The notes beneath the pieces are model-generated. The model searched no databases. It was not told the origin of the DNA and saw only the letters and a program-made list of their open reading frames with translations. Source: Pelagomonas calceolata (Eukaryota > Sar > Pelagophyceae > Pelagomonadales > Pelagomonadaceae). From it: 64,000 nt of DNA. This document shows, one piece after another, positions 1 through 64,000 of the stretch. The first letter of the stretch is position 1. Every line of letters begins with the position of its first letter. The stretch is from the NCBI GenBank assembly GCA_918797485.1, contig CAKKNE010000002.1, positions 2,880,501 to 2,944,500 of the forward strand. The letters run 5' to 3'. The translations under genes were made by a program, and so were the position numbers.

Positions 1-1150
1 CTCGTCGCGGAGCGCGCCGGCCTCGGCCGCGCGCGCCGCGGCGTCGGCGCCCGCGCGCGCGAGCGCGTCGAAGTTCGCGTAGCTCTCGGCGAGGAGCGCC
101 TGGAGCCGCGCGACCTCGCGCTGCGCCTCGGCGCGGGCCTCGGCCGTCTGCGCGAGGCGGTCGCAGGCGAGCAGCGTGTTCTTCTTCTGCTCCTTGGCGT
201 CGCGCTTCGCGCCGTCGAGCGCGGACTTGGCGTCGGCCGCGGCGGCGCGGAGCGCGGCGACCTGGGCCTCGGCCCGCTCAGCGCGGCCGTCGGCGCGGTC
301 CGCGTTCGTGGCGAGCGCGTCGGCGGCCGTCGACCTGTGTGGAAATCAAAATTTTACGGCGCGTTCGCGCTGAATCATCGCGTCGTCCTCCACGCCATCG
401 ACGCGACGCCTGCTCGCCCGACACACTGGTCGATTTCCACACAGCCGTCGACTGCGCCGCGACGGCCGTGGCCGTGGACCGGAGCTCGTTGAGGACGGCC
501 GCGAGGCTCTCCTCGCTGCGGCCCGCGGCACCGAGCGACCGCGCGTGCTCCGAGCGGAGCCAGTCGCGCTCCGACCGCAGGCGCGCTGCCGCGGCGCCCG
601 CCTCAGCGACGTCGGCCTCGCGGCGGACGGCGAGGTCGAGCTCGCGGGCGAGCTGCGCCTTGAGGGCCGGGAGGCCCGCCGCCACCGCGGCGCGCCGCGC
701 GCTCGACGCGGCCGTCGCTTCCGCGGCCCGCGCCTCGCTCGCTTGCAGCGTTTCCTTGAGGTCCTTGAGCTGGGCCTGGAGCGCCTTGTTCTCGGCGAAG
801 AGCGCCTCGGCCTCCTCGCGGCGGTCGTCCGACTCCAGGACGACGTCGGCCATGGCGTCCTCCAGGGCGCGGCACTTGCCCTCGAGCTGGGCGAGCACGC
901 GCGGCCCGGCGAGCGCCTGGGCCTTGAGGCGTCGGTACTGCTCGAGCAGGCGCTTGCCGTCGGCGATGGACAGCTGGCGCCGGGCTTCACCGCCGCTGCT
1001 GCTCGTCGAGACTGACGCGGCGTCCGGGAGACGAGCAGCAGCGGCGTCCGGGAGCGGCTGCGTCGCGTCGGTGGAGGCGGAGAAGGGGTGGTGGCCCGGC
1101 GGGGGCGGCGGCGGTGTTGTTTGCGCTGGTGGCGCCATCATCGTTGCCAT
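1..1150 (-). CDS. Coiled-coil protein, N-terminal part (gene runs off the window), two exons
   Basis: The ATG at 1150 opens a protein with a low-complexity Pro/Ser-rich head (about residues 1-60) and then an almost unbroken Ala/Glu/Arg/Leu-rich coiled coil. Exon 1 is 1150-453 and exon 2 starts at 334 and is still open at base 1. The frame is interrupted by a 118-bp introner (335-452). Splicing it out joins CA to G and gives an uninterrupted coiled coil (AQSTAADALATNADRADG), whereas reading through hits a stop. No catalytic motif is visible. Such proteins usually serve as cytoskeletal, centrosomal or tethering factors, but I cannot name this one. The exon junction is well supported because the two copies of the target-site duplication flank it exactly. 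Confidence 0.8.
335..452 (-). mobile_element. Introner element acting as an intron (intact ends)
   Basis: The element spans 335-444 and has perfect 13-bp terminal inverted repeats, CTGTGTGGAAATC at 335-347 and its reverse complement at 432-444. It is flanked by a perfect 8-bp direct repeat CCGTCGAC at 327-334 and 445-452, the target-site duplication. On the minus strand the intron is one duplication copy plus the element: the donor GT is the start of the duplication copy at 452-451 and the acceptor AG is the tip of the inverted repeat at 336-335. Removing it restores the original coding sequence exactly. This is the arrangement described for introners as non-autonomous DNA transposons in Aureococcus. 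Perfect ends suggest a recent insertion. Confidence 0.88.
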
Positions 1151-1598
1151 TTCAGCGTGTGGGGCGGCACTCGCGTTTGCGGCGCAGCGTTTTTTTTGGG
1201 CTTACAACTGTTATCGGTTTTGCCCGTCCCAGCGCCGTTATCGCTCGTCTCTGCGTCGCTACGGCTCGCAGCACGTCCCAGCACCCTCGCGCGCGCAGTG
1301 GACTGGCTGGTTACTTGTCAGCAGGCGTGATCACGGCCACCGTTGCTGCTGCAGGGCTTCACGCTGTGCCGCAGCCAGCCGCCAGCCCGAACTAACCTCC
1401 GGCTCAGGAGGTGAGCTTTAGACATATCCAGACATGCCGTGGACCCATGCGGAGCGGAAACAGAATTTTTTTAATTTGCAAAATCACCGCGCGGCAGCAG
1501 CATTACACCATACGCTCCGAGCTTTCTGGTCCCCACCGAGTACGAGTATTCTTTGTAAACAGACACATACACACCACCCGCGCCGGCGACGGCGGAAA
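1151..1598. other. Intergenic region between two minus-strand genes
   Basis: This stretch holds the upstream region of the coiled-coil gene and the 3' flank of the longin/hydrolase gene. A T-run near 1190 and an AT-richer patch around 1465-1560 are the only compositional features. I see no repeat copy, RNA gene or coding sequence. Confidence 0.5.
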
Positions 1599-4097
1599 CT
1601 AGGCCTCCGCCCGCTGCCCCCGCACGAGCCGCGCCGTCCGAATCACATTCCGCTGGCGGTCGCGCGTCATGCCCGACGACTCGGCCTCGTCCTCGAGGAG
1701 GCCGTCCGCCGCGAGCTGGTCGAGGCGCCGCGCGTAGGCCTGGCGCCGCGCGTCGACCTGGTCGAAGAGGCGGTCGTAGCAGAAGAGGCACGCGCGCGCT
1801 ATGCACGACGCGGGCCGCGGCGCCTGGTGGTCGCGGTCGACGAGCACCAGTTCCGCGTCGCCGCCGTGTGCAGCGAGCAAATCCCGCGAATGGTCCGGGT
1901 GGATGAAGTCGTCGCGCGCGCCGTGAATCAACAACAGGGGCGTACCGCAGTGGCGCAGCGCGCCGACGTGGTCCACGGGCGCGACCTTGGCCAGGTCGAA
2001 GCCCGCGCGGTGGCGCACGGACGCGCCGACGACGGCCAGTGCAGCTTCGGTGGCCGCGCCGACGGCCAGCGCCGCGTGCCCGCTCGTCGCCGCGGTCTTG
2101 GCCACGAGCTCGCGGCAGAGCCGCTCCAGGGAAGCAAAGGGCGAGTCGGCCACGACGCCCGCGACGTCGGGGTCCCGCGTCGCCGCGTAGAGGATTGAGG
2201 CTGATGCGCCCGCGGACCGGCCCCAGAGCGCGACCCTTGAAACGAGCGCCCGCCGCCGCAAGTAGTCGACGACCGCGAAGACGTCGTCGCGCTCGTGGAA
2301 GCCGAGCGACACGAACTCGCCGCCCGAGTTGCCCGAGCCCGCGCAATCTAAAGCACAAAGCGCCACGCCGCCGACGCACAGCGGCCGCAGCAGACTCAAA
2401 GCTCCTAATCGGTTGCACGCGTTGCCGTGCGCGTAGACGACGCACGGCGGTGGTGTGTCCGATTTTTTCGAGGGCGCCCAGAGCGACGCCCGGACCTCGA
2501 GCCCGCGGTCGTTCCGGACCACAAAGTCCTCGCGGTGCACGCGCCACTCTCTTAACACGGAAAAGTCGGACAGCCCGAGCCGCTTCTCGTCGTACGTCGC
2601 GCGCGGCGGCCGGATGATGACCTTGAGCAGGGCCTGGTAGGCCGCCTTCGCGTCGGGGCCGGCCATGCTCAGGGCCTTCTCGGGCAGCGAGTCGTCCGTC
2701 GCGCGCGCCGTCGTCGAGGAGTTGTCGCCCCCAAAGCCGAGGAACGGCTTCTCGGTCGCGACGCTCTCGTAGAGCGCCGACTGCCAGCCCCGCTCGCCGA
2801 GGGCCTCGAGGCGCGCGCGGCTCAGCGCCGTCCACCACGCGACGCACTTTGATGGTGTGTCGAACTTGAGGACGACGCCGTCGGCGCCGCGCCTCTGGTC
2901 GTCGGACACGCGCAGCGTAATTTCTAAAGACGCGTCGCGGCGCGCCTGGCGCACGCGGTCGAGGCGCGCCAAGAGCCGGCTCGCTTCATTTGGATCCGCG
3001 GCCGCCCGCAGCTCGCTCCGGTCCAGGGCGAGCCATTTTCGGCGGCCCCCGATACTGGCCCAGCCCGTCTTCGTCGCGGTCTTCGCCTTCGGCGAGAAGA
3101 GGCCGCCGAGGGCCTGGGACGCCATGGACGCGTAGCGCGCGAGCGCGTCGGCGGCCGACTCGCCCTTGCTGTCCTCGTCGTCGTCTGGCGGCCGGGGCCA
3201 GGCCGGCGCGCAGGCCGCCGCGAGGGCCGCCGCCGCCCCCTCCACGTCGAGCGGGCCGCCGCGGGCCTCGAACGCCGCGTCGAGCGCCGCCGCGTCCAAC
3301 TCAAACGCGTCCTCGCACGCCGCCTCGCGCTCCAACGCCCGCGCGTCGGCGACGAGCGGGTGCCGCGCCGCCGCGCGGCAAAAGTCCCGGAACGCCGCTC
3401 CATCTAAGACGCCGTCGCGCGCGCACTCGTCGAAGAGCGCCCTTAAAGCGAAGGCGCGCGCCGCGCCGGCGGCGGCAGGCGGCCGCAGGCGAAGCAGCCG
3501 CCGGCCCGCCTCCGCCTGCCAGGCGCAGTCGCCGCACGCCCGCACGCCGTCCTCGGCCGGCGCGCACCGCGCGCAGACGGCGTCGCCGCAGGCCGCGCAG
3601 GCGACGAGGCGCGTCCGCGCGGACCTGGCCGCGCCGCAGGCGCCGCAGGCCGCCGCCGCGTCCGTCGGCGCGGCGAGGCCGCGCCGCTCCGCGTTCACGC
3701 GGCCGAGCTCGCGCTCGACGAGCGCGCGCACGGTCGCCGCGCCCCCACCAGCCACCAGGGGCGCCACGAGCGCGCCAACGCGCCGCGCGAAAGCCTCCAG
3801 CGCGCGCGGCGGGAACCGCTCGTCGGCGACGACGGCGACGACGACGCCGTCGTCCCGCAGCCGCGCGACGCGCCAGCGGCTCCGCGCCGCCCGGTCGACG
3901 CGGCTCGGCGGGCCCAGCGCCCAGCCGGCGCCCGGCTTCGCCGCCGCGCGCCGCGCCGCGTAGGCCATGGCCGCGTCGGCGCCCGGCGCCGTCGCCTCGG
4001 TCGCCTCGGCGCCGGAGCGGTCGGCGCCGGCGCTCGCGTAGAGGATGCGGGGCGCCTCCGGTCGCTCGTATTCACCGGTGAGAGGGAGGCCGGGCAT
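1599..4097 (-). CDS. Four-module protein: longin-like, Cys-rich zinc finger, PH-like, alpha/beta hydrolase
   Basis: The 832-aa protein starts at the ATG at 4097; the frame is open to 4298 but only from a GTG. Residues about 10-145 resemble a longin domain of VAMP7/Ykt6-type SNAREs. Residues 151-191 form a C-x2-C zinc finger with four Cys pairs like FYVE or related folds. Residues about 215-300 have weak EF-hand-like spacing, and 343-430 fit a PH domain ending in a Trp-containing helix. Residues about 500-800 are an S33-type alpha/beta hydrolase: oxyanion motif AHGNA, SGNSGGE loop, nucleophile elbow GRSAGAS (Ser628), acidic residue in GARDD, and catalytic His757 in DHQAP. The hydrolase resembles plant serine aminopeptidase-like hydrolases. 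I infer a membrane-trafficking-linked lipase or acyl-hydrolase recruited to phosphoinositide membranes. The hydrolase part is sure; the longin and PH calls are moderate. Confidence 0.8.
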   Translation of the reverse strand: MPGLPLTGEYERPEAPRILYASAGADRSGAEATEATAPGADAAMAYAARRAAAKPGAGWALGPPSRVDRAARSRWRVARLRDDGVVVAVVADERFPPRALEAFARRVGALVAPLVAGGGAATVRALVERELGRVNAERRGLAAPTDAAAACGACGAARSARTRLVACAACGDAVCARCAPAEDGVRACGDCAWQAEAGRRLLRLRPPAAAGAARAFALRALFDECARDGVLDGAAFRDFCRAAARHPLVADARALEREAACEDAFELDAAALDAAFEARGGPLDVEGAAAALAAACAPAWPRPPDDDEDSKGESAADALARYASMASQALGGLFSPKAKTATKTGWASIGGRRKWLALDRSELRAAADPNEASRLLARLDRVRQARRDASLEITLRVSDDQRRGADGVVLKFDTPSKCVAWWTALSRARLEALGERGWQSALYESVATEKPFLGFGGDNSSTTARATDDSLPEKALSMAGPDAKAAYQALLKVIIRPPRATYDEKRLGLSDFSVLREWRVHREDFVVRNDRGLEVRASLWAPSKKSDTPPPCVVYAHGNACNRLGALSLLRPLCVGGVALCALDCAGSGNSGGEFVSLGFHERDDVFAVVDYLRRRALVSRVALWGRSAGASASILYAATRDPDVAGVVADSPFASLERLCRELVAKTAATSGHAALAVGAATEAALAVVGASVRHRAGFDLAKVAPVDHVGALRHCGTPLLLIHGARDDFIHPDHSRDLLAAHGGDAELVLVDRDHQAPRPASCIARACLFCYDRLFDQVDARRQAYARRLDQLAADGLLEDEAESSGMTRDRQRNVIRTARLVRGQRAEA

Positions 4098-4443
4098 CGC
4101 TCCTGTCTGTCGCTCCGGTCTGTGACTTGGATATTCGTGTGCACCTCGCAACACGCCTGGCGTCCTCAGCGCTCCCGGTCTTGGCTGGCTGAATTCCGCA
4201 GCGCTGTGTGATGGCGTCAACGCGAGCTGTTCTTCCAGATTAGGCTCCGCGCAGGCTCCACAGCATGCTCCGCAGGACACAGTGTGCAGCGCTCTCACTT
4301 AGTGCTCTTCGACTGCAGACTCGCAGCGGTTGCGCAGCCTCGCGTGTGCTCTTGGCCCGCTCTCGGCTTGAGGTTCCTGACAGCTGTTCGACTCCTACGG
4401 CTCCAGCAAGGTCTATCAGGGACCAAGAGGCAGCAACAGCAGC
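4098..4443. promoter_or_regulatory. Divergent intergenic region
   Basis: These 346 bp separate the starts of the longin/hydrolase gene (minus) and the pseudouridine synthase gene (plus), so both promoters must lie here. I see no TATA box, no copy of the 24-bp palindrome and no RNA gene. Confidence 0.45.
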
Positions 4444-5511
4444 ATGTTGTTAGCGCTCCGGCTCGGGGCGCTCGGGGCGCTGGCGGCGGCGTTAGCACCA
4501 CCACAGGCTCCGCCCGCGACGCCGCTGCGCCGCGGCTTCGAGGTCGTCGCGACGTTCGACACGTCGACGCTCGACGGCGCGACGCGGGCGCCGCTCGCGC
4601 TGCAGGTCCTCGACCCGCGGCGGTTCCCGACGCCGTCGAAGGCGAAGCGCGCCTGCCGGAGAGCTGAGGTCGCGCTCAACGGGCGGACGGCACGCTGCGG
4701 CGACGACGTGAATGTGGGCGACGTGCTGGAGCTGCGCGCGCGGACCTGCGTCGAGTCCTACCTCCAGGCGCGGTTCCGCAGCGCGAAGGCGCCCTTCGAA
4801 CTCAAGGTCGCGTACGAGGACGACTACCTCGCCGTCGTCGTCAAGCCCTCGGGCCGGCCGACCCATTCCGAGGGCCAGGGCCGCATGAACCTGCGGAGCG
4901 CCGTGCCCTTTGCGCTCCGGCCGCCGGCGAGGGTCGACGACGGCGACCGCGCGCTGAGCCGGCCGCAGCCCGTGCACCGGCTGGACAAGGCGACGAGCGG
5001 GCTGGTCCTGTGCGCGAAGACGAAAAACGCGGCGGTCGAGTGCTCTCGTATGTTCGCCGAGCGGCGCGTGAAGAAGCGCTACGCCGCCGTGCTGCTGGGC
5101 GAACCGGCTACACCACGAGGCGTTATCGACGCGCCGATCCCGGTTGCCGTGAATGGAGTTTCCACCCTGCGGTCGGCGCGAACGGTCTATACAGTGGAAC
5201 GCGTCGTGCGGTCGCTCAAAATGGACCACCTCACACTCGTTCACTTTGCGCCGCGGACGGGCCGCACGCATCAGCTCCGCCGACACGCCGCCGATGTGCT
5301 TCGTTGCCCGATCGTCGGCGACGCCCTCTACGACGGCGGCGGCGCCGCGGCGATGCAGTTCCGCCGGCGCGGGCTCTTCCTCTGCGCGCGGTATCTTGAG
5401 CTCGACCATCCTTGTGTTCCGGGCGAGCGGCTCCGCGTCGAGATCCCGCTCCCGGCCAAGTTCGACGACCTCCTCGCCCGCGAGAGCGACCGGTTCGAGC
5501 GGTTGGCCTGA
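4444..5511 (+). CDS. RluA/RluD-type RNA pseudouridine synthase, probably organellar
   Basis: The 355-aa protein should convert uridine to pseudouridine in rRNA or tRNA. An S4-like RNA-binding region lies at about 65-100, followed by the pseudouridine synthase domain from about 120 to 350. The catalytic motif HRLDKATSGL is present, with Asp181 as nucleophile, and the second family motif RTGRTHQLRRH lies at about 270. The first 25 residues (MLLALRLGALGALAAALAPP) look like a signal peptide followed by the Ala-Leu-Ala-Pro type junction of plastid-targeted proteins in algae with complex plastids, so plastid location is inferred. The length and motif order are normal for the family. The ATG is the first in frame. 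Confidence 0.9.
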   Translation: MLLALRLGALGALAAALAPPQAPPATPLRRGFEVVATFDTSTLDGATRAPLALQVLDPRRFPTPSKAKRACRRAEVALNGRTARCGDDVNVGDVLELRARTCVESYLQARFRSAKAPFELKVAYEDDYLAVVVKPSGRPTHSEGQGRMNLRSAVPFALRPPARVDDGDRALSRPQPVHRLDKATSGLVLCAKTKNAAVECSRMFAERRVKKRYAAVLLGEPATPRGVIDAPIPVAVNGVSTLRSARTVYTVERVVRSLKMDHLTLVHFAPRTGRTHQLRRHAADVLRCPIVGDALYDGGGAAAMQFRRRGLFLCARYLELDHPCVPGERLRVEIPLPAKFDDLLARESDRFERLA

Positions 5512-5764
5512 TGCTTTGTGCTGTAACGTTGTTTGTTTTGCCATGTTCGGACGACCTGAGCCGCCGACGAAGCGGCGGCGACGAGGAGCCTTAACCTCGA
5601 AAACGGGTTTTACACCGAGCACACAAAAACAAGCTCGCTCCTAATTGGCAGCATTTGACCTCTACTGAGCAGGTTTAGGCACTGCTGATATCGCACCGCT
5701 GCGGCACCACTCGCCGCTGGTCAGGCCCGCCAGAGCTGTATTTGCTGCTGCCTCGCCGCGACCC

Positions 5765-6352
5765 ATGCCGAGGCCGCGGCTCCTCGTCGCCGCGCTCGGC
5801 TGCGCGACGGCGCTCCGACTGCCGTGGCGGCGGCCCGCGCCGCAACTCTTGCCGCCGGTGCCGCAGATCTTCACGCCCGACGACTCGCGGCCAGTCGTCC
5901 TCTTCGACGGCGAGTGCAATTTGTGCAACCGGGGCGTGAACCTGCTGTTGGACCGGGACCGCTGCGACGATGATGAGAGGGGCAACCTGCGCGTCGCGGC
6001 GCTCCAGTCGGGCGTCGGCCGGACGCTCTGCGCGCGGCTCCCGCCTGATCAATACGCGAAGGCCGTCGACGCGGAGACGGGCGCCTACAAGTCGATCGTC
6101 GTCCAGGGCGCGCGCGAGGCGTGGGTCGGCTCGGCGGCCGTGCTGAAGATCGGGCGCCAGCTGCGCGGGCCGCTCGGCTGGCTCGCGGCGCTTGGGAGTT
6201 TCGTGCCGCGGCTGGTGCTGGACCCGGCCTACGGCTTCGTCTCGCGGCGGCGGAAGCTCTGGTTCGGCGAGAGCGACCAGTGCCGCGTCTGGGACGACGA
6301 CTGGGAGCAGCGCTTCGTCGACGACGCGGTCCTGCGCGGCGACCCGGGCTGA
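5765..6352 (+). CDS. DCC-family (DUF393) thiol-disulfide oxidoreductase
   Basis: The 195-aa protein has the diagnostic motif FDGECNLCN with the CxxC pair at Cys51 and Cys54, right after the first beta strand (RPVVLFDGE), and the typical second half WVGSAAVLKIGRQLRG with a final RRKLWFG. The family is thioredoxin-like; substrates are poorly known. A 20-residue hydrophobic head with Arg suggests organelle targeting. It lies 253 bp downstream of the pseudouridine synthase in the same direction and converges on the sterol reductase. Confidence 0.88.
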   Translation: MPRPRLLVAALGCATALRLPWRRPAPQLLPPVPQIFTPDDSRPVVLFDGECNLCNRGVNLLLDRDRCDDDERGNLRVAALQSGVGRTLCARLPPDQYAKAVDAETGAYKSIVVQGAREAWVGSAAVLKIGRQLRGPLGWLAALGSFVPRLVLDPAYGFVSRRRKLWFGESDQCRVWDDDWEQRFVDDAVLRGDPG

Positions 6353-6540
6353 CGGGGGCGGGCGGGCGTAGGATCCTATATTATCAGACCCCTCATGGTG
6401 CCGTCGACGACGCGCCGCCTCGCCGCCACTACTGCGCCTGGTCCGGGGGCGAGAGCCGTGATCGACGCGAGCCACGTACGCCTCCCCGCGCCGGGGAAGA
6501 GACAAGTCGGGAGAGAGCGGCTGTTAGGCGCGCGGGACAC

Positions 6541-6600
6541 GGGGCGGGAGGGGCGGGGCGGGAGGGGATCGGGGCGGGGACGGGATGGGGCGGGAGTGGG
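6541..6600. repeat. G-run tract in the convergent intergenic region 6353-6815
   Basis: The 463 bp between the ends of the DCC gene and the sterol reductase gene hold no gene. In the middle is a 60-base tract made almost only of GGGG and GGG runs separated by C, A or short spacers, with more than ten runs. Such a tract can fold as a G-quadruplex on the plus strand or its transcript. Being downstream of both genes it could act in transcription termination or 3' processing; that role is inference. Confidence 0.7.
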
Positions 6601-6815
6601 TAGGTTTTTGGATATAGCGCCAACAACCGTAAAAGTCCGCGTCCCCTGTATCTTGAGCCATCCGCCCGACGCGGCGCCGGCGCTGCTCGATGGCGTGGGA
6701 GTGGCGCCGTCGACCTGCGTCAGGTACCTTTGCGACGTAAATTCCCGGAGCGGAGGAGTCGACACTTGAGTCGACGATGCTCGAGAAAGACAACTTACCC
6801 CCCGCGGCATCTCTC

Positions 6816-8333
6816 TCAGTAGACGCCCGGCACGATGCGGTACTTCACGCGGGCCATGTAGTCCTCGTAGTACGCGCCGTACTTCTTGAGGCACTTCTCC
6901 TCGTCGCGGTGTGCGCGGTGGATCAGCAGGATCGTGAGGAACGCCGCGTAGAAGAGCGGCAGCGGCCCGTTGACCAGGGGGTTCGCCAGCAGGCCCCAGG
7001 ACCAGGCCGCCGTGAGCTCGAAGGAGTACTGGAGGTGGCGCGCGACGCCCCACCAGCCCGACGCCAGTAAGAGGGAAGAGTGCTCCGTTAACGTACCAGT
7101 GGCCGGGTCGGCGGTGACGTACTTGGCCTTGATGTAAACGGGCTTGCGGCCCCAGACCTTGCACTTTCCATTCAATTCGCGGAAGCGCATGCGCTGCGCG
7201 TCGGCCCAGAAGTTGAGGCCGACGCCGAGCAAGCCAACAACAAAAATAATGCCGGCGCTGAGCCAGGACAATCCCGTAGGGGCGCGCACGCCACACCTAG
7301 AATGCAACGTGTACACGCACGGCACCCAGACCAAACAGCCCCACGTCTCGTAGAAGCCTGCTCTATCTACAATAATGTCGATCGACCGCATGTACCCGAT
7401 CTCCCACGCGAAGAACTTGACCAAGTAGAGGTACTGGGACAACGCCGCCAATACCAAACCGGGGTCCCACCGCCCGTGCAGGGTGTACGATTTATACGCG
7501 AACGAGAGCCCCGCGAGCTGCCAGTACGTCATCGCGAAGCGGCAGTTCACGAACTTCTTGATGTCTATATCAAAAACCCTGGGATAGAGCTCCGTGCCCC
7601 AGTAGTAGTCGAAGATCAGGCCGCCGCCCGACTTGCCGTTGTCGGCTGTCGACGGCGCGTAGAGCCCCTTGACGTACAAAAACACGCAGAAGACCAGCCC
7701 GAAGGCGTTCAGCGCGCCGATCGTGCCCGGGAAGACGTCGTACAAAATCCCGGCATCGTAGTACTCAAAGTAGGCGCCTCCCACGAATAACAGTGACGAT
7801 AGCACACAGTGCGCGACACCATTATCAACATATCGGGGGACGTGGCCCGTCGCCGTGCGCGGGCCCTCCTTCGTTTTTCCGGGAACGTAGTATAAGATGA
7901 GCGCGGCTAGATTGAAGTACCCGAGCAGCTTCCAGGCCTCGGCCGTACCAAAAATACCCACATAATCAAAAGAATCCGCTAGGAGTCCACCCACACCATT
8001 TTCAGAGACATACGACGCGAGGCCGTCGATGGATGGCGAAGTGGCGTCAGAATTCGTGGCAAAGGCCAGGACCGCGACGAGCAAAGGGCACGGCACGAGG
8101 AGAAACAACGGCAATAAGACGCACCGCAGGAACTTCTCGAGGGGCGGCATGTCGTAGGGGCTCAGTTCGGCGGGCGGCGCCTTGAGGTTCTTGGAGCTCT
8201 TGCGCGCGGGGCTCCTCGCGCGCGCCGCGGGCTTCTTCGGCGCGGGCGACGTGCTCCTTGTAGAGACGCGGCGCGGGGCCGCGGCCCGGGGAGTGCCCTC
8301 GCCGGAGGCTCTTCTTGCGCGCGTGGCGACCAT
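6816..8333 (-). CDS. DHCR7: 7-dehydrocholesterol reductase (sterol delta7-reductase)
   Basis: The 505-aa multi-pass protein of the ERG4/ERG24 family should reduce the delta7 double bond of sterols with NADPH in the ER. After a basic Ser/Ala/Pro/Lys-rich head of about 60 residues come eight or more hydrophobic segments. Hallmarks are WEIGYMRSIDIIVDRAGFY followed by WGCLVWVPCVYT, LLLASGWWGVARHLQY, HRAHRDEEKC and the terminal RVKYRIVPGVY. These match plant DWF5/DHCR7 much more closely than C14 reductases, which carry a different sequence in the DRAGFY region. The ATG at 8333 is the first; the open frame upstream begins with TTG. A copy of the 24-bp promoter palindrome lies 173 bp upstream. Confidence 0.93.
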   Translation of the reverse strand: MVATRARRASGEGTPRAAAPRRVSTRSTSPAPKKPAARARSPARKSSKNLKAPPAELSPYDMPPLEKFLRCVLLPLFLLVPCPLLVAVLAFATNSDATSPSIDGLASYVSENGVGGLLADSFDYVGIFGTAEAWKLLGYFNLAALILYYVPGKTKEGPRTATGHVPRYVDNGVAHCVLSSLLFVGGAYFEYYDAGILYDVFPGTIGALNAFGLVFCVFLYVKGLYAPSTADNGKSGGGLIFDYYWGTELYPRVFDIDIKKFVNCRFAMTYWQLAGLSFAYKSYTLHGRWDPGLVLAALSQYLYLVKFFAWEIGYMRSIDIIVDRAGFYETWGCLVWVPCVYTLHSRCGVRAPTGLSWLSAGIIFVVGLLGVGLNFWADAQRMRFRELNGKCKVWGRKPVYIKAKYVTADPATGTLTEHSSLLLASGWWGVARHLQYSFELTAAWSWGLLANPLVNGPLPLFYAAFLTILLIHRAHRDEEKCLKKYGAYYEDYMARVKYRIVPGVY

Positions 8334-8506
8334 GGTTTTGGCTGCCAAGCCTCACTTGCGTGTTTAGGCTTTTGCTGCCTTTGACGGCTGGTGCAAAGCA
8401 GCAAGACGTTTGGCACAGCGAGGGCAGCGAGCGCAGCGACGCGTGCGTTGCCCAGCTCTTGGTGTGCACGTTGCGCGCTGGCGGTGGCGAAAGAGGCGCG
8501 CGCGAA

Positions 8507-8530
8507 GCTAGCGACCTGTAAGATACTAGC
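8507..8530 (-). promoter_or_regulatory. 24-bp promoter palindrome, copy a
   Basis: Read toward the sterol reductase gene, the site begins GCTAGTATCTTACAGG and ends CGCTAGC, one base different from the window consensus. It lies 173 bp upstream of that gene's ATG within the 424-bp gap 8334-8757, which also holds repeat copy 8618-8684 and a short AT stretch at 8537-8547. Confidence 0.7.
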
Positions 8531-8617
8531 AATCAGATATATATATGGGGATTGCCGAAGCGGTTCTGCTTAGAAGGAGGTACGCTGTTATGAAAGACGC
8601 GGCACGCGCCCGCCGCC

Positions 8618-8684
8618 GATGAATCGGCGTCGCGCGGTGTCTCCCCCGCAGGGATCCCGCCCACTAGTCCCGGCAACGTAACAG
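8618..8684 (+). repeat. Dispersed 60-70 bp repeat, copy 1
   Basis: This copy starts GATGAATCGGCGTCGCGCGG, runs through a C-rich centre and ends with CCCGCCCACTAGTCC followed by a CAACGTAA-like tail. It matches 10316-10384 closely and 13704-13752 partly. It lies about 75 bp beyond the stop codon of the M41-like gene. No open frame or long inverted ends are seen, so it is either a short non-autonomous element or a conserved 3'-flank signal. Confidence 0.65.
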
Positions 8685-8757
8685 ATATCCCTCGACCCAG
8701 ACGCCATCGACGACGCGCCACACCGCCGGAAGCCGGAACACAACAACCCACAGTTAC

Positions 8758-10048
8758 TCAGATCCCGACCGTCAGCGCGTACCAGAGGAAGCACGCCGTC
8801 ACGCCGAGCGCGAGCGTCGGCACGTCGTCCTCGGTCCACGGCACGGCGAAGCCCTCCGATCTATCATATTCGACGGGGTCGTCGAGGTCGCGGCGCGGCG
8901 GCCTTACCAAAAGCCGCTCCAGCAGCGTCGGCTCGACGCGGTTTTTGCGGCGCGACTCGTAGACGTTCGGACAACCCTCCTCGAGGGCCCGGACGCAGCC
9001 CGACACCGTCGGCGTCTCGCCCTTAGCGTCGACGGCCGCCAGATGCGCGACGACGGCCTCGAGCGCGCCCGACTCCCGCTTCAGTAATAAATGGGCCTGG
9101 AGCGCCGCCCAGCGCGTCGTGGCCAGAACATCGCCCTCGGACATGCGCGCGCCGTCGAAGATGGACTGCAACTGCGCCAAGTCGGCGGCTCCTCCTTCGG
9201 CGTCGGCATACTCATCAATTTCCGCCATGATCCCCGCCAGGCTCACCACAGCTATCATTTCGGGAGAGGCGCCGTAGCGAGGTTTTTGCCGCTCCACCGC
9301 CTCCTTGGGCAGTCGCAGCGTCTGGGCCACGTCGCTTCGTCCATCTCTAAATTCGACGGCGGCGTAGGCCGCGTTCGCGCTGACGTTAGCGACCGGGAGA
9401 CCCAACGCGTGGCCCGCGACGAGATGCCCCGCCTCGTGGCGCCTCAGGCGCGCGCGGTACGCCGGGAACAGAAACGTGTACAGCTTGACCACGTACCGTT
9501 GCAGGTCCTCGGGGAAGACCAAACCGAGGCTCAGGTAGCCGTACGGCGCGAAGCACAACAACTGTACTATAACGAAGCGCCAGATCTCCGGCAAAAAAGT
9601 GAGGGACTGGTTCGCCGCGACGGAACTCAACATCGCCGAGAGCATGACGCCCGCGAAGAGGACCGCCAGCTTCTCGACGCTCTGTTCGCCTGTGCGGAAA
9701 TGAACCGGTTACGCCATCGAGCAGACCCAGTTATTTGATATTCGTGCACTGCTACCCGCCGAGCACGCCGACGGCGTCGGCGATGTCGCCGCGACAGCGC
9801 GTCGTGGTCTCGAGTTGCGTCGTGGAGACGGCGTAGCGCGGCTGCAGCTCGGCGCTGCGCCACTTCGTGGCGGCACCGCGCGCTGCCAAAGCTTCGAGCG
9901 CGTTGTCCGCAGTCGAAGCTTGCGGCGCGTCGAGGAGCGCCCATAACTCGGCGGTCGGGCGCTCCGTCATCGGCACGAGGCCGATCCGTTCTGGTGGTGC
10001 GAGGCCGCGCGCGCAAGCGACTAACAGTGCGCCCAGCAAGCGCATCAT
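8758..10048 (-). CDS. M41 (FtsH-type) membrane metalloprotease without an AAA domain, two exons
   Basis: Exon 1 is 10048-9756 and exon 2 is 9679-8758, giving about 404 aa. Exon 1 begins MMRLLGALLVACARGLAPP, a signal-peptide-like head consistent with plastid targeting. Exon 2 has two or three hydrophobic helices, then HEAGH (about residue 179), the zinc-binding helix of M41 proteases, and further on GIMAEIDEYADAEGGAADL with the likely third acidic ligand. There is no Walker A or B, so it is not an ATPase. Similar AAA-less proteins occur in plants, likely in plastids. The junction giving GVLGGVEKLAVLFAGVM is the best fit; the acceptor could instead be 10 bases upstream. A full i-AAA protease lies 1.6 kb away. 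Confidence 0.75.
9680..9755 (-). other. Spliceosomal intron, introner-like
   Basis: The 76-bp intron in the M41-like gene has donor GT at 9755-9754. Near its end it carries CTCGATGGCGT and then CATTTCCGCACAG, which resembles the inverted-repeat tip ATTTCCACACAG of the intact introner at 335-452. Near the donor is TGCACGAATATC, a decayed counterpart of TGTGTGGAAATC. The acceptor is taken at 9681-9680 because that keeps the protein frame; the AG at 9691-9690 would not with this donor. Confidence 0.65.
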
Positions 10049-10315
10049 TTTTGCAGCGCTCGTGCCGCAGCTTTTGCAGCTTTGGCACCACGCAAGCACC
10101 AGGCAAACTTGTTCAGGGCCCAGGCCGCGAGCAGTCGCACAGCTCACAGTCGCGGTCTAACGTATGGCAGCGATGCCTTTCGACGAGTTCTAAGACTCGT
10201 TTGGCCCACGAACAGCGCGTCTAACACGAGCGGACAAGAGTGAGCTAGATGATGGGCTCTAACATTCTGCTAGCCTCAGCCTCTGCGACGTAACTAGCCT
10301 CAGCCTCACACCCGC

Positions 10316-10384
10316 GATGAGTCGGCGACGCGCGGTGTCTCCCCCCCAGCCAGGGGTTCCGCCCACTAGTCCTAGCACCGTAAA
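10316..10384 (+). repeat. Dispersed 60-70 bp repeat, copy 2
   Basis: This copy begins GATGAGTCGGCGACGCGCGG, contains GTGTCTCCCCCCC and ends TCCGCCCACTAGTCC plus an ACCGTAA tail, aligning along its whole length with 8618-8684. It sits 40-109 bp beyond the stop of the next minus-strand gene, in the 376-bp gap 10049-10424. Just before it, at 10269-10308, the phrase CTAGCCTCAGCCTC occurs twice with a 25-bp period. Confidence 0.65.
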
Positions 10385-10424
10385 AACAGTATTTGCGGGA
10401 GATAGAGTCAAAGAAAACCACATG

Positions 10425-11228
10425 TTAGACCGCCTCCGCCCCCCGCGCCACGTCCGCCTTCAGCGGCTCCTCGCGCGTTGATGGAGCGGGCGCGGGCGAG
10501 TCGAGGGGCACGGCGGCGACGACGGGGATCGGCTGCTGCTGCTGCTGCAGCCGCGGCACGCGCGCGAGCTCGATCGCGGGCGCTCTCCCAACATCGGAGG
10601 CGGCGATCTCGGACATGAGCCGCGACGACGCCCAGGCCGTCGCCGCGGCCAGGGCGAACAGGACCACGTAGATCGCCACCCCGACCCACATTTGGATGAT
10701 GAGCGACGTCACCAGATACAACCCAAACAACGTCGCCAGGAAGACGTTGATGCTGAAGAAGACGGTCAAATAGCCGGGCGCGTGCTCGCAGCAGCAGCCG
10801 CCGCCATCCGCGTTCGCGCAGCAGGCCGCGTTTTTCGTGCGCACGCCGTGGACGCCGACCCAGGCCACGTAGCAGTACAGCGCGCCGTTCACCAGCAATT
10901 GGAACAGCGCCCAGCCCGCCTCGCGCGGGTTCGCCGCAACATTAACAGCGAACACGACGAGCCAGAACAGCAGCGTGACCGCGAGTGAGATGATGGTGAG
11001 CCGTAATGTCAGCGTGGACAGCTCCCTTATTTTGGCGTCCTCGGGCGCGCTGTACGCCGTGGCGACGGCGAAGTAGCCGTCCCGCGACGCGGCCGCGCCG
11101 GGCACGAGCGACACGTACGCGACGGGCTCGGGGCCGTCGCGCGGCGCCGCGAGCGGGTTCTGCACTGGGCTGGCGACCGCGTCGGGTGGCGGCGCGGCTG
11201 GCGCGGGCGGCGGCGCGGGCGGCTGCAT
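10425..11228 (-). CDS. Four-helix membrane protein of unknown family
   Basis: The 267-aa protein starts at the ATG at 11228, since the frame beyond it opens only with TTG. A Pro/Ala-rich cytosolic head (1-60) is followed by four hydrophobic segments at about 78-100, 112-130, 158-182 and 186-206. Between helices 2 and 3 is a Cys-rich loop (AACC and GGGCCC). The tail has a Gln run and a Pro/Ala-rich end. The architecture recalls tetraspan proteins of the MARVEL or DUF-type, but no diagnostic motif is seen and I cannot assign it. Confidence 0.75.
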   Translation of the reverse strand: MQPPAPPPAPAAPPPDAVASPVQNPLAAPRDGPEPVAYVSLVPGAAASRDGYFAVATAYSAPEDAKIRELSTLTLRLTIISLAVTLLFWLVVFAVNVAANPREAGWALFQLLVNGALYCYVAWVGVHGVRTKNAACCANADGGGCCCEHAPGYLTVFFSINVFLATLFGLYLVTSLIIQMWVGVAIYVVLFALAAATAWASSRLMSEIAASDVGRAPAIELARVPRLQQQQQPIPVVAAVPLDSPAPAPSTREEPLKADVARGAEAV

Positions 11229-11624
11229 CGTGTTGGCTGGCTCTGGGGCCTCTGTGCTGGCTTTACCCAAGGTGGCTTAGATGTGCAGCAGTGGCAGCCG
11301 GGCAGCGCGCACAATGTGGCGATCCTCCACGAGTCCTGGTGTGCCTCAACCGTGCGACCTTCCACGCGAGAGGGCACCCCTGTCCACCACTTCGCATCTC
11401 ATGCAAATTCCTGGAGACGCTGGCCGCGTGCGGGTTCTCCCAGGCCTCCCCGTCCACGTCCTCTCTATACAGCTCCACCCCCTGGCTCGCCTAGCCAACG
11501 AACTCTCTAGCCAAGGCACAGACAACAAGGTGGAGGTCGCAGGCACTCATCACTTCTCCTGCGTCGTCCGCCGTGAACAGAGACGCTCGAATAGTTCATC
11601 TCGATCCCAGCATCTATCGCAGAA
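11229..11624. promoter_or_regulatory. Divergent intergenic region
   Basis: These 396 bp separate the starts of the four-helix protein (minus) and YME1 (plus) and must hold both promoters. I see no palindrome copy, repeat, RNA gene or TATA box. Confidence 0.45.
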
Positions 11625-13679
11625 ATGCGCAGGGCCGCCCTCGTAGCGGCGCGGGCCGCCACGCGAACGCCACCGCGAGTGCGCCAGCAGCACGCCGCGG
11701 CCTGGCGCCCCCACCAAGCGCCGCAGCCCCAGACGCGCCCCTTCGTCTCCTTCTTACGAACGAGACGCCTGAAAGCTCTGGAACGGGCCGCCGACGCGAA
11801 CCCGGCCGACGGCGCCGCGCAGATGGCGTTCGTGAGGGAACTGGGCAAGACGCACCCGGAGGCGGCCCTGCGGCGCATCGAAGCTTTGGATCCGGCGCGG
11901 CAAGCCGCCCTGCTGGAACCGCTGACGCGCGAGTACCTCAAAGCCTTGGTCGCGACGGGCCGCGTCGACACGATGGCCCTCGCGGACGTACGAAAGCGCC
12001 TCCTCGCCACGGCCGCCGCCACGAAAGCGAGCGCCGAGGCGGGCATGAGCGCCGCCGCACCGGTTGCGGGTTTAGCGGCGGTGGGCACGGCCGCGAATCC
12101 TGTGCAAGTGGCGGTCGTCCAGGCCGGGTGGAAGTCGCAGTTGTGGCGGACCGTGCGCGTGCTGGCCGTCGCGTTTTTGGCTTTGAGTGCTTTTGGGGCG
12201 TTGTTGGACGAGAAGGGCGTGTCGTCGAGGTTAGGGGCTACGTCTTCCGCGGTTCACACTGCGGAAAGCAGCGACAAGCGCTTTTCCGACGTCTGTGGCG
12301 TCGACGAGGCGAAAGCTGAGTTAGAAGAAATCGTAATGTACCTGAAAGATCCGGGGCGGTTCACAAGATTGGGCGGCAAACTCCCGAAGGGTTGTCTGCT
12401 CATGGGTCCTCCTGGTACTGGTAAGACCTTGCTAGCGAGAGCCATCGCAGGAGAAGCAGGAGTACCATTCTTTTATGCCTCAGGAAGCGAGTTCGAGGAG
12501 ATGTATGTTGGTGTGGGGGCGCGACGCGTGCGCGATTTGTTTGATGCAGCGAAGAAACGCTCCCCATGCATCGTCTTCATCGACGAGATCGACGCGATTG
12601 GCGCCTCACGCCATCTCAAGGAGCAGCAGGCCATGAAGATGACCCTGAATCAACTGTTAGTTGAGATGGACGGCTTCGAGCAGAACCAGGGGGTTATTGT
12701 GATCGGCGCGACGAACATCGCCGATTCCTTGGATCCGGCGTTGTTGCGACCTGGACGATTTGATAGACATGTCGCGGTACCTCTACCGGACATCGAAGGC
12801 AGAAAGCAGATCCTGCAGTTACATGCGTCGAAAGTACCCCTAGATCCCAAGGCGGACCTCACGACGCTAGCCAAGGGCACGCCGGGCATGTCCGGTGCTG
12901 ATCTCAGTAATTTAGTGAACCAGGCCGCGTTAAAAGCGGCTCTAGATGGTCTTGAGTCAGTAACAGCGTCAGCCTTGGATTATGCCAAAGATAAGATCCT
13001 GATGGGTGCCGAGCGAAAGTCCGCTGTTTTGTCGGAAGAAACTATCAGGATGACGGCCTTTCATGAGGGTGGGCATGCTCTCGTAGCGTTGCATACGCCT
13101 GGCGCGGACCCGGTCCATAAGGCGACCGTGATGCCGCGGGGCCAGGCATTAGGTATGGTCCAGCAACTGCCCGAAGGGGACCAGACGTCCTTCACGAAGC
13201 GGCAGATGCTCGCGAGGATGGACGTCTGCATGGGCGGGCGGGTCGCCGAAGAACTTGTGTACGGAGCAGACGAAGTGACCTCTGGGGCCTCGTCCGACAT
13301 CGTCCAAGCCACGCGGCTCGCGCGAAATATGGTCACGAAGTGGGGCTTTAGTGACGAGGTTGGGGTTGTGTATCATTCCGGGAAGGTGGGTGCGGACCAC
13401 TCGCCGTCGCCGGAGACGCAAGCTGCTATTGATTTAGAAGTGAAGCGGCTGTGCGAGGCGTCTTATGCACGCGCTACCAAAATCCTGACGGATCATAGGG
13501 ATGAGTTGGATCTCGTGGCGCATGCGCTTATCGCAAGGGAAACATTATCGGGCGCGGAGTTGAAAGAAGTGATTGGGATGGGCGTTGCCAAAGCACCAAA
13601 GCCGCCGCTGGTGCCCGAGGTGAGCATCAAGCCGCCGCGGCTGAAGCCTGCGGCGACGGCCGGCGCGGCCGCCGCCTAA
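11625..13679 (+). CDS. YME1: Mitochondrial i-AAA protease (YME1/FTSH4 type)
   Basis: The 684-aa inner-membrane AAA+ metalloprotease should degrade misfolded intermembrane-space and inner-membrane proteins. Residues 1-50 are a basic, Ala-rich mitochondrial presequence; one transmembrane helix lies at about 174-194. The AAA domain has Walker A GPPGTGKT (261-268), Walker B IVFIDEID (317-323), and the pore motif region [17 protein letters not shown]. The second region of homology RPGRFDR is intact. The zinc site is HEGGH (480-484), the variant found in plant FTSH4, and [12 protein letters not shown] follows. One helix only, with both termini arranged as in YME1, argues for i-AAA, not m-AAA. The ATG at 11625 precedes a proper presequence. 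Confidence 0.95.
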
Positions 13680-13703
13680 GTAGCTAGTCTGTAGTTCTCT
13701 TCT

Positions 13704-13752
13704 GTCGCGCGGTGTCCCGTCCCCAGGAGCTCCGCCAACTAGTCCTCCTATT
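13704..13752 (+). repeat. Dispersed repeat, copy 3 (shorter, diverged)
   Basis: This copy holds GTCGCGCGGTGTC, a short C-rich centre and GCTCCGCCAACTAGTCC, matching the two copies at 8618 and 10316 in the same order. It starts 25 bp after the YME1 stop. Farther on, 13899-13912 holds GCGTCGATGGCGTGC, the introner core, outside any gene. Confidence 0.55.
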
Positions 13753-13964
13753 GCCTAGGCCGCCTAGCCGCGGAGCCGGAGCGAGGCCTGCACGACCGCA
13801 CGCCCGGCCCTGTTGCGTACTCTATAGCCCGGTTGCCACCGTGACATACCCTCCGTCAATCCCAAAGCCCCGCCTCTGACGCCGTCGAAGCGAGGATGGC
13901 GCGTCGATGGCGTGCAGCGGGCGTAGAATGACAAGAATCTTAATCGCCGGGTACCACGACCCGG

Positions 13965-14540
13965 TCAGACCTGGGCGCCCTCGGCCGTCTCCTGCGCCCC
14001 GCGCGCGAGCGACTGTAGTAAAGCGCCGGTAATAGCCAGCGCCAGCAGGAAGTTGAAGAAGACCGTGAAGCCGAGCATCGAGAACTTGATGTCGCTCGTG
14101 TCGATGGCGTTCCAGATGTCGTTCTGCGCGAAGTAGTAGAGCGACACCATGACCGCGTGCAGGCCGAGCGTCGTGGCTTGCGACGGTTCTGCTGCTTCTC
14201 TAGCCGCTCCGAGGTACTCGAGCATCAGCGCGTGCAGCGAGACGACGAAGCCGAACAAAAGGGCCGCCTGGATCGTGACCACAAAACTGCCCTGGCGCTG
14301 CATCACGTTTGGCTTTCCTTTATCAGTAATAGAGAAAACGTAGCCCTGGCCGGGGTAGAGCACGTCGTCGCCGGGCTCGTTCGACACGTACACGGCGTTG
14401 CTGAACACGCACAGCAGGAGGTGGAGGCCGTGCAGTAATGCCGCCGCGCCGCCGGCCCGCTTCATGGACGGCGCCGCCGGCAGCGTCACGGAGAGCGTCG
14501 GGCGCGGCTCCACAGCATCAGGGGGTTTTTCTTCCATCAT
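13965..14540 (-). CDS. Four-helix membrane protein of unknown family
   Basis: The 191-aa protein starts MMEEKPPDAVEP. Four hydrophobic segments lie at about 32-51, 84-106, 124-143 and 153-178. A loop between helices 1 and 2 (about residues 52-82) is polar and well suited to lie outside the membrane. It resembles the 267-aa protein at 10425 in helix number but not clearly in sequence. No family assigned. It converges on YME1 (285 bp between ends) and diverges from the oxygenase gene at 14979. Confidence 0.75.
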   Translation of the reverse strand: MMEEKPPDAVEPRPTLSVTLPAAPSMKRAGGAAALLHGLHLLLCVFSNAVYVSNEPGDDVLYPGQGYVFSITDKGKPNVMQRQGSFVVTIQAALLFGFVVSLHALMLEYLGAAREAAEPSQATTLGLHAVMVSLYYFAQNDIWNAIDTSDIKFSMLGFTVFFNFLLALAITGALLQSLARGAQETAEGAQV

Positions 14541-14978
14541 CGTCCGGCCGGAGCTTTATGAGGTGACAGGGGGAACGAGTGGAGCGACGACGAAGCTTTG
14601 CGGCGCGCGGTGCTGGTCGGTGCTGCGTGCGCGTTTCCAGCGCAGGGCAGCCTGGCTCTCACAGCGCTGGCGCTTTGGAACAGTGGCCACACGCTCTCCC
14701 TAGCGCCGTGCGCGGGAGCCGTAGTGTACGAGTGCGGAACGAGTCTCCGAGGATACCTACGGAGGCGTCTTGCAAAATCGGAGCTAGTATGTCGATACAC
14801 TAAGCTCTCTGCGGGGCACGCGCTTTGACCCGCTTTATCTGTCGCGCTGCGCGTTGCTACGAGCAGACGCCGTCGGCGCAGGCGCTCACAGCCTTAGCGC
14901 GCTAGCCGGAGCATCCCTGCGACTCGCAAGGTCGGTCTATCCAAGCCAAGGTCTCGTCGGGCTCCCCACGCCGCCAAG
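14541..14978. promoter_or_regulatory. Divergent intergenic region with a possible decayed palindrome
   Basis: These 438 bp lie between two divergent starts. At 14783-14805 is an imperfect palindrome starting GCTAGTATG and ending ACACTAAGC, 173 bp upstream of the plus-strand ATG. Spacing and ends recall the window's 24-bp promoter palindrome, but the middle does not match, so I count it only as a possible decayed copy. Confidence 0.35.
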
Positions 14979-16250
14979 ATGCCCCGCGCCAAACAAAAGA
15001 AAGCGTCATGCTCTTTAACGGAGGTCGTCTTCGTCCTTGTATTATTAGCCTGTGGTTTCATGATCGGCTTCGTCGGCTCTCATACATCGTCGGAAGAGGA
15101 CGCGCCGGTAAGACTAAGGCAGCACCCCGCCATTCCCCCCAGACACATCGCGGAGCAGCACTCAAGCGGTCCATTGAACGCCTCGATGTGGGGGCACATC
15201 CCACAACCTTTTGAGGGCTACGCGTCAAAGTGCGGCCCGACACCCGAGGAGGGATACCCAAAAACAGCACCCATAGCTGATATAATAAAAAACTGGAACC
15301 CCGACGCGGGCAAGTGGACTCCATCACACATGTACGAGAGCGTTTGTAGATTTGACTATGCGACTGATTTGGACAAAGCCATCGCTTACAGGGATGCGGA
15401 AGTCCCTTTCCAGTTGTACAACGTGCCGTCCATGAACGCCGTCGCGCGAGCCTGGAGTGACCCGGCGCACTTAAGAAGAAAATTGGGAGCCACCACAAAG
15501 TACAAGTGCGAGGCGAGCAACCCGGGAGGGGAAGCGAATTTTGGGGCCAACCACTTCATGTATACGAATGGGAGATCGTCGAGAAATCCTCCGATAAAAA
15601 ACGTCCAGCTGTCCTGGGACGACTGGCTCCGCAAGATCGACGAGGCCGTCAACACGAGCGTGTTGGAGCCGAACTCGCGGTTCTACTTCCGGTTCTCCGC
15701 GTCGTCGCCGTCGGACGCGCGGTCGGGCTGGCTCTTCAAGGAGCTGCCGTTCTTTCAGCCGAAACCAAATGTGTTCTTCAAGGACCCGCGCGCGCAACGA
15801 GGCATTCACTGTCGGTTCGGCATGGAGGGCATCGTGGCGGAAGCGCACTGGGACGGCTCTAGGAATACGATCGCCCAGTTCTATGGGAGAAGGAGATATG
15901 TATTGGTAGACCCCGACCACACGTGCGACATGTACCTGCTGGCCAAGAACCACCCGTCCGGCAGACATAGTAAGGTGGACTGGTCGAATCCGGACTCATG
16001 GGAGAAGTTCCCGGACTTTCCGACGATGCCCGCGCACGAGGTCGTCCAGCGCCCCGGCGATTTCCTCTACCTGCCGACCTATTACTTGCACTACATCGTG
16101 AGCATCGACACGAACTACCAGTGCAACACGCGGAGCGGGCGCGACGATAGGCAATTGAAGGTCGTAAACAAGTGCACGCCCGGCTTCGAGAAGCAGGCGT
16201 CTCCGCCGCGCCGCGGAAAGAAGCCGTGGCCGAGCCGGGGGAAGTTCTAG
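14979..16250 (+). CDS. Type II membrane JmjC/cupin_8-type 2-oxoglutarate oxygenase
   Basis: The 423-aa protein has a short basic cytosolic head, one helix at about 15-34 and a large luminal domain. The cupin core shows the iron-binding HxD as His290 and Asp292 in EAHWDGSRNTIAQ, the conserved GRRRYVLVDP strand, and the distal His371 in LYLPTYYLHYI. This is the JmjD/cupin_8 layout of protein hydroxylases. A single N-terminal anchor suggests the ER or Golgi. The substrate is unknown. The second half before the stop is Lys/Arg/Pro rich. The ATG at 14979 is the first. Confidence 0.85.
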   Translation: MPRAKQKKASCSLTEVVFVLVLLACGFMIGFVGSHTSSEEDAPVRLRQHPAIPPRHIAEQHSSGPLNASMWGHIPQPFEGYASKCGPTPEEGYPKTAPIADIIKNWNPDAGKWTPSHMYESVCRFDYATDLDKAIAYRDAEVPFQLYNVPSMNAVARAWSDPAHLRRKLGATTKYKCEASNPGGEANFGANHFMYTNGRSSRNPPIKNVQLSWDDWLRKIDEAVNTSVLEPNSRFYFRFSASSPSDARSGWLFKELPFFQPKPNVFFKDPRAQRGIHCRFGMEGIVAEAHWDGSRNTIAQFYGRRRYVLVDPDHTCDMYLLAKNHPSGRHSKVDWSNPDSWEKFPDFPTMPAHEVVQRPGDFLYLPTYYLHYIVSIDTNYQCNTRSGRDDRQLKVVNKCTPGFEKQASPPRRGKKPWPSRGKF

Positions 16251-16331
16251 TAAGGGTCGTTGTGACGAATCTAGAGAGAGACGATTGTGTTCCTGCTTAC
16301 ACGAATAAATGAAGCGGGGAGCGAATGCGCC

Positions 16332-16912
16332 TTACTTGGTCGGCGCGCTTGTGGCCGACGGCATAGAGCTCGGCGCGGCCGTAGCCGTCGGCGTCGACGA
16401 TGGAGCGTAGGTGTCCGTGGTCGGCGCGTAAGATGGCGCGTCCGTCATCGCCCTCGTCGGCGCGTAGGTTTCCGAGCGCGTAGGCGTGAACGTCGCTGTA
16501 GGCGCATGCGTCGGGTCTTGCGTCGGTGATGTGGACGGGACGGCCGAGACAGTAGGCGCCGGCGTTCCCGTCGGCGCAGCGGACGGCCCGGCACTCGGCG
16601 CAGAAGTCGGCGCCGGCGGCGGATCAATTGCACCGACCATCATCACCTTCTTTGAAGACGGGCTCAGAAGGCGTCGGAGGTGGCGGCGTACGGTTGTAAC
16701 AACAGCACACACGGTCCCTTTGCCGTCGCTGCATCGATCCATTCCGGGCAGAACTGGTTATCGATGGAACAGTCCCAACCGTGACATGTCCCTGTGACGT
16801 CGAGCGGCCTCAGGCCCAAGCTCTCTGTGCCCGCGGGGCATTGGCCGGCGCATTCTGCGCTCGCACGAATGCTACAGAGCAGCACGCCGATGACGGTGGC
16901 CTTGAAACCCAT
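16332..16912 (-). CDS. Secreted Cys-bearing, Pro/Thr-repeat (mucin-like) protein with a frame change
   Basis: From the ATG at 16912 comes a clear signal peptide (MGFKATVIGVLLCSIRASA) and a small domain with eight or more cysteines spaced CAGQCPAG...CHGWDC...FCPEW...GPC. About 75 residues in, at the GTGTGTGC stretch near 16690-16700, the frame closes within 20 codons. A second frame, open from about 16740 to the stop at 16332, encodes an APT/SPT/TPT-rich tail (APTSAPSAGPS...) typical of secreted stramenopile proteins. The two parts almost surely form one protein. I could not find a good short intron, so a base error or a genuine indel in the GT repeat is possible. Confidence 0.6.
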
Positions 16913-17008
16913 GGTCTCGTTTTTCCTGCGTGCGTCGTCGCAGCGTCGAGGACTCGAAGTTCAATCGACGGGGCGTTCGTGTGTGTAGCGTACTAATCGC
17001 CGCGCGTC

Positions 17009-17036
17009 TGCCCCGTACCGTTAACGGTACAGGGCA
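17009..17036. repeat. 28-bp palindrome
   Basis: The centre GTACCGTTAACGGTAC (17015-17030) is a perfect 16-bp palindrome. It is extended on both sides by TGCCC and GGGCA with one mismatched base each side. It lies in the 666-bp gap 16913-17578, 100 bp upstream of the secreted-protein gene, where no gene is seen. A transcription-factor dimer site is possible. Confidence 0.6.
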
Positions 17037-17376
17037 CGTCGTGCCGACGAAACCGCGCCGGGCGGCGGCGCCGCCGCCGCGTACCGGGACTCCGGGAGCC
17101 GCCCGGCGCGCGCTGCTGAAGCGCACCGCGACACGACGGGCGGTCGCGGTCTATGGCGGGCTTCTTTGGAACTGTATTGCGGCTCGGGAGCGTACCTTGG
17201 CAGCGTTTCCTAGGTCTGCCTGTTTTGCGCTTTTTTTTCCTCCCGTGCACGCTTTGATGATGAGTCTTGTGTCGTGATGAGCTAGGTTCAAAGTTATCAA
17301 CCGTGATTTGTGCGTAACGCTTCAGATCGCGCGCTGCACAAGATATCCGACTGGAAGGCTCCGGAGCTTTTTGCAT

Positions 17377-17400
17377 GCTAGTGTCTTACAGGCCGCTAGC
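17377..17400 (+). promoter_or_regulatory. 24-bp promoter palindrome, copy b
   Basis: This copy begins GCTAGTGTCTTACAGG and ends CGCTAGC, a perfect match to consensus, 178 bp upstream of the TACO1 ATG. A run of ten A follows at 17416-17426. Confidence 0.75.
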
Positions 17401-17578
17401 CCAGACCGCTCGGTGAAAAAAAAAAGGTAGCCGCTGCCGGTTGCGTGCTGCTCCAGACGCACGGGCTGCTGCATCGCTAACGATCGCTGCGTCATCGCTG
17501 CGGTCGTTCACTCCAATTGTTTAGCTGTGTGGCAAGCTGTGTGAGAGCGCTCTCTGTGTGTTACACGCCAGCACCGCG

Positions 17579-18286
17579 ATGCTGCGCATCGTCCGACGCC
17601 TGGCCGGTCATAGCAAGTGGGCCAATATCCGCCACAAGAAAGGAGGCAAGGACGCGGCGAAAGCCGACCAGTTCCAGAAACTCGCAAAGGTCATCGAAAC
17701 GTCCTCAAAACTCGCGGGCGGCGACCGGTCGCACCCCGCTCTGGCCTCGGCGCTCTCGCGCGCCAAGGACGCGCGAATGCCCAAGAAGACGGTCGACGCC
17801 GCCGTGACGCGCGGCGGCGCGGACAAGAGTGCGGGCGCGGGCCTGGAAGAACTCTACTACGAAGGCACGCTTCCGGGCGGCGTAGGTGTTATTGTTGATG
17901 CCCTCTCGGACAACAAGAACCGCACCGCTGGCGAAGTGCGCGCGACGTTCAAAAAGCACGGCGGCGCGCTGGGCGCGCCCGGCAGCGTCGCGTGGAATTG
18001 GCGGCGCGTCGCCGAAATTCGGCCGGCTGTGCCCGTCGACGAGGAAAAACTCTTCGAGGTCGCTGTGGAGGCAGGCGCGGACGACGTCGTCGACGACGCC
18101 GTATTCGCCGACCCCGCATTGTCGGCGTCCATCCGCGACGCGCTGGACGCCGCGGGGTTCGTGGTCGAAGCGTCTGACCGGATATGGATCCCCGAGGACC
18201 GCGTCGACGCGCCCGCGCCGCATGCAGCCCTCGACGCGCTCGACGCGCTCGACGACGTTTCCGCCGTGTGGCACAACGCCCAATAA
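17579..18286 (+). CDS. TACO1: YebC/PmpR/TACO1-family translational activator, mitochondrial
   Basis: The 235-aa protein begins MLRIVRRLAGHSKWANIRHKKG; GHSKWANIRHKKG is the signature start of the YebC family. It is preceded only by a ten-residue basic stretch that can serve as a mitochondrial presequence. Domains 1 to 3 are complete, with the KTVDAAVTRGG, EGTLPGGVGVIVDALSDNKNRT and GALGAPGSVAWNW motifs. In animals TACO1 relieves ribosome stalling on mitochondrial mRNAs. A GTG 21 bases upstream also opens the frame but ATG is preferred. It ends 10 bp from the converging next gene. Confidence 0.92.
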   Translation: MLRIVRRLAGHSKWANIRHKKGGKDAAKADQFQKLAKVIETSSKLAGGDRSHPALASALSRAKDARMPKKTVDAAVTRGGADKSAGAGLEELYYEGTLPGGVGVIVDALSDNKNRTAGEVRATFKKHGGALGAPGSVAWNWRRVAEIRPAVPVDEEKLFEVAVEAGADDVVDDAVFADPALSASIRDALDAAGFVVEASDRIWIPEDRVDAPAPHAALDALDALDDVSAVWHNAQ

Positions 18287-18296
18287 AATGTATGTG

Positions 18297-19703
18297 TTAT
18301 GAACCTCTACTCGCCCGCCGCACGCCGTCGTTCACCTCCTCGAGGCCGCTCATCGGCGGCACGTAGCCCCGCTTCTGGGCCTCGCGGCCGAGGTCCTCCA
18401 TGAAGGACGCGTGCTGGTCGGGGAATCTGAAAGACACCTTGAGCTGCGACGTCTTCTTCGAGAATTTGGCCTCGGTCCGTCGCGGGTCAACCGGCGCCGC
18501 GAATCTAACAACAAGGTCGTCGTGGCCGGGGACCACGATGCGACACCGCTGGCCGTCGCAGTCCAAGTCCTTGGCGCGCGCGCCGGGCGGCAGCGCGACC
18601 GTCAGCTCGTAGCCACTTTCGGTCGCCTGGAGCGCGTGGTCCGGCGTGTTCGCGACGGGTTCCTCCTCGTCGATGTCGTCGTCCTCGAGGTCGAGGTCCT
18701 CGAGGGCCTCCGCCGCGACGGGGTCGCTCCAACCCTCATCGTCGGCGTCGTCCGCGTCCGCCGCGACGGGCGCGCTCCAGCCCTCGTCGTTGTCGGCGCC
18801 GTCGGCGCCGCCGGCCGCGGACCCGAAGGCCTCCGCGAACGCGCTATCCAGATTGTCGTCGTCGTCATGGACGACGGCGACGTTGCCGCCGCCCGTCGTC
18901 GGCTTCGGTGGCGCGGGCTTCGGCGTCGACTTCGGCTTCGACTTCGGCTTCGAAGCGCCGCCGGCGCGCCGTTTCCGCCGCGCCTCGACGGCCGCGCGCA
19001 CGCCCGCGAAGGCCGGGTCGCCCCGTAATGCTTTCACGGCTCTTTTCGCATCGTCCGGCAGCCGCTCCACGGCGTCGGCGCTCATGCCCATGGACCGCTC
19101 GGCGGCGTCGAGCTGCGAGTCGTCCAGACTGTCCTCGTCTTCTTTTAACGCAGCCTTCATCTCCTTCGACGCCTCGTCGACCAACCCGAGTTTGACACAG
19201 GCCTCGCGGATCTCCCCGAACGCAACGCCCTCGCGCACGCCTCGTAATTTTTCACCTGCTGTAGGGTCAGCACTACAAGCCGCGTCGACCTGCGCCTCGC
19301 TCATGGTCATCGCGGCCGCGACCGCCCGCAACATGTCCTCGTCGACCTCGAGCCGGTCCGCCGCCTCCTGGATCGGCGTGCGCTTCCTGTTGGGTCGAGC
19401 TTGACGCTTCTTTTCCCGCTCCCGCTTGAGTTGTTCCGCCTTTGTTGAGGCAGCCTCGGCGCGCTCTTTTTGCACCATCTCGACACGCCGTTTCACGGCC
19501 TCGACCGATAACGCGGCCTGGCGGTAGGGCGCGAAGTCCGCACTACTAAGCATCATCTCGACCTTTTGGCGCACGGGCCCCGCTTCCAACGAGTTCTTCT
19601 GGGCTTCGCTGAAGCACATCGACTGCGCGACGAGTCGCAAGACGTCAAACACCAAGTCTTGGGCTTTCGCCACCTTCTGGAGCTCGCCGTCGACGGCCTC
19701 CAT
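18297..19703 (-). CDS. Acidic protein with C-terminal CS/p23-like domain
   Basis: The 468-aa protein starts at ATG 19703. The N-terminal half is helical and Lys/Glu rich. At about 240-265 is a Lys/Pro-rich linker (KPKSKPKSTPKPAPP), then an acidic stretch with two near-repeats of DEGWSxPVAA. Residues about 355-440 fit a CS-type beta sandwich: GYELTVALPPGARAKD, CRIVVPG, VRFAAPVDP and KFSKKTSQLKVSF, similar to the C-terminal domains of PIH1 proteins and Hsp90 co-chaperones. A role in protein assembly, perhaps of axonemal or snoRNP factors, is possible but unproven. No PIH-N domain is seen. Confidence 0.7.
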   Translation of the reverse strand: MEAVDGELQKVAKAQDLVFDVLRLVAQSMCFSEAQKNSLEAGPVRQKVEMMLSSADFAPYRQAALSVEAVKRRVEMVQKERAEAASTKAEQLKREREKKRQARPNRKRTPIQEAADRLEVDEDMLRAVAAAMTMSEAQVDAACSADPTAGEKLRGVREGVAFGEIREACVKLGLVDEASKEMKAALKEDEDSLDDSQLDAAERSMGMSADAVERLPDDAKRAVKALRGDPAFAGVRAAVEARRKRRAGGASKPKSKPKSTPKPAPPKPTTGGGNVAVVHDDDDNLDSAFAEAFGSAAGGADGADNDEGWSAPVAADADDADDEGWSDPVAAEALEDLDLEDDDIDEEEPVANTPDHALQATESGYELTVALPPGARAKDLDCDGQRCRIVVPGHDDLVVRFAAPVDPRRTEAKFSKKTSQLKVSFRFPDQHASFMEDLGREAQKRGYVPPMSGLEEVNDGVRRASRGS

Positions 19704-20215
19704 GGTTTTGGCAGTCGGTTGCTCGCTTTGCTAGCTGCTTTTGCAGCTGCTATCGAAGGCAGCAGCTATGCTTTGGCAGTGTGGAGCTGGTGAGCAACTC
19801 TACCACCTCGCGTGCAGGTTCGAACGACTTGCGAGATTCCTTTCTAGTGATTTTTTGGATCGATGTCGAGGTTTGGCAGCTTTTCAGGCTCAGCTTTGCA
19901 AATCGATGCCTTAAGCTGCCGGAGGGCCTTTGGCCGCATCGATGGCCACACGGTTGCCCAACGCTGGATGGATCACACCGGGAGCCATCTATGTTCGGGA
20001 TCGGTGCAGGCGGTGCCCCCAAAACCCGATTTGATTTGGGGCTCCGGCGCCGGCGCCGCGCGCAGTTTAAAATAGCGGTGCAAGCAGCGCGCGCGGCACT
20101 GACCGCCTCGACTAGTTCCAGCGCGGCCACAGTTCTGCGCGCGCCCGCAGCTCAAAGCGCGCGCCGAGACCGATCCGCCTACAGAGCGCGGCAGGGTCAG
20201 CGCGCACGCGCAGCC
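19704..20215. promoter_or_regulatory. Divergent intergenic region upstream of RFC1
   Basis: These 512 bp separate the CS-domain gene and RFC1. An open frame runs upstream of the RFC1 ATG into this region but has no protein-like conservation. At 20022-20034 lies AAACCCGATTTGA, a 13-mer found in two other intergenic regions (24260, 31822), here bounded by CCCCAAA and TTTGGGG. A Gln/Ala-like tandem GCAGCTG-rich stretch lies at 19735-19770. Confidence 0.45.
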
Positions 20216-22705
20216 ATGGACATCCGCAACTTCTTCGCCAAGAAGCCCGCGAAGGCGCCGGCCGCCGCGCCGCCGCCCGCCACGCAGAAGCCGAAGGCGC
20301 CCGCGGCCGCGCCCAAGGTCTCGCCCGAGGCCGCCCCACCACAAAAGCCCGCGTCGCCGAACCCGTCTCCAGCGAAAGCGCCGCGCGCCGCCAAGTCGCC
20401 GCCGAAGGCCAAGAGCCCGCCGAAGGCCAAGTCGCCGGCCAAGGCCACGGCGAGCGCCCACTTCGACGAGAAGCCGAAGAAGCGCAAGGCCACCGACGTC
20501 CTCGGCTTTACGGATGAAAAAGAAGACTCCGATTCAGACGTCGAGATGGGCGCTACCATTCCACCGCCGGTAGAAGAAAAAAAACCGCCGAAGAAGAAGA
20601 AGACGGCGGGGCTCATCGACGCCGCGGGCTTCTTTGGCGGGAAAGAAGCGGTCCCCGAGGTCGTAAAACCGGCCGTAACACAGAAGAAGGAGCAAACTTT
20701 TAAACCGTTACCGAAGAAGGCGCCCGCGGAGCCGCAGTTAGCCTTGACGGGAACGACGTTCGTGTTCACGGGTGTCCTGGCCGGCGACGACGTGACGCGA
20801 GAGCTCGCTGAAGACATGATTAAGGAGAGAGGCGGCAAGTGCACTGGTGCAGTTTCTGGGAGGACGAATTATGTGGTCTGTGGCGAGTTACTGGAAGACG
20901 GGCGACCTGTGGAAGAGGGCAGCAAGTTCCGAGCGGCCGAAGATAAGAAAACTACTCTCATCAGAGGAGCAAGGGCCTTCAAGCAGTTCCTGCAGGACGC
21001 CGACGCGAAGTTCAAGGACAAGGCGCCGCCCGTCAAGGCGTTACCACCTCTAGAGAGACCCAAAGCGGCCCCGGGATTGTGGGCGGACCGCCACAAGCCG
21101 AAGCAAAATAAGGACATGATGGGCAACGGCGACATTCGTTCGAAGCTCGGGAAGTGGCTCGACCAGTGGGAACGGGTCCATCTCGGCGACCCGAAGAAAC
21201 GCATCAAGCCCAAACATGAACCGCAGAACCCGTCGGCTCGGGCGGCGCTCTTGTCGGGACCGCCGGGCATCGGCAAAAGCACGATGGCCGCGTTACTATG
21301 TGAACAGCGAGGTTTTGAGGTTGTTGAGTATAACGCCTCAGATACACGTAGTAAGAAGTCGATAGAAGGTGGGTTGGCCGACGCTCTGGGTTGTGGTTCT
21401 CTCTTCGGCAAGAAGGGCGGCCAGCGACGTAGACGGTGTGTTATTATGGATGAAGTTGATGGGCTGTCGGCGTCGGATAGGGGTGGCTCTGCAGCATTGA
21501 TCAAATTGATCAAGACCACGGCCACGCCGATCATCTGCATCTGCAACGATCGTCAAAGCCCAAAGGTGAAATCCTTAGCGAACCATTGTTATGATTTGCG
21601 GTGTAAGCGACCGATGAAGCAGATCGTCGCGAAAAGATTAGTTGCTGTAGCAGCAGCCGAAGGCTTAACTCTAGAACAGAACGCCGCGGAACTGCTCGTG
21701 GACTCCTGCGGTAATGATATCAGACAGTGTTTGAACGCCCTACAGATGTGGACGCAATCGAACGCTTCGGGCAAGGCGACCTACGGCGACATGAAGGGCC
21801 GCATCTCTGCTATTTCTAAAGATGAAATGCAGCGCGCGTCGACCTTCGACGCGGCGAAGATGATTTTAAGTGACCACCAGCGCAAGTCCCACATCGATAG
21901 GGTCGAGGCGTTCTTCCACGACTATACGGCCATGCCCCTCATGGTCCAACAGAGTTACATCCAGGCGGCGATGAACGCGAAGGAGGGCGGGAAACCTTTG
22001 TCTCAATTAGGGAAGCTAGAACGCATTTCTGAGGCAGCTGAAAGGTTATCTGATGTGGATTTGATCGACAGGCGCATCCGCCAGGACCAGGACTGGTCCC
22101 TACTACCTTTACAAGCGTCTACTACGGTCGGTGTGGGCGCGACCGTGGGAGGCTTCTGCATGAACCCCCAGTTCTCGCAGTGGTTCGGGAAGAACTCGAC
22201 CACGCAGAAGAATCGGCGGCAGTGCGCCGATTTATCGTATAGGTTGGGGCATCGCGTCTCTGCTGGGAGGGAAGCGGTCCGGCGCGACTATCTAGGACCT
22301 TTGTTAAGGCACGTGTCGGCGCCTCTACTGGGAGGAGACGCGTCGGGCACGATAGAAAGGTTAGATGCGTACGGTCTGTCGCGGGACGACCTCATGGAGA
22401 CGCTGCCCGACCTGGAATTACACGACAAGGACAAGCCCAAGCTGTTCGCGTCGCTCGACGCCAAGGCTAAATCAGCCTTCACGCGCGCTTATAACAGTGT
22501 GGGCCACTCGGCGCAGGGCCTCCAGCCGGCCTCGATGGTCGTCAAAAAGAAGCGCAAGAAGTCTTCGACAGACAACATGCAGGTCGACGACGACGACTAC
22601 GTCTCCGAGGAGGACGAGGAGGAGGTCGACGTGTCGCAGCTCTTCGCGAAGAAGAAGCGCAAGGCGCCTTCCAAGAAGCCTGCCGCGCGCAAGAAGAAGA
22701 AGTAG
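20216..22705 (+). CDS. RFC1: Replication factor C large subunit
   Basis: The 829-aa clamp loader subunit opens PCNA rings during replication. The first residues MDIRNFFAKK form the PCNA-binding box, as in human RFC1 (MDIRKFF), which fixes the ATG at 20216. A Lys/Pro/Ala-rich linker follows; a BRCT domain lies at about 174-260 (TTFVFTGVLAGDD...GGKCTGAVSGRTNYVVCG). The AAA+ module has Walker A SGPPGIGKST (about 346) and Walker B CVIMDEVDG (about 410). The RFC1 C-terminal helical domain follows (about 590-760), and the tail is acidic then Lys-rich (KKKRKAPSKKPAARKKKK), a nuclear localisation signal. All parts are intact in one exon. Confidence 0.96.
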   Translation: MDIRNFFAKKPAKAPAAAPPPATQKPKAPAAAPKVSPEAAPPQKPASPNPSPAKAPRAAKSPPKAKSPPKAKSPAKATASAHFDEKPKKRKATDVLGFTDEKEDSDSDVEMGATIPPPVEEKKPPKKKKTAGLIDAAGFFGGKEAVPEVVKPAVTQKKEQTFKPLPKKAPAEPQLALTGTTFVFTGVLAGDDVTRELAEDMIKERGGKCTGAVSGRTNYVVCGELLEDGRPVEEGSKFRAAEDKKTTLIRGARAFKQFLQDADAKFKDKAPPVKALPPLERPKAAPGLWADRHKPKQNKDMMGNGDIRSKLGKWLDQWERVHLGDPKKRIKPKHEPQNPSARAALLSGPPGIGKSTMAALLCEQRGFEVVEYNASDTRSKKSIEGGLADALGCGSLFGKKGGQRRRRCVIMDEVDGLSASDRGGSAALIKLIKTTATPIICICNDRQSPKVKSLANHCYDLRCKRPMKQIVAKRLVAVAAAEGLTLEQNAAELLVDSCGNDIRQCLNALQMWTQSNASGKATYGDMKGRISAISKDEMQRASTFDAAKMILSDHQRKSHIDRVEAFFHDYTAMPLMVQQSYIQAAMNAKEGGKPLSQLGKLERISEAAERLSDVDLIDRRIRQDQDWSLLPLQASTTVGVGATVGGFCMNPQFSQWFGKNSTTQKNRRQCADLSYRLGHRVSAGREAVRRDYLGPLLRHVSAPLLGGDASGTIERLDAYGLSRDDLMETLPDLELHDKDKPKLFASLDAKAKSAFTRAYNSVGHSAQGLQPASMVVKKKRKKSSTDNMQVDDDDYVSEEDEEEVDVSQLFAKKKRKAPSKKPAARKKKK

Positions 22706-22881
22706 GCCTCTCTCCCTCGTAACTTATGTCTCGCTGACTCATTGCTAGGGCCGCGTCGACGCCGTCGACGCGTCGTCGGAGATGGGAAAACCCGTTCGCT
22801 CTCGCGCTGCTCGAGCTTTGGGCAGCCTCTGTGCCGCAAATTCGCCTTTATAAATCACTTTGGGGGCAGCCAAGAAACGTC

Positions 22882-23970
22882 ATGGCCTCCCTCGAAGAGG
22901 CCACGCACCAGAGAAGGGTGTTCGCGTGGCAGGGCGCGGACACGGAGCCCCTGACCGGCACTGAGGCCGACAGCCCCGGAGCAGGCTGGACGATTTCGAG
23001 GGACGACGTCGTCGTGCTCATCGAGCAGCTGCGCAACGCCGCCGGCGCGGTCGTGGCCTTCGTCGAGCTGCAGGTCGATGGGAAACGCACGACGCACCGC
23101 GGCTGGGTCGACCCCGCTTCCCTGAAGCGGCGCCCGGGCGACGAGACGGAGGACGAGTTGGCATTGCGACGCGAGCAGCTGGCGGATATTGCGGGAGAGC
23201 ACCTCGCGGGCCGCGCGTACGCCGAGGCGTACCACGCGTTCGGCGACGCCATCGCGGCGGACCCGGCGAACCATCGGTTGTACGGCGACCGCGCCCTCTG
23301 CTGCGCGCGGCTTCACAAGGAGACACCATCACCGGAACTCCGGGCCGCGGGCCTGAAGGACGCGGAGACGTGCGTGGAATTGAAGCCGACGTTTGTGAGA
23401 GGCCACGAGCGGCTCGTGACGATGCTCGCGCTCTGCACAGAAGCGGGCGAGACCGATCACAAGACCCTCGAGGCCGCCGTCCGGCGGGGTCTGAGCGTCG
23501 ACGCGGCGAGCGTATCCTTGCGACGCGCGTTACAAGAGCTCCGCGACGCCGGCGTCTCCCTAGATACGACGCTGGCGCCGACGGACAGCGAGCTCGCTGA
23601 CGCAGCAAAGGCGGCCGCGCCGAAGACGCGGGGCGCGGAGCTCTTCGCCCGGGGTGATATGGAGAACGCCGCGGTTAAGTACAGGGCCGCCCTGGCGTGG
23701 GACGCGACCGACCCTCGCATCTGGGCGAACCGGGCCGCGTGCTTCTCGCGGCGGGGGCGGTTTGACGACGCGCTGCGCGACGCGGAGTACGCCATTCGCT
23801 TGAAGCCGCGGTGGGCCCGGGCCCGCTATCGGCTCGCGGAGGCGCGGCTCGGGCAGGGGCGCGTCGGCGACGCGCTCGAAGCGTGCGACGCGGGGCTGCG
23901 CCTGGACGGCGACGAAAAGACGCGAGGGGACCTGTTGGCGCTGATGGAGCGGTGTGCTGTTGTTGAGTAA
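22882..23970 (+). CDS. TPR-repeat protein with N-terminal SH3-like part
   Basis: The 362-aa protein starts MASLEEATHQRRVFAWQG. Residues about 30-85 may form a small beta barrel (DDVVVLIEQLR...VAFVELQVDGKR). Residues about 105-175 hold one TPR pair (GEHLAGRAYAEAYHAFGDAIAADP) and 250-350 a second, better block (RGAELFARGDMENAAVKYRAAL, WANRAACFSRRGRFDDALRDAE, KPRWARARYRLAEARLGQG). The pattern resembles Hsp70/Hsp90 co-chaperones such as TTC4 or STIP1-like proteins. No catalytic domain is seen. The open frame begins earlier at CTG, but the ATG at 22882 is the natural start. Confidence 0.8.
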   Translation: MASLEEATHQRRVFAWQGADTEPLTGTEADSPGAGWTISRDDVVVLIEQLRNAAGAVVAFVELQVDGKRTTHRGWVDPASLKRRPGDETEDELALRREQLADIAGEHLAGRAYAEAYHAFGDAIAADPANHRLYGDRALCCARLHKETPSPELRAAGLKDAETCVELKPTFVRGHERLVTMLALCTEAGETDHKTLEAAVRRGLSVDAASVSLRRALQELRDAGVSLDTTLAPTDSELADAAKAAAPKTRGAELFARGDMENAAVKYRAALAWDATDPRIWANRAACFSRRGRFDDALRDAEYAIRLKPRWARARYRLAEARLGQGRVGDALEACDAGLRLDGDEKTRGDLLALMERCAVVE

Positions 23971-24097
23971 ATGCTGTTTGTGCGTGTAGCCCTGTCCTTA
24001 CACAGCGTGTCCGAATGGTGATTCTCCGGCGCCGCTACGCCCCGGCTCGGGTCCGGAGGACCCCATGACTCAATTCCGGCCCTCCCGGAAATTGTGG

Positions 24098-24250
24098 CAA
24101 AAAATCATATATATATGTATATATCGATTTTTTGTGGGTCATTTTGATATATATATATTTTTTTTTCGGGGCGGAGCACCATGGCGAGAGATGTGGACCT
24201 TCGCGTCCCCTGGATGTGAAATTTATCTAAAAATAAAAGCTAGTATACCT
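24098..24250. other. AT-rich island
   Basis: Within otherwise GC-rich DNA this stretch holds ATATAT blocks, a T6 and a T10 run, and AAATTTATCTAAAAATAAAA. It follows the TPR gene by about 130 bp and immediately precedes the orphan coding fragment at 24273. No gene or repeat end is seen. It may be a degenerate insertion or a strong 3' processing region. Confidence 0.55.
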
Positions 24251-24272
24251 ATGCGCGAAAAACCCGATTTGA

Positions 24273-24443
24273 TTGCCCCTTGGCCCTACTTACCTTTATA
24301 TACTCGCGGACGGCGACGCGCTCGCGGCGTACAAACGCCGCGCGTTCGACCTCTACCGGCAGCGGTTCGCGCCCGAGGCGTTGCTCCGCCGCGTCGACGC
24401 GTGGAACGAGCGCGGCGCGCCGGACGGGTGGCAGGATTCATAA
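24273..24443 (+). pseudogene. Orphan C-terminal coding fragment
   Basis: The frame after the stop at 24270 reads a convincing 56-residue protein end, including DGDALAAYKRRAFDLYRQRF and LLRRVDAWNERGAPDGWQDS, with strongly GC-rich third positions and a stop at 24441. Upstream in this frame there is only AT-rich, non-coding sequence and no plausible splice acceptor next to the protein-like part. I read it as the last piece of a lost gene. Family unknown. It converges on the IMPase gene, 10 bp away. Confidence 0.5.
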
Positions 24444-24453
24444 ACTTTTAAAC

Positions 24454-25446
24454 CTACCCAGCAATAGCATCCCGCGCCAGCCTCCTGAGCCGCGTACACA
24501 GCTCCGGCGATTCCGCGCAGACACATGACCGCGAGAGCAGGTCGAAGGCTTCGCCTGACGTAGGCGGCTTGGACGGGTCGCCCGGCGGCGCGCGCCGGCC
24601 GTCGACCATCTCGATGGTGCATCCGGCCTCGCGCGCGACGAGCGTTCCGGCACACCAATCCCAGGGCTTTGGGCAGTCTCTTTCAACTAATCCAATAACC
24701 ATTGAAGAAGCGCGACCCGTAGCCACGTAGCACAGATTCAGCACGGTCGAGCCCAGGATCCGCACGGCGCGCACGTTCTTGTCCAACAGCGACGCGTACA
24801 GGCGCGCGAGCGGCTTCGCGGCCGGGCCGCGCTCGTAGCCGAGATCCGTCAGGACAGTGTACGCCGACAGGTCCGCCGACGGCGCCGCCGCCGCGACTTT
24901 AAGGCGTCGCCCGTTGAGGTACGCCCCCTCGCCGGCCGCCGCGACCCAGAGCTCGTCGCGGTACGGGTCCAGGACGACTCCGAGCCGCGGCACGCCGCGC
25001 ACGGCCATCCCGATCGACACGACGCTGCAGGGCAGGCCGTGCACGAAGTTCTGCGTGCCGTCGATCGGATCAACAATCCACGTCGGGACGTCGTCGTCAT
25101 CCAGCACGGGAATCACTCCGTTCGCCGAGCACGACTCCTCGCCGACGACTCTGTGGGTTGGAAACGCCGCGCCAAGTCCCTCCACGACAAGTCTTTCGTT
25201 CGCCTCGTCCGTCGCCGTGCACGGATCGATGCCGCCGTCGCCGTCCTTCCAGATCGTCGTGCGCGCCTTCGTGTCGGCCTCGCGCATCGCGCGGCCGCAG
25301 CGCCGCGCGAGCCGGATCGCGACCGCCGCCTCCTTGCGGTAGTTTTGGATCTCGCGCGGCGGTGCGCGGCCGCGGAGCCATTGTAAAGACAGCGCTACCG
25401 TCGGAAGTAGTGCCAGCGCGAGGGCTAGGCGCGTTGTGGTCTCCAT
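24454..25446 (-). CDS. Inositol monophosphatase-family phosphatase
   Basis: The 330-aa protein starts at ATG 25446 (METTTRLALALALLP), with a signal- or anchor-like hydrophobic head. Metal-binding motifs are complete: GEES (Glu near 120), WIVDPIDGTQNFVHG, and PKPWDWCAGTLVAREAG with the third Asp. The preceding TATDEANERLVVEGL also fits. The substrate may be inositol monophosphate or a related phosphate such as histidinol phosphate or galactose phosphate. The head suggests an organelle or the secretory route. Length is normal for the family plus a targeting extension. Confidence 0.92.
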   Translation of the reverse strand: METTTRLALALALLPTVALSLQWLRGRAPPREIQNYRKEAAVAIRLARRCGRAMREADTKARTTIWKDGDGGIDPCTATDEANERLVVEGLGAAFPTHRVVGEESCSANGVIPVLDDDDVPTWIVDPIDGTQNFVHGLPCSVVSIGMAVRGVPRLGVVLDPYRDELWVAAAGEGAYLNGRRLKVAAAAPSADLSAYTVLTDLGYERGPAAKPLARLYASLLDKNVRAVRILGSTVLNLCYVATGRASSMVIGLVERDCPKPWDWCAGTLVAREAGCTIEMVDGRRAPPGDPSKPPTSGEAFDLLSRSCVCAESPELCTRLRRLARDAIAG

Positions 25447-25694
25447 TTGCCACAGTGCACCTGTAGTCAATTGCCCAAAAACGTGACCGCTGACCAAGCA
25501 GGAGCACGATGCGCTACCTTGCAGCCTTGTCTAGCCCGGCTGCTGAGAGTGCTCTCCGGCACAGGCTTTCGCTGGGCGTGTTTTGGCTGCGACCAGCGTA
25601 TCTGAGCCGTTAGCAGAGATGCACGACCGTGTAAATTCAACCGTGATTGGCTGGTTCCACCGCTATGCCCGATATAGCCACAGTGCCCATCTAT

Positions 25695-25718
25695 GCTAGT
25701 GTCTTACAGGACGCTAGC
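25695..25718 (+). promoter_or_regulatory. 24-bp promoter palindrome, copy c
   Basis: A perfect match beginning GCTAGTGTCTTACAGG and ending CGCTAGC. It lies 65 bp before the ATG at 25784 and 248 bp upstream of the IMPase start in the 337-bp gap 25447-25783. Confidence 0.75.
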
Positions 25719-25783
25719 TGCAACCTTTGGACAACATCGTTTTTTAGCATCCAAACCATGTTGGAACCTCAACTTAGGACGCG

Positions 25784-26023
25784 ATGAAAATACTCTTAAC
25801 TCTCTGCGGCGTGGCCGCCGCAGAAATAGTGGTGCAACCATCAATATGCATCGACCCACCACCCCAATCGAGTAACTCCTCCCTCGACGCCGTCGTCGCG
25901 CGCGCGTTGAAAACGCTCGCCGCGCCGTCAATATCATGGCAAAGTTTCATGCGCGGCGCCACGCTCGCGGACCGAGCCGTCTCGGTCGTCCGCGTCCGCG
26001 ACGCGCCCGGGCCGCCGGCGTCG
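25784..26023 (+). CDS. Possible N-terminal part of a secreted protein, cut off
   Basis: The frame starts MKILLTLCGVAAAEIVVQP, a good signal peptide, and continues for about 80 residues (PSICIDPPPQSSNSS, DAVVARALKTLAAPSISW) before meeting, in another frame, the epimerase fragment at about 26025. The frame stays open to 26191 but its later part is out of phase with the epimerase. It has its own upstream palindrome copy c. It may be the 5' end of a gene whose remainder has been replaced. Family unknown. Confidence 0.35.
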
Positions 26024-26024
26024 A

Positions 26025-26639
26025 CGCTTAGCGTACACGTACCACCACCTCTACGGGCTGCACATCGCCGCGTTGCGGTTCTTCACGGTGTTCGGGCCGC
26101 GCGGCCGGCCGGACATGGCTCCGTTAAAATTTGTGGACAAGATATCGCGCGGTCTACCGATCCAGCAGTTCGGCGACGGTACTTCCAGTAGAGACTATAC
26201 GTACGTGGACGACGTGGTGCAAGGCATTATCCTCGCGTTAGATACCCCGGCGGGCTACCAGATCTACAACCTCGGCAACGGCTCGCCGACGAAGCTGACT
26301 GATTTTATATCGTTAGTAGAAAAGGAGACCGGCAAGAAAGCTTCGATTGAATTACTACCGAACCAACCAGGAGATGTCCCGAGAACGTGCGCCGACATCG
26401 CCAAGGCCAGAAGCATGCTCGGCTACGACCCGAAAACTCCACTCGCCGACGGCATCCGCAAGCTAGTCGAGTGGTACCGCGACTCGCAAGTCCGTAGACC
26501 CGCGCTCGTCAGAACGGTCACGCCAGATGATCCCTTGCACGACCTTCGTGATCTAAAACCAGCTGTGCTTCGCTGTGGTCTCGCATCGACGTCAGACCGA
26601 CCGGCGTGGACGCGTCCCGCACGGCAAGTAGATCCTTGA
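26025..26639 (+). pseudogene. C-terminal half of a UDP-glucuronate 4-epimerase-like SDR
   Basis: From about 26025 the protein RLAYTYHHLYGLHIAALRFF, then TVFGPRGRPDMAPLKF, then FGDGTSSRDYTYVDDV and YNLGNGSPTKL matches the second half of UDP-glucuronate epimerases (extended SDR) very closely, ending with the usual LVEWY at about 26475. The Rossmann half with GxxGxxG and the YxxxK catalytic pair is missing, and nothing before 26025 encodes it. About 50 further codons run to the stop at 26637 without homology. It cannot bind NAD and is most likely a broken gene, although its sequence is still well preserved, so truncation looks recent. Confidence 0.7.
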
Positions 26640-27152
26640 TCAATGCATCGGTTCGACCGCGGCGCCCAGCGCCGCCCGCTGAGCAAGCAATTCCTCGTCC
26701 CTTCGCGGAGAATATATCCCTTCCCCCTAGATACACCCGAATCCCTATCAGAGATACAAACAGCGTAATAATGAGTGAACTCTTTATTGCACCGTTCCGC
26801 CCCCAACGCGGCAACGCCTAGTGTAAACTTTTGGTACCAGAAACCGAACCCGAGGGAGCCACTAGGTTCAACGCCAGGCTCGAGCCCTCCTAAACCCTTC
26901 GAAGACCGCCTGGTAAGGTATCGATAAAGTACCTTATCCTGGGCGGTAGGGGGTGCAGCCAAAACAACGGAGCGTCCCGCGAGAGGCTAATAGCCGAGGA
27001 GCACGCGGGCCAGGAAGGCAAGCGGGAAGCCGCCTCGGACCAGCAACCAGCCGCTCACCAAGGACTGCGACGCCTGCAGAAAGGGCTGCCTCGGCCCAGC
27101 AAGAACAAGCTAGCCACAGCCCGGCCCCACGCCGCCGAGGCAACCAACAACC
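26640..27152. other. Intergenic region, nothing recognised
   Basis: These 513 bp hold no gene I can support. At 26914-26935 the arms TAAGGTA and TACCTTA flank a short spacer and could form a hairpin. A long minus-strand frame crosses the region (26423-26962) but covers the epimerase antisense and looks like noise. Confidence 0.4.
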
Positions 27153-28451
27153 ATGGGCCTCCTCGACACGACCACCGCGTTACCGACGGAGCCGACCTGG
27201 GGCGCCGCCCTCCGGACCATCGAAAGGGAGCGGACGATGCCGGCCTGGGAGCGCATCGGCCAGAAGGCACCGGCCCGGGACCACATCTTCACGCATTATG
27301 AAAAAAGGGGCCACTTCAACGCGTTATTACAAAGAGACAACGATCCCAAAAGAGAACAAAAATTCAGAGATAACCGCGACGCCGCCTTCACGGCCAAGCA
27401 GGCTCGGTGCAAGCAACAGCAAGCCTCGTTCGACATCGTCTCCCACCGCCAGACGGGCGGTTTAAGGCCCGTGCCCGCTTCCGATCAACAAAAAAATGGA
27501 AAACCGAAGCCGCCCGACACGAACACGAAGTGGAACATTATTACTCATGTCGGGCGCGAGGGCTGCGAGCCGTTTACTTCTTCAAAAGATCGTTTAGCAG
27601 CGGCCCACGGCGAATTGTTGCCGGCTTCTTGGAAACGACGCGAGTATGACATCGTATCCACGAAATACAACAATAACCATACCGCGAGACACCACCGCGA
27701 CCGCGAAAATGCCAAACACAAGGCGCAAAAGAAGTTCTGGGAGACTAGGGATTTTGACTTTATCAAAATTAAGTATCATGACGACGACAAGGAGTCGGAC
27801 TTCCAGCAGCAGCGGTCTCATTTAAATTCGATCGCGGGCGCCGGCGCGATGGCGAAATTACCGCCGGCCATGCAGTACTGCGAAGGAGCTGCTTATAATC
27901 TAGTGAGCCACGAAATCAAGGACGCGTCGAAGCTCGAGGTGTCGAACGCCGTGACGAATTCCGGAGTGGCGTCGAAGATGGGCGCTGCGGTCGACAAGCA
28001 CCACAAGCACGTCGCGGAGGAACGCTACCAGCGCGACAAGCGTCGAGCTTTACAACGGTTCAACAAGACGTCGCACCTCAAAGAGATGATGGACGGGCGG
28101 CACCACGACTACGACGTCGTTACCGGAGAAAGCTTCTACGGGCGGAACCCGAAGTTCCGGGCGCCTTCTCGCCTGCAGCGCGCGCCGACGACGTGGGACC
28201 GCCTCGCGGCGTCGGGCCCCGTCTATTCTGGCACGATTGCTGGTAAGCGCGGCGCGACGTCAAAGGCCGCGGGCGCTGCAGCGGCGTCGCCGGCCTTCTC
28301 CATGCGGCCCCAGGCTGGCTCGGCGTCGTCGCGGCCGGCGTCGTCCGTGCCCGTCGTCGCCCGCGCGTCGCCGCGCGTCGTCGACGCGCCGGTCGCGCCC
28401 GCGCCCTCGAAGCCGGCCGTGCCTCGTCTGAAAATCCCGGCGCAGTCCTAA
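27153..28451 (+). CDS. Basic protein with repeated YDIVS-type motifs, possibly flagellum-associated
   Basis: The 432-aa protein starts MGLLDTTTALP. It carries several spaced copies of an aromatic motif: FNALLQRDNDPKREQKFRDN, FDIVSHRQTGG, YDIVSTKYNNNHTARHHRDR, FDFIKIKYHDDDKESDF, YNLVSHEIKDAS and YDVVTGESFYG. Between them are His/Lys/Arg-rich stretches. The last 90 residues are Ala/Ser/Pro-rich and disordered. Similar motif arrays occur in axonemal microtubule inner or associated proteins of protists as I recall them, so a flagellar role is possible. No domain was recognised with certainty. Confidence 0.75.
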   Translation: MGLLDTTTALPTEPTWGAALRTIERERTMPAWERIGQKAPARDHIFTHYEKRGHFNALLQRDNDPKREQKFRDNRDAAFTAKQARCKQQQASFDIVSHRQTGGLRPVPASDQQKNGKPKPPDTNTKWNIITHVGREGCEPFTSSKDRLAAAHGELLPASWKRREYDIVSTKYNNNHTARHHRDRENAKHKAQKKFWETRDFDFIKIKYHDDDKESDFQQQRSHLNSIAGAGAMAKLPPAMQYCEGAAYNLVSHEIKDASKLEVSNAVTNSGVASKMGAAVDKHHKHVAEERYQRDKRRALQRFNKTSHLKEMMDGRHHDYDVVTGESFYGRNPKFRAPSRLQRAPTTWDRLAASGPVYSGTIAGKRGATSKAAGAAAASPAFSMRPQAGSASSRPASSVPVVARASPRVVDAPVAPAPSKPAVPRLKIPAQS

Positions 28452-28942
28452 CCGTATTCTTCGTTTTAGATGTAGTCTTCTTGACGAGTTTGGCAAGTTC
28501 GCCTTGCCTTGCTTCGAGGTCTAGCTTCGAGGTAGGGCCACCTACTCGTAGCCGCGAGCCGACGCGGGGTTGTAGATCGGGGTTGTGGGTCTGCGCTACC
28601 GGCCCGCCCCAAGCCCTCATACGCCGTCGCCCCGAATTGGAGTCTTCGTGTGGCCGATGGTATTGATGTTGACCTCGGAAGGGCCAGATGATCGCCCGCT
28701 GGGCTCCTGAGAAAGCGCTGCGTAGTTGATTTTGCGGGCATATTACTACCGCATTGATCATCTGTGTGCAGCGCAAACCGTCGCAGTAGCAGTAGGGTGT
28801 CGTGACGTCTCACGTCCTTGACGCGCAACGCCAACGGTACGCTCTGCTCCAAGCAAAGCGCCGCAGCGTTGTACCTTCATCTGACCTGTAAGCGACGCCT
28901 GACGCTCGCTGCGCCGTAGTCAACCGGCGCACGTAGACAGTC
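28452..28942. other. Intergenic region upstream of the uricase fusion gene
   Basis: These 491 bp between two plus-strand genes hold the promoter of the uricase fusion. I see no palindrome copy, repeat, RNA gene or coding sequence. Confidence 0.45.
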
Positions 28943-31236
28943 ATGGCCTGGCGCCAAGCCCTACCACGCCTCGCCGCCGCAACCACTGCACCCGCCGCGT
29001 CGCTCGCCCTGTGCGAGGCGCAACGAAAGACAGATTATGATCTAGCGAGGCACCAGCACGGCAAGACGCGCGTGCGCGTTCTTAAAGTAAGAAGGGAGGG
29101 CGGCGTCCACGCCATCTCCGAGTACAAGGTGGAAACGACCTTATTCTCGCCCGCTTATGATCGGGTGTTTACGAAGGGCGACAACACCGATTTAGTGGCG
29201 ACGGACACGCAGAAGAACACCGTGTACATCGTCGCCAAGCGCACGGACGCGTCGACGCCCGAAGCCTTCGGCGTGGCCCTGTGCGAGCACCTGCTCAAGG
29301 AGTACCCGATCCTATCGGGCTGCCGCGCGGACGTTGAGAGCGTCGAGTGGGCGCGGGCCTGCGTCGACGGGCGGAACGGCGCCCAGCCGCACGTGCACGG
29401 CTTCCTGCGTTCGGAACCGGAGCGGCAAGTGGCCTCTGTCAGCATGACCCGAGGCCAGGGCCCGAAGGTCGAGTCATCGATCGAAGGTCTCGTCGTCCTG
29501 AAGACGACGCAGTCCGGCTTCGAGGGCTACCTCAAGGACAAGTACACGTTACTCCCCGACACGCAAGAGCGGTGCATGGCGACGGAGATGACGGCCTCCT
29601 GGAACTACGCGCAGCTGCCGCAGGATTTTGGTGCTGCTCGAAACAACGTGCGCCGCCAGATCCTGAAGGGTTTCTTCGGCGAGCCGGCGACGGGCGTCTA
29701 CTCCGCGTCGCTCCAGGAGTCGATCTACGACGCCGGCTGCCTTGTGTTAGATGCGGTGCCCGAGGTGAAGCAGATCGAGATCGACACGCCGAACCTGCAC
29801 TACTTACCGGCCAAGCTGCTCGACGCCGTCGGCGAAAAGTTCGAGGACGACGTCTTCATTCCCACCTCGGAGCCGTCCGGCTCCATCAACTGCATCGTGG
29901 CGCGCGGCGCCGGCGGCCGGCCGACGACTACCGCTCCGACGTCGGGGCCCAAGTTGTCTGTTGAGACGAAGCCCGTATCTCTCAACGTGGCCGACGCCCA
30001 GGCGCGCGCTGCCGAAGAAATACGAGGTGCAATTATTACTCCTAAAGCCAACTCGTGCCCCATGGCGGTGCGACTGGCGTGGCACGCGTCGGGCACCTTC
30101 GATAAAAATGATGGCTCTGGTGGTTCGGATGGAGCGACGATGCGGTTTGCTCCCGAACGCGAAGACGGCGCGAACGCCGGCCTAGGCATCGAGCGCGACA
30201 TCCTGCAGCCCGTCAAAAGGGCGGTGCCCGAGGTGTCGACGGCGGACATCTGGACGTTGGCGGGGGCGCAGGCCGTCGAGGTATGTGGCGGCCCTCGCAT
30301 CAATCACGCGATGGGTCGCAAAGACGCGACGTCCGGTGCACAATGCCCGCCTGTGGGCCGGCTGCCGGACGCCAGCCAGGGCGCGGACCATCTGAGAGAT
30401 GTCTTCTACCGCATGGGCTTTGACGACCGCGAGATCGTTGCATTAAGCGGCGCGCACACGCTCGGCCGCTGCCATAAAGTAAGAAGCGGCTTCGACGGGC
30501 CCTGGACGTCGAACCCCCTCAAATTTGATGGGGAGTACTTCCGGAACCTCATGACCAAGGACTGGGTGCCGCGGGACTGGGACGGGCCCCTCCAGTATAC
30601 CGATAAGGAGTCGCATTCGTTGACGATGCTCCCTTCCGACTTGGCATTGAAGGAGGACCCGGCGTTCGCCGTTTATGCGTCCAAGTACGCCGCCGACGAG
30701 TCCCTGTTCTTCGAGGACTTCAAGAAAGCTTTCGAGAAGCTCATCAGTCTGGGCACGACGGCGGCGCCCGCCTCGACTGATCTTGACGACGCCGCCGCGA
30801 AGGTCCGGGAGGAGTGCATGCACGGCTCTCTCGAGCACGCGCAGACCGCCTGGCGCCCGGGCGTCGACGCCAACTCCTATGATGCCGGCTCGCGCCGCAC
30901 GGCGCTGCACAAGGCGGCGTGCGTTCCGGCGTCCTTGTTCGAGTTGTGGAGTGTCGACATCGGGCGCCAACGTAGCGTTTGTTACACAGGTTCTGGGGCC
31001 ACTCGCACATCGTTCCTTGGCTCGTCGACGACCTCGGCGCCGCCGTCGACGCGACGGACTCGGCCGGCGACACCGCGTTACATGATGCGGCGCGCTTCGG
31101 CCACGCCAACGTCGTGTCCGAGCTGCTCGCCCGCGGCGCCTCGCCGAACGCGCGCAACGCCGCCGGCAAGACCCCGGGAGAAGTGGCCGCGGAGAACGGG
31201 CACGCGTCCGCGCTCCGCCGCTTCCTCGAGAAGTAG
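28943..31236 (+). CDS. Urate oxidase - ascorbate/cytochrome c peroxidase - ankyrin fusion, two exons
   Basis: Exons 28943-30918 and 30990-31236 give 740 aa. Residues about 28-322 are a whole uricase: Lys41 and Thr87 of the catalytic pair, Phe193, Arg210, Gln258 and Asn284/His286 (TPNLHY) are all present. Residues about 345-605 are a class I heme peroxidase closest to ascorbate peroxidase: distal Arg377, Trp380, His381 in VRLAWHASG, proximal His505 in LSGAHTLGR, Arg514, Trp521 and the Asp566 partner. Residues about 620-740 hold ankyrin repeats (TALHKAAFWGHSH, TALHDAARFGHANVVSELLA). Uricase makes H2O2; the attached peroxidase would remove it. The head MAWRQALPRLAAATTAP resembles a mitochondrial presequence and the C-terminus lacks SKL, so it may work outside peroxisomes. 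One continuous frame links uricase and peroxidase. Confidence 0.92.
30919..30989 (+). other. Spliceosomal intron between peroxidase and ankyrin parts
   Basis: The 71-bp intron starts GTGCGTTCC and ends GTTACACAG. Splicing joins GC to G and yields the canonical ankyrin phrase TALHKAAFWGH. The end ACACAG is like the introner tip, but the introner core is absent. Confidence 0.85.
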
Positions 31237-31340
31237 GCGTCTCCCGCCGCAAGCTGTACATGTTATTCCCTGTCCCCCTTCCCCTCCCACGAACTAACCA
31301 CGACGGAAATCTACACAGTCGATACTTATGGCATAAGGCG

Positions 31341-31631
31341 TCAGTAGCTCCTCTCCGTCCGGCGCCGCCAGTTCACCGGGTCGGGGTCAAACACGAACGC
31401 CGAGTCGTCCAGGAACATGAGGTCCACGAGCAGCATGATGCCGAGGAAGATGACCACCGTCGTCCACTGGATCCAGAGCACGGACGACCTGCGTGGTATT
31501 GCGTCCTTCGTCGGCCTCCGCGCCATCGACGCGATGGGCGTGAACGTTGATTTCCACACGGAGTTGCACGCAAAAGCGCAGAGCGTGAACAATAACATCA
31601 GGAAGACCGTGAGGCCGTGGCGGAAAGCCAT
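31341..31631 (-). CDS. Small two-helix membrane protein, two exons
   Basis: Exon 1 is 31631-31570 and exon 2 is 31488-31341; the spliced product is 69 aa. It starts MAFRHGLTVFLMLLFTLCAF and continues SSVLWIQWTTVVIFLGIMLL, with a polar tail FDPDPVNWRRRTERSY. Two membrane helices make up most of it. The intron length (81) is a multiple of three and has no stop, so an unspliced 96-aa form is also open; the introner signals inside it favour splicing. Such short proteins often belong to respiratory or ER complexes. No family assigned. Confidence 0.65.
   Translation of the reverse strand: MAFRHGLTVFLMLLFTLCAFACNSVWKSTFTPIASMARRPTKDAIPRRSSVLWIQWTTVVIFLGIMLLVDLMFLDDSAFVFDPDPVNWRRRTERSY
31489..31569 (-). 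other. Spliceosomal intron, introner-derived
   Basis: On the minus strand the 81-bp intron begins GTGCAACT then CCGTGTGGAAATCAACG, clearly the introner end CTGTGTGGAAATC, and carries GTCGATGGCGCGGAGG followed by CGACGAAGGACGC, matching the intact introner (GTCGATGGCGTGGAGG, CGACGCGATG). It ends ACCACGCAG. The flanking duplication is no longer recognisable. Confidence 0.75.
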
Positions 31632-32090
31632 GGCGGTCCTAGGCGGCGTCGCGCCGGCGGCTGCCGATGGGTGGTGGGTTGTGCTGGCCGCTTATCGGTG
31701 AGTCGGCGTTTGCTCAGGTTGCAGCAATCGCTTCAGACGTACAAATGATTGCAAACCGTGCTCTGCGATGGCTACTGCGTCGCTTTGCTGCGGCAAAAGC
31801 AACTGGGCTGGGAGGCGTGAGAAACCCGATTTGACGAGCTGTTTTTCGAGCGAGGAGAAAAACGCGTAATGCAGGCGTCTATAGCAGTCGCACAAGATTG
31901 CATACAAGCCTTTTAAGCCGAGCCGGATCACGGACCGCCGAGCACCAAACTCAGACCTCGCTCAGGCAATTCGCCCTGCTGGCGCGGTTTCTACAGACGA
32001 CACGGTGCCCAAACGTATATAACAAGCATCGCTGAAGCCATCTAGTTACCATACAAGCGCAGCGAGCGCGCCACACGGCTGTCAAGCACC
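31632..32090. promoter_or_regulatory. Divergent intergenic region upstream of COX10
   Basis: These 459 bp separate the small membrane protein and COX10. AAACCCGATTTGA lies at 31822-31834, 256 bp before the COX10 ATG, as also seen upstream of RFC1. No palindrome copy or RNA gene is seen. Confidence 0.4.
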
Positions 32091-33392
32091 ATGCTGCTGC
32101 TGCACCTCAGGCGCCCGGCTGGGCGCCTAGCGGCGCGGCGCCTCAAATCAATCGCCGCGACGCCCGAAACGGCACCAGATATCGTGATCGTGAACCCGCT
32201 CAAGACCGCGGCGCCCGCGTCCACCTTGGTAATAGACCTCCCCGACCGCTCGGCGCTGACGCCCTCGCAATTCATCAGTATAGCCGGCGAGCTCGGCAAG
32301 AGTAGATTGAGCGGCTTCGTGGCCATGACGGGCGCCATGGGCTATGCCGCGACTGGGGCGCCTTTATTGGCGCCCGGCTTCGCGCTGACAACTTTGGGCG
32401 TCTTCGGCACGTCGTGCGCCGCGAACGCGTTGAATCAAATCCGGGAGACGGAGCGGGACGCGCGCATGGCGCGGACGCGGAAGCGGCCCCTGCCGTCCGG
32501 GCGATGCTCGCCCGAGTTCGCCGCGGCCTTCGCAACGGCAGCCGGCGGCGCCGGCGCGTCGGCGCTAGCTGTTTTGGATCCCGTGGCGTCGGCCCTAGCC
32601 GTCGGCAACATGGCCTTGTACGCGGGCGCGTATACGTCGCTGAAACCGAAATCAGAGATCAACACGTGGGTCGGCGCCGTCGTCGGCGGCGTACCTCCAC
32701 TCATCGGCTGGGCCGCCGCCGGCGGGGCCCTGTACGGTCCCACGTCCCAAATACACGCCGAAACGTTACTCCAAATGGAGCCCGCGGCGATGCTCATGGC
32801 CACGCCGGCGGAGCCGTGGTTGTTGGCCGGTGCTTTGTATCTCTGGCAGTTCCCCCACTTTTTCGCCTTGGCCTGGGTCCATCGCACGGATTATGGCCGA
32901 GGGAACTTCGCAATGGTGCCTTGTAATGATCCTTCTGGCGTGAGGACGGCGAACTTGATACTGAGGTACGGCCTCTACTCGTCGGTCTTCCCCTTCGCCG
33001 CGGTGGCCATGGGCGCCGCGTCGCCCATGTTCGCCGTCGAGGGCTGCTTGTTAAATGGCGCTCTAGTAGCTGCCTCGATGCGCTTCCGACAAAAAAGGAC
33101 AACAGAAAACGCGCGGACGGTCTTCCGCATCACGCTCGCGTATCTGCCTCTCCTACTCTTCTTCCTGCTATTGCATTCCGAAAGGTTAACGAGGGACGAG
33201 GAAGGTAGACCGGCCAAGTCGCCGACGCTGGGGGACGCGATGCGTCCAATCAATGACTTGGGGAGGATGCTCTGCCTCCACGAACTCCACCCAGCGACTC
33301 AGCGGCGGCGCGCGTCGACCGACGCCGACACGCCTTCATTTTGTCCAGTCGATACTGGCGGGAAGAAGGACTTGCCGGGGACGCGGCGATAG
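32091..33392 (+). CDS. COX10: Protoheme IX farnesyltransferase
   Basis: The 433-aa enzyme makes heme O from heme B for cytochrome c oxidase in the mitochondrial inner membrane. The basic head MLLLHLRRPAGRLAARRLKS is a presequence. The first prenyl-binding motif is NQIRETERDARMARTRKRPL; the second region includes YTSLKPKSEINTWVGAVVGG and VPPLIGW. WQFPHFFALAWVHRTDYGRG is the third hallmark. About eight hydrophobic helices are present. The last 60 residues (after LLHSERLTRDEEGRP) are polar and beyond the family's usual end. Confidence 0.95.
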   Translation: MLLLHLRRPAGRLAARRLKSIAATPETAPDIVIVNPLKTAAPASTLVIDLPDRSALTPSQFISIAGELGKSRLSGFVAMTGAMGYAATGAPLLAPGFALTTLGVFGTSCAANALNQIRETERDARMARTRKRPLPSGRCSPEFAAAFATAAGGAGASALAVLDPVASALAVGNMALYAGAYTSLKPKSEINTWVGAVVGGVPPLIGWAAAGGALYGPTSQIHAETLLQMEPAAMLMATPAEPWLLAGALYLWQFPHFFALAWVHRTDYGRGNFAMVPCNDPSGVRTANLILRYGLYSSVFPFAAVAMGAASPMFAVEGCLLNGALVAASMRFRQKRTTENARTVFRITLAYLPLLLFFLLLHSERLTRDEEGRPAKSPTLGDAMRPINDLGRMLCLHELHPATQRRRASTDADTPSFCPVDTGGKKDLPGTRR

Positions 33393-33424
33393 CGTCTAAC
33401 ATGTGTGTGTTATATATTTTGACC

Positions 33425-33991
33425 TTACGCACTGCTCGACGCCGTTTCTTCGCGGGCGCGGAGCGCGGCTTGCGCGTCTTGCAGATAGGCTGCAACGGCC
33501 TTTGTGAGCGGGTGCGCGCTTCCGAGCACGCGCCGCGCGATCGGAGCCGTGTCCTCGAGCGTCGTCACGCTCTCACGAAGATCGTCGAGCGTGGCGCTGG
33601 GGTCATTGTAGAGCGCGTTCGCATAGACCGCGCTCATCCTGAGCGTCATATCATAATTATTATTTCCGAGAACGCGTCGCGCCACGGGCGTCATTTTGCG
33701 TAGTAGGGACTTGGCTTCTTCGAAGCGGTTTACTTGAATCAGCATCGACGAGTAGTTAAATGCTGCCGTAATGGTTTCAACATGTGCTTCGCCATAAAGC
33801 TCCAAACGGCGTGAGTATACGTCCTGCCGGATGCGTATGCCATCTTCAAGCCGACCGATATCCTCATACGCAGTCGCAAGATTGCTCTGACTCATGAGTA
33901 TGCTTGCTTCTGCTACGCCAATTCGCCGGTAAATAGACAACTGGGCCTCTTTCACGGGCAACGCGTCCTCGTGGTGGCCTGCTTCGGTCAA
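33425..33991 (-). pseudogene. C-terminal fragment of a kinesin-light-chain-like TPR protein
   Basis: The frame reads LTEAGHHEDALPVKEAQ, then LATAYEDIGRLEDGIRIRQ, NYSSMLIQVNRFEEAKSLL and the end TAPIARRVLGSAHPLTKAV. These are TPR_12 repeats of a very large family in algae such as Aureococcus, as far as I recall. Homology begins abruptly in mid-repeat at 33991, with no start codon, exactly where the Gfo/Idh fragment starts on the other strand. It is a 5'-truncated copy, 188 codons long, without internal stops, so it may still be transcribed. Confidence 0.7.
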
Positions 33992-34735
33992 TACGTGTTA
34001 AGCGAGAAGCCGCTCGCCCCCAGCGTCGCCGTCGCGACGAAGACAATCGACGCAGCGAAGGAGGCCAACGCCCTCGGCCGTTGGGGCGTGGCCGAGAACT
34101 ACCGCTTCGAGCCGGCCGTGGAACGACTGGCTTCTGCAGACATCGGCACCGTCCGATCGGTTCGACTGAGCGTCGGCGCGCCGATTACTGAAGGAAATCC
34201 CTACGCGCAAACGGCCTGGCGGCAGTCACCAGATCATGTCGGCGCTTACTTCGGCGACGCCGGCCCGCACTACGTCGCCGCTTTGCGCGCGGCCGTCGGT
34301 TCCGCCCCAAGAGGCGTCCGCGCCCTGGCCACGCAAGGCTCACAAGTCGTGCCCGCGCCGGACGCCGTCGCGGCTGTCATGACGTTCCCGGGCGACGTCT
34401 TGGGAACGCTCCATTGTTCATTCCACCCCAAGGCTCCGAAGAGATTCGAGTTGGTCGTCGACGGCGACAAGGGCACGGCGTCGATGATTCGCACGGAAGC
34501 CGTGGGAACCGGCATTTTCGGCTACTCCGTCGACGTCAACAACGGCGAGCATTCGTTCTGTCCCTTCTCGGGCGTGCCTCGCGAGCTCTCGGCTTTCATT
34601 ACAGCCGTCCGCAAGGGCGGCCCGGTCCCGCGCGCTTTATCGGCGACGGAGGCGCTCGTCGACCTGAAGGTCGTGGAAGCGATCTGCGACGCGGCGGCCG
34701 CGAAGTCGGCCGCGGGAACGCGCGTCGCTGCCTAG
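33986..34735 (+). pseudogene. C-terminal two thirds of a Gfo/Idh/MocA oxidoreductase
   Basis: The sequence GQYVLSEKPLAPS is the well-known motif after the Rossmann fold (usually GKHVLCEKPLA). It continues with GVAENYRFEPAVERLAS, TAWRQSPDHVGAYFGDAGPHY, which carries the catalytic-region His, and the substrate-binding sheet to VVEAICDAAAAKS. The NAD-binding N-terminal 90-100 residues are missing: upstream DNA encodes the TPR fragment on the other strand. No internal stop is seen. As it stands it cannot bind a dinucleotide. Confidence 0.75.
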
Positions 34736-34775
34736 AGGATTAAGTGTACATATACGAGTCTCGAGTCTTACGCTT

Positions 34776-34799
34776 GCTAGTGTCTTACTGGATTTAGCT
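34776..34799 (+). promoter_or_regulatory. 24-bp promoter palindrome, copy d (diverged right arm)
   Basis: The left part GCTAGTGTCTTAC matches perfectly; the right part reads TGGATTTAGCT in place of AGGNCGCTAGC. It lies 128 bp before the HAD hydrolase ATG and 40 bp after the Gfo/Idh fragment. Confidence 0.6.
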
Positions 34800-34927
34800 G
34801 CGATTTTGTGATGACGTTTTGCAAGTGCGCTCGCGGTCAATCGTTGCCATCGTTGTGCAGCGATAGCGACGTGCCTCCCAGCACTTGTCCCGCTAAGTTG
34901 CACAAGCAGGGAGCATCGCTGCTGCAC

Positions 34928-35875
34928 ATGGTACGCCTATTGCTGCCCTCAATCGCAATGGCGCTTGCTGCACCACCCAGCGGACCTGCAAAGCACACCC
35001 TGAAAAAGCTCGTCGCATTCGATCTCGACGGTACGCTGTTGAATCCGGAGCACCGCCTCACGCAGCCGACGCTGGACAAATTGCGAGAGCTCGACGGTCT
35101 CGGCGTGAGCATCGTATTTGCTACCGGGAGGTCAGCACCCGCGGTGTACGAGCATGTTGCGGCGCTCGGGATCCAATCAACACTGCCATGCGTGCTGTAC
35201 AACGGCGCGGTCTGCTACGCGTTTCCTCAACCATGCGATAGCGCAAAGGACGCCGCTGCACGAAAGGAGGAACTCTTTTCGTTAGGCATCGACCTCGCCG
35301 ACGCGGCTGAGGTGTGCGCATTTGCGGCAGAGCGGGGGTTGCTGGTGCAGTATTACGTGGGCGATCACATCTACGTCCGGCCGACGTGCGACGAACATAG
35401 AGATCTGGTACGGCGATATCATGAGTTGACCGGCGCTTCTCACACGAGCGTCGAAGAATATCCTCTCACCGAGAGCCCAGCAAAAATGCTCCTCATGACG
35501 GACGATCCCGACGGCGTCCTGAGCACTGTGCGCGAGGCCCAGGCCTCAGGAGCCTTGCCGAGTGGGCTCGCGTCGATCCGCGGCTCGCCGCCGTTCTTCG
35601 TCGAGATGCTTGGACAGGGCGTCTACAAGGGCTCGGGCCTCGCTAAGTTATGCGAGCGGCGCGGCGTCGCCATGGCGGACGTCGTAGCCTTCGGCGATGG
35701 AGAAAATGACGTAGAGTTCGTACGCGACGCGGGCCTCGGCGTCGCAATGAAAAATGGAAGGGACGCCGTCAAACAGGTTGCCGGCCGCGTAACTGCACGG
35801 ACGAACGCCGAGGACGGCGTCGCCCACGAACTCTCGATGTTGCAGGCGGAGGGCGTCCTCCCCCAAAGAAACTAA
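34928..35875 (+). CDS. Cof-type HAD hydrolase (sugar or cofactor phosphatase)
   Basis: The 315-aa protein starts MVRLLLPSIAMALAAPPSGP, a signal-like head that may route it to an organelle. HAD motif I is FDLDGTLLNPEH, motif II VFATGRSAP, motif III the Lys in SPAKMLLMTDD, and motif IV FGDGENDVEFVRDAG. The cap domain type is IIB as in Cof/YbiV. The frame is open from 34808 but ATG 34928 precedes the head. It converges on the long coiled-coil gene, 19 bp away. Confidence 0.92.
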   Translation: MVRLLLPSIAMALAAPPSGPAKHTLKKLVAFDLDGTLLNPEHRLTQPTLDKLRELDGLGVSIVFATGRSAPAVYEHVAALGIQSTLPCVLYNGAVCYAFPQPCDSAKDAAARKEELFSLGIDLADAAEVCAFAAERGLLVQYYVGDHIYVRPTCDEHRDLVRRYHELTGASHTSVEEYPLTESPAKMLLMTDDPDGVLSTVREAQASGALPSGLASIRGSPPFFVEMLGQGVYKGSGLAKLCERRGVAMADVVAFGDGENDVEFVRDAGLGVAMKNGRDAVKQVAGRVTARTNAEDGVAHELSMLQAEGVLPQRN

Positions 35876-35894
35876 GTCTATCACATGTTGTCAC

Positions 35895-38800
35895 TTATTT
35901 CATCGGGTGGCTCTTCTTGGAGGAGGAAAACCACGAACCCTTCGGCTTCGGCGGCGCTTCAGCGGGCGCCTGCGTCGGCGACGCGGACCGCGCCAGGTCG
36001 GCCGTCGAGACGCGCTGCTGCCGAGCCGACATGCGGAGGTCCTCGATCTCGGCGGCAGACGTCGCGACAGCCATCTTTGCCTCGCAGAGCGCGTCCTTGA
36101 GGTCCTCGATCTCGTGGTTCGCCGCGGCCAGCTCGCGCTCCTGCTGCTTCACGCGCTCGACCGTGTCGGTGTCGACCTCGCCCCGCCTACTATTCACGGA
36201 CGCCCGCAGGGCATCCAGCTTGCGCTCCCGCGCCGTCAAGTCCTGGGCTCTACGTTCCGCCGCGTCGGCCCGGTCTTCGGCCACCCGTAATCTATCTCTC
36301 AGATCCGCGTCGCCACCAGCTTGAGCTAGCTGATCAGCCAACGTCACCGCGTCCGCATCGGCCTGGTCCGCGCGTTGCGTTTCCTCTTCCAACCTTTTCC
36401 TGAGAGCGGCCACTTCGCCGGACCCGAACTCTATCGCCTTGAGGCGCTTCAACTCATCGCTCTTCGATTGAAGCTCCCTTTCCAACTGAGAAAGCCGTCG
36501 CTTCGTAGGACCGTTGGAATCATCTGAGGACGGCGCCGCGTCCAATTCCCTCCTTAATCTAGCCTCCGACGCCCGCAGCCGCTCCACTTCCTCCCGCAAC
36601 CCACCGCCCGCGTCGAGCTCGGAGACGAGCTGCCGTTCTCGGTCGTCCCGCCTCCTAGCCTCGCGCGACGCCTCCGCCGTGGCGTTCGCTAGTTTGGCCA
36701 CGAGCGAATCCCGCTCCGTGCTCAACTCGTGGGTCAGGTCCTGCGCCTTGCGGGCCTTCTCCCTTGCCTCTTTCAGCATGCGCGAGTCGTCGGACGTGCC
36801 CCGCCGCAGATCATCCGCCTCGGCGCGCGCCTCCCTTTCGGCATCGCGCGCGTCGTCGACGGCCCGCCGCAGCCGCAACGCCTCCTGCTCGAGGTCGTCG
36901 TTCTTCCTTGCTAAGTCTCGTTCCGCTTGGATCCGTTCCGTCGCCTCCCTTCTCAATCGAGCGCTCTCGTCTCTATCAACACCTCGAGCCTCGTCTCGTA
37001 GCCGTTCTACTTCCCTACTCAGATCTCTCTCTGTCGCCTTCCGCTGGGCCAGCTCGCGCTGCAAATGCTCGGTCCTAGCCTCCAAGTCTTCGACAGACGC
37101 CGCCGCGGCTCTGAGTCGATCGACCTCGACCTCGAGCTCTTTGGCCGCGAGCTCCGCGGATAATGCTCTATCATTAGATTCGCTTTCCTTCGAAGATCTC
37201 TCTTTAAGTAACGAAGCGTGCTCGCCGCGCAGCCGCTGGACCTCGACCTCCAGCGCGGCGCGGTCCGCCGCCGCGACGCGCAACCGTCCGATTTCGCCCT
37301 CTAGTTTTTTAAGGTGCTGTTCCCTTTCGACCGTTTCATTGATGTGGCGCTCCTTATCAGCCGCTCGCGCCGCCGACGCATCCCTCAATGAACGAGCCTG
37401 CTGCCGCAAGGCCTCGACATCACTTCTCAACCGATCTATTTCAACTTCAGACTCCTTCTTCGACAGCTCATTTTCTTTGATCGTAGCCGCTAAAGCCTCC
37501 TCCCTTGCCGCGGCGTCGGTCAAGGCGACCCTATTCTGCTGCCGCAAGTCATCTAAGTCTTGCCTCAGAGCTTGGACCTCCTCGGCCTCCCCTACCACTC
37601 CCGACGACCGTCTTCGCTTGACCTCATCCCTCAAATCCCTTAGTTCCTCTTGGGACGCTACTCTATCATAGGCCTGGCCGCTCCGCTCCAGAGCGGCATC
37701 CGTAGCTCTATGTAAAGCTCTTTCTGCTTGCCTCAAGCGTTGCTCGAGGTCGGAAGGCGCCCTTTTCTGAACGCAACATTTCTTGTGCTTGAATGGCGTC
37801 CCTTCTACTTGTCTCGAGGTCGTCTTCGAGTTTGAGGGTTTGCATGTCCCGCGAGAGACTCGGCCGGGGCCGCGTCGCCAGGCGCTCTAGTTCAATCTGG
37901 GCCGCGTCGGCGCGCTTCCTTTGAGAATCGACGTCCGCTTCCAGAGCTTTGCACTTGGCCTCCAGACGGTCTGTTTCTATTTTAGTGAGCTGCGTGCTTC
38001 GCAACGCGTCGTCATCCCTACGCCGCTGCGCGTCCCGTCGCGCACTTTCGAGCTCCCTTTTTAGTGCATTGACCTCGCCGTCGCGCGACCCTCTGCCCGC
38101 TAAGTCAGCCTCAAATTCGTCCGCGCGCTGGCGCTGCCGGTCTCGCTCGTCCGCGACGGTTCTCAACCTAGAGTCCAGGTCGCGGCAGCGCTGTTCAGCA
38201 GTGTCCGCTCTGGAACGTAATAGCGTCGTATCCCGCTCGCGCTCCCTCTGCAAATCCTCATTTGACTCCTTTTGCGACCGCAACGCGTCGTTGTCATTCC
38301 GCGCGGCATTTAATTTTTGCTGGAGGTCCTTCACTGTTCTTTCCGCGTCGTCCAGGCGGGACACGAGGCCGCCGCTCGCGTCGGCGCCGGCGTCGCGCGC
38401 CCTTTCTGCTTCCCGTACCCGCCTCCTAGCCTCTGTCACTTCTTCCTTCTGGCGCTGCAGCTCCAACTGTAGGGCCGCCCGTTCCCGCGCCGCGTCGGCC
38501 AGACTTTCATCTCTATGACGCCGCGTTTCCACCAGAGAGGCTTCTAAAGCAGCCACGTCGTGACCATTATTGTCGAAGCCGTTCGTGCCAACAGACTGGG
38601 GCGAGCCCAGCCCGCGCGCGGCGTGCAATTCCCGCTTGTAGGTGCGCGCCGCCTTCCTCGCTTTATCAAAGCGCTCCCTCAAAGCTTCCGACGTCGCGCG
38701 CCAGGCCGCGGCGTCGTCGCGCGCCGCGGCGACTCTCTCGGCGGCCGCTCTTAATTCGGCGTCCGAGTGGGCTGCGGCCTCGCCCGCCCGTCGGGCGAAG

Positions 38801-39030
38801 ACCGTCTGCTGACGCCGTTCGTCTTCTAGGGCTCTTTTGAGCTGGAGCACGTCTCGCGCCGTGGCCTCGAGCGTCTCTCGATCATCCCGCGCTTCGGCTA
38901 AGCCGCCCTCCAGGATGTGGATGCGTTTCTCGGCGGCCGCTAACGCGTACGCGCGCGCCTCGGCGAGGGCTTCGGCCTCGCTCGTCGCGTTCCAGGCTAA
39001 TTCCAGTTCGGCCTTGAGGCGGGCCGTCAT
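35895..39030 (-). CDS. Long coiled-coil protein, with an apparent one-base frameshift
   Basis: Starting at ATG 39030 (MTARLKAELELAWNATSEAE), a heptad coiled coil runs about 415 residues, then the frame changes at an A4 run (37763-37766) and the coiled coil goes on in the next frame for about 610 residues to the stop at 35895. Removing one A gives LRSERAPSDLEQRLRQAERA without a break, total 1,044 aa. The tail is TQAPAEAPPKPKGSWFSSSKK. Composition is Arg/Asp/Glu/Leu/Ala rich with no catalytic domain. It could be a centrosomal, basal-body or golgin-like protein. The shift is either an assembly error or a real break in a host gene. Confidence 0.75.
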
Positions 39031-39213
39031 TATCTTGTTTTTTGCTCGCGCTCAGCACTGTTCCTTTGACCCAGACTGTTTCCCGCTCCTTGACCCGAAG
39101 CGCTGGGCTCTCTCGCTTCCGAGCGGATCAGAGCCACTGCAGCTGCACCTTTCCGGCTCCCACTCTGTGAACGGTCGGCTATATCGGCCAATCCTGCTTT
39201 TTGATGATACTGA

Positions 39214-39237
39214 GCTAGCGGACTGTAAGACACTAGC
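39214..39237 (-). promoter_or_regulatory. 24-bp promoter palindrome, copy e
   Basis: Read on the minus strand it begins GCTAGTGTCTTACAG and ends CCGCTAGC, one base off consensus. It sits in the 364-bp divergent gap 39031-39394, 183 bp from the coiled-coil ATG and 157 bp from the AHA1-N ATG, so it could serve both. Confidence 0.7.
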
Positions 39238-39394
39238 CAGCAGCCTTTTTTGGATGCGTTGGCGGCCATACGCAGCCTTGTGCGAGCAAACGGCTGTGTA
39301 GCATCAATTCGAGTCATTATTGACGGCGGCGACCGCCCAGCGCAGCTGCAGGCGCACTCAGTGAGCGAGCCTCTGAGAGCTAGGCAGCCAAAAC

Positions 39395-39982
39395 ATGCCC
39401 GCGACGAACGCCGTCCTCCACGATAAGCGTTATTCGGCGGACGGCATCTTCTGCGAGCCGCCGAAGAAGCTCGAGACCGCCGCCGCGGCGGCCCCCGCGC
39501 AGAACTCGCAGAGTCAATGGAACACGAACGACTACCACTGGGAGGAGCGCGACGCCACGGACTTCGCGCGCCAGGCTATTTCTGATCGACTGCTCGGAGA
39601 CAGAACGATCTGGAGCGACGCGAACGGAAATATTCTGGAAATCACGGCCGTCGAATTGACCGGCGACGCGGCGTCGAACGTGCGGAAGGGCAAGCGCATC
39701 CTCACCTACTCCCTTAAATTAAAGGTGACGTGCGAGGGCTGCCGTAATGGGGCGAGATTGCGCGGCGTCTTGGAATCTGTTGAGTTCTGCCACGACGACG
39801 ACGCGAGGGAGGTCGTCGTAAACCTGGCCACGGAGCCGATGGAATCAGACGCGGGCGTGGAAGTCAATAGGGCCATGAAGGCCCACGAGATGTTCGCGCG
39901 GGTCTTGAAGAAGAAGGCGCTGCCGCTCGTCGAAGGAGGAGGCGCCTGGCTGCGGGACCACCTCGCGGAGCACCGGGGGTAA
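39395..39982 (+). CDS. AHA1 N-domain-only protein (Hsp90 ATPase activator type)
   Basis: The 195-aa protein has a 50-residue head and then an Aha1_N domain: NTNDYHWEERDATDFARQA, LEITAVELTGDAASNVRKGK and RILTYSLKLKVTCEG fit the Hsp90 middle-domain-binding fold including the conserved NxRKGK loop. The C-terminal AHSA1 half found in Aha1 is absent, as in yeast Hch1. The end (KALPLVEGGGAWLRDHLAEH) is variable. It should bind Hsp90 in the cytosol. Confidence 0.85.
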   Translation: MPATNAVLHDKRYSADGIFCEPPKKLETAAAAAPAQNSQSQWNTNDYHWEERDATDFARQAISDRLLGDRTIWSDANGNILEITAVELTGDAASNVRKGKRILTYSLKLKVTCEGCRNGARLRGVLESVEFCHDDDAREVVVNLATEPMESDAGVEVNRAMKAHEMFARVLKKKALPLVEGGGAWLRDHLAEHRG

Positions 39983-40039
39983 GAATAACTGTGTTTTACG
40001 ACGTCGTGCACCCGCACGAGGGCATGCGCGCAAGTCATC

Positions 40040-40063
40040 GCTAGCGGCCTGTAAGACACTAGC
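40040..40063 (-). promoter_or_regulatory. 24-bp promoter palindrome, copy f
   Basis: A perfect copy, starting GCTAGCGG and ending GTAAGACACTAGC on the plus strand, 119 bp before the K+ channel ATG. It is the one copy in opposite orientation to its only nearby downstream gene. Confidence 0.7.
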
Positions 40064-40182
40064 AAGCTCAAGCATCTCCTGGCCCGTGCTGAAAAGGCTG
40101 CCCCGCGGGGCGCATAGACGTGGTCCGCCGTACCAACGCACGGGCGCATTGCATATTCCACCATAGCAACTACTCCCACAGG

Positions 40183-42000
40183 ATGGACGCGCAGCAGCGC
40201 AGGGACGCCTCGCTCTCCATGCTGGAGAATGCCATCATCCTGCTCGAGGGCCAAGAACTGGGAGGGGAGCGCACACGACTAAATGAAGCAAGGGAGCGCC
40301 TCGGCCGCCTCGTCGACGCCGCCGCCGCGCCAACACGCGACGACAACGACGACGCCGACTCGCCGCGCGCCGAGGCGCGGCCGGCGTTGGACACGAAGAC
40401 GTCGATGCGCAGACGGCAAAGGTCGGACCTGAGCCTCGCCCAGGGCGACAGCATCCACGTCGCGGCGAAACACGTCCCCTTCATGGTCCGGCCCGGATCT
40501 AGATACAGAATATGGTGGGACGTGACCACAGCAATCTTATTAGTATACGTGGCCATCGCGGAGCCGTTTGTCGTGGTCTTCGCGCCCGCCTTCGCGCAGG
40601 AGGCTAGTTACAAAGGCTGGGAGTGGTTCATGGACTCCTTTTTCGTATCTGATGTGCTCCTGAACTTCCGGACGGGGTATGTGGACGCGAACGGCGTCGA
40701 GGTCCTCGCGCCGAAGGAGTGCGCTCTGCACTACGCGAAGACGTGGTTCTGCCTCGATTTCGTGTCGTGCTTGCCGTTCTTCCTGCAGTTCTCGTCGGCC
40801 CGCGTGTCGGCCCTGCGCGCGGCCAAAATTTTGAAGCTGGGACGGGTCTTCAAGACCTTCAAGGTTTTCAGGCTGGACAACTTCACGGACAGCGAATGGA
40901 TCGAAGACTTGATCCATGGCGTGAAAGCACGAGTCGCGGGGAAGGTCGCCAAATTAGTGCTATTGACGGGCTTACTCTCACATTACATGGCCTGCGCCAT
41001 GTATTTAAGTGGAGAAGGCTATTTACAAAACTACTGGGACAAGGAGTGCGACAAAACTGTATGTGATTGGCGCGGCGCGAAGGAGTGGCCCGCGCGGCGC
41101 AAGTACCTAGTCTGCTTCTACTGGTCCATCACGACCATTTCAAGTGTGGGCTACGGCGACATCCTGCCGCGGTCGGACCACGAGCGCGTCTTCACGGTCT
41201 TCGCGATGCTCCTAGGAGGCGCTTTCTACGGCTACGTCATCGGAGAAACGGCAGCAATCGTCACGAAATTCGATGCCAATCACGCGGAACGCTTCCAGAA
41301 GCTCGACGCGATTCGCGCGTGGATGGACCACCACCACTTCCCGCGGGCATTGCGACGTAAAGTACGAAGATCCTACAAGATCTACTTCGCGAACCACATG
41401 GCCCTCGACGAGGGCGCCATCATCAGGGAGCTCGAGCCGCAGTTGCAGGAAGAAATAGCTGAGGTATTACTGCCGGCGGTGGTCCGTAATGTACCTTTGT
41501 TGCGAGGCTTACCGACGGGCGCAAAAGCGAAGTTCGTCAACGTGTTTCGGCGGATGCAGGTCGACCCCGACACGGCGATTGTTCGAGCCGGCGAACCTTC
41601 GAATGCGATGTTCGTCATCGTCTCCGGCAAGTGCTCCGTGTCGTCCGGTTCGAAGCACGGGGCCTTTCGGGCGGTGTCGGCCGGCCCGGGCGACGCCTTT
41701 GGGGAGCATGCACTATTAGGTTTGAGGCAGACTTCTAGAGTCACGGTGACGGCGCGGACGCCGTGTTTGCTCATCGTGTTCCCCGAGGACAAGTTCCGGC
41801 ACGAGTTTTCTGAATTACCGGAGGTCGTCGATCAACTCCGGGCCACTGCTAGAGAAATCCATTCGGACATCCTCCACCCGCCGTCCTCTCATTCTCTGGT
41901 GACAGAGCAGCGGTACACGATGAAGGGCACGCTCGGCGCGCTCGAGGAGATCCGGACGCCGGCGAACGCCAGTCGAAGTCTACCACCACCGTCGTCATAA
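40183..42000 (+). CDS. Voltage-gated K+ channel with cyclic-nucleotide-binding-type domain
   Basis: The 605-aa protein starts MDAQQRRDASLSM. After a 100-residue head come S1 to S6; the S4 region has Arg/Lys every three to four residues (LRAAKILKLGRVFKTFKVFR). The pore loop is YWSITTISSVGYGDI with the K+ filter GYGD at about 322. A C-linker (HFPRALRRKVRRSYKIYFA) leads to a cNMP-type beta roll (about 425-545) with GEPSNAMFVIVSGKCSV and GDAFGEHALLGLRQTSRVTV; the phosphate-binding motif is GEHALL...TSRV, lacking the classic GE-Arg-Ala, so ligand binding is uncertain. It resembles KAT/EAG/HCN-type channels of protists. Confidence 0.93.
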   Translation: MDAQQRRDASLSMLENAIILLEGQELGGERTRLNEARERLGRLVDAAAAPTRDDNDDADSPRAEARPALDTKTSMRRRQRSDLSLAQGDSIHVAAKHVPFMVRPGSRYRIWWDVTTAILLVYVAIAEPFVVVFAPAFAQEASYKGWEWFMDSFFVSDVLLNFRTGYVDANGVEVLAPKECALHYAKTWFCLDFVSCLPFFLQFSSARVSALRAAKILKLGRVFKTFKVFRLDNFTDSEWIEDLIHGVKARVAGKVAKLVLLTGLLSHYMACAMYLSGEGYLQNYWDKECDKTVCDWRGAKEWPARRKYLVCFYWSITTISSVGYGDILPRSDHERVFTVFAMLLGGAFYGYVIGETAAIVTKFDANHAERFQKLDAIRAWMDHHHFPRALRRKVRRSYKIYFANHMALDEGAIIRELEPQLQEEIAEVLLPAVVRNVPLLRGLPTGAKAKFVNVFRRMQVDPDTAIVRAGEPSNAMFVIVSGKCSVSSGSKHGAFRAVSAGPGDAFGEHALLGLRQTSRVTVTARTPCLLIVFPEDKFRHEFSELPEVVDQLRATAREIHSDILHPPSSHSLVTEQRYTMKGTLGALEEIRTPANASRSLPPPSS

Positions 42001-42017
42001 TACTATATATGTGTGAG

Positions 42018-42946
42018 TTAGGCCACGAACGCGAGCAGCGCGACCGCCGCCGCGCCTACCGCAGGACTCATGCGGCCCGCCGCGTCCGACTCCGGCGCAG
42101 CCGTCGGTTCCATCGTCTGCGCCGTCGGCGCCTCCGTCGCGGCGGCGCGGGCCTCGAGGTCGGAGTTAAATTTCTTGAGCGCCGCGGTATTGATCTCGGG
42201 CAGATTACAGGTGTTGGCCACAGCCGCGAACGAGGCGTTGTGCAGGTCCGATCGCATCGCCAACGAGGCGAAACCAAAGGAGTCACCCCCATGCCCGCGC
42301 CAGTCTCCCGGCACGCCGTAATCGAAGAACCATGGGGCACGACGACCGTGAACCGGTAGGCGTCTATTTTCTTCCGATCTAATTTCGCGTTGCCCACGGG
42401 GCCGAACCCGGCGAGCCGCATGAACGGCGAGTTCGGGTCCGAGTCACCACATAAACCTAATTTGAGCGTCCTCCAGTCGCCCGACGTGTCGTCGAGGACA
42501 CCATCTAAAATACTGGCGTAGGTCTCCCTATCGGCAAAGCCCTGGACGCCGGCCGTCGCGCAGATGCGCGGTAGAGGAGCGTCCAAACCACATTCACTTG
42601 CGTCGCCGACGGCCATAACCAACCGCGCCACGCCTGGCCGCGCCGGCGCCTGGAGGATGCGGTACTCGAGTTTTAGATAGCTGGCCTCGGCGCAGGGGTA
42701 GTTTCCTTGTCCTAAGAGCCGGCCCGCGTAGGGAAAGCCCGAATACATCTCGAGGTGGTGCGAGCTGTAGTCGAGGCGGACGCCGTCGCTCGTTTCTGTG
42801 ACTTCCGTCGTCGACACGGGCGGGACTTGCGACGTCAGCGTGAACATGCCCTCCGTGGTGTTAAAGTCGTCGACGACGTGCGAGGTGGCGGCCGCGGCCC
42901 GCGCGGTCGCGGCGCAGAGCAGCGCGCGGATGATGCGGGGGCACAT
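42018..42946 (-). CDS. Secreted GPI-anchored protein with a frame discontinuity
   Basis: From ATG 42946 (MCPRIIRALLCAATARAAAA) a signal peptide leads to a beta-rich extracellular domain (DDFNTTEGMFTLTSQVPP...LKLEYRILQAPARPGVARLVM...DRKKIDAYRFTVVV). At 42331-42350 the frame must change: the second frame continues PWFFDYGVPGDWRGHGGDSF and ends with a Thr/Pro/Ala linker and a hydrophobic tail (SPAVGAAAVALLAFVA), a GPI signal. With one base added the product is about 309 aa. No intron fits, so an indel (real or technical) is likely. The fold may be carbohydrate-binding; not assigned. Confidence 0.65.
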
Positions 42947-43285
42947 CGTCGATCCTCAGATCGGGGCAAGGGCGTCGAGCGTCTCGCCTCGGCGTCCTTG
43001 CAGACTTCCCTGAGAAGCTGGCCTCAGAGTTACCTTTGCAGGGCTCGTTCCTGAGCGGGGTTTCGCCGCCTGGCTCAGGTTGTGAGAATCATGTCCCGAT
43101 TGCCGTTTTTTTCGCGTGGCGCTGGCGGGTTAGCGACCGCCTGACTTTTAATCGGTAAAATGGCCTTGATCCTAAAAACTGATTCACGGGTTTTCCAGGC
43201 TGGTGATGCTCGTTACCCACATGAATGCATTTGAGGAAGCGTAACTAGTGTATTTTCTATCCCAGCACTCCCAGCTATCGTGCAG
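42947..43285. promoter_or_regulatory. Divergent intergenic region
   Basis: These 339 bp lie between the GPI-protein and JmjC gene starts. An AT-richer stretch at 43090-43260 is noted. No palindrome copy, repeat or RNA gene is seen. Confidence 0.4.
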
Positions 43286-44659
43286 ATGCGGGTTCTGGCA
43301 GCGCTACTCGCGTGCAGCGCTTGCACCGGCTGGAGCCCACAGCTAGCGCTCAAGCACCGCGGCGCGCGCCGCGCCACCGATGCCCATCACAAGCACCCTA
43401 CAGCGCTACACGCCACCGATGCGGACTGGCAGGAATTCTGGGAGGATCTCGCCGCCAGACCCGAAATTCGTGACGCGTGGCGGCGCGCGCCGTGCGTGCT
43501 CAAAGGAATAGCGCCAGCCGACGCGCTCACGCTCGAGGCACTCACCCAAGCCGTCGACGCGGACCCGTCGACATTGGATGATGCGGCGCGCGTGGCCCAC
43601 GGCGCGAGCCAAGGGTGGACGAACGTCGCGCTCGACGACGACGCCCGACCGAGCCGACGGCTGCGCGCGTCGTCATCGAAGGCGAGCGTCCTTTTAAATC
43701 ATGGTGGCGTGGCGTTTCCGTCGCTACTCGGAGGCGCCTGCCGCGCGGCCTTGGACGCCTTCGAGCAGCCCGTAGGGTTGAATGTCTACTTGACCGGAGA
43801 GGATGTGGAGAAGGCTGCCCCAGCACACACGGACCGCCAGGAGGTCTTCGTGGTGCAGTGCGCCGGCGCGAAGCGGTGGCGCGTCTTCGCGTCAGCCTCG
43901 GCGTAGACATCAAATTTTCTAGGCCCCGCCTCGATGGCGTGGCGATTCTGATATTTCTCGCGCAGGCCGCCTCACCCACCGCTCAATCCGTCGGCGGACC
44001 CGTTTGCACGCGGCAAGGGCGACGACGTCCTGGACGAGCGTTCGATCGCGTGCATGCTCGACGTCGCGCTCGAGGAGCGGGATCTTCTGTACATCCCGGC
44101 GGGCTTCCCGCATTCAACAGCGACGGCGAATACGTCCTCGCTGCACCTCACGTTCGGGATGGCGCCGACGTCGAATTTTGGGTTGTCCCTCGACAGCCTG
44201 AGGATCGCGGCGCGCGGCCGGCGGACGGCCTACGACCCGCTGGACGACCCGGAAATGCTCCGCGAGGTCGCCGTCGAGATATATCGAGTGTTCGACGCGC
44301 CGCTGCCGCTCGGCCGCTTCCTTGGCGCTGATGGAGACTTCCGGGAGGCATGCCGGGGGCGCCTGCGGGAGGCGCTCGCGCTCGAAGGTCCGCTCACGAC
44401 GTTCCGAGCGAACTTGGAAGATCCAAGTGATGATGCTATCGATGCCGCCGCGGACCGCGTGCAAACGCACCACGCCGCGGTGCTGGACGAGATGCGCCGC
44501 GCCTACGCGCTGGGCGACGCGCGGCCGGCGTCGGCGCGCGTCGCCGACCACATCGACCGCCTTGGGGGGTTGGTGGACGCGCTCTGGAACCCGCAACTAG
44601 AAAAACTGCGGGCGAAGATCGCGTCCGCGACGGTGGTCGACCGGAGGCGGCCGGGCTAG
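43286..44659 (+). CDS. JmjC ribosomal-oxygenase-like (cupin_4) protein, two exons
   Basis: Exons 43286-43890 and 43966-44659 give 432 aa. It starts MRVLAALLACSACTGWSP, a signal-peptide-like head. The JmjC core has the iron ligands His181 and Asp183 in PAHTDRQEVFVVQ, the GAKRWRVF strand, PFARGKGDD, and distal His251 in IPAGFPHST. This is the MINA53/NO66/YcfD layout, enzymes that hydroxylate His or Arg in ribosomal proteins. The head suggests an organelle target such as plastid ribosomes. Without splicing the frame ends at 43904; spliced, WRVFAPPHPPLNPSADPF is restored, as in the family. Confidence 0.88.
43891..43965 (+). other. Spliceosomal intron, introner-like
   Basis: The 75-bp intron starts GTCAGCCTC and ends TTTCTCGCGCAG. 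It contains GACATCAAATTTTC, similar to the introner strand GAAATCAAAATTTTAC, and CTCGATGGCGTGGCG, the introner core. The donor octamer TCAGCCTC and the exon-2 octamer GCCGCCTC match at six of eight positions, a likely decayed target-site duplication. Confidence 0.75.
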
Positions 44660-44826
44660 GTAATATATCTGCGAGTTTAGTAGGAGAGGGACTTCAGCGG
44701 AAGGGGAGATCAGCTTTGGGTTCAGCGAGCGCTCGCGCGCTCCAGCTAGATGGGTACCAGCATGTACGCATCCGTGGGAAGTGAATTGTCAGACGGCGTC
44801 GCCGGCGTGGCCACCGACGCGAAGTG

Positions 44827-45993
44827 TCAGACGGAGTTGGCGGCCACGGAGAAGACCGAGTCGGACGTGTCCGCGGCCACGGAGACTGTCTTCTCCGAGG
44901 GTAGATCGGACAGCGCGCCGTCGCCGGTGCCGTCCGAGGGCGCCGACGACGCGCCCAGCGTCGAGTCGGGCGACTTGGCGTCCCCGATGATCCCCTCCAT
45001 GGCCCGCAGCGACGCCTCGGTGCCTTGCCGCTCGCGCTCGCGCCGTTGTACGGCCTCGCGCGCGGCCAAGAGCTCGTGGACGAAGAGGGCCCCTATCAAC
45101 AGCAACCCACCAGCTAATGTGAAGGGCCCCGGTTTTTCGTTGTAGATGAGGAAGACCCAGAGCGGGCCCAGCACCGTCTCCAGCAGCGAACATAAGGACA
45201 CCTCCGCTCCTGTTATATACCTAGGTGCTATGGAAAAGGCCACGAAGATTCCCGCGATGGCGAACCCGTCTAACGCCATGCATAGATAAAACAATCCTGG
45301 AGACGAGACCTTGGGCACGATGCAGTCGCCCGTGACCAGCGTCGACAGGGACACCAGGACGAACGCGGCCAATGCACCAACAGTTGTTGCGAACGTGATC
45401 GGCACCCGCGGCCGCTCGCGCGCCGCGTGCCGCACAATGATCAAGTAGACGGCCACGGCCACGCCCACGTAGATCGCCGCGAGGTCGCCCCAGGGGCTGC
45501 CTTCCCGGCCTTTCTTGGTAGCGAGCTCGGGCCCAAACACCATGGCGATGCAACCCAAGGCAAAAATGCACGTGACGATGGTCCTTCTAGGTAAAACGTC
45601 TCCTAGGAGAGCGCATCCGAGTATCGCGCTCCACAGCACATTCAGCGAGTACCAGATCATCACTCGAGCCGCCGCGATAATTAAGAAGGCCAGAGAGAAT
45701 AAAACATCTAGCGAGATCTGCAGTCCCACCGCGGCCCAGAAGTGCTTCGGGCCCGTCTTGATGCGCTCATACAGTGATTTGACGACGCCTTCAGGTGGTG
45801 CGCTCTTCTTCTCAACATAAAAAACCCACGCGCACGTGAACCAGAACACGAAGAAGAACTTCCAGAAGAGGATGGAGGCCGTGTTCGCTCCTTGCGTCTG
45901 GGCCCACCTTAATAACACGGCGTCGGGCGTGACACATAAGACGCCCGCGGCGGCGATGGAGACGCCGCGCGCGCGGTCGGAGAGCTGGACCAT
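44827..45993 (-). CDS. EamA/DMT-type transporter
   Basis: The 388-aa protein has ten hydrophobic helices in two EamA halves. It begins MVQLSDRARGVSIAAAGVLC, with SILFWKFFFVFWFTCAWVF as helix 2, and the second half ends SLCSLLETVLGPLWVFLIYNEKPGPFTLAGG, the typical EamA end. The last 80 residues are a polar, acidic, Ser-rich tail. Substrates of such drug/metabolite transporters are diverse; none can be inferred. It diverges from rotatin. Confidence 0.9.
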   Translation of the reverse strand: MVQLSDRARGVSIAAAGVLCVTPDAVLLRWAQTQGANTASILFWKFFFVFWFTCAWVFYVEKKSAPPEGVVKSLYERIKTGPKHFWAAVGLQISLDVLFSLAFLIIAAARVMIWYSLNVLWSAILGCALLGDVLPRRTIVTCIFALGCIAMVFGPELATKKGREGSPWGDLAAIYVGVAVAVYLIIVRHAARERPRVPITFATTVGALAAFVLVSLSTLVTGDCIVPKVSSPGLFYLCMALDGFAIAGIFVAFSIAPRYITGAEVSLCSLLETVLGPLWVFLIYNEKPGPFTLAGGLLLIGALFVHELLAAREAVQRRERERQGTEASLRAMEGIIGDAKSPDSTLGASSAPSDGTGDGALSDLPSEKTVSVAADTSDSVFSVAANSV

Positions 45994-46474
45994 TTTTTAT
46001 GTAGATGAGCAGGCGCGCGCTGCTCGGCTGCGCGAGAGCGCTGGACAGCTGCGCGGCAGCCGGGGCGCGCTCGCGTCGCGCGCTGGTTGGCTCCGCCGGC
46101 AACTAAAAGGTTTGTGTCGTGCGTTTGCGCGCGTTTTCGACGTGGCCTCAGATTTTTTGTCTCACAGCCTTTCTCTTGCCGCTCGCGGCTCGTCGTGCCA
46201 TGATCTTTATTCTGCCGTGTCAGCGTTCAAGTCTCCGAGGCAAAAGTTAAGTCTGTTTCACGACCCCCCCCTTTCCCGAGGGATAAGGTACCGCGTTTTG
46301 AACGCGAGAGCCGCAAGACGTGCGCGGGGCCGCAATATTTTGAGCTTGCGCGTGTGTGCCACTGCTCAAATTAGCCGTAGAGACAGCAGAGAAGCGCAGC
46401 ACCGCCGCCTCTCGCCTAGACGTCGTGAAACCAATAGTACAGCAGCCGCGCACCGCGGGAGCGCGCGAGTCACG
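45994..46474. promoter_or_regulatory. Divergent intergenic region upstream of rotatin
   Basis: These 481 bp lie between the transporter and rotatin starts. An open frame runs across the region into rotatin but lacks protein-like character. No palindrome copy is seen. Confidence 0.4.
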
Positions 46475-49400
46475 ATGGACGCCAACGACACCCTCGCGCG
46501 GGTCCGCCAGACGCTGCCGGCCCTGAGCCACCCGCTGCGCGCCGTCCGCCGTAGGGCCCTCCAAAACGTGAAGTCGAAGCTCGAGATGGGCTTAGTTCGT
46601 TTGAGCGACTTACCAGCCCACGACGTCGTCGCGCACTCATTGACGCTAGCGGAGCATGAAGTGAATGAACCGACCGTCGAAAGTCTGAACACGGCCATCG
46701 CGTTGTTATTGGCCGTCGTCGAGACGCACGGGGCGGGCGCCGCTGCTTTAAGGAGCTGCGACGGCGTCGCGCGGCTCGAAGCGTTAAGGGAGCGCCTCGA
46801 CGTCCCTTCCAGAGCGGTCGAGGACTTATTAGCCGCTGCTTTAAGGACGCCCGGCGTGCTGCCCGAGACGCCAGTACCACCGCCGCGCCAGCCGAAGTTC
46901 TCGCCCGTGGAAGTCACGAGGCAGGAATCAGACGTGGAGGAGGAGGAAGAGGAGGAGGAAGAACCAGAAGTGGAGGAGGTGGTCACCGATAGGGCGCGGC
47001 TCGAAAAAGGCTGGCGCCCGGCGGCGCCGGAACTCTGTAGGGCAGATGAAAGGAGAGTTCTGGACATCGAGAAGCGCGTCGAGGAGGCGACGCAAGCTTT
47101 AGGGTCGCGACGAGGCGACGCGGCCGCCTCTGCGAGGGCGGCGGTCGTCCTCGCGGCTCTCAGAGATAACGCGGCCTCCGACCTGCCCGCGGCCGTCTGG
47201 CTCGAGCGACCTAGAGTATTAGCGTGCTTGGTGACCATCGCGGCCTCACCAGCATCACCGGCCAACGACCGCCCCGCGCGGTTCGTGGAGCAAGTCCGGC
47301 GGGACGCGTTAGATGCTCTCGCATCCATACTAGAAAAGCTCTCTCATTATGATTGCCCCCTGCAGTGCGACGCGGCGTCGGCGTGCGAAGCGCCGCCCAT
47401 CCACGCGCGGACGGACGACGAACGTTTACTACTTGATGCTGCACTGGAAACGTTCAAACGCCGCCACCCGAAGCGTTTAGGGCATGTTGTCGTGCCGGAC
47501 GACGACGACGAGACCACAGCCGATCCATTAAGAAGGAGCGCCCACCGCGACTCTCCGTTGTCGCTAGGTGGGGCCTGCGGCGCTTGCCTAGAAGCGGCAG
47601 CTCCTTTGTTAGCTTCCAACGATGCTAGAACAAGACATCTAGCAGGACGGGTCTGTATGGCATCAGTGCCGTTCGTCGTCGAGCCCATTACTCTACAGAA
47701 AACGTCTGCAGCGTTGTCACGTTCTAGAGTCGCGCGATGTTTACATGCGCTCGATGCGGCCGCGGCGTCGTCTGGCGACGCTCTGGTGGAACGATTGGCC
47801 GCGTCTCTGTTAGCTGGTCTAGCAAGGAGACAAGCGCACGTCCCGCCTCCCGCAAATTTGAGGAGGCGCGCGCGACTACGCGTCGTGGACGCTGCCAAAC
47901 GTGGAGACGCTCTGAGACCTGCGTTGGCAGTACTCGGCTTCGTCGGGAAGGATGAATTGAGGGCGGCAGATAAAGCGCATAATGCTGCATTAGATGGGGC
48001 GGCGCCCTTGCTATCCGCTTTATTGAGGGGCGACGCGTGGTCCGGAGATGGTTCGATGCTAGCGTCGCAGTGCCGCGCGTCACTAGATGTGGTGTTATCG
48101 TTACCGGACGAGCGCCCGTCGTCGCAGATGACCATGGTCGACGCGCCGTTGCCGCCGGAAGCGCGTGTGCGAGCCTCAAATGTCCTCATGCCCGATAACC
48201 CGCCTTCAAGAGCATCAATAGGAGAGGACTGCGCCGCGTGCTGCGTGTACGCCTGGTCTCGCCTGCCGGACGCACAACTTAGTGGAGTGGTCCTTTCCTT
48301 ATTACAACGGTTCAACACGAGGAGAGCGGCCACGGAAGCGTTACTAGCGGAAACAGCCCCAGCATGCGTCGCGCCGCCCGACGCGTCCATCTGGGCCGCC
48401 GAAAACTTAATGAGGCCGGACCCGGGCCGCGCCGCGTACCGCCTGGCCTCTTCAGATTCACCGTGGCGCGCTCAAGTGTTGAGGCAGCGACTCTTGTCGG
48501 ACGAAGCGTCTACGATTCGGAGGTGGCTATGTAGGGTCGGCGCCTTCGACCAAGACGAGCGGTGCCGCGCGGCCTCCAGACAACTAGTCCGGGACGCGGC
48601 GGCTTTATCTCCCAGGGGAGCGTTCTCCGGCGAAGACGCCCCCTATTTGGAAGCGCAAGGTTTGAGAGGATTGTGCGCCGGCTCGAATCCCATTTCATCG
48701 CTAGCGCGAGCGTTATTTGCGAGAGAACAGGAACCGCGCCGGCAGGCGGCTTTAGAACTGTCCCAGAGATTAGATGTTCGCGCGAGCGCACCGGACGTTC
48801 TAGTGGAGGCGGAACTTTCCCAAAGAGACGCATCCGACGAATTTATTAAGAGAAGCGTCGAGCCGGAACAGCTCGACTTGCTAGCAAGGGCGTACGCGCG
48901 ATGTGCCGCATCGTCTGACTTCCTGCCGAGCGAGGTCGCCGCCCGAGAACTACGGGACGCTCTACTAGCTTATGACGGCTGTCTGGACGCGTCGCCAGAT
49001 TTAGCGGCCGCGGCGGCGGCGGCGGCGGGCGCGCTCGGAGATCAGCCTTTTGGCGCGCGGGCCCGAGCGGCGGCTCGAGTCTTACTTGGGTTATGTTGGC
49101 GATTACCGGCTTTGCACGAGGGCTCGCTGCTTGATCTGGTGCTCCGGGCGGCGTTTGTGGCACCTGAAGATCATGACGGCATGTGGGACGACCGCGGCGC
49201 GCGGGCGTGTCTCTTCGCGTGCGCGTCTGCGATTGCCTTCAGCGACGGCGAGGCCTACGCTTCTTCGGAAAAGCCCTTCGACGCGAATCTGGGCGAGGTC
49301 TTCGCGCCCGTTGGTCAGAGCTGCGGCTCGAAGCTCGCCTGGCGCCTCGCTTCATCAGATGAGTCTCCTGAAACGACGCCATCAAAAGCGGCGGGCGCGG

Positions 49401-52400
49401 CCGCCGCGCGGTCCGCGCTGGCGGCCCTGGCGAACGGTGGCACTTCCACCGACCAAAGTGTCGAGCAGCTGCTGGAGAAGTGCGCGTCGGCGACTTCGAG
49501 ACGAGAGTATGACGACGCCGTGCACGGCCTACTCTCAGCGTTAGTTACGGATAGGCACCACGCCACGAAGACCATCATCGAACGGGACTGGGCGCGCGCG
49601 TTTGAAAGGCCTTTAAGCGTCCAGCCGCGAGGCAGGAAGGAACGTAGGTCTTTGAGGGCTACATTAGGTGTCCTCGACGCGGTCGCGTCTTCCTTAGATC
49701 CGTTAGATGCTAGATGGAGGGATTTGGCACAATCAACTTGTGAGGTAGTAGCACCAGCGGGATTACAGGGCGAAAGCGACGGCTTACCCAGTACCACATG
49801 CGCCTTCCTCGCGACGTTGTGTCAAAAGGCGCCGCGCTTCGCCCTCGACTCGAACGACGCCGAGCGACTCCTCATACGATTATTAGATAAGGGTCCATTG
49901 CACAACGCACCAGCGAAGGACACGGTCGCGGCGGTCACGGCCGCGACGCTATTGCTCGACCGCCTCGCGCCGAACGAGTATGTGGTCAGGAGGAGACTCG
50001 CGGAGACCTTCGTTAGATTATGTGCGCCGACGGCGTGCTCGCCCCCGGACTCCTTTTTTGGGAGGAACGCTTTGGTGAGTGCTTTGCGCGGATTGAGAAA
50101 GCTGGGAAAGCAAGCTCGCCAAATAGCCGCGTCGCCGTCGTCACCACCAGCGTACTTCGACGGCGACATTCTCGGCACGCCGAACATGGTCTGGCTCTCT
50201 AGATTATTATGCGACCGCGGTGCAGAATGCAGAGCCGCCGCGTATCTGTTGGCCGCGGACTGCGCGTCGTTTGACTTCGGCTATGATTTACTGGTCAGAG
50301 AAGGAGACCCGCTGGACGCGGCCCACCTCGCGGGACGGTGCGCGTCGGACGTCACGGAGGCGGCGTGCGTGCGCGGCGCGGCCTGCACGTTACTGGCGGC
50401 GTTAGTGACACCGTCGAGGCGAGAGGCCCACGCCGCGAACGCCTCGGAACGGGCGTTGCGAGCCTTGAGTGAAGACAACAAGAAAGACCCCGCCTTTTCG
50501 GCGGGAGCCTGCCACCTCGCGCTGGCCTTAACCGTGGCGCCGGCGCCGTCGCAACGGCCGGAGGCGGCGGGCTACGCGCCCCTCAAGGAAAGCGTGGCGC
50601 GCCACTGCTCCGTACTAGCGAGCGTCGGGGGCGTCAACCGCAAGCAGGCCTGCGTCTTGGCCACGAAAGCATCCGAAAGGATCGGCGAGATCAAGATCGA
50701 CGCGCAGCACCTCGCGACGCTGGGCCTGGTGCCCCAGACCATCGCCACGGCCGACCTAGGTACGTGGCGCCACGCGCTTAGAGGTGGTGTTCCTAGTGGA
50801 GACGGCTTGCCATCCATAGCGGCGCAACGACTTGTGGACGGTGCTCTGAAGAGTGCGGACGCCGCGAGTGCGAGGGCGTGGCGGGCGTTACGCGCGTTAG
50901 TGACCTTACATCGAGGCCGGGACGCCGTCTTAAGCGCCGACGGCGTGGCCAAGTGCGTCCAGTGCGTGGCCGGCGCTTCCGTTAGAATCGCTGCTGGTGA
51001 ATCAACGGCTACGGTGGCCTTCTCGGAGGCGGCTGAGTGCCTCTCTATATTAATCGCGGGCGACGTCGACGCCCAAGGCGACGCGCTGCGGGCCTCCGAT
51101 GCTTTAGGTGTGGACGGCAAGTTTCCCCTCGTCGTCGCGGCGGCGTGTGCTACCATTATTGCTTCCAAAACTTCTGGAGCGACAATCGCAGCAGCAGCCA
51201 GAGCGGCGCACGCCGTCGTGGCCGCGCCGCGGTGGCGGCGCGCGCTCGACGAGCCTCGATTAGATGCGCTCGGTGCGGCGCTCATGCGACGCGACGCGCA
51301 GCGCGTGGCGTCGGCGCCCTTCGAGGGGCCCGACGAAAATAGTGACGCTTCTGAAGCGGACGCGGCCTGCGGCGCCGCCTTCGCCGCGGTGCTGGACGCG
51401 TCGCCAGCATGTAGAAAGCGCGCGCGGACAGACGGCTGTTCGATTGAGAGACGGTTGGTAGCCTTGGCGAACGCCGCCGAGCTCTCTACGAGCGGCGGCC
51501 ACGCCGAGTCGCACCCGGTGCAGACCGTTGATCAAAAGGCTTGCAGGACGGTCGCGGCCCACGCGAGGGTTGTTGCAGCATCTTTGAGAAGAGGCGCGCG
51601 GGACGACGAGGACTTCCGCGAGATGAATTTGGCCGCGCTCGCGTCGACCCTACGCAAGGCCTGGCCCTTCGTCAAGGCCGCCTCGACGCTCGAGGACGAG
51701 ACCGGCGGCCCGGGCGGCGACGCCCTCGACGCCCTCAACAGATGCGCGTTAGCATTGGCCAACGCCGGCGACGAGGGTTGTGTTGCTGTGGCGGCATCGG
51801 ACTCGTCCAAGAAGGTCAGAAGGGCGGCGGGCGACCATTCGTTGGCGAGATGCCTGATGGACTCGGCCGTGAGAGGTGAACTAGCCATCAGCCCGGCCGC
51901 GGCGCGCGACGCCGACGCGACGGCTTTAGTGGTCTCAAAGAGATGCGCCGTCGCTTGTGCGGCGTTAGCGAAACTCGCCCAGGCGCCCTGTAGAGGCGCG
52001 GTGATCCAGGGCGGCTTCGTCAAGGATTCTGTGGTGGCCTTGCGGCGGTTAGCCGCGGCAGCACATGCGCCGGCCTCGCGCGTTTCTTACACTGTACGAT
52101 CGTCTAGAAACGCGCGCGCCGAAGCGCTCCTGGGGACCTTGGTCAGTGCGACGATGTATCCTGACGCGCAACGCGCGTTGCTGGACGAGCCGCAGACCGC
52201 CGAATTGCTCCTGGACTTGTGCCACTACTACGGCGCGCCTCAAACCAGATCATACAGTTCTCCCGGTGGTGTCGATTATACGCCGACGCGGGAACCGTTA
52301 TATCCGGGCGCGCGGGCGCGGACGGCGTCTTTGTTGAGAAATCTGGCGTTGCTGCGGCGGAACAAGGGCCGCATCCTCGCGCAGCCGCCCCTCGTGTCCT

Positions 52401-52648
52401 TCTTACTGGACGCGCTGCGGGCGCCGCCGGCCGTCGTCTCGGCGTCCGCCACTGCGTTGTGGGCCCTCGTGCACCACTCGGAAAAAGCCAGGGGCCTCGT
52501 CAAAGCTGATGGGTTGCGCGCCGTCCACGCGGCGGCGCGCGCGATCGATGATCAGACGGCCTTTTCCCGAGGTTCGGGCGAGGACGCGCATCATTTGAGA
52601 GGTGCGCAGCGCGCTTTGGCGCATTTGCGCGCGATCCTGGCCGAATGA
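46475..52648 (+). CDS. RTTN: Rotatin-like armadillo-repeat protein of basal bodies
   Basis: The 2,057-aa single-exon protein is an all-helical repeat protein. The start ALSHPLRAVRRRALQNVKSK, then LEMGLVRLSDLP, matches the rotatin N-terminal domain, which in human begins with a similar GHP...IR.RAL..I..K motif. The C-terminal end RTASLLRNLALLRRNKGRIL, ASATALWALVHHSEKARGLVK matches the rotatin end. An acidic insert (EEEEEEEEPEVEEVV) lies at about 150-170. Rotatin/Ana3 is needed for centriole and basal-body integrity and ciliogenesis, so its presence implies a flagellated stage. The ATG at 46475 fits the domain start; the frame is open much farther upstream. It ends 33 bp from the converging Ca2+-ATPase. 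Confidence 0.85.
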   Translation: MDANDTLARVRQTLPALSHPLRAVRRRALQNVKSKLEMGLVRLSDLPAHDVVAHSLTLAEHEVNEPTVESLNTAIALLLAVVETHGAGAAALRSCDGVARLEALRERLDVPSRAVEDLLAAALRTPGVLPETPVPPPRQPKFSPVEVTRQESDVEEEEEEEEEPEVEEVVTDRARLEKGWRPAAPELCRADERRVLDIEKRVEEATQALGSRRGDAAASARAAVVLAALRDNAASDLPAAVWLERPRVLACLVTIAASPASPANDRPARFVEQVRRDALDALASILEKLSHYDCPLQCDAASACEAPPIHARTDDERLLLDAALETFKRRHPKRLGHVVVPDDDDETTADPLRRSAHRDSPLSLGGACGACLEAAAPLLASNDARTRHLAGRVCMASVPFVVEPITLQKTSAALSRSRVARCLHALDAAAASSGDALVERLAASLLAGLARRQAHVPPPANLRRRARLRVVDAAKRGDALRPALAVLGFVGKDELRAADKAHNAALDGAAPLLSALLRGDAWSGDGSMLASQCRASLDVVLSLPDERPSSQMTMVDAPLPPEARVRASNVLMPDNPPSRASIGEDCAACCVYAWSRLPDAQLSGVVLSLLQRFNTRRAATEALLAETAPACVAPPDASIWAAENLMRPDPGRAAYRLASSDSPWRAQVLRQRLLSDEASTIRRWLCRVGAFDQDERCRAASRQLVRDAAALSPRGAFSGEDAPYLEAQGLRGLCAGSNPISSLARALFAREQEPRRQAALELSQRLDVRASAPDVLVEAELSQRDASDEFIKRSVEPEQLDLLARAYARCAASSDFLPSEVAARELRDALLAYDGCLDASPDLAAAAAAAAGALGDQPFGARARAAARVLLGLCWRLPALHEGSLLDLVLRAAFVAPEDHDGMWDDRGARACLFACASAIAFSDGEAYASSEKPFDANLGEVFAPVGQSCGSKLAWRLASSDESPETTPSKAAGAAAARSALAALANGGTSTDQSVEQLLEKCASATSRREYDDAVHGLLSALVTDRHHATKTIIERDWARAFERPLSVQPRGRKERRSLRATLGVLDAVASSLDPLDARWRDLAQSTCEVVAPAGLQGESDGLPSTTCAFLATLCQKAPRFALDSNDAERLLIRLLDKGPLHNAPAKDTVAAVTAATLLLDRLAPNEYVVRRRLAETFVRLCAPTACSPPDSFFGRNALVSALRGLRKLGKQARQIAASPSSPPAYFDGDILGTPNMVWLSRLLCDRGAECRAAAYLLAADCASFDFGYDLLVREGDPLDAAHLAGRCASDVTEAACVRGAACTLLAALVTPSRREAHAANASERALRALSEDNKKDPAFSAGACHLALALTVAPAPSQRPEAAGYAPLKESVARHCSVLASVGGVNRKQACVLATKASERIGEIKIDAQHLATLGLVPQTIATADLGTWRHALRGGVPSGDGLPSIAAQRLVDGALKSADAASARAWRALRALVTLHRGRDAVLSADGVAKCVQCVAGASVRIAAGESTATVAFSEAAECLSILIAGDVDAQGDALRASDALGVDGKFPLVVAAACATIIASKTSGATIAAAARAAHAVVAAPRWRRALDEPRLDALGAALMRRDAQRVASAPFEGPDENSDASEADAACGAAFAAVLDASPACRKRARTDGCSIERRLVALANAAELSTSGGHAESHPVQTVDQKACRTVAAHARVVAASLRRGARDDEDFREMNLAALASTLRKAWPFVKAASTLEDETGGPGGDALDALNRCALALANAGDEGCVAVAASDSSKKVRRAAGDHSLARCLMDSAVRGELAISPAAARDADATALVVSKRCAVACAALAKLAQAPCRGAVIQGGFVKDSVVALRRLAAAAHAPASRVSYTVRSSRNARAEALLGTLVSATMYPDAQRALLDEPQTAELLLDLCHYYGAPQTRSYSSPGGVDYTPTREPLYPGARARTASLLRNLALLRRNKGRILAQPPLVSFLLDALRAPPAVVSASATALWALVHHSEKARGLVKADGLRAVHAAARAIDDQTAFSRGSGEDAHHLRGAQRALAHLRAILAE

Positions 52649-52681
52649 CTCCCCTTTCCCCACCTCACTGATAAGTAGGAA

Positions 52682-55474
52682 TTACACGACTCCCAGCGAG
52701 TTCTTCCGCTCCATGAAGTCCTCATCGTCATCAACCTTCTTCGAGGGGGCCGAAGCGCCCCAGGAGACGATCCAGCCCATTCGGTTGCCGAACAGGTTCA
52801 GCTTCCTGAGAATATCAAGGGGCAGCACTAATGAAGCCCAAAAAGCACAAACCCCAACATCGTGCATCGACAGCGCTTCGGTCCCAAAAACGCGCTGCCC
52901 GAAAGCCGTGTATACTACTAACAACTGCCCAACCAAACAGCAAGCAATGGCCACGACAAACGCCTTGTTCGCAAAGACCGGCAACCGAGAAGTACCGACC
53001 AACGCCACGTCCGAGCGACAAGTCAAGGCATTGACCATGTCATAGAGCACGAAAGTCGTAAAGGTCATCGTCGTGTCGTGCCTCGTGCTGCTATCGATAC
53101 CGTCCTTGGCGAATTCCGACGAGAAGACGTAGAGCGTGCCTGCCGTTACTAATGCCGCTGATGAGAGCACTCGGCGCGCCATTTTATCCGTGATGACTGG
53201 CTCGTCTCGCTTTCTTGGGGGCTGTAATTTGACTGCAGAATCACACGGTTCCACGCCCAACGACTGCGCCGGGGGCCCGTCCATGATGATGTTGATCCAC
53301 AACACCTGGGTCGGGTTTAGGGGAGGTGGTAACCCAAGCACCTTTGCCCCTGCCACGATACCCAAGGCAGCTAAAGAAGTGGACAACTGGAAGGTCAGGA
53401 AGTTCCGGATGTTGTGGAAGATGGCCTTCCCTTCGTCCACCGCGGCCACAATGCTCCCGAGCTCGTCGTCGGCTAGGACGACGTCCGCCGCCTCCTTGGC
53501 CACGTCCGTACCTATCTTTCCCATCGCCACGCCGACGTCCGCCGCTCTGAGAGCTGGGGCGTCATTTACTCCATCCCCGGTCATCGCTACCACTCTTCCC
53601 GCTTGCCTTAAGAGTCGTACGACGGCCAACTTGTGTCGCGGGGACACGCGATAGAGGACAGCAACGCGCTGCACGACGGATGAGACCCGATCCGGATCTC
53701 TTCGAGGCGAGCCACAAAAAAGTGTACCTCCGGGAGTATCTTCATCGGTCAAATCGGAGGCCTTCAGGGATCCTGACGCTAATTGATCTAGTTCGGAACC
53801 TGACAGTACTAAACCGTCTCCCAATATACCTACTTTCTTCGCGATGGCGACGGCCGTTTCCCGCCCATCGCCCGTGAGCATCACCACCCGCGTGCCTCTC
53901 TCATGTAACTCAGTCACGGCCTGTAGCGCGGATTCGCGAGGCGGGTCGGCCAAGCCAACCAATCCCAACAGTTGCGTCGTCCTCCCATCAGATTTCAGCA
54001 ATGCTAATACTCGTAAACCTCGAACGGCCATCTGCGAGTTCTCATCTGCCCATTTTTGCTCCGCGTCGAAGTTGAGCGACTCCAGAGCTCCTTTCACATA
54101 GGTGAACGTGCCGTTCTTGTCCTTCACGCGCACCTCCATCCTCTTACGTTCGGAGGAGAAGGCGACTTCACTGACTCGCGTCGTCCTAGATCTTCTGTCT
54201 ACTACTCCTAGCTCTTCCGCCGCGGCGAGTAATGCGACTTCGGTAGGATTGCCGTGCTGGACCGTCGCGTTGGAACAAAGGCAACACGCGTCGAAGCACG
54301 CTTCGATGGAACCAGGCAATCCTAGATCCGTGCGCCATTCCCGATCCCCATCCCTCCGACACTCCCATTTCCCATCTAACGTTCTTCTCAAGGACCAAGC
54401 ACCGCATTTAGCCTCGGCGACCTTCATCGAACCCTGCGTGAGCGTGCCCGTTTTGTCGCAGCACAGGACGTCGGCACAGCCCAGTGCTTCGACAGCCGGC
54501 AGTCTTTTCACGATCGCATTTCTCTGGGCTATTCTCATCACACCTAACGCTAGTGTTACAGCGACGCAAATAGGTAAACCTTCCGGTATGGCTGCTACTG
54601 CTAAAGAAACGCCGACCGTGAAGACTCCAAGTAACGATTCGCCTCGGAGTAGACCAACTAATCCTATAACGACGATGACCGCGATTGATGCGGCAGAAAG
54701 CTTCCTTCCTAGAGCGTCCATGCCCTGCTGTAGAGGGGTTCTTCCTGGTTCCAGCGACTCCAACTCTTGCGCAGCAGCTCCCACCTCGGTCTTGGCTCCG
54801 ACCGTGATCACAACCGCTCGTCCTCGTCCAAAACGCACGAACGTACCCGCAAATAATATAGTGCGACACTCCGCTAGAGGCACTTGATCCGTCGTCGGTA
54901 AATCACCGGTCCAGTCCCGAGACTTCGACACGGGTTCCGACTCGCCAGTGAGCGAGGACTCGTCGACGACCAACTCCACGGCTTCTACTAACCTACAGTC
55001 CGCCGGGACTCTATCGCCGGTCGAGATGACCACGACGTCTCCTGGAACTAAATCCGCAGCGGCCACGTCCGCCGCCGGCAGGCCCGACCGCACCACTAAG
55101 CATCTAGGCGGCACCAAGCCGGCTAGAGCTTCTAAAGTTCTAGCCGAATTACTTTCCTGGATGTAGGCGATCGTCGTCACGATGAGCACGGCCACCGCTA
55201 TCGAAATGGCGTCATCATATTGCCCTAGCAACGAGGAGACCACAGCGGACGCGAACAACAACAAAATCAGAGGCTCCTTGAGCTGCTCCAAAAACTTCGC
55301 GCAGGCCGTCTCCTCTTCCGTCTTGGCGAGCTCGTTCGGGCCCGAGATCTGGCGCCTCCGATCAACTTCTTGCGCGGCGAGGCCGTCGTCGGCGTGGGCG
55401 CCGAGTCGTTCTAGGGCTTCTTTCGGCCCGCAGGTGACGATGGCGCGCGTGGCTGCTCTTTCGAACTGGTCCAT
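52682..55474 (-). CDS. PMR1: Secretory-pathway Ca2+/Mn2+-ATPase (SPCA/PMR1 type)
   Basis: The 930-aa P-type ATPase should pump Ca2+ and Mn2+ into Golgi or related stores. The phosphorylation site is DKTGTLT with Asp340; TGES (177-179) is the dephosphorylation loop; IPEGLP is in helix 4. The hinge MTGDGVNDAPALRAADVG is complete, followed by FQLSTSLAALGIV and LWINIIMDGPPAQSLGVEP. The single Ca2+ site (Glu in PEGLP, Asn/Asp in NIIMDGP) and the length match SPCA rather than SERCA. No calmodulin-binding autoinhibitory extension is seen. A palindrome copy lies 209 bp upstream. Confidence 0.94.
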   Translation of the reverse strand: MDQFERAATRAIVTCGPKEALERLGAHADDGLAAQEVDRRRQISGPNELAKTEEETACAKFLEQLKEPLILLLFASAVVSSLLGQYDDAISIAVAVLIVTTIAYIQESNSARTLEALAGLVPPRCLVVRSGLPAADVAAADLVPGDVVVISTGDRVPADCRLVEAVELVVDESSLTGESEPVSKSRDWTGDLPTTDQVPLAECRTILFAGTFVRFGRGRAVVITVGAKTEVGAAAQELESLEPGRTPLQQGMDALGRKLSAASIAVIVVIGLVGLLRGESLLGVFTVGVSLAVAAIPEGLPICVAVTLALGVMRIAQRNAIVKRLPAVEALGCADVLCCDKTGTLTQGSMKVAEAKCGAWSLRRTLDGKWECRRDGDREWRTDLGLPGSIEACFDACCLCSNATVQHGNPTEVALLAAAEELGVVDRRSRTTRVSEVAFSSERKRMEVRVKDKNGTFTYVKGALESLNFDAEQKWADENSQMAVRGLRVLALLKSDGRTTQLLGLVGLADPPRESALQAVTELHERGTRVVMLTGDGRETAVAIAKKVGILGDGLVLSGSELDQLASGSLKASDLTDEDTPGGTLFCGSPRRDPDRVSSVVQRVAVLYRVSPRHKLAVVRLLRQAGRVVAMTGDGVNDAPALRAADVGVAMGKIGTDVAKEAADVVLADDELGSIVAAVDEGKAIFHNIRNFLTFQLSTSLAALGIVAGAKVLGLPPPLNPTQVLWINIIMDGPPAQSLGVEPCDSAVKLQPPRKRDEPVITDKMARRVLSSAALVTAGTLYVFSSEFAKDGIDSSTRHDTTMTFTTFVLYDMVNALTCRSDVALVGTSRLPVFANKAFVVAIACCLVGQLLVVYTAFGQRVFGTEALSMHDVGVCAFWASLVLPLDILRKLNLFGNRMGWIVSWGASAPSKKVDDDEDFMERKNSLGVV

Positions 55475-55683
55475 GGTTTTGATTCGGGCTTCGCGCCGGC
55501 GTCGTCGGCTGCGTCGGCTGCCTAGCGGTTAGCAGGGGGCCGGGCTTGCCAGGGCTTCGTCCGGCAGCGCCGGCTTCACAGCTGAGCGTTCAGGGGTCGC
55601 GGCAGAGTAGTCCGCGGGTACCCACAGGTCGCGAAACTGCCCAGCTGCTAAATTTGGAAAAAGCCCGAGGCCAAATTTTTCGC

Positions 55684-55707
55684 GCTAGCGTCCTGTAAGA
55701 CACTAGG
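55684..55707 (-). promoter_or_regulatory. 24-bp promoter palindrome, copy g
   Basis: On the minus strand it reads CCTAGTGTCTTACAGG and ends CGCTAGC, one terminal base off consensus. It is 209 bp upstream of the Ca2+-ATPase ATG, in the 267-bp gap 55475-55741. Confidence 0.7.
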
Positions 55708-55741
55708 AATTGATTTTTATAGAGCTTGTACACAAAAAAGA

Positions 55742-56980
55742 TTATCTCGCCCCCGGCGCGGCCTGCTCCTCCGCCTCGCGCGTGAGCTGCGCCCAGAGGT
55801 CCGCCCTATCGTCGATGTCCGGGAAAATCCAGTCCGCCTCCGCGTCCACCAGTCGCCAGGCGCCCGCGCGCACCTCTCCATCCAATTGGTTGCGGCCCCA
55901 CCCCGCGTAGCCCGTCACGAAGATGGCGTCGTGGGGACGCGCGCCACTCTCAAGCAACACGCCCGCCGCCGCGTCCGCGTCGCGCCACATGTCGCCCCCC
56001 GTCAAATCTCCGTCGACGAAGGAACAGCCGCGCACGCCCTCCGGTAGATCTCCGACAACCGGCCCGTGGGCCATGCCCGGCGGCGGCCCCAAGTGGGCCC
56101 TATAGAGCATGGTCACGGCCTCCCGCGTGTCCACCGGACCGCCTCGGCCCACGAAGAACCCCCTCAAATCATCCCGTCGCTCGTCCAGCTCGACCACCCC
56201 CCGGAACTCCCGCTTGTTGATGACCAGGCCGAAGCTCCCTCGTCTATGATCGTGCTCCGTCAACAACACGACGGAGTTGCCAAATACGCCGTGCTCGATG
56301 TGCCTACTGATGAGTAACCGGCCCGCGCGGACGCCGCGAAACGGCCGTCCGTTGCGGATGATCGCCACGCGCCCGTCGCCGCGGTGCACGATGCGGATCG
56401 CGCAGAACCAGTAGACCACGATGCCGACCATCGGCGCTATGAGTACGATCGGCCGCGCCATACCCGCCGCCGTGCCTAATAAAGCCACCACAAACGTCGC
56501 CGTGTGCCTCAGGAACCACTTCGTGAAGCGCCAGCCGCGACTGGACCAGGGCTCCGCCGGCGGCGCGAGGTCGAACCGCGCGCGGCAGACGCCGCAGTAC
56601 TTTGCTTTGCGGGTCCCGGCGCACGTCCGCTGCCACTTCCGCAGGCACTCCTCGTGGACGTACTTTTGGGTGCCGTCACATTTGCAGGGCGCGATGAGCT
56701 TCCCGTCCTCGGCCCCCGAGAAGCAGATGCGGCACTGGTCTCCTTCTTCTGGCTGGGCCGCGGTCGCTGCGGTCTGGCTGCGCGTCGCCGGGCGTCTACG
56801 TCTTAATGTCTCGCGCGTCTCGCGCGCTTCCTCTTGGCGCCGTATCGTCTCGCGCGCCTCGTCCCTCTGGCGCCGTTCGTCGCGGGCCAACTGCTGGCTC
56901 ACCTGCTCCATCCACTCGCGCACGGCTTGCGGCGTCGCGGCGCGCCTGGCCCCTTCTGGGATCGCATCGCCCACCGGCAT
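55742..56980 (-). CDS. RINGv (MARCH-type) - transmembrane - UPF0301/AlgH fusion
   Basis: The 412-aa protein starts at ATG 56980. Residues 22-65 form an Arg/Glu coiled coil. A C4HC3 RINGv domain spans 83-132 with Cys83, Cys86, Cys99, Cys101, His109, Cys112, Cys129, Cys132 in place, the type found in membrane ubiquitin ligases. Two hydrophobic stretches lie at about 158-196. Residues about 218-390 match the UPF0301/AlgH (DUF179) family: RLLISRHIEHGVFGNSVVLL, GSFGLVINKR, GRGGPVD, VTGYAGWGRNQLDGEVRAG, DWIF. Bacterial members are small cytosolic proteins of unclear role; in algae and plants they can be plastid. The fusion is in one frame. Confidence 0.88.
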   Translation of the reverse strand: MPVGDAIPEGARRAATPQAVREWMEQVSQQLARDERRQRDEARETIRRQEEARETRETLRRRRPATRSQTAATAAQPEEGDQCRICFSGAEDGKLIAPCKCDGTQKYVHEECLRKWQRTCAGTRKAKYCGVCRARFDLAPPAEPWSSRGWRFTKWFLRHTATFVVALLGTAAGMARPIVLIAPMVGIVVYWFCAIRIVHRGDGRVAIIRNGRPFRGVRAGRLLISRHIEHGVFGNSVVLLTEHDHRRGSFGLVINKREFRGVVELDERRDDLRGFFVGRGGPVDTREAVTMLYRAHLGPPPGMAHGPVVGDLPEGVRGCSFVDGDLTGGDMWRDADAAAGVLLESGARPHDAIFVTGYAGWGRNQLDGEVRAGAWRLVDAEADWIFPDIDDRADLWAQLTREAEEQAAPGAR

Positions 56981-57270
56981 GGTTTATGTTCAGTTGTGCT
57001 CTCAGCCAAAAAGCTTCTCCCTTGGCTGCTCTCTTAAACTCTAATCAACGCAGGCAGGACGAATGGACCGGTGAAGTAAGCGCTTCTCGGAGGTACTCTC
57101 GAGCTATTTCCTTTGGGTATTTGTGAGCTCACGGAGCACGGATTCAGGCTGCTCCAAGCCGCTGCCATGCGCCTGGACTAGAGCGTTTTGCCAGGACGCA
57201 TCGCTGGCAGCCGTCTTCGGAGAGGTGGCCTGCTGCGTCAGGCGTACCAGGCGTCGCATCAAAAACGCGC

Positions 57271-57290
57271 GCTAGTGTGTTACAGCTAGC
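57271..57290 (+). promoter_or_regulatory. Promoter palindrome, copy h (short form)
   Basis: This is a 20-bp version: GCTAGTGTGTTACAGCTAGC, lacking four bases of the right half. It lies 95 bp before the ATG at 57386, in the 405-bp divergent gap 56981-57385. Confidence 0.6.
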
Positions 57291-57385
57291 GCAAGCTGCG
57301 GATTGAAGACGCGTGTCCTCAGTGCAGCGGTTAAGCCCACGTCTTACACGCTGGAATTCGGATCTAAGGTCGCAGCACAGCCACC

Positions 57386-58075
57386 ATGCGAAGTCTCCTC
57401 ACCTGTGCGTTGGTAGCGGCCTTCGCACCGCCCCAGAGGCGCTTAGCCCCACCCAGCCGCGTGCTCCGCATGGCGGCGTCGGAGTCGCGCGGCAAGCGAG
57501 CACTGCGCTACTTAGCAGCGCCACCAAAAGGCGTGAAACGCGCCGTCAACTACATAAGGGAGCGCGCGCCCGACGCGCAAACCACGAAACGCCTCGCGAA
57601 GGCCGTGGTCTGGACGACGGCCGTCTCCCCGTTATTAGCGTCGGTCCATCCCGCGCTCGCCTACGTCGGCTACCAGCAAGAAGAGATGGACAAGATGCGC
57701 GCCGATAGTGGATCCATGAAGATCGTCCTCCCGGCCGTCGTGTTCGGCGTCCTCTTCACAAGCGCTAGACAAGGCGCGATCCAGAAGAAGGAGATCAAAC
57801 GGATCAAGAGGGCTTACAAAAAAGTGCAGGAGGAGGAGGCCGAGTACATGCAGGTCGACGGCAAGGCCGAGTCCGACGCCGACATCATGGCCTCGCTCCG
57901 GAACCGAACTGCCGCATTGGGTGATGATGATGAGGGCGACGACGACGCACCGGCGGGCGACGACGACCTACCACCGCCACCGCCGCCGCCGGCGCCCAAG
58001 AAGCGCATGACCATGGCCGAGAAGATCGCTGCGAAACAAGCAGCCATGCAGCAGAACAAGACCAAGGGTCTCTGA
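57386..58075 (+). CDS. Plastid-targeted membrane protein of unknown function
   Basis: The 229-aa protein starts MRSLLTCALVAAFAPPQRRL, a signal peptide followed by the AFAP motif that marks plastid import in algae with red secondary plastids. A basic transit-like part follows to about residue 65. Two hydrophobic segments lie at about 72-92 and 110-125. The rest is a charged helix (KKEIKRIKRAYKKVQEEEAEY), an acidic loop, a Pro run and a Lys-rich end. An association with thylakoid or envelope membranes is likely. Not assigned to a family. Confidence 0.8.
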   Translation: MRSLLTCALVAAFAPPQRRLAPPSRVLRMAASESRGKRALRYLAAPPKGVKRAVNYIRERAPDAQTTKRLAKAVVWTTAVSPLLASVHPALAYVGYQQEEMDKMRADSGSMKIVLPAVVFGVLFTSARQGAIQKKEIKRIKRAYKKVQEEEAEYMQVDGKAESDADIMASLRNRTAALGDDDEGDDDAPAGDDDLPPPPPPPAPKKRMTMAEKIAAKQAAMQQNKTKGL

Positions 58076-58254
58076 GTAATGTCTTCCATGCTACTAACTA
58101 GCGCCGAGTTGTCGCAGCGATGGCGTAACCTTGGCGCCCGGGTTGGCGCTCGTCCGAGTCGCCGAGCGCACTGCTAGCCCCCCACTGTTCCCCCGTCACA
58201 CCCGCGGTACCTCAAGTGGTACCTCCGATTCACTCCTAGAATAACCAAGAAGCC

Positions 58255-59751
58255 TTACTTCTTCCAGAACGCGAGCTTCGCCAGCAGGCGTCTTAACGCA
58301 GACCGCTTCCGCCCGTCCGCGTCGAGCGTCACCCTCGATAACTCCTTGAAATACGTCGGGAACGTTTTTGAGGTGCAGCCGGGATCTAAAATTTTGACCG
58401 GCACACCCGCGCACGCCGCGAGCGCGAAGGTCATCGCAATTCTATGATCATCATAGGTCTCGATCTCGCACATCGGCTTGATTTCAGTAGGCGGCTTGAT
58501 GATACAGGTAGTAGGCTGCTCCGTCACGTCGGCGCCGAACTTCGACGTCTCCGCGACGATGGCCTTCATGCGCTCCGTCTCTTTCACCCTCCAACTCCCG
58601 ACATTCCTGATGGTCGTGGTGCCCTCCGCAACTAACGCGACGGACGCCAGCGTCATGGCAGCGTCGGGGATATCTAAACAGTCGACGTCGACACCCTTTA
58701 ACTGGGCCGGCCCACCCACCACCGTGATGTTGGTCGGGTTCATCTCGATGCGAGCGCCCATATCCTTTAGTACTTCGGCAAACCTCACGTCGCCTTGAGT
58801 TGAGGAGGACCCACACCCTACGACCGTGAGATCCCCGCCGGTCATGGCCGCGGCAGCCAAGAAGTAAGATGCTGAGGAAGCATCACCTTCCACGAAATAC
58901 GTCTGGTCAGGTAACTTTGTATTCGTGTACTTCTGACCGCTCTGGATCGTAAACTTCTTGTACCCCGGGGCTATATCTACGTTAACATCGAACTGCTTCA
59001 TGAGGTCTATGGTAAGTTGCACATAAGGCTGGGAGATCAATTCATCGGTGATCTGGATCTCTAGGGGTTTCGTTCTCGCTAGTAAGGGTGAAGCGAGCAG
59101 TAATGCCGACAAGAACTGACTCGACGTTTTGCCCGAGACCCTACAGATGCCACCGTCGACTTCCTTCTCCGTCGGTTCCGCTTTTACTGGAGGACAGCCC
59201 CCGAACTCGCCATTCACAGTGCACTCGACGTTGCATCCCAGTTGCTGGAGGCCGTCTATCAAGTCTGAGATGGGCCGTTCCCGCATCCGGGGCGTGCCGT
59301 CCAACGTAAAAGACGTACCGTCGACCGCAGCGACCGCAGCCACAACAGCAGCCAACGGGCGCATGGCCGTGCCCGCGTTGCCCAGGAACAAGTCTTTTCC
59401 GGGTGCTTTTAACGATCCCGTGGAGGTGACTCTCACCGCGGAGTCGCCGAGGTCCTTCACTTTCACGCCCATGGCGTCCAAGGCTTCTAACATTCTTTCT
59501 GTATCATCAGAAGCCAACAGGTTCTCGACGACGGTCTCGCCCTCGCACAGCGCCGCTAAGAGTAGTGCGCGGTTCGACAGCGACTTGGACCCCGGCAGCC
59601 GGACGACGCCGCCGACCTTGGCGATGGGTTCCACGACCAGGGAGTCGACGGCTGATAATGTTGTGCCCTTGCGGAGGGGCGTCTGCAGCTGCGGTTGCAG
59701 GAATGCGGCCGCGCCGGCGAGGCAGGCCAAGCTCAGTGTGAGGCGCGCCAT
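58255..59751 (-). CDS. aroA: 3-phosphoshikimate 1-carboxyvinyltransferase (EPSP synthase), plastid
   Basis: The 498-aa enzyme joins shikimate 3-phosphate and phosphoenolpyruvate in the shikimate pathway. The head MARLTLSLACLAGAAAFLQP fits a signal peptide with Phe after the cleavage site. Substrate motifs are LPGSKSLSNRALLLAAL (52-68), the glyphosate-region GNAGTAMRPL (124-133), and VEGDASSASYFLAAAA; the GSWRVKETERM and DDHRIAMTFALAA motifs near the end are intact. Pro in TAMRPL indicates the glyphosate-sensitive class I form. It is monofunctional, not part of an AROM fusion. Confidence 0.96.
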   Translation of the reverse strand: MARLTLSLACLAGAAAFLQPQLQTPLRKGTTLSAVDSLVVEPIAKVGGVVRLPGSKSLSNRALLLAALCEGETVVENLLASDDTERMLEALDAMGVKVKDLGDSAVRVTSTGSLKAPGKDLFLGNAGTAMRPLAAVVAAVAAVDGTSFTLDGTPRMRERPISDLIDGLQQLGCNVECTVNGEFGGCPPVKAEPTEKEVDGGICRVSGKTSSQFLSALLLASPLLARTKPLEIQITDELISQPYVQLTIDLMKQFDVNVDIAPGYKKFTIQSGQKYTNTKLPDQTYFVEGDASSASYFLAAAAMTGGDLTVVGCGSSSTQGDVRFAEVLKDMGARIEMNPTNITVVGGPAQLKGVDVDCLDIPDAAMTLASVALVAEGTTTIRNVGSWRVKETERMKAIVAETSKFGADVTEQPTTCIIKPPTEIKPMCEIETYDDHRIAMTFALAACAGVPVKILDPGCTSKTFPTYFKELSRVTLDADGRKRSALRRLLAKLAFWKK

Positions 59752-59869
59752 TGGTCTCGTTGCCGCGTGTGCGCTAGCGAGGGGATGTGTGCTCTAGGCT
59801 GCGGCGGCGTGCTGCTTTGAGAATGCACAAGCGTGCAGTTCTAGCTTGTGCAAGGGCCTCATAAAATTA

Positions 59870-59893
59870 GCTAGCGGCATGTAAGACACTAGC
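59870..59893 (-). promoter_or_regulatory. 24-bp promoter palindrome, copy i (shared divergent promoter)
   Basis: On the minus strand it begins GCTAGTGTCTTACATG and ends CCGCTAGC. It lies between the divergent EPSP synthase and RIB7 starts, 118 and 146 bp from their ATGs, in a gap of 288 bp. Confidence 0.75.
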
Positions 59894-60039
59894 AAGAGCA
59901 GACTATCGAGCTGAACGGCTCTAAACACTGTCCCTGAGTTCCGAATTCATCTGCTCAGATACGTTCTCACCCCACTTGCTGCGTCGGAGCATCGCTTGGG
60001 CGTAGACAACCCCCACAAGTGCTGTACAGCAGGGATAGC

Positions 60040-61140
60040 ATGAGTGCCTGGTTCGGCAGCAGCAGCACCCCACGGGTCGCGCAAGACCCGCAACCGCCAC
60101 CCGAAAGCGACGCGCCGACGCACCCGAACGAACCAGCCTGGGAGCTCGTGGAGGCCCTCGAGGCGCGCGTGAAACAGCACGACGGCGCGACGCCCTTCGT
60201 GACGCTGAGCTGGGCCCAAGGCTTAGATGGCAGCATGGCCCATGCTAGTAAGGATGACCCGCGGCTGATGCTGAGCGGGTCGGAGTCCATGGCGTTCACT
60301 CATGGTTTAAGAAAAGCCCACACGGCTATAATGGTAGGACGGGGCACGATTTCGGGAGACGACCCTAGATTAAGCGTGAGGATGGACATCGACGGCAAAG
60401 AAATCCAGGTCGAGGAGCAGCCCGCCGCTATCATACTAGACGGTTCTCTGAGTACACCACCCTCTTCAAAAATCGTGAGCCAAGCGAAAATGAGACGCGT
60501 CATTATACTAACAAGAGGGGACTCCGATACCATGTGCGACTTCCAGGAGAAGCCCCCAAAAACGTGGTCCATGGCGAAGATCCAGCGGGGCGCGGCGTTG
60601 TCGTGTCGCGGTGCAAAAGTCATGTGCCTGCCTTCCACCTCTCTGGAAGACATTCTCAAGGCGCTGAAAACGCTTGATATACATTCAGTCTTCGTCGAGG
60701 GTGGTGTTAGTGTTGTGGACGCGTTCCTCAGACGACCAGATCTCGTCGATCAGGTCGTCGTGACGGTGGCGCCGCTGTTCGTGGGTGGGCGGCGGCCACC
60801 GAAGGGACCGTTAGAAGCGCCGCTGCGACTATCAAATGTCGAGACTTTGACATTGGGCGACGACGTCGTCGTGTCAGGTCAAATGCCTTCAGCCGTCGAC
60901 TTCGCGAACGTCGCGCCCGAATTTGCTGATAGAGGCGAGCTGAGCGACGTGACGCAGGACGAGGATGATGATGAGGATTTGACAGAATTCGAGCGCCTGG
61001 CCCGGAAGCACGCCGACGCGAAAAGATTAAGGGAGGAGCGCGCCGAGCGGGATCGGTTATCGAAGGAGCACGGGCTGGCGCCGGACGATCCCCTGATTAC
61101 GCAGGCCATCGAGGAAGCGCGGGCGCTGGATGAAACCTAA
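60040..61140 (+). CDS. RIB7: Riboflavin-pathway reductase (RibD-C/RIB7 type)
   Basis: The 366-aa protein should reduce the ribosylamino-pyrimidine intermediate of riboflavin synthesis with NADPH. The RibD_C fold shows PFVTLSWAQGLDGSMAHA, LSGSESMAFTHGLRKAHTAI, MVGRGTISGDDPRLSVR, AAIILDGSLSTP, and HSVFVEGGVSVVDAFLR. A stand-alone reductase with this MTH/LR-x2-HDAI-like loop is the fungal and archaeal RIB7 arrangement, without a fused deaminase. The last 80 residues are a charged helix not found in the family. The ATG at 60040 is chosen; the CTG upstream in frame is not needed. Confidence 0.88.
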   Translation: MSAWFGSSSTPRVAQDPQPPPESDAPTHPNEPAWELVEALEARVKQHDGATPFVTLSWAQGLDGSMAHASKDDPRLMLSGSESMAFTHGLRKAHTAIMVGRGTISGDDPRLSVRMDIDGKEIQVEEQPAAIILDGSLSTPPSSKIVSQAKMRRVIILTRGDSDTMCDFQEKPPKTWSMAKIQRGAALSCRGAKVMCLPSTSLEDILKALKTLDIHSVFVEGGVSVVDAFLRRPDLVDQVVVTVAPLFVGGRRPPKGPLEAPLRLSNVETLTLGDDVVVSGQMPSAVDFANVAPEFADRGELSDVTQDEDDDEDLTEFERLARKHADAKRLREERAERDRLSKEHGLAPDDPLITQAIEEARALDET

Positions 61141-61169
61141 CAATTTTGTACTTATATTCACACAACTAA

Positions 61170-63785
61170 CTACATATAATTCTCCCGGAGCTCTGACGGC
61201 ATGCTTTCCTTCGACTCCGGCACACCCTCATCAATAATGGGAGGAGGCATGACGCGATCGTCCGAAGTAGCAGGATCCAGCAACTCGTCCAACGGCGTCT
61301 CGAGGGACACCATGGGCTCCCTCGCTCGCTCCGCAGCCTTGCGAGCCTTCTCGAACATGGGGTGGTCCGGCGCGTCCGGATACCTATCTTCAAAAGTTTG
61401 AGCGTGCTCCCGGGCCATGCGCTCCTGTTTCTCTTTGGACGGCGCTTTGGCACTGCCATCAGAGCCGCCGTACGAGAACCGAAAACCCCCGTCGCCGCCG
61501 CCGGTCTCGACGTTGCAGCCCATCTTCCGCAGACCCTCGAAGAGCGACTCCAGCGGCTTGTCGCCGTCCATGGTCCAGGCCCTTTTATCGTCCGGTAGCC
61601 CCTCTTCCTGCACATCTTGATACTTCCAGGGCCTCGATGGCACATTCGGCGCGTCCCGCTCCTGCTGTTTATAGCGTTCCTCGGCCTCCCGTTTCCGTTG
61701 CTGGAAGTAGTCGTCGACGTGTTGCGACGCGGGATGTTCTGCCGGTCTAGCTGCCTCTTCCCTATCGACCTCGCCATACAGATCAGGTGCGGTATAAGGC
61801 TTCGACGACGGTTCGGCCTTGCGCCCGACGGCTTCCGCTTTTTCCGCCCACCGTTTCCGCGCCGCCCTCACCTCGTCTTCGTGCATTCCTAAAATGTCGG
61901 GCGTGATGCGACAGTTCGACGGACCGTAGGCGAAGTGCGACGCATGACCAAACTTCGACTTCTTCTCACGGACAGGAGGCGTCGGCTTCGCGTCGCCCCG
62001 CATCTCCAGCAACGCGTCCGCGAAGGGGTAATTCGAGCCGTCGGGCCACCAGGATGTAAAAGTGAAGCGGCCGCAGGGGCTCCTCTTGAAGTATTGAAAC
62101 TCGCGCTTCTTCGGCTTGTCTCGGGCGTCTATGATATCTTTCTCAGATAATTCATCACTGCTACATTCGAAGGCTAGCCTTCGGTCGTCTATACTAAAAC
62201 AGAAGGGCCCGTCGGTAACGTCTCGCAGCAGCTCGTAGCGTTCCCGCCCACCTTGCGACGCCAGCACCACGAAGCCCGTCGTGTTTACTACTTCTGTAGA
62301 TATTACTGAGAGGCCGCACGTTGATACAATACGGTCTCGGAAACACGTGTTGACCAACCACTCTACACCTTCACGGAAGACTTCAGTCGTACCCGAGAAG
62401 CGGCATCTCAATATGAGAACGTAGGGCTGGTAGCCCTCTACTTTAGCCATCCTCCCATCTATCTGGGACCACAACTCACATGCTTCCCGGAACGTTGGGC
62501 GCCGCGCGACGTCCTCCCGCGCCGCTCGGACCAAGCCTAGTCTCCGCTTGTCGTCATAAATCCCGGGCCAGCCCGGTCCATTAAGTGGGTCCCACGCATG
62601 CTTCTCTTGCAGCAGGCGGTGGCGCACGTCCTCTTCACTTAAAACTTCTACGCCGCCCCAATTCCCGACCTCCGCCGGGCAGCACCTCAGACAATCAAAG
62701 CTCGCCACGTCGTCTCTCCGCAACCCCGGGAAGAAGACGAAGAAGCCCCCTTCTTCCTTAGTTTTGAACTTGCCCAGTCTAGGTGTCGCATTATCAATAT
62801 CGCCCGCGCGGCCGCTCAGCAGTCGATGCTCCGTGACCGGTCTCACATGATGGATACTTCGGCATAGGCGCAGGTGTGCCGTTTTTATGTTCTTCGAGAA
62901 GCACGACGGCGTCCGCCGCAACTCTTCCAAGGATGCCTCATGTGAATCCGTTGATGAGAACCAGACCCGTAGCCGGTGCTCGACGCGGCGCTGCACCCAG
63001 CCGCGCTTGCCGTTGAGCTTGCGGCCTTCTTCTGTGGTGAGACCGAAGACCTCGACCAATATAGGTTCGTTGTTCCGAAAGGACGCTATACTCATCGGTG
63101 CGCTTTCTATCAACGAGTACTGCAAAGGATGCGGCTCCGACGACTCATTTTCATAGTCGGACGGCTTTTCTCCCGGTTCCGCCGCCTCCTCGAGCATCCG
63201 TCGCGCTTTGATGAGTTTCAGACGGTACTCCTCTGGCACGCTGTCCAGTAGACCTTGGAAATCAGAATCAGTGTAGTTGCCCAGTTGCGCGCCGATCTTT
63301 TCATCCGGCGCGTAGACGTTGCCCGGCGCGCCGGAGGCGCCTCGCGCATACGGTGTCTTTTTTTCTTCTTCTTCTGGTGGGCCGTACTTGAAAACGAGGA
63401 CCGCGCCGATGGCCAGTAGTACTAAAAATCCCGCGACGAGGAAGGCACACGCTCCCGCGGCTTTCAACGCAAGGATCACCGGATAGAGGCTTCTTGTATA
63501 AACGCTCCACACCAAAATGACCGCGGCGATGGCTTTGCGGTATTTGCTGCTCGGCACCAGTAAGTGATTCGGCACCAGTAAGAAGAGCGCGGCGCCGGCG
63601 GCGCCCACGAAAGCTATTGCGGCGACAACTTTGAGTGGGAATAGAATAGGAGTGATGCTGCGCGTCTTGGCCATCCAGGCTACGACGACGGCTAGCGCGG
63701 CCTTGCGGTACATGTTGTACTGCGTCGGCGCTGCGGCCGCCGCCGGCGCTGCGGCGCGGCTTTGCTCGGCGGCATCGCTCGCCAT
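61170..63785 (-). CDS. Large membrane protein of unknown family with duplicated helical hairpin
   Basis: The 871-aa protein starts MASDAAEQSRAAAPAAAAAP at ATG 63785. Residues about 25-75 and 80-130 hold a tandem repeat: MYRKAALAVVVAWMAKTRSI then ILFPLKVVAAIA, and KYRKAIAAVILVWSVYTRSL then VILALKAAGACA, each a helix pair near the membrane. From about 180 to 620 is a globular region rich in Trp/Arg/Cys with a START- or DUF1336-like feel (WVQRRVEHRLRVWFSSTD, LRCCPAEVGNWGG, GRFTFTSWWPDGSNYPFADAL). The last 250 residues are charged and disordered. DUF1336/START similarity is only an impression. It ends 29 bp from RIB7, converging. Confidence 0.75.
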   Translation of the reverse strand: MASDAAEQSRAAAPAAAAAPTQYNMYRKAALAVVVAWMAKTRSITPILFPLKVVAAIAFVGAAGAALFLLVPNHLLVPSSKYRKAIAAVILVWSVYTRSLYPVILALKAAGACAFLVAGFLVLLAIGAVLVFKYGPPEEEEKKTPYARGASGAPGNVYAPDEKIGAQLGNYTDSDFQGLLDSVPEEYRLKLIKARRMLEEAAEPGEKPSDYENESSEPHPLQYSLIESAPMSIASFRNNEPILVEVFGLTTEEGRKLNGKRGWVQRRVEHRLRVWFSSTDSHEASLEELRRTPSCFSKNIKTAHLRLCRSIHHVRPVTEHRLLSGRAGDIDNATPRLGKFKTKEEGGFFVFFPGLRRDDVASFDCLRCCPAEVGNWGGVEVLSEEDVRHRLLQEKHAWDPLNGPGWPGIYDDKRRLGLVRAAREDVARRPTFREACELWSQIDGRMAKVEGYQPYVLILRCRFSGTTEVFREGVEWLVNTCFRDRIVSTCGLSVISTEVVNTTGFVVLASQGGRERYELLRDVTDGPFCFSIDDRRLAFECSSDELSEKDIIDARDKPKKREFQYFKRSPCGRFTFTSWWPDGSNYPFADALLEMRGDAKPTPPVREKKSKFGHASHFAYGPSNCRITPDILGMHEDEVRAARKRWAEKAEAVGRKAEPSSKPYTAPDLYGEVDREEAARPAEHPASQHVDDYFQQRKREAEERYKQQERDAPNVPSRPWKYQDVQEEGLPDDKRAWTMDGDKPLESLFEGLRKMGCNVETGGGDGGFRFSYGGSDGSAKAPSKEKQERMAREHAQTFEDRYPDAPDHPMFEKARKAAERAREPMVSLETPLDELLDPATSDDRVMPPPIIDEGVPESKESMPSELRENYM

Positions 63786-63980
63786 GGCTCGCCAGACCGA
63801 TGATAGCTGTCTGAGCCTCGTGCCCTCTTCTGCCAAGCCCCTGGCGCTCTATTGGGCCTCGAAGAACCGAATCAATGGTCGCGCTGCCGCACCTGTGCCA
63901 GGAGATGCCGTGCTCCTTTGCACTATTTGAATTGTGCGGCTTACAGCGCGTGGCGCCCGGATAATGTCCCGCCGCGCCGG

Positions 63981-64000
63981 CCTAGCGTCATGTAAGACAC
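63981..64000 (-). promoter_or_regulatory. 24-bp promoter palindrome, copy j (cut by the window end)
   Basis: On the minus strand the visible part reads GTGTCTTACATG then ACGCTAGG; the distal four bases lie outside the window. It is 195 bp upstream of the ATG at 63785. Confidence 0.65.

Follow-up and report, generated by a model that had tools for sequence, protein, structure and literature searches.

A Pelagomonas calceolata gene that joins uricase, a class I heme peroxidase and ankyrin repeats in one protein

A gene of Pelagomonas calceolata, located at positions 28943-31236 on the plus strand of the window (the whole stretch of 64,000 nucleotides that was analysed), carries one 71-nt intron and encodes a 740-aa protein in which a presequence-like head is followed by a complete uricase, a complete class I heme peroxidase and ankyrin repeats. 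This is a new domain architecture, made from known families. From the sequence, we infer two coupled activities in one polypeptide: the uricase part would oxidise urate with formation of H2O2, and the heme peroxidase part would reduce this H2O2 on the spot, with ascorbate (or cytochrome c) as the donor. The ankyrin repeats would dock to partner proteins or assemble, and the enzyme would sit probably outside peroxisomes, most likely in or at mitochondria. Taken as a whole, this reading is held with moderate confidence. The parts of the gene are as follows.

28943..29029, + strand: presequence-like head, aa 1-29; Ala-rich, with two K/R ahead of the first acidic residue (aa 25)
29030..29917, + strand: uricase, both halves, aa 30-325; from PF01014, TIGR03383, Foldseek and the catalytic columns
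29918..29974, + strand: linker, aa 326-344; length and sequence vary among relatives (junction peptides), low pLDDT
29975..30772, + strand: class I heme peroxidase (ascorbate/hybrid type), aa 345-610
30773..30918, + strand: ankyrin region, exon 1 part; PF12796 at aa 626-715
30919..30989, + strand: intron within the ankyrin region, GT...AG, 71 nt; from the sequence, spliced product matches protein P0001
30990..31236, + strand: ankyrin region, exon 2 part, and stop TAG (31234-31236); from the sequence, the spliced translation and Pfam

The plus-strand frame runs from 28937 to 31297, 786 codons without a stop, with its first ATG at 28943. In 2000 sequences generated by a first-order Markov model with matching composition, the longest open run had a median of 186 and a maximum of 522 codons. 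Removal of the intron gives the 740 aa ending at the TAG, and the ankyrin pattern is lost from the frame unless the intron is spliced out. On the spliced protein, Pfam detects uricase, peroxidase and ankyrin repeats in this order, all above the cut-off. The splice is supported by P0001 (98% identity, 740 aa), since its ankyrin part matches the predicted joined exons with 99% identity over 130 aa (aa 611-740). The description in an earlier note on this DNA, one frame with a complete uricase and peroxidase followed by an intron and ankyrin repeats, is thus borne out by the 786 codons, Pfam, TIGR03383 and P0001. That an error of assembly or gene modelling fused two loci is extremely improbable. 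The frame is unbroken inside the 6.1 Mb contig C2, and near-identical as well as divergent copies come from other sources, some with transcript names (the MMETSP and EukProt entries P0007, P0016 and P0018). An assembly artefact is ruled out by the 98%-identical P0001, the divergent fused relatives and the size of the contig. The finding that had been named as speaking against the fusion, a lack of fused relatives together with a misjoin of two loci, was looked for; fused relatives exist and there is no assembly join. In the structure model of P0001, both enzyme parts are mostly of high confidence, pLDDT lies below 50 at aa 1-25 and aa 325-346, and with a pTM of 0.47 the relative placement of the domains is not predicted.

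The uricase part matches PF01014 (Uricase) with 170.5 bits in two stretches of the spliced protein, and the NCBIfam model urate_oxi (TIGR03383) with 283.4 bits (cut-off 168.4) over profile positions 2-283 of 283. Foldseek aligns it to 4mb8 with a TMt of 0.89-0.90. As judged from alignment columns, K10, T57, D58, F159, R176, Q228, N254 and H256 are kept and V227 is replaced by L. The residues that we take to be catalytic are the K10-T57-H256 triad, R176, Q228, N254 and F159, in their presumed numbering; the uricase reference sequence has a full-length match to PDB 4d12. In all eight fused uricases P0016-P0021, P0023 and P0114, a Trp is found at the position of A. flavus Phe159, a residue that presumably stacks on urate, so their substrate or rate may differ. 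The fused uricase is the only one detected in the Pelagomonas genome.

The peroxidase part gives a Pfam match of 163.8 bits at aa 365-585. In the alignment with plant ascorbate peroxidase (APX), R38, W41, H42, H163, R172, W179 and D208 are kept, a list of key residues that is our assumption, including the ascorbate-binding role of Arg172. Cys32 of plant APX is not kept (Asn as aligned, Ser if read ungapped from R38). A Lys aligns at APX Lys30, but with a one-residue shift before the helix, and the residue is Ala if read ungapped from R38. The earlier claim that the catalytic residues of both enzymes are in place holds for those taken here to be catalytic, with V227 (L) and Cys32 differing. The closest solved folds, in a structural comparison that covered well only aa 344-612, appear to be the hybrid ascorbate/cytochrome c peroxidases of Leishmania and Trypanosoma, and because of this both ascorbate and cytochrome c are candidate donors. 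Ascorbate is a plausible electron donor; the genome contains a GLDH-like gene for ascorbate synthesis, with a TIGR01676 score of 389.4 bits, below the cut-off of 458.25, and an ORF that covers profile positions 46-454 of 541. The alternative, that the peroxidase part takes its electrons from cytochrome c, with the protein residing in the intermembrane space of mitochondria and the respiratory chain bearing the cost of oxidising urate, is somewhat unlikely. The ascorbate-binding Arg172 is kept in 28 of 28 aligned rows (reference included), the sequence scores higher against plant APX (224.8 bits) than against the Leishmania peroxidase (216.9 bits), the Z difference that bears on the cytochrome c reading is small, and the head allows readings other than intermembrane-space targeting.

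Three homologue searches gave the best 120 of 195, 784 and 793 matches, and two of them, including the first protein search (best 120 of 195), scored the best 8000 candidates, so the homologue counts given here are lower bounds. Among the 355 proteins compared, 22 join uricase and peroxidase, 20 of which also match the ankyrin part, the two without an ankyrin match being P0009 and P0114. Of these joined proteins, eight (P0001-P0006, P0009 and P0010) are near-copies of the Pelagomonas protein. At least 14 are divergent (P0007, P0008, P0011, P0012, P0013, P0016-P0021, P0023, P0035 and P0114), with 48-71% identity and an unchanged domain order; the ankyrin part is present in 13. The uricase start is absent in four of these 14 (P0020, P0023, P0035 and P0114), and P0035 has only the last 59 residues of the uricase part. 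The search of the 740-aa protein for the same domain order, as proposed beforehand, thus reveals a conserved fusion. Uricase alone was matched in 119 of the 355 proteins, compared with 22 joined, and 93 have peroxidase and ankyrin parts without uricase, including three with superoxide dismutase (SOD). P0022 appears by eye to be a chimeric contig, and P0036 has two tandem peroxidase domains with no uricase or ankyrin match.

With unfused versions of both parts this common, the two enzymes might be co-expressed proteins joined by chance and working independently. Such a neutral fusion is quite unlikely, as the same order is kept across the divergent proteins and repeated joining is suggested by the peroxidase tree described below. 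In viral contigs, eight stretches fit the peptide pattern and none encodes a relative. Among phage records, 11 gave a match, and in no case did it reach 80% coverage of the query. Three of the five phage matches listed carry a catalase/peroxidase annotation; the other two are unannotated. No description of a uricase-peroxidase fusion was recognised among the matches listed in the open-access literature, in line with the earlier note, which knew of none.

Phylogenetic trees were built for both enzyme parts. In the peroxidase tree of 64 rows, the 15 uricase-joined domains need four label changes (5-95% bootstrap range four to four), and the starred branches force four. A single fusion origin was rejected, with the 15 domains as one clade being 174.6 log units worse (p-AU 1.7e-70) in a test run after the quick tree. 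Since the fused peroxidase domains do not form one clade, two to four separate fusions are likely, and the fusion was probably formed more than once. With groups that were named after the tree had been seen (A and C are labels assigned in this analysis), the clade tests also rejected the Pelagomonas group with P0013 (p 1.8e-4), with group C and P0012 (p 2.0e-4), and with group C, P0012, the allantoin-synthase rows, P0080 and P0101 (p 0.0089). In this tree, the Pelagomonas group adjoins the unfused P0024 and P0013 adjoins the unfused P0079. Within one starred group, the 14 rows are eight uricase versions, the complete set of four peroxidase-bearing allantoin-synthase versions and two unfused ones.

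The careful uricase tree, of 72 rows, requires two label changes. A single clade with all 16 fused rows is not rejected on it (p 0.052), and neither is the Pelagomonas group with group C when P0012 and P0013 are left out (p 0.19). In the quick uricase tree, four changes are needed and the starred branches force only one. Because the careful uricase tree does not reject one clade and the trees differ on the placement of P0013, separate fusions have alternatives, namely an ancient fusion that was later split many times, or gene exchange. The careful sets are subsets of 114 peroxidase rows and 131 uricase rows, respectively. Left out of the uricase tree were P0002-P0006, P0010, P0014, P0022, the fragment P0035 and the short unfused P0166 and P0226; left out of the peroxidase tree were P0002-P0006, P0009, P0010, P0114 and the two-peroxidase protein P0036.

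Uricase is a textbook peroxisomal oxidase, a location usually explained by its H2O2. The Pelagomonas protein ends in LEK, and none of the 16 full-length fused rows has a strict PTS1 ([SAC][KRH][LM]). Each of the 16 carries at least 20 aa ahead of its uricase part; seven of these rows are near-copies of the query, and of those seven P0002-P0006 appear to read through the intron. The heads compared among the fused rows are rich in Ala; their first acidic residue lies at 22-32 and is preceded by two to four basic ones (P0012 was read from Met 14 in this comparison). They resemble the head of the Pelagomonas peroxidase L006. The presequence-like head and the absent SKL noted earlier are thus confirmed (Ala-rich aa 1-29, C-terminus LEK), and we infer a mitochondrial site from these letters. 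In the 99 full-length unfused uricase rows, which include the Pelagomonas-type fragments or chimeras P0014 and P0022, an extension of at least 20 aa of any kind is present in 77 and a strict PTS1 in 11. Nine of these 11 are the nine deep-outgroup rows of the quick uricase tree, including named green algae. A head without a PTS1 is also seen in unfused uricases of two pelagophytes, Aureoumbra (P0129) and Chrysophaeum (P0219), the latter placed by NCBI in the Pelagomonadaceae. In the haptophytes Prymnesium and Coccolithus, the unfused uricases likewise carry a head and lack SKL. As the unfused uricases of relatives are already without SKL, leaving the peroxisome needs no fusion, and the idea that the fusion is what lets uricase leave is not supported in that form. 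Loss of the PTS1 probably came before the fusion.

The genome search covered 32,445,274 bases in 8 contigs. PMC9481584 gives the Pelagomonas calceolata genome as 32.4 Mb with 63.6% GC, six of its contigs being nuclear, one plastid and one mitochondrial; no word beginning purine, uric or ascorbate occurs in the main text of that paper. No catalase was detected in the genome in a six-frame search with introns ignored, for which the control matched 5 of 14 genomes, prokaryotes only. Three domain models likewise detected nothing for xanthine dehydrogenase (six-frame, introns ignored, prokaryote controls). The search for allantoicase matched 0 of 14 control genomes and says nothing about absence. 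Matches to the xanthine/uracil permease family were found, which together with the undetected xanthine dehydrogenase would fit imported urate. One permease match (L010, G000:C2:732000-732620) contains three in-frame TGA, possibly from introns read through. The genome has five peroxidase matches, the other four in frames without a Pfam ankyrin match, and tblastn of the ankyrin part over the fetched loci found only the fusion gene, the frame of L006 being cut off. It has one allantoin synthase, in a frame without PTS1 and without the peroxidase-ankyrin module. On the plus strand of the window, 32046-33392 encodes a UbiA prenyltransferase (157 bits), which to the eye resembles a COX10-like heme farnesyltransferase and has a basic head, and 27114-28451 is a 445-codon open frame that Pfam does not match.

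Support for a self-detoxifying enzyme comes from the joined frame, the kept residues, the conserved order, the head without PTS1, the undetected catalase and the reuse of the module. Against it stand the uricase-only proteins that outnumber the joined ones among those compared, the Cys32 of plant APX that is not kept and the pTM of the model. In addition, the kinetic benefit of tethering may be small, given the rapid diffusion of H2O2. The proposal of a self-detoxifying enzyme outside peroxisomes therefore stands as far as a conserved fusion of an H2O2 maker and an H2O2 user with a head and no PTS1 is concerned, and is not borne out where it made the fusion the means of leaving the peroxisome.

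The ankyrin repeats match Ank_2 (PF12796) with 55 bits (cut-off 27.3) at aa 626-715, and the peroxidase-ankyrin module has a wider role than that of a uricase partner. At least four proteins (P0015, P0107, P0239 and P0242; Pfam was run on P0107 and P0239) carry it before OHCU decarboxylase and HIU hydrolase (allantoin synthase), the two enzymes of the urate pathway that follow uricase. In P0015, two tandem copies of the module, the first incomplete, lie ahead of the two enzymes. P0238 and P0240 begin with Met and a presequence-like head. In both, the ankyrin repeats lead directly into OHCU decarboxylase and HIU hydrolase, and no peroxidase is matched. P0241 has no Met start, and the few residues before its ankyrin part resemble P0238; it is probably likewise an ankyrin-allantoin synthase protein without peroxidase. 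At least three proteins join the module to Cu/Zn SOD (P0040, P0070 and P0098, the last with only part of the SOD domain).

Uricase and SOD make H2O2; allantoin synthase does not. Peroxide removal would thus explain part of these fusions and assembly or docking may explain the rest, and the module on allantoin synthase together with the peroxidase-less ankyrin versions indicates that H2O2 removal is not the whole story. The part could even be mainly an assembly or docking module that brings urate-pathway enzymes into one particle (a metabolon), with peroxide removal secondary. For this reading speak the four allantoin-synthase fusions, in which no H2O2 is made, the ankyrin-only versions P0238 and P0240, which P0241 resembles, and the starred group of 14 peroxidase rows that mixes uricase, allantoin-synthase and unfused versions. 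It is nevertheless unlikely: with the exception of Cys32 and Lys30, the peroxidase residues are kept in every aligned row covering them, a conservation that a mere scaffold would not require, and the SOD fusion points to peroxide chemistry. The preferred reading remains removal of the peroxide on the spot. A wider scenario is offered only tentatively and is improbable in its entirety: distinct lineages of microbial eukaryotes would have moved uricase out of the peroxisome and then independently added the peroxidase-ankyrin module, and one lineage would have joined the module, or ankyrin alone, to the next two enzymes too, giving an ankyrin-held and probably mitochondrial particle that destroys its own peroxide via ascorbate or cytochrome c.

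A uricase with its own peroxidase and no PTS1, in a genome in which no catalase was detected, would show another way to contain peroxide. The pairing is also found in other, quite different microbial eukaryote proteins, and repeated fusion would demonstrate selection for the coupling. The protein further bears on the use of urate by the open-ocean picoalga Pelagomonas.

Compared with cofactor-free urate oxidase (PF01014/TIGR03383; Aspergillus flavus, zebrafish), the uricase part has the same whole fold, the K-T-H triad, R176, Q228, N254 and F159, whereas the Pelagomonas protein adds the C-terminal peroxidase and ankyrin parts and a presequence-like head and is without PTS1. The peroxidase part shares R38/W41/H42, H163, W179, D208, R172 and the fold with class I heme peroxidases, namely plant APX and the hybrid-type A enzymes of Leishmania and Trypanosoma (PMC4232752). 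It differs from them by its place between uricase and ankyrin repeats and by the Cys32 that is not kept. The unfused peroxidase-ankyrin proteins (90 tree rows) have the same module, with 50-66% identity over the aligned stretch among the matches listed, and are without uricase, unlike the Pelagomonas protein. PuuD, a membrane urate oxidase with a cytochrome c domain, is likewise a fusion that handles the electron/peroxide problem of urate oxidation; it is unrelated as a protein and, as suggested in PMC4562309, avoids H2O2 and does not remove it. The nearest case in the literature covered is Guillardia theta (PMC9244630), which has both activities together in one compartment: urate oxidase and APX were each localised to peroxisomes in a diatom host, and a catalase was not found. 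There, they are two separate proteins with PTS1 in the peroxisome, whereas in Pelagomonas they are joined in one protein without PTS1.
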